IMG/VR virus record: IMGVR_UViG_3300032334_000005
Span: 1 to 21,139 of that record
Strand: one strand, 5' to 3'
DNA: 21,139 nucleotides
Source: a virus
Below the pieces are notes generated by a model, which saw only the letters and a program-made list of their open reading frames with translations, had not been told where the DNA came from and did not search any database. A program made the translations under genes and the position numbers. This document shows positions 1-21,139 of the stretch, in pieces; the first letter of the stretch is position 1; every line of letters starts with the position of its first letter.

Positions 1-347
1 AATCCATAGATTGCACCGAAGATACCAACGATTAACCATTGATACCAACTAGGGAATCTTCCAAAGTAATCAAAGAATAAATCTAATTTAGATTTGATAT
101 TAACATCATCACTAATGATGGCATAAGATAATACAAGAATAGGAATACATACTATGACTAAAACAAATTCATCTTTCCAGGTTTTGTCTTGCTGATCATA
201 AACATCTCTTTGATATTCAATCTCACCACGAGCCATACGTTCATAGTGTCGTTTCTCTGCTTCTGATTCTAATAGTTCTGATTGCTTATGATTCTTATAA
301 ATCTCAGCACCAGTTTTAAAAACAGTTGGTAATATGCTCCACCACAT
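1..347 (-). CDS. Two-TM membrane protein next to lysozyme, holin candidate (partial, 3' end cut by window edge)
   Basis: Open from ATG at 347 to the window edge: 115 codons seen and the C-terminus missing. The protein begins MWWSILPTVFKTG and continues with a charged, Glu/Arg-rich probable helix (about residues 20-58). It then has a hydrophobic segment at about 61-79 (FVLVIVCIPILVLSYAIIS), a short soluble loop containing DYFGRFPSWYQW, and a second hydrophobic segment from about 102 to the edge. The start overlaps the lysozyme stop as TAATG (shared A at 347), so it is translationally coupled to the endolysin. Proteins of this look sit beside the lysozyme in marine podoviruses and are usually left hypothetical. 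With two membrane segments next to a signal-less endolysin, a holin or lysis-accessory role is the natural inference, but no holin family can be named from sequence alone. Confidence 0.8.
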   Translation of the reverse strand, partial: MWWSILPTVFKTGAEIYKNHKQSELLESEAEKRHYERMARGEIEYQRDVYDQQDKTWKDEFVLVIVCIPILVLSYAIISDDVNIKSKLDLFFDYFGRFPSWYQWLIVGIFGAIYG

Positions 348-781
348 TATATTGTACACTTCCTTACTAAGTTAGCCAGCTCTTCGCATCTGCTTGGTGT
401 CTGTCTATACCATGCTGAGTTTAACATTTCTACAGCAGCTCTTGTGTAATCAAATTCTTTTAAAGCTGCAAACATATTCTTAAACTTAGATACACCAGTC
501 TTTCCTAATTGAAATACCATTTCAATGATAACACCTTTAACAAGCATAGGTAATGGTGATGTACCTACTAATTCTTCCATACCTTGCTTAGCTTTATTAA
601 AATCTTTATCAAATAATTCTTCTAATATATCTTTGTCGTAGATAATACCTTCTTCAAAATCATCATCTTCAGTAAGTAGATGACCATAACCAATAGTACC
701 TTTGCCAAGTGAATCTAAATAAACTTTGGCAGAGAAACCTTCGTGCTTCTTGATGCGTGTCTTAACGTCTTCGTAATTCAT
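347..781 (-). CDS. Endolysin: T4-type lysozyme (glycoside hydrolase family 24)
   Basis: This 144-residue muramidase should hydrolyse the MurNAc-GlcNAc bond of peptidoglycan to lyse the host. The T4 lysozyme catalytic triad is present with exact spacing: Glu14 in KHEGF, Asp23 in VYLDS and Thr29 in GTIGYGHLL, matching E11/D20/T26 of T4 gpE. The C-terminal half keeps the family signature AWYRQTPSRCEEL, equivalent to the WYNQTPNRA region of T4 lysozyme. There is no signal peptide or SAR-type N-terminal anchor, so release across the inner membrane should need a holin. ATG at 781 overlaps the stop of the upstream nuclease gene (ATGA, 4 bases), and its own stop overlaps the next gene as TAATG. Length is slightly below T4 lysozyme (164). 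Activity is very likely; timing would depend on the membrane proteins in the same block. Confidence 0.95.
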   Translation of the reverse strand: MNYEDVKTRIKKHEGFSAKVYLDSLGKGTIGYGHLLTEDDDFEEGIIYDKDILEELFDKDFNKAKQGMEELVGTSPLPMLVKGVIIEMVFQLGKTGVSKFKNMFAALKEFDYTRAAVEMLNSAWYRQTPSRCEELANLVRKCTI

Positions 782-1083
782 TTGATTATTACTTTACCAT
801 CTTCATATACATAAACAATCTTTACGTTTAAACTTTTTTGTATTTTAGATGGAGATCTATTTATTCTATCGTTCTTTTTGTGTGCGTACTTAGTAGCTGA
901 CTTTCTATAAGATACAGTCTTAACATCGTAGTTAGTATATTCATTTGTTTTAGTATTTAGTACAACTAGATCTACTGGACCAACACCACCTGTAGGTGTG
1001 AATACTAACACATTAGGTTGTGTACTGAAATAAGATTGAGCTATTAGTTGTGATGTAATACCCTTACGATGCTTTAAATTCAC
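778..1083 (-). CDS. Small PD-(D/E)XK-fold nuclease (resolvase/endonuclease-like)
   Basis: 101 residues, basic. The sequence shows a helix with KGITSQLIAQSYF, then a strand and turn with TPTGGVGPVDLVVL, then NYDVKT. This gives the core PD-(D/E)XK arrangement with Asp38 and the Asp53-x-Lys55 pair, followed by a Lys/Arg-rich tail (about 59-83) that would suit DNA contact. The early helix lacks the Glu many Holliday-junction resolvases have at that position, with Ser-Gln instead. From family knowledge this could be a junction resolvase, a nicking endonuclease or a host-DNA-degrading nuclease; the exact substrate cannot be read. The start is a GTG at 1083 preceded by AAGGG at close spacing; no in-frame ATG lies nearby. 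It overlaps the lysozyme start by 4 bases, so a DNA enzyme is embedded in the lysis block. Confidence 0.75.
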   Translation of the reverse strand: MNLKHRKGITSQLIAQSYFSTQPNVLVFTPTGGVGPVDLVVLNTKTNEYTNYDVKTVSYRKSATKYAHKKNDRINRSPSKIQKSLNVKIVYVYEDGKVIIK

Positions 1084-1104
1084 TAAACCCTTTTAGTTTT
1101 TTGT

Positions 1105-1350
1105 TTATCTAAATTGAAAGAAACTACCAATCGCTGTAGCGATACCACCAAGGAATATAATAAAATAAATAACACCCTTTCCTTTGTTCATATCACCACG
1201 AAGATCATTCATATCAATACGAAGATCTTTGACTTCAACCTTTAACTCATCAATTGTTTTAATAAGTTGTGCCATTCTTTCAGCACATACTTTTTCATGT
1301 GCCGATAGTCTGACTGATGTAGCAGATATAGGTTGTTTCTTTCTCTTCAT
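1105..1350 (-). CDS. Coiled-coil protein with C-terminal TM, XhlA/holin-like
   Basis: 81 residues. A basic N-terminus (MKRKKQPISATSVRLS) is followed by a predicted amphipathic coiled coil at about 27-55 (repeated I/L-x-x-L spacing with D/E/K) and one hydrophobic segment at about 59-78 (GVIYFIIFLGGIATAIGSFF), ending in QFR. This soluble-coil-then-TM layout with a very short C-terminus is the layout of the XhlA haemolysin/holin-associated family and of several class III holins. Family membership is inferred from layout and position, not from a diagnostic motif. It is the first gene after the terminator at 1413-1436, and the nuclease and lysozyme follow within 25 bases, so it probably heads the lysis transcript. 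ATG at 1350 has an AGG about 5 bases upstream, within an inverted repeat. Confidence 0.7.
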   Translation of the reverse strand: MKRKKQPISATSVRLSAHEKVCAERMAQLIKTIDELKVEVKDLRIDMNDLRGDMNKGKGVIYFIIFLGGIATAIGSFFQFR

Positions 1351-1351
1351 G

Positions 1352-1365
1352 CACTACCTATAGTG
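1352..1365 (-). promoter_or_regulatory. Inverted repeat over the start region of the holin-like gene
   Basis: CACTA and TAGTG flank a four-base TAGG centre, read on the minus strand, and end one base before the ATG at 1350. As RNA this is a 5-bp hairpin with the AGG ribosome-binding bases in the loop; as DNA it could be a short operator over the promoter start. Either would suit controlled lysis timing, but the stem is short. Confidence 0.3.
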
Positions 1366-1385
1366 GCTGTGCATAACTAAGTCAA
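1357..1385 (-). promoter_or_regulatory. Candidate promoter in front of the lysis block
   Basis: Read on the minus strand there is TTGACT (1385-1380), a 17-base spacer, then TATAGG (1362-1357). This is a fair sigma70-type match, with 5 of 6 bases at -35 and 4 of 6 at -10. The same stretch contains CACTATAGG (1365-1357), identical to the core of T7-family RNA polymerase promoters around the start site, although the upstream specificity bases do not match T7. It lies directly downstream of a terminator, where a new start would be expected. A bacterial-type start would fall at or next to the ATG at 1350, giving an almost leaderless message; a T7-type start would give an 8-base leader. Not proven; AT-rich DNA gives such matches by chance. 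Confidence 0.3.
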
Positions 1386-1412
1386 TTGTGAATTGTATGG
1401 GGATAGTTAAAT

Positions 1413-1436
1413 AAAGGTGGTATTTCTACCACCCTT
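1413..1436 (-). terminator. Rho-independent terminator
   Basis: Read on the minus strand, AAGGGTGGTA, a GAAA tetraloop, then TACCACCTTT form a 10-bp stem with one G-U pair. It is followed by ATTTAACT, a T-rich tail continuous with the stem's last Ts. The GNRA-type loop adds stability. It lies 11 bases after the stop of the 50-residue acidic gene and upstream of the lysis block, so it would end the long late transcript. The reverse direction has a weaker tail, so it looks directional. Confidence 0.7.
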
Positions 1437-1446
1437 ATCCTATAGA

Positions 1447-1599
1447 CTAGTCTTCGTCTTCTTCTTCGTCTATATCAAGATCCTCATCTTCTGATTCATC
1501 ATCATAAGAATCATCTTGGTTCACTTGGAGTTCCAAGTCATCTAATAAATCTTTTATTTCATAGATAATATCAGATGGAGATTTTTTCTTTTTTGCCAT
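1447..1599 (-). CDS. 50-residue protein with strongly acidic C-terminal tail
   Basis: ATG at 1599 is preceded by AGGAG at a 5-base spacing, the best ribosome-binding site in this part of the window, and the frame runs 50 codons to TAG at 1447. The N-terminus is basic (MAKKKKSPSD). A middle helix IIYEIKDLLDDLELQV follows, and the last 22 residues are almost entirely Asp/Glu (the end reads DLDIDEEEDED). No family is recognised. Acidic tails of this kind occur on single-stranded-DNA-binding proteins, on DNA-mimic inhibitors and on some assembly chaperones, so a role in binding a basic partner is possible, but that is inference. The terminator follows directly. The good ribosome-binding site and skewed composition argue that it is real. 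Confidence 0.75.
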   Translation of the reverse strand: MAKKKKSPSDIIYEIKDLLDDLELQVNQDDSYDDESEDEDLDIDEEEDED

Positions 1600-1697
1600 G
1601 CTAACTCCTATGTTGGTTTGGCAGTGCGGAAATAGAATTAATTGAATAATAAGTAAATAAAATTATTTTTTATAACTAATTGAATTATAGATATTAT

Positions 1698-1961
1698 TTA
1701 TTTTTTTTTATTTGATTGCTGTTTTAATTCTTCAACTTCTCTTGTTAGAACTGCAATGGTTGTTTCTTGTTTAGATACCCAATATGTTATGCCAATTACT
1801 TGAGTTAATATAAAGCTAAAGTAAATGATTAGCATCTTTGGAGAGAAATAACTTTTAAGTTCTTTTAATGCTTTTCTTATCTCAACTATTTCATCGCCAT
1901 GATCTAATACAATCTTCTGTATATTCTCAACCAATCTATATGTAACTCTGCCTATATCCAT
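1698..1961 (-). CDS. Small single-TM protein with coiled-coil tail
   Basis: 87 residues. The N-terminal soluble helix (about 5-38) is charged and amphipathic. A hydrophobic segment at about 43-62 (MLIIYFSFILTQVIGITYWV) is followed by a Glu/Leu-rich coil (TREVEELKQQ) and a basic end (SNKKK). No family is identified. The single span near mid-protein and its position upstream of the lysis block are compatible with a holin, antiholin or spanin-like accessory role, but no lipobox or signal peptidase site is visible. The ribosome-binding site is poor and the base before ATG at 1961 belongs to an AT-rich stretch. The following 98 bases (1600-1697) are extremely AT-rich with no gene. Confidence 0.65.
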   Translation of the reverse strand: MDIGRVTYRLVENIQKIVLDHGDEIVEIRKALKELKSYFSPKMLIIYFSFILTQVIGITYWVSKQETTIAVLTREVEELKQQSNKKK

Positions 1962-1997
1962 AGGTTACATATATAGAAATGATTTGTCTAAATAAAG

Positions 1998-2120
1998 TTA
2001 TTTATTCTTATATATTTTTTCTACTGCTTCTAAATAATTATTCCAGAAAGACTTAACGTCTGCTGAATAATCATTAAAGAATTTATTCCAGTATGACTTG
2101 ATGTCAGTATAGTTTAACAT
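1998..2120 (-). CDS. 40-residue helical protein, internal duplication
   Basis: ATG at 2120 follows GGAGA at good spacing; the frame ends with TAA at 1998. The protein is a likely amphipathic helix made of two similar halves: DIKSYWNKFFNDYSA and DVKSFWNNYLEAVEK, both aromatic-rich with the pattern D-(I/V)-K-S-(Y/F)-W-N. It has no membrane-length hydrophobic run. The pattern recalls phasin-like helices, but no function can be assigned. It sits between two small membrane proteins. The ribosome-binding site and the repeated pattern support a real gene. Confidence 0.65.
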   Translation of the reverse strand: MLNYTDIKSYWNKFFNDYSADVKSFWNNYLEAVEKIYKNK

Positions 2121-2162
2121 AGTATTCTCCATTGGTTAATGAAGTCTATATAGGTTAAATTA

Positions 2163-2270
2163 TTATATTTTCAATATGGCTTTGATAGATTCAATAGCTT
2201 TACTGATTTCATCTTTATAAGCATAACCAATGAAACCTCCAGCTAGTAAACCAATTATTAATGTAATCAT
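2163..2270 (-). CDS. 35-residue single-TM micro-protein
   Basis: ATG at 2270 follows AGGAAA, which lies in the last codons of the glycosyltransferase gene; that stop ends one base before this ATG, so translation is probably coupled. The N-terminal half is a glycine-rich membrane segment (MITLIIGLLAGGFIGYAY) and the rest is a short amphipathic helix (KDEISKAIESIKAILK). This is the size and shape of a small pore-forming or membrane-regulatory peptide. Function is not recognised. The start context and clean membrane-helix design support expression. Confidence 0.65.
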   Translation of the reverse strand: MITLIIGLLAGGFIGYAYKDEISKAIESIKAILKI

Positions 2271-2271
2271 A

Positions 2272-3027
2272 TTATTTCCTGTTTAGTTGAGTCATGAACA
2301 TACCACTATATTCGGTATTTCCCAAGTGTGTAATTGGTGTAGATATATCTGTCCAGATCTCAAAGCCACACTCTTCAGCTAATCTACAGAAATAATAATC
2401 TTCTGATAAGAATCTATTAACACCATCTTTTTCTTTGTAAATTCCGACAGGGAAAAAATCATACGCATTATCTGATCCTTCTATTCCTGTTCTTAGATCT
2501 GGTTTGTATTTAAGCTGAGGATTCTTATCTATGATAGTAGTAAAGACATTACGCTTAATCATCATGAAACCTGTGGCACTTTCTTTTACCCTTGCGAATC
2601 CCTGTTTAAATTCTGTGTTAGGATAAAGATTAACATTGAACTGCAAAAGATAATCACGCATTGTTTGTTCATCTATATTATTATTTTCTTTGATACGATC
2701 TAGTAATTGCTGCCAGTAAAATCCTTTTACAGGATAGGTGCATGTAACAACTTCTTTATTAAACTCTATAACTCTTAAAAGATTTTGTAATGTAAATCCA
2801 ATATCAGCATCAATAAATAATAAGTGTGTTCCATTAAATTCTTTATTATCTAGGAACTTAGTTACAAACTTATTTCTAGCACGATTGATTAAGGATTCAG
2901 TAGGTAAGGTTTCTATTCTAAGATTGTGTCCCATATCATTTAAAGGTTTGATGCAATTAAATAATGAATGGAATGTCATGTTACTGACGTTGCCACCATA
3001 GCAAGTTATCGCTATTACGATGTTCAT
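2272..3027 (-). CDS. GT-A-fold glycosyltransferase
   Basis: 251 residues, predicted to transfer a sugar from a nucleotide-sugar donor. The sequence starts with a Rossmann-like strand (MNIVIAITCYGG) and has a metal-binding DXD motif at 73-75 in LLFIDADIGF. A middle substrate loop holds ATGFMMIKRNVF (about 151-162), and the ending SEDYYFCRLAEECG (208-221) supplies a probable catalytic Glu/Asp pair, with His234 in PITHLG as a likely metal ligand. These features in this order are typical of GT-A enzymes, including phage members. The acceptor is unknown: virion fibres, host surface glycans or phage DNA are all possible. The ATG overlaps the stop of the 84-residue gene by 4 bases, and an oxygenase gene lies just upstream, so the three genes are probably made together. 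Confidence 0.8.
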   Translation of the reverse strand: MNIVIAITCYGGNVSNMTFHSLFNCIKPLNDMGHNLRIETLPTESLINRARNKFVTKFLDNKEFNGTHLLFIDADIGFTLQNLLRVIEFNKEVVTCTYPVKGFYWQQLLDRIKENNNIDEQTMRDYLLQFNVNLYPNTEFKQGFARVKESATGFMMIKRNVFTTIIDKNPQLKYKPDLRTGIEGSDNAYDFFPVGIYKEKDGVNRFLSEDYYFCRLAEECGFEIWTDISTPITHLGNTEYSGMFMTQLNRK

Positions 3028-3278
3028 TTTACTTTATTAAAGTATTCAATACATTCAGCTATAGTTTGCTGTCTAATATACTCATCTCTAATTTCTTGTG
3101 ATGTTGGTTGTGGGTATATGCTTTCCCATCTATCTATAATAAATTCTCCAGCAGAAGTTAAATCATAACTAGCTTCAGGTGCTAAAGACTTCATTACTGT
3201 ATTAATACCCCAGGCAAAACCATGCTCATTGGTAAATTCTTTAATTGTTTCTTCTATGTTAATTTTTCTTATTATCAT
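3024..3278 (-). CDS. Unknown 84-residue protein between oxygenase and glycosyltransferase
   Basis: No family is recognised with confidence. The protein has an aromatic N-terminal half (EFTNEHGFAWGINTVM), then FIIDRWES, then a proline-containing turn YPQPTSQEIRDEY that leads into a terminal helix (QQTIAECIEYFNK). No membrane segment, signal or metal motif is visible. It overlaps the oxygenase by 4 bases upstream (ATGA at 3278-3275) and the glycosyltransferase by 4 bases downstream, so it belongs to the same translational unit. The P-x-P-T-x-x-E-(I/L) turn before a terminal helix also occurs in small phage tail-assembly proteins, which is only a weak hint. Confidence 0.7.
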   Translation of the reverse strand: MIIRKINIEETIKEFTNEHGFAWGINTVMKSLAPEASYDLTSAGEFIIDRWESIYPQPTSQEIRDEYIRQQTIAECIEYFNKVK

Positions 3279-3886
3279 AATATAAGTTCAGTTAAGTTCT
3301 TATTGTTACCAACTGTTCCTTTAATAAAGACATTAAAAGCTAAACTAATTCTAGTATTATCTCCTTGTTTAGTTTCTACCATGTGAGTTAATGAAGATGG
3401 AAATAGTATTATATCTCCAGTCTTTACAGAAAACCACCAAGATTCTGAATTCCATATATTCCAATCTTTTACTTCTGGTTTTATAATTGAATATTTTTCA
3501 TTAAAAAATTTAATCTTATCATGTTCTTCATGACAGTTAATATAGAACACTCCTGATACTAATGAGTTAGGATGTACATGTTTGTGATGATATTGATTTG
3601 TTTCGGTATAGTTTAACCAAGACTGTGTAATGTAAGGTGTAATATTATTGCTTGGAGAAATAACTTTATCAAAGTAATCTTGCATTCTTAAATCTAACTC
3701 TTGTTTTAAATTTTTAAATGATTTGTTATTAAGAATATTATTATCATTTGAAGTTGTATTTCCTTCATTATTGTAAGTATTTAATTTAGTCTTATCAATA
3801 AATGATAATTCTTTAGCTGTTAATTCTCTATCTAATTTAGATATGTAAATTGGTGTTGGGAATATCCCATTGATATTAGCTTCCAC
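3275..3886 (-). CDS. 2-oxoglutarate/Fe(II)-dependent oxygenase
   Basis: 203 residues. The N-terminus NGIFPTPIY is typical of the phage/cyanophage 2OG-FeII_Oxy_5 type. The core shows SWLNYTETNQYHHKHVHP with the first metal-ligand cluster (His101, His103, His105), LVSGVFYI, then GDIILFPSSLTHMV with the distal His168, and Arg179 in NTRISLAFN, the expected 2-oxoglutarate carboxylate anchor. These give a double-stranded beta-helix hydroxylase; in this family the usual HxD pair is often replaced by His-rich variants. The substrate cannot be read. The start is GTG at 3886, with AAAGG 7 bases upstream; no ATG lies near. It follows the fibre genes and is coupled to a glycosyltransferase, which suggests modification of virion protein or host surface. 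Confidence 0.85.
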   Translation of the reverse strand: MEANINGIFPTPIYISKLDRELTAKELSFIDKTKLNTYNNEGNTTSNDNNILNNKSFKNLKQELDLRMQDYFDKVISPSNNITPYITQSWLNYTETNQYHHKHVHPNSLVSGVFYINCHEEHDKIKFFNEKYSIIKPEVKDWNIWNSESWWFSVKTGDIILFPSSLTHMVETKQGDNTRISLAFNVFIKGTVGNNKNLTELIL

Positions 3887-3912
3887 TTTTATACCTTTCG
3901 TTTTTTAAACTA

Positions 3913-4308
3913 CTATACTTCTACTATATCCCAAGTCAATGTTGATTCGTTCCAAGTATATTTATCACTGTCATTTGGTCTTGGAACTGGTGATTCCCAT
4001 TTACAAGTATTTTCGTTTAATATCCAAGAGTTGTAAATTTTAGGTGGTATAAAAGCATCTCTAGTTTCATCATAAGTATATCCTATTCCTGCATGATTTT
4101 TTCTAAAAGGTGTTCCATTATTATTATGAACTCCACCATCAGTATTATAAGATGTTTGTTTCCAAATAGCCCAGCCAGTTAATTTTGTTAAAAAATCAAT
4201 TCCATTAACTTCTTGTTCAATTCCATTAGAATCTTTTAGTACGTTATTATGTACTGATAAAACTTCTATTACTTTTGAATTTAATCCTATTTTTGCGAAT
4301 GATGCCAT
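3913..4308 (-). CDS. Conserved marine-phage protein (MASFAKIGLNSKV type), fibre companion
   Basis: 131 residues, of a type seen widely in cyanophages and other marine tailed phages and usually left hypothetical. The N-terminus MASFAKIGLNSKVIEVLSV and the central GWAIWKQTSYNTDGG and GTPFRKNHAGIGYTYDE blocks are characteristic. The C-terminus has two short Trp repeats (KWESPVPRPNDS and TWNESTLTWDIVEV), similar to the W-x(n)-P-x-P turns of tail-assembly proteins. The start overlaps the stop of the glycine-rich adhesin (TAATG at 4310-4306), so it is the coupled companion of that fibre. A structural or fibre-assembly role is inference from position. In related phages the homologue likewise lies near fibre genes, as far as I recall. 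Confidence 0.75.
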   Translation of the reverse strand: MASFAKIGLNSKVIEVLSVHNNVLKDSNGIEQEVNGIDFLTKLTGWAIWKQTSYNTDGGVHNNNGTPFRKNHAGIGYTYDETRDAFIPPKIYNSWILNENTCKWESPVPRPNDSDKYTWNESTLTWDIVEV

Positions 4309-5837
4309 TATGCTGTATAACTCCCACTACCTGTAAATGTTAAAATTGTATTTGCACCAGACGTTGTAATTGTTGGAGAACCACTTGATGTTCCTGAATA
4401 TCTACCAGTTGGTACACTTAATATAACAACACCTTTGCCACCAGCAGTAGTTCCACCACCACCAATTCCACCTCCACCTCCACCTCCAGTATTAACTGTT
4501 CCTATGGTAGCTTGTCTTGTATTATAAGCACCTCCTGCACCACCACCACCAGTTCCTCCATTTAGTGGAGTATTTTCAGAACCACAACCACCTCCACCAC
4601 CAGCATAAGTTACTGAACTGCCTGTGATTGAAGAAGCTGTACCATTTCCTCCAGAAGCACCTGCACCATTAGCATTAGGTGGATTTAGACCAGAAGAACC
4701 TACTGCACTAGCACCACCACCACCTCCAGCACTTCCTGTATTTTGTGGTCCAGTTCCACCATTACCACCTATACCACCATTATTTCCTTGACTTGGAGAT
4801 GTGCTAGGAGTGTTTCCTGTTCCACCTGTATTAAAAGTTGTTCCAGAACCATTATCAGAACCAGCACCACCACCTGATCCACCATTTTTACCTGCTCTAT
4901 TAGCTACTGTTGGAATTCCCCAAGTTCCACCACCACCTCCTCCAGCAGAAGTAATAGTTGTTAATCCTGAACCAGAAATTGAAGAACTTGAACCATTATT
5001 ACCTGCTGTATCATTATTTCCACTTACTGTGGCACCACCATCTCCAACTGTTACTGTAATTACAGTTGAAGTTGCAACTGCTGAATAAGTACCAGTTCTA
5101 TATCCACCAGCACCTCCTCCACCTGCATAATATCCACTACCACCACTTCCTCCACCACCTATTACTAAATATTCTATATTATTTGGTGGTGTTTCAAATG
5201 TTACATCATCATCAACTGTTGGAATCCAACCTTGTGTTGCACCAGAATAAATTAATGTAACTGATTGACCAGATGTATTGTAAATAGGATTTGGAGAAGT
5301 ATATCCTTGAAAGTTTAAAGAATTTTGATTTATTGTAACTGCGTTTGTTCCCCATGTTCTAAGATAATCAGATAATATAATTGTATCACCATTAGTCGCA
5401 GAAGCAGGTAATGTTACAGTACAAGCATTTGAAGTTGTATTAATCCAATATCCTCTACTAGCGACAGCAGTTAATGTTGAGGCAGTAACAATAGATTGCC
5501 AAGCAATTAATCCTGTTGTACCTGAAGCAAGTTTAGCAGAAGTTATTGTACCATCGCTAGGAGTACCTATTGAAAGAACATCACCTAATACTAAAATAAA
5601 ATCTATTGAGTCAGAAGCAGTTAAAGCATCTGAGAATATTATTGTTGAACCTGATATTGTATAAGCTGAAGTTGGCGATTGAATAACACCATTTAAAGAT
5701 ACAATACAGTTGTTTGCAGTTTGTGGAAAATACGCAACTCCACCATTTAATAAATTGTATGTAGCTGTAGCAGATGTAACTATAGCATCTAGCTTTACAA
5801 AATTTCCTACAACTGGTTGTTTACCTATGTATGCCAT
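4308..5837 (-). CDS. Glycine-rich tail fibre / receptor-binding adhesin
   Basis: 509 residues. The N-terminal domain (MAYIGKQPVVGNFVKLDAI, about 1-120) resembles the attachment modules of marine phage fibres and ends in GTPSDGTITSAKLASG, a relative of the ITDGxIVNADI segment in the two neighbouring fibres. A beta-rich middle (about 120-220) follows. From about 222 (NIEYLVIGGGGSGGSG) to 460 there is a glycine-rich domain with runs of 4-8 Gly and a GAGG/GGGG pattern, closed by GGKGVVILSVPTGRYSG and TSGANTILTFTGSGSYTA, the usual ending of this adhesin type. Polyglycine-sandwich receptor-binding domains are known in phage adhesins; the receptor is unknown. It is coupled through TAATG at both ends. 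The proline-rich frame on the other strand is only a shadow. Confidence 0.85.
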   Translation of the reverse strand: MAYIGKQPVVGNFVKLDAIVTSATATYNLLNGGVAYFPQTANNCIVSLNGVIQSPTSAYTISGSTIIFSDALTASDSIDFILVLGDVLSIGTPSDGTITSAKLASGTTGLIAWQSIVTASTLTAVASRGYWINTTSNACTVTLPASATNGDTIILSDYLRTWGTNAVTINQNSLNFQGYTSPNPIYNTSGQSVTLIYSGATQGWIPTVDDDVTFETPPNNIEYLVIGGGGSGGSGYYAGGGGAGGYRTGTYSAVATSTVITVTVGDGGATVSGNNDTAGNNGSSSSISGSGLTTITSAGGGGGGTWGIPTVANRAGKNGGSGGGAGSDNGSGTTFNTGGTGNTPSTSPSQGNNGGIGGNGGTGPQNTGSAGGGGGASAVGSSGLNPPNANGAGASGGNGTASSITGSSVTYAGGGGGCGSENTPLNGGTGGGGAGGAYNTRQATIGTVNTGGGGGGGIGGGGTTAGGKGVVILSVPTGRYSGTSSGSPTITTSGANTILTFTGSGSYTA

Positions 5838-6019
5838 TATTTATTATTTTCTATTACTTGTAATTCTTTTTGTTTATTTAAAATAGATTGAACATCTATA
5901 GGATTATAACCATTTTCCCAAGTCAAAGTTGATAAATCTTCATTACCAGCAGATCCACTAATGCTAGCTTGAGCATTTGGATCTATTGCTAATAGTGCAT
6001 CTAAAAAACTTATTTTCAT
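5837..6019 (-). CDS. Small fibre-companion protein, XkdW-like (60 aa)
   Basis: 60 residues. It shows MKISFLDALLAIDPNAQASISG, then TLTWENGYNPIDVQSILNKQ, ending in a short helix. The pattern of Asp-Pro-Asn-Ala-Gln, a single Trp flanked by charged residues, then a Pro followed by a terminal helix is common in small proteins beside phage tail-fibre genes (XkdW-like and tail-fibre-assembly-like). Membership is inferred from this layout. ATG at 6019 is two bases after the stop of the upstream fibre, with AGGA in the last codons of that fibre, and its stop overlaps the next fibre start (TAATG). It could be a chaperone or a stub of the fibre. Confidence 0.7.
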   Translation of the reverse strand: MKISFLDALLAIDPNAQASISGSAGNEDLSTLTWENGYNPIDVQSILNKQKELQVIENNK

Positions 6020-6021
6020 AA

Positions 6022-6528
6022 TTATCCTGCTATTTCAAATGCTGTTATTGATGATTTACCTGCGTTTAAATTTATTGTACCACCAGATAAATTCTTAATA
6101 TATATTTGATAAGTTGTAGAAGATGTTGTTGATGGAGAATCTAATACTGATACACTGCATGGCATACCATCATCACTACCTTTAAAATAAGCCATACCAG
6201 CTCCACCACTTCCTAAATCTGTTGCACCTCTATAAATTGTTATAGCACCAGTATGTGTGGCATTTGACATTCCAATACCACAAGTACAAATAACAAATAT
6301 TTTATTTGATGTAGAAGAAGGAGTAATTGTAACAGACAAAGTATTTGATGCTGTTACAAAAGATGAAGATGTCGTTCCTCTTGTTGTTGTGTCAGTAGCA
6401 GTTATAACTTGTAATACTTTACCAGCACCAGTTAGTTTAGTTCCAGCTATAGCCGCACTAGCATTAATATCGGCATTAACTATTGTGCCATCAGTTATTC
6501 CTAGTGATTGTATTTTTGTTAGTGGCAT
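6022..6528 (-). CDS. Short tail fibre / receptor-binding protein
   Basis: 168 residues. The N-terminus MPLTKIQSLGITDGTIVNADINASAAIAG is a compact attachment module also found in the 253-residue fibre (ITDGIIVNADIANS). The remainder is predicted all-beta and Ser/Thr-rich (SVTITPSSTSNKIFVICTCG, then YQIYIKNLSGG) and ends SSITAFEIAG, a typical ending of short marine-phage fibre tips. It is much shorter than the neighbouring fibres, so it probably forms a compact trimeric tip. It is preceded by a micro-ORF whose stop is two bases before this ATG and whose last codons carry AGAGGA. Binding target is unknown. Confidence 0.75.
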   Translation of the reverse strand: MPLTKIQSLGITDGTIVNADINASAAIAGTKLTGAGKVLQVITATDTTTRGTTSSSFVTASNTLSVTITPSSTSNKIFVICTCGIGMSNATHTGAITIYRGATDLGSGGAGMAYFKGSDDGMPCSVSVLDSPSTTSSTTYQIYIKNLSGGTINLNAGKSSITAFEIAG

Positions 6529-6530
6529 GT

Positions 6531-6617
6531 CTAAATTCCTCTTATAGTTTTATTAACAATCTTTACAAGGAATTTAAACATGAAGTCTGAAGACAGCATT
6601 AAATCTAAAGATAGCAT
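6531..6617 (-). CDS. Micro-ORF (28 aa) in front of short fibre
   Basis: ATG at 6617 has AGGGA 7 bases upstream inside the last codons of the 72-residue gene. The frame runs 28 codons to TAG at 6531, and its last codons (Arg-Gly-Ile) hold the AGAGGA used by the next fibre, whose ATG is two bases later. The peptide begins MLSLDLMLSSDFM and continues FKFLVKIVNKTIRGI: hydrophobic with a basic end. A related micro-ORF precedes the 253-residue fibre. It may act mainly as a coupling leader. Expression is inferred; composition alone cannot prove it. Confidence 0.5.
   Translation of the reverse strand: MLSLDLMLSSDFMFKFLVKIVNKTIRGI
6582..6617 (-). repeat. Tandem 18-base unit, third copy at 7656-7673
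   Basis: Two adjacent 18-base copies (6617-6600 and 6599-6582) encode Met-Leu-Ser-Leu-Asp-Leu and Met-Leu-Ser-Ser-Asp-Phe. A third copy at 7673-7656 encodes Met-Leu-Ser-Leu-Asp-Phe. Several of the differences between copies are silent, and each unit begins a micro-ORF or lies inside one. Confidence 0.65.
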
Positions 6618-6619
6618 GA

Positions 6620-6838
6620 TTAATTCCCTATGATTGATTTAATCTCAGCATCATTTAAACCTAATGCTTTAAGTTTGTTTAGTGCTGATTGTTTGTTAGC
6701 AATTTCTTCTGCTTCTTTAGATTCTCTTGCAGACTTTTCTGCATGAGCTTCAATAGCATCTTTTTCTTTTTGAGCTATTTCTTCAGAAGTTAAATCTAAT
6801 TCAAATGTACCTTCTGGTGTTACTATTAGTTTTTTCAT
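6620..6838 (-). CDS. Small fibre-companion protein, coiled coil (72 aa)
   Basis: 72 residues. A short beta-like N-terminus (KKLIVTPEGTFELDLTSEE) is followed by a long charged helix (EIAQKEKDAIEAHAEKSA onward, about 20-52), then a terminal helical hairpin LNKLKALGLNDAEIKSIIG. Small proteins with this TPEG...LT-x-EE, coil and LGL-(T/N)-D-x-EI design are common beside tail-fibre genes of marine phages; the role is not established. Its ATG overlaps the stop of the 253-residue fibre (TAATG at 6840-6836), placing it as that fibre's partner. A trimerising chaperone or virion linker is the likely idea. The end motif also resembles the repeats at the start of the giant ejection protein. Confidence 0.7.
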   Translation of the reverse strand: MKKLIVTPEGTFELDLTSEEIAQKEKDAIEAHAEKSARESKEAEEIANKQSALNKLKALGLNDAEIKSIIGN

Positions 6839-7599
6839 TATTTTAATCCGTATAGTTTAAAATTACCTAATGATATATTTCCTGTTGATGCTAAAAAAGT
6901 AATTCCTGATAAAGCATTAGTATTTCCTGTATAAAGACCACTAAATGTTTCATTATAAATTCTACTAGCAGTATTATCAAAATAAACAGTTTCACCTAAA
7001 ATCATTTTATATGAACCACTACTACTTAATGGATTAAAAATATAAAAAAAACCATTTCTAGTAGCATCATTTGTACTTGATGTAGAATCATGTCCCAATC
7101 TAAAATGAGAAGCACCAATTTGTCCAGTATATGATTGACCACCACTAGTGTCTGTATTATAATAAGAATAATTAGCTATTAAATTGCAACTAGCAGTTAA
7201 ATCTGCATTTGACTGTCTAACTCTTAACCATAAGTAAGCATTAGAAACAGTTTTAATTTGACTAAATGTAATAAAATAATTTTTATAAGTAGATGAAAAA
7301 TATCCATCAAAACTTGCTGAAGCTGTTGAAGAAGTTATATCACTTGTAGCAAGTAAAACAAAATCAGAAGAAACTGAAGTATAAGCAAGTGCAGTAGCAC
7401 CAGAATTTACTGCAAGAACTTGATTGGCAGTTCCTAATGCAGCTAAACCTGTACCACCATTAGCAACAGGTAAAGTACCTGTTACTTTAGTTGTAAGATT
7501 AATTGTAGAGTTTGCTATATCAGCATTAACAATAATACCATCTGTTATATCAGCTGAAGTTAAAGGTACTGCAGAAGGTTTATTTCCTATGAAAGGCAT
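6838..7599 (-). CDS. Tail fibre / receptor-binding protein
   Basis: 253 residues. The attachment segment MPFIGNKPSAVPLTSADITDG and IVNADIANSTINL is followed by TGTLPVANGGTGLAALG, a widespread fibre hinge motif, then LAVNSGATALAYTSVS (about 65-80). The C-terminal 170 residues are all-beta and aromatic-rich (KNYFITFSQIKTVSN, WLRVRQSNAD, SHFRLGHDS, YKMILGETVYFD) and end ISLGNFKLYGLK. This is the shape of a jelly-roll tip domain as seen in marine phage receptor-binding proteins. The start has AGGA eight bases upstream inside a micro-ORF; the stop overlaps its 72-residue companion. The receptor cannot be read. Confidence 0.8.
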   Translation of the reverse strand: MPFIGNKPSAVPLTSADITDGIIVNADIANSTINLTTKVTGTLPVANGGTGLAALGTANQVLAVNSGATALAYTSVSSDFVLLATSDITSSTASASFDGYFSSTYKNYFITFSQIKTVSNAYLWLRVRQSNADLTASCNLIANYSYYNTDTSGGQSYTGQIGASHFRLGHDSTSSTNDATRNGFFYIFNPLSSSGSYKMILGETVYFDNTASRIYNETFSGLYTGNTNALSGITFLASTGNISLGNFKLYGLK

Positions 7600-7601
7600 A
7601 A

Positions 7602-7673
7602 TTACTTTCCTGTTATTATTCTATTGTTAGATTTTATTAACAGTAAATTAATTATGAAATCTAACGATAGCAT
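7602..7673 (-). CDS. Micro-ORF (23 aa) in front of fibre
   Basis: ATG at 7673 has TAGGA about 7 bases upstream, overlapping the stop of the preceding gene. The frame ends TAA at 7602, two bases before the fibre ATG at 7599. The peptide is MLSLDFIINLLLIKSNNRIITGK. Its last codons (Thr-Gly-Lys) contain CAGGA, the ribosome-binding site of the fibre. It shares the MLSLD start, size, hydrophobic-then-basic character and junction geometry with the micro-ORF at 6531-6617. A translational-coupling leader is the simplest reading; a functional peptide is possible. Confidence 0.5.
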   Translation of the reverse strand: MLSLDFIINLLLIKSNNRIITGK

Positions 7674-7682
7674 TTAATTTTC

Positions 7683-8009
7683 CTATGTTGAAATATCGTC
7701 AACTGCACTAACAATTACATCTAAAGATGTAGCTGTGTCAGAAATTACTTTTAGTGCATCACCAGATTCAAGAACGAATTTAGCACCACCATCAATAACT
7801 TGTAATGATGATCCTGCTGGAATTGGTGCATTTTTTACTATGTAATAATCTGCAGCACTTGATGTAATATATACTGAAGCATTAACAGCTGAAGAAGTTG
7901 TGTTAGCTAAAGATATTCCTATGATTGTGTCGTAACTATTTGCAGTTAATAATGTACTAGCAGAAGTTGTTACGTTTCTTGCTATGTATCTTCTAAAATT
8001 TTGTGCCAT
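7683..8009 (-). CDS. Small virion structural protein of the fibre region
   Basis: 108 residues, all-beta and Ser/Ala-rich, soluble. It begins MAQNFRRYIARNVTTSAST and contains YDTIIGISLANTTSS, NASVYITSSAADYYIVKNAP and IPAGSSLQVIDGG, then VLESGDALKVISD and ends DVIVSAVDDIST. This is the pattern of small structural proteins often found beside fibre or neck genes in marine phages and usually left as hypothetical virion proteins. The P-x-G-S-S-L-x-V and E-S-G-D-x-L-x-V turns suggest a compact beta-sandwich. It lies between the T7-type fibre and the fibre cassettes, with AAGGA upstream. A linker or adaptor role is inference. Confidence 0.7.
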   Translation of the reverse strand: MAQNFRRYIARNVTTSASTLLTANSYDTIIGISLANTTSSAVNASVYITSSAADYYIVKNAPIPAGSSLQVIDGGAKFVLESGDALKVISDTATSLDVIVSAVDDIST

Positions 8010-8017
8010 TTAAATCC

Positions 8018-8071
8018 TTATTTAAATTTCTTTATTGAGTTTACGAAATAAAGCCATAGTATATTTTTCAT
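8018..8071 (-). CDS. Possible micro-ORF (17 aa) between fibre and structural protein
   Basis: ATG at 8071-8069 overlaps the stop of the long fibre as TAATG. The frame encodes MKNILWLYFVNSIKKFK and stops at 8018, with AAGGA for the next gene straddling the stop. It is hydrophobic then basic, like the other two micro-ORFs, but lacks the MLSLD start. It may be chance; it is listed because the geometry repeats. Confidence 0.3.
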   Translation of the reverse strand: MKNILWLYFVNSIKKFK

Positions 8072-9540
8072 TATAATGCAATAGAAACAGCTAAAGCAAA
8101 ACCTTTTGTAGCAAAAGTACTTGTATCAGTAGCCTCTACATTTAACCAAGCAGAACCTGTATAATATTTCAATACACTAGATGTTGTGTTAAAGTAAAGA
8201 TCACCAGCATTTAAAGCAGCACCATCATTATCTAATGTTGGATCACTTGCTTTAGCACCTAAATATGTATCATCAAAACTATCTGCTGAAGCTAGAGCAG
8301 CATCTCTTGCAGCATTAGCCGCATTAGCTGCATTACTAGCAGTGTTAGCAAAGTTAGAAGCATTATTTGAAAAATTACTTGAATTGCTAGAATATCCTAA
8401 AGCCGCTGTAGCATTAGATGTTGCATAACCTGCTTGTGTTGTAGCAGTTGCAGCATTTGATGAAGCATATCCAGCTTGCGTAGTTGCAGTTGATGCACTA
8501 GCTGAAGCAGAGTTTGCACTATTAGATGAGTTGTTAGCAAAGTTAGAACTATTACTAGCATGATTAGAACTATTATTAGCAAAGTTAGAACTATTTGAAG
8601 AATGATTTGCAGATGAGTTAGCAGAATTACTAGAATTATTTGCAAAGTTAGAAGCATTACTAGCAGAATTGGCTGCAGCATTAGCATTAGCACTTACACC
8701 AGCTAAAAAAGTTGAAGCAGAGTTAGCACTGTTAGATGCGTTGTTTGCAAAATTAGAACTGTTAGATGCGTGATTAGCAGAATTACTTGCATGGTTAGCA
8801 GATGTGTTTGCAGAATTAGATGAATTTGCAGCAGAGTTAGCTGCGGCATTAGCAGATGTACTAGCTGCAGCTGCATCAACAATTAAATCCCATTTAGCAG
8901 AATCAGCATTAGAACTGATTGGAGTTGTACCAGTAGATGTGTGAGTTGTATTACAAAGATATACGTTATTGTTAGATGAATCTTTTACAATATCTCTAGC
9001 ATTAAAAGTAACACCAGCACTCCATGAACCTCTATTAGTACCAAGCTCTTGTGTAACTGATAATTCACCATTAGTATCAAATGCTAGAATCTTATTAGCA
9101 CGATCTGAAGCACCTACCGAGAATTCGGTACTTGTCATTGTATTTGTTTTAGATAATTTAATTGATCTTGTTAATTCTTCTTGCAATTGTTGAATTGCCA
9201 TAGTTGCTCTGTCTAAACCTTCTTCATGAGATTCAGCAGGGAATGGATCGTTAGCGATATAATCTATTGATTGTGTTTGTGGAATGTTACGTCTTAATAC
9301 AACTGTCTGAGTTGATGTTGGAATATTACCTGATGTGAATATAACTGATCCACCACCTGATGAACCAGCACCTGTTACTGTATAGTGAGTTGTAATAGTT
9401 TTAGTTGTTTCAGTTCCTGTAGATGAACGAATGATTACTTGAATATCTGAATCTTGGAATATCTTAAATGTATAAGCAAACGTTGTAGTTGAACCATCAC
9501 CACTATAACTGTTCTTAACTGTAGTTGAAGATATTGTCAT
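8071..9540 (-). CDS. Tail fibre with T7 gp17-type N-terminal anchor
   Basis: 489 residues. About 1-130 matches the T7 tail-fibre N-terminal domain: SYSGDGSTTTFAYTFKIF, VVLRRNIPQTQSIDYIAND, then SHEEGLDRATMAIQQLQEEL. This binds the tail nozzle/adaptor. Residues about 170-218 look like a carbohydrate-binding module of the chitin-binding (CBM5/12-like) type, with Trp173, Tyr194, Cys196 and Trp217 around NARDIVKDSSNNNVYLC. Residues about 233-410 form a Ser/Asn/Ala heptad shaft. The end (about 420-470) holds FDDTYLGAKASDPT and AGDLYFNTTSS, a frequent marine-phage fibre domain. It has no T7-like tip, so other fibres probably attach to it. ATG has AAGGA five bases upstream. It is the primary anchor of the receptor-binding apparatus. 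Confidence 0.9.
   Translation of the reverse strand: MTISSTTVKNSYSGDGSTTTFAYTFKIFQDSDIQVIIRSSTGTETTKTITTHYTVTGAGSSGGGSVIFTSGNIPTSTQTVVLRRNIPQTQSIDYIANDPFPAESHEEGLDRATMAIQQLQEELTRSIKLSKTNTMTSTEFSVGASDRANKILAFDTNGELSVTQELGTNRGSWSAGVTFNARDIVKDSSNNNVYLCNTTHTSTGTTPISSNADSAKWDLIVDAAAASTSANAAANSAANSSNSANTSANHASNSANHASNSSNFANNASNSANSASTFLAGVSANANAAANSASNASNFANNSSNSANSSANHSSNSSNFANNSSNHASNSSNFANNSSNSANSASASASTATTQAGYASSNAATATTQAGYATSNATAALGYSSNSSNFSNNASNFANTASNAANAANAARDAALASADSFDDTYLGAKASDPTLDNDGAALNAGDLYFNTTSSVLKYYTGSAWLNVEATDTSTFATKGFALAVSIAL
8311..8844 (-). repeat. Heptad-encoding repeats of the fibre shaft
   Basis: The DNA repeats variants of TTAGCAAAGTTAGAACTATT on the plus strand (for example near 8345, 8535, 8577, 8640 and 8742). 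The protein repeats every 7 residues, such as ANNSSNS, ASNSSNF and SANHASN, and contains a longer pair ATTQAGYASSNA / ATTQAGYATSNA. This is a low-complexity coiled-coil or similar trimeric shaft, prone to length change by recombination. Confidence 0.8.
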
Positions 9541-9577
9541 AAAGTTCCTTTATTATATTTTAGTGTTTGTGTCTATC

Positions 9578-12500
9578 TTATTTAACATCTTTTATAGCAT
9601 CTAAAGAATATTTACTCATATCAATCATTTGACGATACAATTCATCTATATATTGTCTTTTTTCATTTGGTGTAAAAAACTTACTATTATAAATATTTCT
9701 AACTCTTTGATCATTATCTTGAACAATCTTATATGTAGATTTTAAAATATATGCTTCAGCAGGAATTGATGTTAGTAATTTATTAGCTTCTTCAAAGTTA
9801 CCAGCTTTTTGTAAACTATCTACTGTGTTAAATACTTTACTAACCTTTTCGTATTTATCATAAAATGTAGTTATATACTGAGAACCAGCAGAAGGATTAC
9901 GAACAACAAAAGCTCTAATAACTGGTATATCAGCTAATGTTTGTTGTGGTTTAATTGGATCATCAACAATACCAGAACCAATTAATGCTTTATCTAATAC
10001 ATTAACAAATGTTCTTCCTAATGTTCCAGTCCAGTTATTAATAGTTGATTCAATTCTAGCAGGAGAAGATACTCCAGAATATTCACCAGATATTTGTCTA
10101 ATTAATTTACCTAAAATTTTAGATGTTTCAGAAGTATATTCTGTATATTGATACTCAGGTAATAATCCCTCTAATGATCTTGGTACAATCGGTTTCTTTG
10201 TAAATAAACTTTTATTAGAAAAACTTTCTATAAAAGGTTTTGCAATATCAGGAATTGGTAATACACTTGTAGCGTTATCAAGTGCTAAATCTTTTATAAA
10301 GTTTTTAATTGATGTTGGATCTTTTGATAAAGCAAAGTCTAATGCTTTCTCTGGCAATGTTCCAAATATAAATCCTAATTCAAATGGCTTTGGTATTCTC
10401 CAAACAATAGAATCCTTACCTTCTCCAGTTATGATAATCCAAAATAAATTCTTTTGCCACTCAGGAAGTTCTTTATATCTTTCATCATTATGATTTGAAA
10501 TCCAAAGAAGAATAGATGGCAAAGTGATACTAGCACCAACTAAATACAATGCTTTGTTTCTTCTAGCTGGATCAGTAAATGTATCATACAATTTTAAATA
10601 ACCTTGAAGTCTAGCATTAAAGAAAGCACTAATAGCATTCCATGCTCCAACTTTTGCTCCCATTTTTTGGAAATCTAAAGTTATGTCTCTTGATTCAAAA
10701 CCAGCACGTTCAACTGCTTGTTTATGATTTAATCCTTTTTTGATTGCATTGTTATAAGCCTTTTGAAACTCACCTAATCTTGTAGCGTTTTCAAAAAGTT
10801 CAGTTCCAATTCTTAACATTTCTAATGGTTTAGTAATTACGTTATAAACTGGTCTTGCTGTTAATTCTTTTGCAACATCTTTAATATAATAGTTCTTATC
10901 AAACGATACATAAGAAGATTGTGGTCCACCAGACTTAATCCAATCTTGATAAATTTTAGATTTATCTCCAGCAATTCTAATCATTAATCCTCTTGCAGTA
11001 TCTAAACCAAGAACAAATCCATTTTTACTAAATACAGTTCCACTTGCTGTATCTCTTATTATGTTACTTAAAAAGAACTCAGGTGCTAATGTAGCTCCAG
11101 CTCTTAATGTTCTTGATGGTAAACTAATAATACTTCTTATTAATTTTTGTGATGCTTCTGTTGAATACTTCCAAGATTTTCCTAAATCATTTCCTAAATC
11201 CCAAACTTCTCTTTTACCATTTCTAAATATTGCAACTTCATTTTTACTTAATTGTTGTTGTGTTCTTCTAAATATTTCAAATCCTTCTAATGCTGATGCA
11301 TCTATTTTAGATATATCTGTAACAACATTTTCTAATTCTTGTCTTGTAACTTTTGTTCTTGTAAGTTTAGCTTTTGATTTAGATACATCTGGAAATGCTT
11401 TTGGATCTATTGCTTTAGCATCTTCAATCATTTTAACAAATTCAACTAATGAACGATTACGTTCAACTAATGTTACAAAATGTAATGTATTTTTATAAAT
11501 GCTTTCAATAGGATCTACGATAACTTTGTCGCTACCTTTAAATCGTTTTAGAGGATTGGCAACTGATTTAGATATTGCTCCATCTTTACCTAAGTCTTGC
11601 AATACTCTAAAAAAAGGAACGTAATCTTTATTTGCATCCAACATTGCACCATAAGTTTTTTCATTAATAATTTCTGAGTCTTTTAAATATTTTAATAAGT
11701 TGTTTTGATATTCTCCTAATTGCTTAAATGTTTCTTTATATTTAACATCTAATTTTCTAACTGTATTTTCTGCAGCCTTAATATCAATACCAGTTTCAAA
11801 TCCTTGTTTAGATTTTTCTAATGCTCGCTTAGCAATAGAATAAGCACCAAATTCTTTATATGTTTGAATATCTTTTGTTATTGGTTCTAATATTGTTTCT
11901 AATGGTTTGCTTTTAATTTCTAATGTTTTAAAATCTAATGTTCCATATTTTAAAAAGTGTTCACCTCTGCTAATCATACCAGGTTGAAGTCTAGCAAGTT
12001 CATAAGGATTAAGTGTTCCTTCTTGTGCTTTAACTCCTAAAGTCTTAGCTTCTTCTACTGCTCTAGAAATTGGATTTAATTTATCTAACCAATTAAAAAC
12101 TAAATTATTTTTCAAATCTTTAAAATTTGTTTTAATTTCTGTTGGTTCAAATGAAATCTTTTCTTGAACTTTAGCAATATCTGGATCTACAGATTTTTCT
12201 GATTTAATTGTTTCTACAGCTTTTGGTACTTCTACTTTTTTATCAGCAATAGGTTCGTATGCTCTTGCTACTTCAATATTTTTACTAACTATATCTTCTC
12301 TTATAGTTGGTTCTACAATACTATCTGAATAAATTTCAGATGGTTTTTTACCAGTTTCTTTAACTTGATTAATAACCTTTTTTGCTCCTGCCTCTCCCAA
12401 TCCAAATGCTCCAAAGAAAACACTTGAATAAAATAATTCTTCTTTTGTTGGAACTTCACCGCTAATAGCATAACCAGTTCCTTCAAAACCACCAACTTGA

Positions 12501-13201
12501 GCTAATATTTTTGGAACAAAATATTTATCTACTCCTAATATACCTGGAAGTTTAGATGCTACTACTAACTGTGCAGCTTCTGTAGCACCAGCCTTAATTC
12601 CTTCTTCTGTGAATATTTTCCACCATTCTTCAAATGTATTTACCTCTCCTTTTTGTAAAGCAGTTATATACATTTGTCTTATAGTTCCTGGTATAAATCC
12701 AGCTGTAGCTGCAGCACCAGTTGGTCCAAGTGGAGATCCTACTAAAGCACCTCCAATATAAAATGGAGAATCTCCTAAAAGAGTTGCAGATCTTTCTATT
12801 AATCCTTCAACTAATCCTGTATCTTTTGGTTCTGGAGTTGTGAATGCTTTTGGTAATTCTCCAGTTGTATTATAGGCATCAATTAAAGAAAATATTTGTT
12901 TACCAACTCCTCTTTCCCAATATGTTTTTGGATCAAATTCTTTACCAACTAAAACTTCATTAACACCAGCTTCTGCTTTTTGTTTTTTTTCTCCTAAAGA
13001 AACAACTGGTTGAACTACTGAATCTTTAATTGTCTGCCAATAATTTTTAATTTCTGTTCTATTTTCTTTTTTAATGCCAAAGTAATCATTTACTTCTTGA
13101 TCTGAAAATCCAGCATTTATTAATTGCTTTGATTCTGTATCAACGTAATTCTTAAGTTCTTGGTCATTAAAACCAGCTTCCTTTAACTGATTCAGATCCA
13201 T
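9578..13201 (-). CDS. Giant internal virion/ejection protein (T7 gp16-like position)
   Basis: 1207 residues, close to T7 gp16 (1318) in size and in the same place. The N-terminus has two tandem motifs (LKEAGFNDQELKNYVD and LINAGFSDQEVNDYFG). Gly/Ala-rich hydrophobic stretches lie at about 137-180 and 230-274. The middle has helix-rich segments of the large polyvalent-protein-associated (LPD38-like) kind: DANKDYVPFFRVLQ (about 520), PEFFLSNIIRDTASG (about 705) and LEMLRIGTELFENATRLGEF (about 790), then a possible membrane segment LYLVGASITLPSILLWIS (about 882-899). No lytic transglycosylase motif was seen at the N-terminus, unlike T7 gp16. By position it should be ejected to form the DNA channel across the envelope. 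LPD membership is by recollection of the pattern. The start lies two bases after the gp15-like stop. Confidence 0.85.
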   Translation of the reverse strand: MDLNQLKEAGFNDQELKNYVDTESKQLINAGFSDQEVNDYFGIKKENRTEIKNYWQTIKDSVVQPVVSLGEKKQKAEAGVNEVLVGKEFDPKTYWERGVGKQIFSLIDAYNTTGELPKAFTTPEPKDTGLVEGLIERSATLLGDSPFYIGGALVGSPLGPTGAAATAGFIPGTIRQMYITALQKGEVNTFEEWWKIFTEEGIKAGATEAAQLVVASKLPGILGVDKYFVPKILAQVGGFEGTGYAISGEVPTKEELFYSSVFFGAFGLGEAGAKKVINQVKETGKKPSEIYSDSIVEPTIREDIVSKNIEVARAYEPIADKKVEVPKAVETIKSEKSVDPDIAKVQEKISFEPTEIKTNFKDLKNNLVFNWLDKLNPISRAVEEAKTLGVKAQEGTLNPYELARLQPGMISRGEHFLKYGTLDFKTLEIKSKPLETILEPITKDIQTYKEFGAYSIAKRALEKSKQGFETGIDIKAAENTVRKLDVKYKETFKQLGEYQNNLLKYLKDSEIINEKTYGAMLDANKDYVPFFRVLQDLGKDGAISKSVANPLKRFKGSDKVIVDPIESIYKNTLHFVTLVERNRSLVEFVKMIEDAKAIDPKAFPDVSKSKAKLTRTKVTRQELENVVTDISKIDASALEGFEIFRRTQQQLSKNEVAIFRNGKREVWDLGNDLGKSWKYSTEASQKLIRSIISLPSRTLRAGATLAPEFFLSNIIRDTASGTVFSKNGFVLGLDTARGLMIRIAGDKSKIYQDWIKSGGPQSSYVSFDKNYYIKDVAKELTARPVYNVITKPLEMLRIGTELFENATRLGEFQKAYNNAIKKGLNHKQAVERAGFESRDITLDFQKMGAKVGAWNAISAFFNARLQGYLKLYDTFTDPARRNKALYLVGASITLPSILLWISNHNDERYKELPEWQKNLFWIIITGEGKDSIVWRIPKPFELGFIFGTLPEKALDFALSKDPTSIKNFIKDLALDNATSVLPIPDIAKPFIESFSNKSLFTKKPIVPRSLEGLLPEYQYTEYTSETSKILGKLIRQISGEYSGVSSPARIESTINNWTGTLGRTFVNVLDKALIGSGIVDDPIKPQQTLADIPVIRAFVVRNPSAGSQYITTFYDKYEKVSKVFNTVDSLQKAGNFEEANKLLTSIPAEAYILKSTYKIVQDNDQRVRNIYNSKFFTPNEKRQYIDELYRQMIDMSKYSLDAIKDVK

Positions 13202-13202
13202 G

Positions 13203-14660
13203 TTATTTGCCTATTCTTTTTTTATAATCTGCTATTGATTCGCCTGGTAGTCTTTGTGTTGTTACTTTTTTAACTTCTTGTTGAGAAACTCCTTGATATA
13301 ATCCTTTCATAATCTCTGCAGAATCTGGAATAAATTTATATAAATCTTTTCCTATATAATCTGGAGATCTAACATTTAATAAATCATTTGTAGTTTTTTT
13401 ATTTTCAATACCAGTTTGAAATCTTGAATACATTTCATTATAAAAAGAATCAAGTCTAGCATTATAGTTAGAATCCATAGATTTATAATTAGGATCTTTT
13501 TTAACAGCAAGAGATGCTGTTTCAATAAATTTAAAAAATTCTTTATGTTGATTTATAAATTGTGGATCATCCATTTTTTGAAATATTTTAGCAAAAGTAT
13601 CATAAGATTCTTTAGAAAACTTATCACTTCTATCTAATATAGATTTAGAGTTTAGCTCAAAACCTATTCTAAAATCTTGTTGTAAATTTTTAATATCACC
13701 ATTTAATATTTTTTTACTTACATCCAATACATTATCAAAATCTGGAACTTTAGTTGATTTACCAGATTGAATATCATTATTTAGTTTAAGCATTTTTTCA
13801 CTAAAAATTGGTATTCCTTTTATATCTGCATCATTAACAATATCATCTTGAGAAAAAGCACCATCAAACATACCTTTAAATTTACCTTGAGCAATTTTTG
13901 CTGATTTATATGTTAATAATTTTTCTAATAATGTTGTTTGTTTAGTAACCTCAGATAATGCTTTGTCTTTAAATTGTTGTCTTTCTTCACCAATTAAAGA
14001 AGGATAAGCACCAACATCAAAAGATTTATATGTAGCTGATGCATCTAAATTTAAATTATTATAAAAACTACCTATTTCAATTTTTTTAGTAGCAGCTTGT
14101 TTATATGTGTTTACTAAATTTTGATCTACATTAGCAAACTTATCATAAAAATTATTTAATTTAGAAGGTAGTTGTTTTATAATTTCAGGATTATTACTAG
14201 ATAAAGATGTTCCAATTTCTGTTGCGGTATATTGATCTAATGTTGATTGAGTTTCTTTTTCTAATAATTTACCACTAGCATTTAATACTTGATGTTTAAA
14301 TTTATATTCATCTTCGTTAAAACTATTTAATAATAAATTTTTAAGATTTTTATTTTGTACACTTGATACAGTTTCATTAACTATATCTCTATATCCTTTT
14401 GTGAATGTTTCTGAAGCAACTCTTGGATTAGAAATGTTACTTGTTGTTCTTGTTAGTTCAGATATTTTATCTATTTGTTCATTCTTTATTTTTTGAGCTT
14501 CTGTAATATTAGATGCTTGTTCTGCTTTAGTATAATAGTCTGCAACTACAGCAGCCATTTTTGTTAAATTAGTTTCTAATGGTGCTTGTATTCCACTTTT
14601 AACAGCACCTACTTCCGCTGTTGGTCTAAGTTGTGTTTCAAATATTGGTATTCTTGGCAT
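13203..14660 (-). CDS. Internal virion protein (T7 gp15-like position)
   Basis: 485 residues, predicted almost entirely helical and rich in Lys, Asn and Gln, with no membrane segment. It begins MPRIPIFETQLRPTAEVGAV, a motif common to start regions of phage internal core proteins, and ends with VTTQRLPGESIADYKKRIGK. The middle is long amphipathic helices with no catalytic motif seen. It sits between the gp14-like and gp16-like genes, starts in a TAATG overlap with gp14-like and is shorter than T7 gp15 (747). In T7 this protein stacks in the head core and is ejected with the DNA. The assignment rests on synteny and composition, not on a unique motif. Confidence 0.75.
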   Translation of the reverse strand: MPRIPIFETQLRPTAEVGAVKSGIQAPLETNLTKMAAVVADYYTKAEQASNITEAQKIKNEQIDKISELTRTTSNISNPRVASETFTKGYRDIVNETVSSVQNKNLKNLLLNSFNEDEYKFKHQVLNASGKLLEKETQSTLDQYTATEIGTSLSSNNPEIIKQLPSKLNNFYDKFANVDQNLVNTYKQAATKKIEIGSFYNNLNLDASATYKSFDVGAYPSLIGEERQQFKDKALSEVTKQTTLLEKLLTYKSAKIAQGKFKGMFDGAFSQDDIVNDADIKGIPIFSEKMLKLNNDIQSGKSTKVPDFDNVLDVSKKILNGDIKNLQQDFRIGFELNSKSILDRSDKFSKESYDTFAKIFQKMDDPQFINQHKEFFKFIETASLAVKKDPNYKSMDSNYNARLDSFYNEMYSRFQTGIENKKTTNDLLNVRSPDYIGKDLYKFIPDSAEIMKGLYQGVSQQEVKKVTTQRLPGESIADYKKRIGK

Positions 14661-15199
14661 TAAAATGATCCTGAGTAGCCTGTTGGATTAGAAGCATATT
14701 GACCATAAGAACTAGCACCATCAAAAGATTTAGCTCCACCAAATCCTCCACCCATTGAAAGTAAAGATGTTCCAGTTGAGAACAGTGTACTCATTTGAGC
14801 TGATCTTGCTTGTTGTCTAGCAACTTGTCCCTGTATTCTGTAAAAATTTGCTTCTTCCATTTTCCTTGCTTGACCAACTTTAGAATTATATTCCATAATA
14901 TTTTTTTGTAGTTCAGCTTCAACAGCATTTGCTCTCAGTACTCTTAATCCAGTTCCTTCTAATGCTGCTCCAGATTTTGCTATTGATACATTAGTTTGTC
15001 CCTGTATTTTTGAAAACTGTTGATCAAATCTAGATAGATCAAATTCTAATTGTTTTTGCATTTGAGCAGCTTCTTGCTCAGATACTTGTGCATTACGATT
15101 TTGAACTGCTTGATTAAATTTACCAGTAGCACCTTGTTGTTGGTATTGTGCTACACCTAAACCACCTACTGCTACTAAAGCTGCTGTTTCTAGTCCCAT
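14660..15199 (-). CDS. Internal virion protein (T7 gp14-like)
   Basis: 179 residues. The Ala/Val/Gly-rich hydrophobic N-terminus (METALVAVG-type, residues 1-22) is followed by a long Gln-rich helical region (NRNAQVSEQEAAQMQKQ through VEAELQKNIMEYNSK) and a Gly/Ser-rich end (FSTGTSLLSMGGGFGG). The layout of a short membrane-active start, Gln-rich helix and Gly-rich end fits the gp14 class, which forms the outer-membrane part of the ejection channel. Its size is close to T7 gp14 (196). It starts in a TAATG overlap with the gp13-like gene and ends in one with gp15-like, as expected for the coupled core-protein set. Confidence 0.8.
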   Translation of the reverse strand: MGLETAALVAVGGLGVAQYQQQGATGKFNQAVQNRNAQVSEQEAAQMQKQLEFDLSRFDQQFSKIQGQTNVSIAKSGAALEGTGLRVLRANAVEAELQKNIMEYNSKVGQARKMEEANFYRIQGQVARQQARSAQMSTLFSTGTSLLSMGGGFGGAKSFDGASSYGQYASNPTGYSGSF

Positions 15200-15666
15200 T
15201 AATAAATCCTTGAAAATCTATAATGATCAGCACCATCAAATCCATAGTGTTTCATTAATCCTTCGTTAGTAAATCCTAGCCATTTGGCAAATCTAATTCC
15301 AATTCCAAAGTCTGCACGAACTGCAGTTTGTAATCTTTTAATATTATTTGTTTTAGCTAAGTGATCTAAATTCTGTTTAACTGCTTTAGCAATAGTAATT
15401 GGATAATTCCATACATCATTCTTAGCAATGAACCAACCTTCAGCAACATTTCCCCATATTCTTTTCATACCTGCTGCAGCTATTGCTTCATTATTAATTA
15501 ATCCTGTAAATGCCATACCTTCTTGTTCTAAATTCATACACTCAACATTATTATCTTTTTTAATATACTCAGCATCTTGTTGAGTAAGCATGTGATTCAT
15601 TTGAGATTTCATGATTATTTTACCATGATCTTGTGTATATGGAATTATAATTAATCTATTAGTCAT
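15199..15666 (-). CDS. T7 gp13-like protein, GNAT fold
   Basis: 155 residues. The sequence shows an N-acetyltransferase-like fold: GMAFTGLINNEAIAAAGMKRI (strands 2-4 region), EGWFIAKND, TIAKAVKQNLDHLAK (helix 3), RLQTAVRADFGIGIRFAK (motif A/B region) and WLGFTNEGLMKHYGFDGADH (motif B). It resembles the phage Gp13 family (DUF2833) that occupies this slot between gp12 and gp14. The acetyl-CoA loop is degenerate (ADFGIG instead of Q/R-x-x-G-x-G/A), so activity is uncertain. In T7 gp13 is needed for virion morphogenesis. ATG at 15666 lies inside the end of the nozzle gene (8-base overlap, ATGACTAA). Confidence 0.8.
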   Translation of the reverse strand: MTNRLIIIPYTQDHGKIIMKSQMNHMLTQQDAEYIKKDNNVECMNLEQEGMAFTGLINNEAIAAAGMKRIWGNVAEGWFIAKNDVWNYPITIAKAVKQNLDHLAKTNNIKRLQTAVRADFGIGIRFAKWLGFTNEGLMKHYGFDGADHYRFSRIY

Positions 15667-18124
15667 TTGTAGTTAAGTCTGGGTATAACGATAAAACTGT
15701 TAAAGGTAAAGGTTGAGTTTGTCTTACAAATATAAATCCATCAGATTCATAATTACCTCTAAACTCAATCTCTTTATCACCAGTATATACTGGGATAGCT
15801 TTATCCATTAAAGTAGCTGAAGATCTAAATGGTATTGCTTCCATATTGTTTAAATCTGGACCAACTTCAACACCAACAGATTCATAAAGTCTAACTGTAA
15901 TATTGTATATTCTTTTTGTTTTAGCTTGAGATGTACCATTCTGAGCTCCAGCATCTATTCTCATAGTTTGTAATATTGATGTGTAAGGTAAACCAACTTT
16001 AACTTTATTAACAAATCTTGATAAAGATATAGCACCTGATGTTACAGTTTTTTCAGGATGTGTTGCACCATTAGCAAGTACAGATACAGATTGTCCCTCA
16101 AGATGTTCTAATCCTGTTACTGAATTAACAACTTGAGATACAGTTGCACCAGCTGTGTGTGTAGCTGCTGTAGTGCTATTAGTTCCTCTTGTACAACCTG
16201 TTAATGTATTTGTAGATATTCCTGTATAAGTAATTAATTCGTTATCTATTTTAACTGTACCTGTAGTTGTAAAAGAAGTTGCTGATGTTAATATAATAGA
16301 AGTTACAGAAGTATTAACTGTAGTGTTAAGAGTTGTAGTTGCACCAGAATAAGAAAGTTGAGAATCTAAGAAATTAAAATCTGTATTATCATCTTCATCA
16401 AAATCAAATTGATTAATATATTCAACATAACGTCTTGTTACACCATTAATGGTACGTTTAATAATAACCCATGTTTGATATTCTTTATCATCAGTTGGAA
16501 TGGTAGCTATGGATTCGCATACTGCAATACCAGTTCCAAATGCACCACCAAATATATGTTGATGCCAAGCAACAACTTGTTGTTCTCTTTGATAAGTTAA
16601 ACCAATTAATCTTCCATCTTCTCTAACACACCAAATAACTTGATTAGGTTCTTGTTGATAAGACATAGATTTAATTCCAGATTCTGAAATATGTTCAGCA
16701 AGAATAGTCATGTCAGGTGCAACATAACCATCAACATCAAAGTTATAAGCTAATTCTCTAATCTTTCTTTTAGCACGTTGTAAAAATAAAGTTACGTTAC
16801 CTACTGGTATAGCATCTATATTTGCACAACCATGGTTAGATTGTTTTTTAATTAATATATTAGTTGGAGTTACAGGATCATCTGTACCGCCGCCTGATAC
16901 TGAGAATTCACCACCTACTGTACCAACAATTAATGTTCGTGTTGCAGATAAAAATCTAATTGCATTAACTTGGTTAGAAGCGATTGTATAAATGATTGCA
17001 TCATCATCAGCTATAGTTCCATGATAAGCATCATCCATGTTTTCATAATCACCTGATTTAGAAAAGAATAAAGTTTGTGGTTGATGTTCAGTTCCTGCAA
17101 ATACTAATCTTTGTTCATAGAAAGTTACGCAAGAAGGGTAACCTGTATATTCTGAAAAAGCTCCTAATGCCCAGTCTGTACTTGCACTAGATGCTGTAAA
17201 TGTTTTTATTACTGTACCTACAACAACTATTGTAGAAGTGATTGATGTAATTTCAAAATGTCCATCATCAAAATGAACTAATCTTCCAATATCAGCAGAT
17301 GTAAAACCATTGCCATCATTAATACCTGTTGTTGATGATGCTGTTACTGTTGTTGTTTGACCAGCAAGTCTATGACTTGGATTTAATGTTGTTGTTGTAA
17401 TATTATGATCTAAGAATGGTCCATTAGAAAAATCTACATTTGTAATAGTCCAAGAGGTATGACCAGTTCTTGATAATTTTCTTGGTGGAAAATCAGGATG
17501 ACAAATGTACATAACGTCAGCTGATTGAGCAAATTTTAAATCTGCTAGATCTGCTGTTTCATAAGTTGTTGTTAATGTGTAAACTCTATTTGCAACACCA
17601 CCTGATGTATAAGTTGTATAAGAAGTTGTATTAACATTGTTTCCATCTACATCTTGTAAAGCAAATGTATTAGTCGCAACACTTGCTACCTTAAATCTTT
17701 TACCATTAACTTGTGTCATTCCTACAACACCAGAAATAACAACTGTATCTCCATTAGCAAAACCATGTGATGCAGATGTTACAACACCAGGATTAGCTTT
17801 TGTAATTGCTGTGATTGTTTTATTAGATTCTAATATTGCACCATTATCTTTATAGAAACGAATATAGTTATTTCCAAATTCTAAAATGTAAGTTTGTGTT
17901 GTTGAAAATTCAAAAGGTATTAATCTTGTAAATGCTGATGATGTTTTAACTTCAGCTACAAATGTTGTGCCTGGTCTTCTTGCTGCAGATCCATGAGGAT
18001 AAACAATCATGTTTTGTAAAGTCTTACAACCAGATGCGTATTTAGCTAGATCATTTCTACCATCTAAACGTGGTGATAATTCTCCGCCTGTAAAGTTTGT
18101 TAATTGAACAGCAACTCTAGCCAT
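15659..18124 (-). CDS. Tail tubular protein B / nozzle (T7 gp12-like)
   Basis: 821 residues, close to T7 gp12 (794). The N-terminus TNFTGGELSPRLDGRND and LQNMIVYPHGSAARRPGT is the signature of phage nozzle proteins of this class. Residues about 101-180 (ANPGVVTSASHGFANGD, GVVGMTQVNGKRF) are an E1_FCCH-like beta module. Then come SRTGHTSWTITNVDFSNG, YPSCVTFYEQRLVFAGTE and FSKSGDYENM, the beta-propeller part. Residues about 590-667 hold an inserted module (VKIDNELITYTGISTNTL, GCTRGTNSTTAATHTAG). The end LPLTVLSLYPDLTTND is conserved in this class. It sits below the gp11-like adaptor and should form the tail tip. The start has only a weak ribosome-binding site. Confidence 0.85.
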   Translation of the reverse strand: MARVAVQLTNFTGGELSPRLDGRNDLAKYASGCKTLQNMIVYPHGSAARRPGTTFVAEVKTSSAFTRLIPFEFSTTQTYILEFGNNYIRFYKDNGAILESNKTITAITKANPGVVTSASHGFANGDTVVISGVVGMTQVNGKRFKVASVATNTFALQDVDGNNVNTTSYTTYTSGGVANRVYTLTTTYETADLADLKFAQSADVMYICHPDFPPRKLSRTGHTSWTITNVDFSNGPFLDHNITTTTLNPSHRLAGQTTTVTASSTTGINDGNGFTSADIGRLVHFDDGHFEITSITSTIVVVGTVIKTFTASSASTDWALGAFSEYTGYPSCVTFYEQRLVFAGTEHQPQTLFFSKSGDYENMDDAYHGTIADDDAIIYTIASNQVNAIRFLSATRTLIVGTVGGEFSVSGGGTDDPVTPTNILIKKQSNHGCANIDAIPVGNVTLFLQRAKRKIRELAYNFDVDGYVAPDMTILAEHISESGIKSMSYQQEPNQVIWCVREDGRLIGLTYQREQQVVAWHQHIFGGAFGTGIAVCESIATIPTDDKEYQTWVIIKRTINGVTRRYVEYINQFDFDEDDNTDFNFLDSQLSYSGATTTLNTTVNTSVTSIILTSATSFTTTGTVKIDNELITYTGISTNTLTGCTRGTNSTTAATHTAGATVSQVVNSVTGLEHLEGQSVSVLANGATHPEKTVTSGAISLSRFVNKVKVGLPYTSILQTMRIDAGAQNGTSQAKTKRIYNITVRLYESVGVEVGPDLNNMEAIPFRSSATLMDKAIPVYTGDKEIEFRGNYESDGFIFVRQTQPLPLTVLSLYPDLTTND

Positions 18125-18129
18125 GGTTT

Positions 18130-18711
18130 TTAAAACCTAGAGTTGATAAACGTATTTGAATCTACTACAGATGCCATACCTGCTTCTTGGTCTGTGTTAT
18201 ATCCTTCAGTTGAATCTACGAATCTAGCATCTTTTAATTTCTCTTGATACAATGAATACATTTGTGTTGCTAATGGATTAGATGAAGTTACTGCATAAGC
18301 AATATCAGCAGCTAACGCAGCACTTAAAACTTCTCTTAGTAATTGATCATATTCGTTAGGATCTTCAACTCTTGATATGTATAATATTTTCATAGAAGAT
18401 GAATGAGATAAAATCTTTCTTCCTTCTACAACGTGATCAGATTCGTAATCTAAAATTTTAATTAATCTTAAACAGTCTGATGGTAATGTAAATTGAGATG
18501 TAAATCCCCAAGCTGGTGTTTCTGTATCAGCTGGTAGTTGAACTCTTTTTAATAAACAGTTCCAAGGATGATGTCTAAATACTGCATCTCTTACGTTTAA
18601 ATATCTAGCATTGCAAAGTCTTGCATTTTTAGAATCTTCTGTAAGCGTTAAGATTGTAGATGCACCTAATTGATTTAAAGCTCCATTACAAATTTCTACT
18701 ACTGATGCCAT
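18130..18711 (-). CDS. Tail tubular protein A / adaptor (T7 gp11-like)
   Basis: 193 residues, nearly the size of T7 gp11 (196). The diagnostic start ICNGALNQLGASTILTL, then NARYLNVRDAVFRHHPWNC and FTLPSDCLRLIKILD match the adaptor family that links the portal ring to the nozzle. The C-terminal helix-rich part (EVLSAALAADIAYAVTSS, then LYQEKLKDARFVDS) ends with NTFINSRF. It starts one base after the stop of the 67-residue gene and is followed 5 bases later by the nozzle gene. No unusual feature was seen. The assignment is strong from motif and position. Confidence 0.9.
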   Translation of the reverse strand: MASVVEICNGALNQLGASTILTLTEDSKNARLCNARYLNVRDAVFRHHPWNCLLKRVQLPADTETPAWGFTSQFTLPSDCLRLIKILDYESDHVVEGRKILSHSSSMKILYISRVEDPNEYDQLLREVLSAALAADIAYAVTSSNPLATQMYSLYQEKLKDARFVDSTEGYNTDQEAGMASVVDSNTFINSRF

Positions 18712-18712
18712 A

Positions 18713-18916
18713 TTAATCTTTCTTTATAATATATTTACGTCTTAATTGTCTAGGTTTTACTGCTGCAAAGATCTCAGCTTCTGTAAGTTCTAAGTCTTTA
18801 TCAAAACCATGATGTGCAGTTGATGTATGTTTAAATCTATCAACTAGAACATAGCGATAGATATAATCTTTATTTTGGAAATGTAAAATGGTTTTTACTT
18901 CGTTGATTTTCTTCAT
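18713..18916 (-). CDS. Unknown 67-residue basic protein
   Basis: No family is recognised. It contains MKKINEVKTILHF, KDYIYRYVLVDRFKHTS, HHGFDKDLELTEAEIFAAV and a very basic end (KPRQLRRKYIIKKD). There is a beta-like first half and one helix, with no membrane segment. It sits in the slot between the capsid block and the adaptor. No ribosome-binding site is visible between the ATG at 18916 and the strong hairpin that ends at 18922; any purine-rich bases lie in the stem. This suggests it is poorly or conditionally translated. Its coding composition and the one-base spacing to the adaptor gene support it as real. Confidence 0.65.
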   Translation of the reverse strand: MKKINEVKTILHFQNKDYIYRYVLVDRFKHTSTAHHGFDKDLELTEAEIFAAVKPRQLRRKYIIKKD

Positions 18917-18921
18917 GAATG

Positions 18922-18949
18922 AATAGTGGGGATTTTATTCCCCACTATT
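18922..18949 (-). terminator. Strong hairpin after the capsid block (terminator or control element)
   Basis: An 11-bp perfect stem, AATAGTGGGGA with TCCCCACTATT, closes a 6-base loop. It lies after the stop of the capsid-associated gene and 5 bases before the ATG at 18916. In T7 the main late terminator sits just after the capsid gene, so position is suggestive. However, the sequence following on the minus strand (CATTCATGAAG) has no T-run, so partial termination, RNA processing or control of the next start are alternatives. Confidence 0.4.
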
Positions 18950-18959
18950 AAAAGTAGTA

Positions 18960-19409
18960 TTATTCTACTGTGTAGTAAACCCAAGTATAAATATCACCAG
19001 TAGCAGATGCTCCGCCAGTAGTAACAAGTATATCTGTGCTTGCTGTAGTTCTGTAACCTAATCCAGTTACTGCTGTCGTTGGAGCACCTGTAGATGATCC
19101 ACTTGACATAGACTGAGATTGACCAGCTACGTTCCAAGTTCCAACAACTGATAAATATCTAGTTGCAGAGCCTGAATCTCCAGCTGATAAAGTTACACCA
19201 GAACCTAAAGCACCAGCCTTGATAATTACATCATGAATGGTTGCATTAGCAGGTATTCTAGCAACAGTTATATCAGAACCACTCGCTAGAGAAGCTGCTG
19301 TATATTTGTCGTAGAACACTCTAAGTTTTCCGCCTACTTCTTCACTTGAAGAAAGAACAACAGGAACACTGTCAAGGTTTGTTATATTTACTGATTTTAC
19401 GCTTGCCAT
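18960..19409 (-). CDS. Probable capsid-associated (decoration or head-fibre) protein
   Basis: 149 residues, all-beta and rich in Ser, Thr, Gly and Ala, with no membrane segment. Motifs seen are MASVKSVNITNLDSVP, GKLRVFYDKYTAASLASG, ITVARIPANATIHDVIIKAG and GDIYTWVYYTVE. It follows the major capsid gene by 24 bases with AGGAGAAT, one of the best ribosome-binding sites in the window, which fits strong expression. Proteins of this kind beside the capsid gene in marine podoviruses are usually called hypothetical virion or head-decoration proteins. The function is inferred from position, composition and expression signals. Confidence 0.7.
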   Translation of the reverse strand: MASVKSVNITNLDSVPVVLSSSEEVGGKLRVFYDKYTAASLASGSDITVARIPANATIHDVIIKAGALGSGVTLSAGDSGSATRYLSVVGTWNVAGQSQSMSSGSSTGAPTTAVTGLGYRTTASTDILVTTGGASATGDIYTWVYYTVE

Positions 19410-19433
19410 ATTTTTATTCTCCTATTGTTAGTA

Positions 19434-20306
19434 TTATTCGTCGCACGCAATTTCGACAACTTTTTCTTCTTCCATACGAGTAGCACCAATGCTCATAGCG
19501 TAGTAAACTTGAGTGCTGTATGATTTGTCAGCTCTCTCATCAATTCTAGCTATAACATCTTGACCAATCGCTAATTTAATAGCGTCTGATGTGAATGCGT
19601 ATGCAAGTCTGTCGTCTGTATTTGTTGCGTCAAATTTTAATCTATTAGTTACAATAAATTTAAATCCTAGGAACGAATCTAATTGTCCCATAGCTAGAGC
19701 TTTTACAGTATTGTAATCGCTAGATTTAACTTCAGTTGTATTTAATAAATCGCTAATTTGAGTTGGTCCACACACGATGAATCTAGGTAAACTAGGATCA
19801 ACGTCTGCTAAGTCCAATATCTTTTTAGCGTTTAAAAGTTTTGCAACAGTTAAACCATCAGTTTGTGATGCACTGTATGGCTTCTGTCCAGATGGAAGTG
19901 CTACCGAAGTAGAACCTGTTTCACCTGTGTATGCAGTTCCGCCTAAAGCAGCGATGATTACATCATCCATAGCTCTTCCCATAGCAGCAGCCGCAGCTTT
20001 TGCATAAGAAGAAGTTGGATCAATTAATAATCTAACTTTATCTGCATTGTCTATTAGATCAGCCCACTCGTAATCTGCAAGACTAACTCTTCGTCTAGAG
20101 TGTGGCGTATCTATTTGTGGAGTGTCAGAATGTCTAGAAGTTCTAAGAACAGCAGTTGTTTTACCAACTTGATCAAAGAAAGCATTCTTTCCAGTAACCG
20201 ACTCAACATCCACAACTCCTCTTAATACTGATCCCATTTGTTGAGATAGCATTTGTACGTTTGAACTGTACTGCTGTACAAAAGCAGTTGTTATTTGATT
20301 TGACAT
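19434..20306 (-). CDS. Major capsid protein
   Basis: 290 residues. The N-terminus TTAFVQQYSSNVQMLSQQMG is the typical start of a phage capsid family seen in many podoviruses, followed by GKNAFFDQVGKTTAV, HSDTPQIDTPHSRRRVSLAD and YEWADLIDNADKVRLL. The A-domain-like end has DPSLPRFIVCGPTQISDLL, MGQLDSFLGFKFIVTNRL and a C-terminus EEEKVVEIACDE. An HK97-like fold is expected from the family. It is shorter than T7 gp10A (345). The start has AAGGAAATGACAAT before ATG. It follows the scaffold gene after a 215-base structured leader. No frameshift site for a longer form was seen. Confidence 0.9.
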   Translation of the reverse strand: MSNQITTAFVQQYSSNVQMLSQQMGSVLRGVVDVESVTGKNAFFDQVGKTTAVLRTSRHSDTPQIDTPHSRRRVSLADYEWADLIDNADKVRLLIDPTSSYAKAAAAAMGRAMDDVIIAALGGTAYTGETGSTSVALPSGQKPYSASQTDGLTVAKLLNAKKILDLADVDPSLPRFIVCGPTQISDLLNTTEVKSSDYNTVKALAMGQLDSFLGFKFIVTNRLKFDATNTDDRLAYAFTSDAIKLAIGQDVIARIDERADKSYSTQVYYAMSIGATRMEEEKVVEIACDE

Positions 20307-20521
20307 ATTGTCATTTCCTTTTGTTAGGGTTAAGTTAAGTTTAAGTTCAGAAAGTTCCCCATCAATGATAGGCTATCTTGCATTTAACGACTGTTAGTCG
20401 GTTGTCTTTCCAACAGGCAACGTAAGGTTCTAATAGAATTGTCTTACAATTTCTAAGAAGATTTAATTAAAAATCTTCCTAGAAATCGCAATACATCAAT
20501 TTTAAATTGATTGCAATAGAA
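20307..20521 (-). promoter_or_regulatory. Structured 215-base leader before the capsid gene
   Basis: No gene-sized frame is present. Hairpins read from the sequence are: ATTTCTA-x-GAAGATTT paired across AATTAA (20449-20486, about 16 bp with one mismatch); AATTGT/ACAATT (20437-20451), which shares bases with the first and so is an alternative; CGACT/AGTCG (20388-20400); and ATCAATTT/AAATTGAT (20494-20510). The last bases carry AAGGA for the capsid start. A weak sigma70-like pair (TTGCAA, 17 bases, TATTGC) lies at 20486-20515. A promoter, an RNA-processing site or an mRNA-stabilising leader for the most expressed gene is the likely role. Confidence 0.5.
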
Positions 20522-21139
20522 TTATTGATTTAATAATTCTCTTAGTGAAAGCACTTGATTTACTACCTTATTATGACTTGGATGGTTCTTATTCCAATAA
20601 GCACCTTGCTTATCATTAGTTAGTTCATCAATTTCTTTTTCAATATCTCTACCTTGAAGAATGTTTTCGGCTTCTGTACCGATAATTTTATCTTCAGATA
20701 ATAGATTAGCAATATTAGCAAATGCTTTAATGATCTTTGGATTATCACCTAATCTAGATCCATCTCTTAATTGAGTATCAAGAAGTTCTGGTTCTAAATA
20801 AGTTTGAGCAACATTGGCAGCTTTTCTTAAGTTGTCATCGTATGCTCTTCCCCATTCTGATCTTAAAGAGTTAGCAGCTTCAGCTTGTGCAGTTTCCATA
20901 TTCACTGACATTTCTTTTGCTGAACCTTCTAATGTTGATTTATAAAACTCTAGAATACCTTGAGCTTGTTTATTATTTAAACCTAGCTTGTGAGCATTCT
21001 GTGCGAATCCTTTTATTACATTTTCATCAACAGGAGCAACATCAGTTTTAAGTTCTAGTTTATATTTATCAGGAGATTCTGGTCTTCCTAATTTATTATA
21101 AACTTCATTCCATTGTTCATCTGTTGCAGACTTTCCTGG
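20522..21139 (-). CDS. Capsid scaffolding protein (5' end cut by window edge)
   Basis: The frame is open from the window edge to TAA at 20522: 205 residues visible, starting mid-protein with PGKSATDEQWNEVYNKLG and RPESPDKYKLEL, the typical core of podovirus scaffold proteins. Long helices follow (FAQNAHKLGLNNKQAQGI, then NMETAQAEAANSLRSEW), and the C-terminal part GAYWNKNHPSHNKVVNQ then LSLRELLNQ is the usual scaffold end that contacts capsid. It sits directly before the capsid gene as in T7 gene 9/gene 10. It should direct procapsid assembly and leave before packaging. An internal Met at 20911 is not the likely start because the frame and family similarity continue upstream of it. Confidence 0.85.
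   Translation of the reverse strand, partial: PGKSATDEQWNEVYNKLGRPESPDKYKLELKTDVAPVDENVIKGFAQNAHKLGLNNKQAQGILEFYKSTLEGSAKEMSVNMETAQAEAANSLRSEWGRAYDDNLRKAANVAQTYLEPELLDTQLRDGSRLGDNPKIIKAFANIANLLSEDKIIGTEAENILQGRDIEKEIDELTNDKQGAYWNKNHPSHNKVVNQVLSLRELLNQ

Follow-up and report, generated by a model that had tools for sequence, protein, structure and literature searches.

The analysed window is the whole 21,139-nt stretch of the IMG/VR virus record IMGVR_UViG_3300032334_000005. It contains three tail-fibre slots beside a T7-like tail fibre (slot 0), all on the minus strand, and every open reading frame listed in the initial annotation was recovered there with unchanged coordinates. The region is a multi-slot adhesin locus, and the phage, a marine one, is related to the HTVC010P-type (SAR11-infecting) pelagiphages. 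The features are as follows:

8071–9540, minus strand: slot 0, a T7-like tail fibre with N-terminal adaptor and repeat shaft (PHROG tail proteins, residues 1–163).
7683–8009, minus strand: 108-aa protein, the conserved left flank of the slots (phrog_26609).
7597–7673, minus strand: slot-1 leader with ORF 7602–7673 (23 codons), matched by the covariance model.
6838–7599, minus strand: slot-1 fibre with anchor at about aa 1–33 (MPFIGNKPSAVPLTSADITDGIIVNADIAN), a variable linker and a body at about aa 70–253 of the ...KLYGLK type.
6620–6838, minus strand: slot-1 companion with N-terminal part MKKLIVTPEGTF... and C-terminal tag NKQSALNKLKALGLNDAEIKSIIGN (6620–6697).
6600–6617, minus strand: further copy of the HP1 segment (ATGCTATCTTTAGATTTA) upstream of the leader, by direct reading.
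6526–6599, minus strand: slot-2 leader with HP1, HP2 and leader ORF 6531–6599 (22 codons).
6022–6528, minus strand: slot-2 fibre with anchor aa 1–34 (MPLTKIQSLGITDGTIVNADINASAAIAGTKLTG) and a body of the ...FEIAG/MEIKG type.
5837–6019, minus strand: 60-aa slot-2 companion whose N-terminal part is of the MTIIKAILAINPNAQVS type (alignment A3).
4308–5837, minus strand: slot-3 fibre with anchor aa 1–107 (MAYIGKQPVVGNFVKLDAI...), assembly-type domain aa 108–207 and Gly-rich body.
3913–4308, minus strand: slot-3 companion of the MASFAKIG type, linked to the Gly-rich body (phrog_7759, E 5.5e-38).

The genes are tightly packed. The junctions read TAA-TT-ATG and TAG-AC-ATG after the two leaders and TAA-TC-ATG after the first companion, with TAATG overlaps elsewhere; the fibre-companion gap is -1 to +2 nt in the three window pairs and within a few nucleotides for most pairs of the comparison set described below. 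At the equivalent place in the isolates HTVC203P and HTVC035P, the 108-aa flank protein is labelled 'putative virion structural protein'. Two relatives (L002 and L004) carry a slot-0 fibre fused to a slot-3 Gly-rich body and followed by a slot-3 type companion, and slots 1–3 are absent. In the slot-3 loci that contain an HNH nuclease, the slot-3 frame resumes at a TTG that immediately follows the stop of the nuclease; group I introns were considered for these loci and rejected, as there was no Rfam match.

The AF2 model of the slot-1 fibre body is all-beta with a pLDDT of mostly 85–94. Its fold matched viral models only in BFVD (E 2e-17), and nothing significant was found in the PDB. The slot-3 fibre contains a Gly_rich_2 domain (E 2.8e-11), and its residues 108–207, the only region matched, resemble TSP4-N of phage CBA120 (PDB 7RFV, E 2e-8).

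The initial annotation had proposed that slots 1 and 2 arose by duplication of a whole cassette, with micro-ORF, fibre and companion copied together so that one virion carries several adhesins. The observations behind this proposal, namely the equal gene order, the near-identical junctions and the ITDGxIVNADI segment common to both fibres, hold. The segment reads ITDGIIVNADI in the slot-1 fibre and ITDGTIVNADI in the slot-2 fibre (10/11 residues, 26/33 nt), the partner fibre is the best non-self match of the 33-mer within the window, and the likeness exceeds chance. The start of the slot-1 leader also resembles a slot-2 leader (44 nt, 86% to L081). However, the likeness of the two fibres is confined to about 34 N-terminal residues that include the ITDG segment; BLASTP aligned only residues 11–41 with 1–34 (E 5e-5), and the two companions gave no BLASTP alignment at E ≤ 100. 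Between the two window cassettes, neither bodies nor companions are related; the body and companion of each are related to those of a different slot in another phage: those of window slot 2 match slot 1 of L003 (65% over 632 nt), and those of window slot 1 are related to slot 3 of L005. The KLYG-type body of slot 1 in fact occurs on slot-1, slot-2 and slot-3 anchors (alignment A2). Moreover, the leader shows no linkage to body type (permutation p = 0.54). Judged by these comparisons, the two window cassettes appear not to be recent duplicates of one another, and duplication of whole cassettes is very improbable.

We compared the locus in relatives, as the initial annotation had suggested, using 99 non-redundant pairs of fibre and companion taken from pelagiphage isolates and from contigs of IMG/VR, with slots defined by the N-terminal fibre anchors. 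The mutual information between fibre body and companion N-terminal part was 2.91 bits of a possible 3.02 (shuffled 1.17 ± 0.07), a contrast that the shuffles overstate because the relatives were gathered by similarity, redundancy was removed only at 95% identity and the controls ignore relatedness. In the 72 pairs whose tags could be recognised, body versus slot gave 0.32, equal to the shuffled 0.32, while the C-terminal companion tag versus slot gave 0.87 (shuffled 0.12). In the slot-1 companion, accordingly divided, the N-terminal part tracks the KLYG body and the tag tracks slot 1; the MASFAKIG-type companion is present with 8/8 Gly-rich bodies. The slot-2 window companion is without the tag that its relatives (about 99 aa) have, so the tag may be dispensable.

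Shared DNA blocks between slots provide stronger evidence for exchange than the shuffle controls. Slot 1 of L006 and slot 2 of L284 have a block of 724 nt in common (91% identity), which begins at fibre aa 30 and ends at companion aa 66; the block common to slot 2 of L044 and slot 3 of L100 spans 611 nt (86%), between fibre aa 34 and companion aa 57. Loci with equal slot and different bodies show the reverse: in L020 and L284, for example, the anchor (75 nt) and the companion end (72 nt) are identical and the bodies are at background level. By its DNA borders, the exchanged unit extends across the gene boundary from about fibre residue 30–50 to companion residue 45–70, with crossovers in the ITDGxIVNADIN anchor segment of the fibre and in the middle of the companion. 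The sequences show joint inheritance of body and companion N-terminal part as a single block, which moves within and between slots. It is hardly credible that the linkage reflects shared descent only, without exchange: sampling by similarity with a 95% identity filter does inflate the significance of the shuffles, but several families have body and companion part in two or three slots, and the DNA blocks of 86–91% identity stop abruptly at the anchor and tag borders. No avoidance of repeated adhesin types within one genome was seen (8 repeats versus 9.7 expected). A multi-adhesin locus with modules gained and shuffled, as anticipated in the initial annotation, is thus found in the relatives, and fibre and companion do move together; the micro-ORF does not move with them, and the unit is not the whole trio but the body together with the companion's N-terminal part, with anchor and tag left behind.

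This linkage pattern is what a Tfa architecture predicts, and it suggests a putative chaperone role for the companions. On this view, each companion would act as a Tfa-like assembly chaperone and recognise the tip of its own fibre through its N-terminal part; body and companion part would then have to move together, while fibre anchor and companion tag would serve the slot through docking, oligomerisation or the ribosome-binding site of the next gene. Among the companions, 7/36 contain PF16778 (Phage_tail_APC), which makes up the C-terminal half in L241 (aa 54–113) and L100 (aa 37–97), companions whose N-terminal parts differ, and PF09636 (XkdW) is one of the N-terminal parts. The slot-1 and slot-2 window companions had no significant chaperone match, and that of slot 1 had no significant Pfam match. 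The AF2 model of the L085 companion (pLDDT 93.5) has a helical C-terminal part; a fold search with it in the PDB returned nothing significant.

The micro-ORFs recur in relatives at the equivalent position, in slot 2 always 2 nt before the fibre ATG. The leader is present in about half of the slot-2 fibres, in 2/58 slot-1 fibres (the window and L286) and in 0/35 slot-3 fibres. From this distribution, it appears to belong to the slot-2 anchor rather than to the body and to be dispensable, and it was copied at least once to slot 1. All distinct slot-2 alleles keep a length of 22 codons with the stop inside the 3' arm of HP2, and frame 0 is open in all of them, while the other frames contain stops. 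The 28-codon ORF originally listed at 6531–6617 consists of this family length (6531–6599) plus a duplicate of its first 18 nt upstream. In L248, a divergent member, leader ORF and fibre start overlap. Immediately upstream of the full leader, the window, L006, L017 and L104 carry tandem remnants that belong to another leader type. In isolate genomes, the micro-ORF had no match, and the slot-2 anchor matched only cyanophages and two mycobacteriophages. A programmed frameshift joining leader and fibre was rejected, the upstream fibre frame being open for just 4–8 codons.

The slot-2 leader is predicted to fold into HP1 (6592–6594 / 6585–6587) and HP2 (6567–6582 / 6526–6541), whose 3' arm contains the SD, the leader stop and the fibre ATG; RNAalifold returned both independently. 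In the leader alignment, 96.7% of cells were paired and seven pairs showed double changes, as compared to at most 50.3% and at most one in slid controls; because the alleles are related, the count of independent double changes is perhaps six to eight. Adding three divergent members gave 96.0% and 13 pairs in an alignment fitted to the model. A stem of at least 14/16 pairs was found at 22/22 leader-bearing starts, 0/106 other fibre starts and 9/421 other gene starts. The predicted unpaired probability at the fibre start was 0.08 with the leader versus 0.72 for slot-2 fibres without it, and simulated clearing of the 5' arm raised accessibility from 0.01 to 0.59. In longer context, the fold was looser in L006, L250, L284 and L286, with the fibre start 0.39–0.54 unpaired. 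The slot-1 leader matched the covariance model with 59.2 bits (E 3.8e-10) and has two near-isoenergetic predicted folds (-15.5 and -15.3 kcal/mol), one with a start-occluding stem (7639–7656 / 7597–7614) and one with a competing stem (7657–7670 / 7621–7634). Rfam at gathering scores gave 0 matches in the window and five relatives.

Taken together, a four-part slot mosaic with exchange of body and companion N-terminal part, plus a leader RNA that hides the fibre start, is in our view the probable reading of the locus. A putative structured RNA leader accounts for the micro-ORF better than an independent small gene does. Fibre translation would be low unless a ribosome reads the leader; this ribosome would melt the hairpin and then reinitiate at the fibre AUG. 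Because the leader ORF crosses the hairpin and has its stop 2 nt upstream of the fibre AUG, we infer that such translational coupling is the most likely mechanism. It is more speculative, and rather unlikely, that the slot-1 leader with its two exclusive folds is a regulatory switch and that leaders set at translation which adhesins are made and in what ratio.

The constant codon number and spacing and the single open frame could also mean that a small functional peptide is made from the micro-ORF, for instance a membrane-active or virion peptide, and that the hairpin is incidental. The pN/pS of the leader peptide, 0.60 overall and 0.31 in the first half, is in line with this, but a column-shuffle test was not significant (46/300) and the constraint is partly explained by HP1 pairing. 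Furthermore, the peptide varies in its middle, which coincides with the hairpin loop, the HP1 pairs persist where the residues differ (SLD to HLC), seven pairs carry compensatory changes, and about half of the slot-2 loci do without the leader, which makes a peptide function unlikely. A T4-type timing device, in which the hairpin keeps the fibre silent on long read-through transcripts while a shorter, unmasked late mRNA arises from a promoter within the leader, has a precedent in T4 soc, e, 25 and 26, which are regulated by RBS-sequestering hairpins (PMC2988022). We consider it distinctly unlikely here: a consensus scan found 14 promoter-like sites in the region versus 13.2 in shuffles, no promoter-like motif is evident across leaders, and a member of the phage group, Skadi, is reported in the available part of PMC10504331 to use host RNA polymerase. 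Finally, patchy presence, the tandem remnants and the position at the slot junction would suit a hairpin acting as DNA, either as a mobile element or as a recombination site promoting slot exchange; this is quite improbable given that several positions tolerate G-U pairs, as expected for RNA, that the fibre AUG is always within the stem, and that the observed crossovers lie inside fibre anchor and companion and not at the leader.

With the structured leader as the preferred reading, a 'micro-ORF' that annotation ignores or calls a gene becomes a testable RNA control element before an adhesin. The exchange unit is likewise defined down to its borders, which predicts the fibre and chaperone-like parts that must stay together.

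The companions resemble Tfa (phage Mu Tfa; Pam3 gp25) in lying directly downstream of the fibre and in having a variable N-terminal part that goes with the C-terminus of the fibre; Pam3 gp25 is a small gene directly after the fibre with a variable, fibre-tip-specific N-terminal part and a conserved helical C-terminal part (PMC9608196). In contrast to Tfa, there are three parallel slots per phage here and the C-terminal parts are slot-specific, not universal; the window companions have no significant Tfa/APC match. The distantly related Alteromonas phages A5 and V22 have a tail fibre and cognate chaperone in common (PMC10579305, available part). Whereas they are described there as sharing the genes, the block here has one border within the fibre gene and the other within the chaperone-like gene, and among related genomes it also passes from one slot to another. 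HTVC010P-like metaviromic islands, from the same phage group as the one studied here, hold C1q-type RBP domains that are variable but better conserved at their N-terminal ends, beside a T7-like fibre; slot anchors, companion linkage, exchange borders and leader RNA are not described in the available part of that work (PMC3909814). The match of slot-3 residues 108–207 to TSP4-N recalls the branched tailspike complexes of CBA120, in which XD domains of TSP4-N hold other tailspikes and several adhesins are carried on one virion (PMC8825819); docking of slots 1 and 2 on slot 3 is without support here. The leader is reminiscent of coupled systems such as T4 soc/e/25/26, f1 VII/IX and MS2 coat/lysis, in which RBS structure silences the downstream gene and an upstream ORF reads into it (PMC12548453, PMC2988022): its stem contains SD and start codon, and the upstream ORF traverses the stem. 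It differs from the T4, f1 and MS2 cases in being a dedicated leader of about 22 codons that is tied to an adhesin slot and carries a second mini-hairpin.

Three fibre genes lie side by side in the window, a virus record of 21,139 bases from IMG/VR, each followed directly by a small companion gene:

6838-7599 (-), slot-1 fibre; 6620-6838 (-), its companion
6022-6528 (-), slot-2 fibre; 5837-6019 (-), its companion
4308-5837 (-), slot-3 fibre; 3913-4308 (-), its companion

The ORFs, gene order, shared segment and junctions are all as described in the initial annotation, which proposed that micro-ORF, fibre and companion form a cassette inserted or duplicated repeatedly. The slot-1 and slot-2 units are not recent copies of one another, because their fibres are alike in the N-terminal 34 residues only (19/34 identical), including the 33-nt ITDG segment (26/33 identical in DNA), and their companions gave no alignment at all.

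Related loci (L numbers), mostly from uncultivated contigs, were collected using the T7-like slot-0 fibre, both window fibres and DNA patterns, and isolate genomes were added. Fibres were assigned to slots by N-terminal patterns, and clusters were defined as BLAST components.

Fibres by slot, after removal of near-identical ones
Slot 1: N-terminus MPFIGN.P / MGYLGYKP, n = 58
Slot 2: N-terminus MPLTKIQSLGITDG and variants, n = 36
Slot 3: N-terminus MAYIGKQPVVGNF, n = 35

The slots are usually ordered 1-2-3 between a 108-aa protein and the downstream genes, the exceptions being L241 (1-3-2) and L118 (two type-3 fibres). Directly downstream of the slots, the window carries a 2OG-Fe(II) oxygenase-like gene (3275-3886, PF13759) and a phrog_1574 gene (2272-3027), the conserved right flank in relatives. 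L002 (18-2954) and L004 (10001-13054) have the slot-0 fibre fused to a Gly-rich slot-3 body, followed by a MASFAKIG companion; both loci lack slots 1-3 and the 108-aa gene. The structural genes of the window resemble those of HTVC010P-type pelagiphages. Its tail tubular protein B homologue has matches in HTVC010P (72%) and in many other SAR11 phages, and its adhesin region has matches in 38 phage records, mostly Pelagibacter phages; the presumptive host is assigned by kinship only. Tail genes of Prochlorococcus podoviruses (P-SSP3, P-RSP2, SS120-1 and others) contain relatives of the slot-2 anchor MPLTKIQSLGITDGTIVNADINASAAIAGTKL at 53-70% identity. Residues 108-207 of the slot-3 fibre (4308-5837) match the assembly/anchor part of the CBA120 tailspike TSP4 (E 2e-8), a match by which slot 3 could be a branching hub.

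Across these loci, the N-terminal type of the companion goes with the family of the fibre body, whatever the slot.

Fibre body families and companion N-terminal types
KLYGIK bodies: MKKIINGIEIELT
MEIAG bodies: MTIIKAILAINPNA
FIRLGDT bodies: MDYLQKALxxFN
FxGxKLIGA bodies: MANLSTKIKLYANKEVDF
Gly-rich bodies: MASFAKIG

Mutual information between body and companion N-terminal part was 2.91 of a possible 3.02 bits (shuffled 1.17; 99 pairs). Among the 72 pairs with recognisable tags, the body was independent of slot (0.32 both observed and shuffled); the C-terminal tag of the companion, by contrast, tracked the slot (0.87 vs 0.12 shuffled). These shuffles ignore relatedness, and the DNA borders therefore carry more weight. 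In same-slot pairs such as L020/L284, anchors and companion ends are identical and the sequence between them is unrelated. Slot 1 of L006 and slot 2 of L284 have in common a block of 724 nt (91%) that reaches from residue 30 of the fibre to residue 66 of the companion, with no match of anchors or tags outside it. Within the window, the body-companion pair of slot 1 has a relative in slot 3 of L005 and the pair of slot 2 has one in L003 slot 1, while the stretch that joins the two pairs (slot-1 tag, leader 2 and slot-2 anchor) shows an 84% match with L003. The left border of the exchange unit falls within or just past the ITDGxIVNADIN segment, which is thus also a joint.

The slot-2 companion of the window (5837-6019) lacks the C-terminal tag of ~40 residues that its aligned relatives have; the tag may have been trimmed off as the slot-3 gene became joined to the companion. 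Exactly between slot-2 companion and slot-3 fibre, L003, L008, L044, L081 and L104 carry an HNH/NUMOD3 endonuclease gene (e.g. L081:12504-13172, L044:11181-12032, where the slot-3 fibre begins). In some of these loci the nuclease gene is fused to codons 1-7 of the slot-3 anchor (MAYIGKQ), in which case the fibre restarts at a TTG directly after the nuclease stop. The gene resembles a homing endonuclease placed at the boundary between modules (compare PMC10448857).

The micro-ORF precedes 20/36 slot-2 fibres (17/33 without three cases that came from a leader-based pattern), 2/58 slot-1 and 0/35 slot-3 fibres. It showed no linkage to body type (p=0.54), and in L241, with its changed slot order, it remains with the slot-2 anchor. 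In several loci (window 6600-6617; L006:9800-9835; L104, L017) a full leader is immediately preceded by what remains of the 5' end of another, different leader, as if leaders had repeatedly been replaced or inserted at one place.

In a repeat scan both window micro-ORFs were hairpins, and distinct slot-2 leaders share a similar fold. From 16 aligned slot-2 leaders, RNAalifold recovered two hairpins, HP1 (6-8/13-15) and HP2 (18-33/59-74), with no structure supplied as input. In this alignment, 96.7% of cells were paired and seven pairs had double changes, reflecting perhaps six to eight independent compensatory events; slid-partner controls gave at most 50.3% and at most one double change. HP1 occurs as GUC/GAC, AUC/GAU or GCA/UGC; HP2 contains CC/GG or UU/AA, with three kinds of pair beside the AUG. 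SD, leader stop and fibre AUG all lie in the 3' arm of HP2, and this stretch has a predicted unpaired probability of 0.08 with the leader vs 0.72 without it; the leaders' own starts are more accessible (0.52), and 20/27 have an SD-like motif. A covariance model, whose E-values are rough owing to short calibration, also detected the slot-1 leaders of the window and L286 as well as the divergent L248 leader, in which the AUG is masked by another stem. The L248 leader (7042-7124) precedes a different, MPL-type fibre; its ORF overlaps the fibre start rather than stopping 2 nt short, and its HP2 stem sequence is unrelated. The analysis shows a predicted structure, its conservation and an open leader frame through it. 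Ribosomes translating the leader would open HP2 and start again 2 nt further on, and fibre would be made mainly upon leader translation. The slot-1 leader of the window has two competing predicted folds (-15.5 and -15.3 kcal/mol); that it might switch between them is speculation.

Variable RBP C-termini beside a T7-like fibre are already described in HTVC010P-like phages, and different phages are known to have chaperone-fibre pairs in common (PMC3909814 and PMC10579305, respectively); in the portions of the open-access literature searched, we found no description of the slot structure, the exchange unit crossing a gene boundary or the leader RNA. In Pfam terms, Phage_tail_APC (PF16778) is the C-terminal half of companions whose N-terminal parts are of two unrelated kinds; XkdW (PF09636) is a companion N-terminal part. 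Tfa-type chaperones of Mu and Pam3 bind the fibre tip with a variable N-terminal part and have a conserved C-terminal part (PMC9608196). This architecture predicts the inheritance pattern found for bodies and companions, and by this analogy the companions would work like Tfa. The window's own companions are not classed as Tfa members, since they had no significant family match and a fold search was uninformative. The proposed leader mechanism would be a case of translational coupling by RNA unfolding (review: PMC12548453); T4 has related RBS-sequestering hairpins for soc, e, 25 and 26 (PMC2988022).
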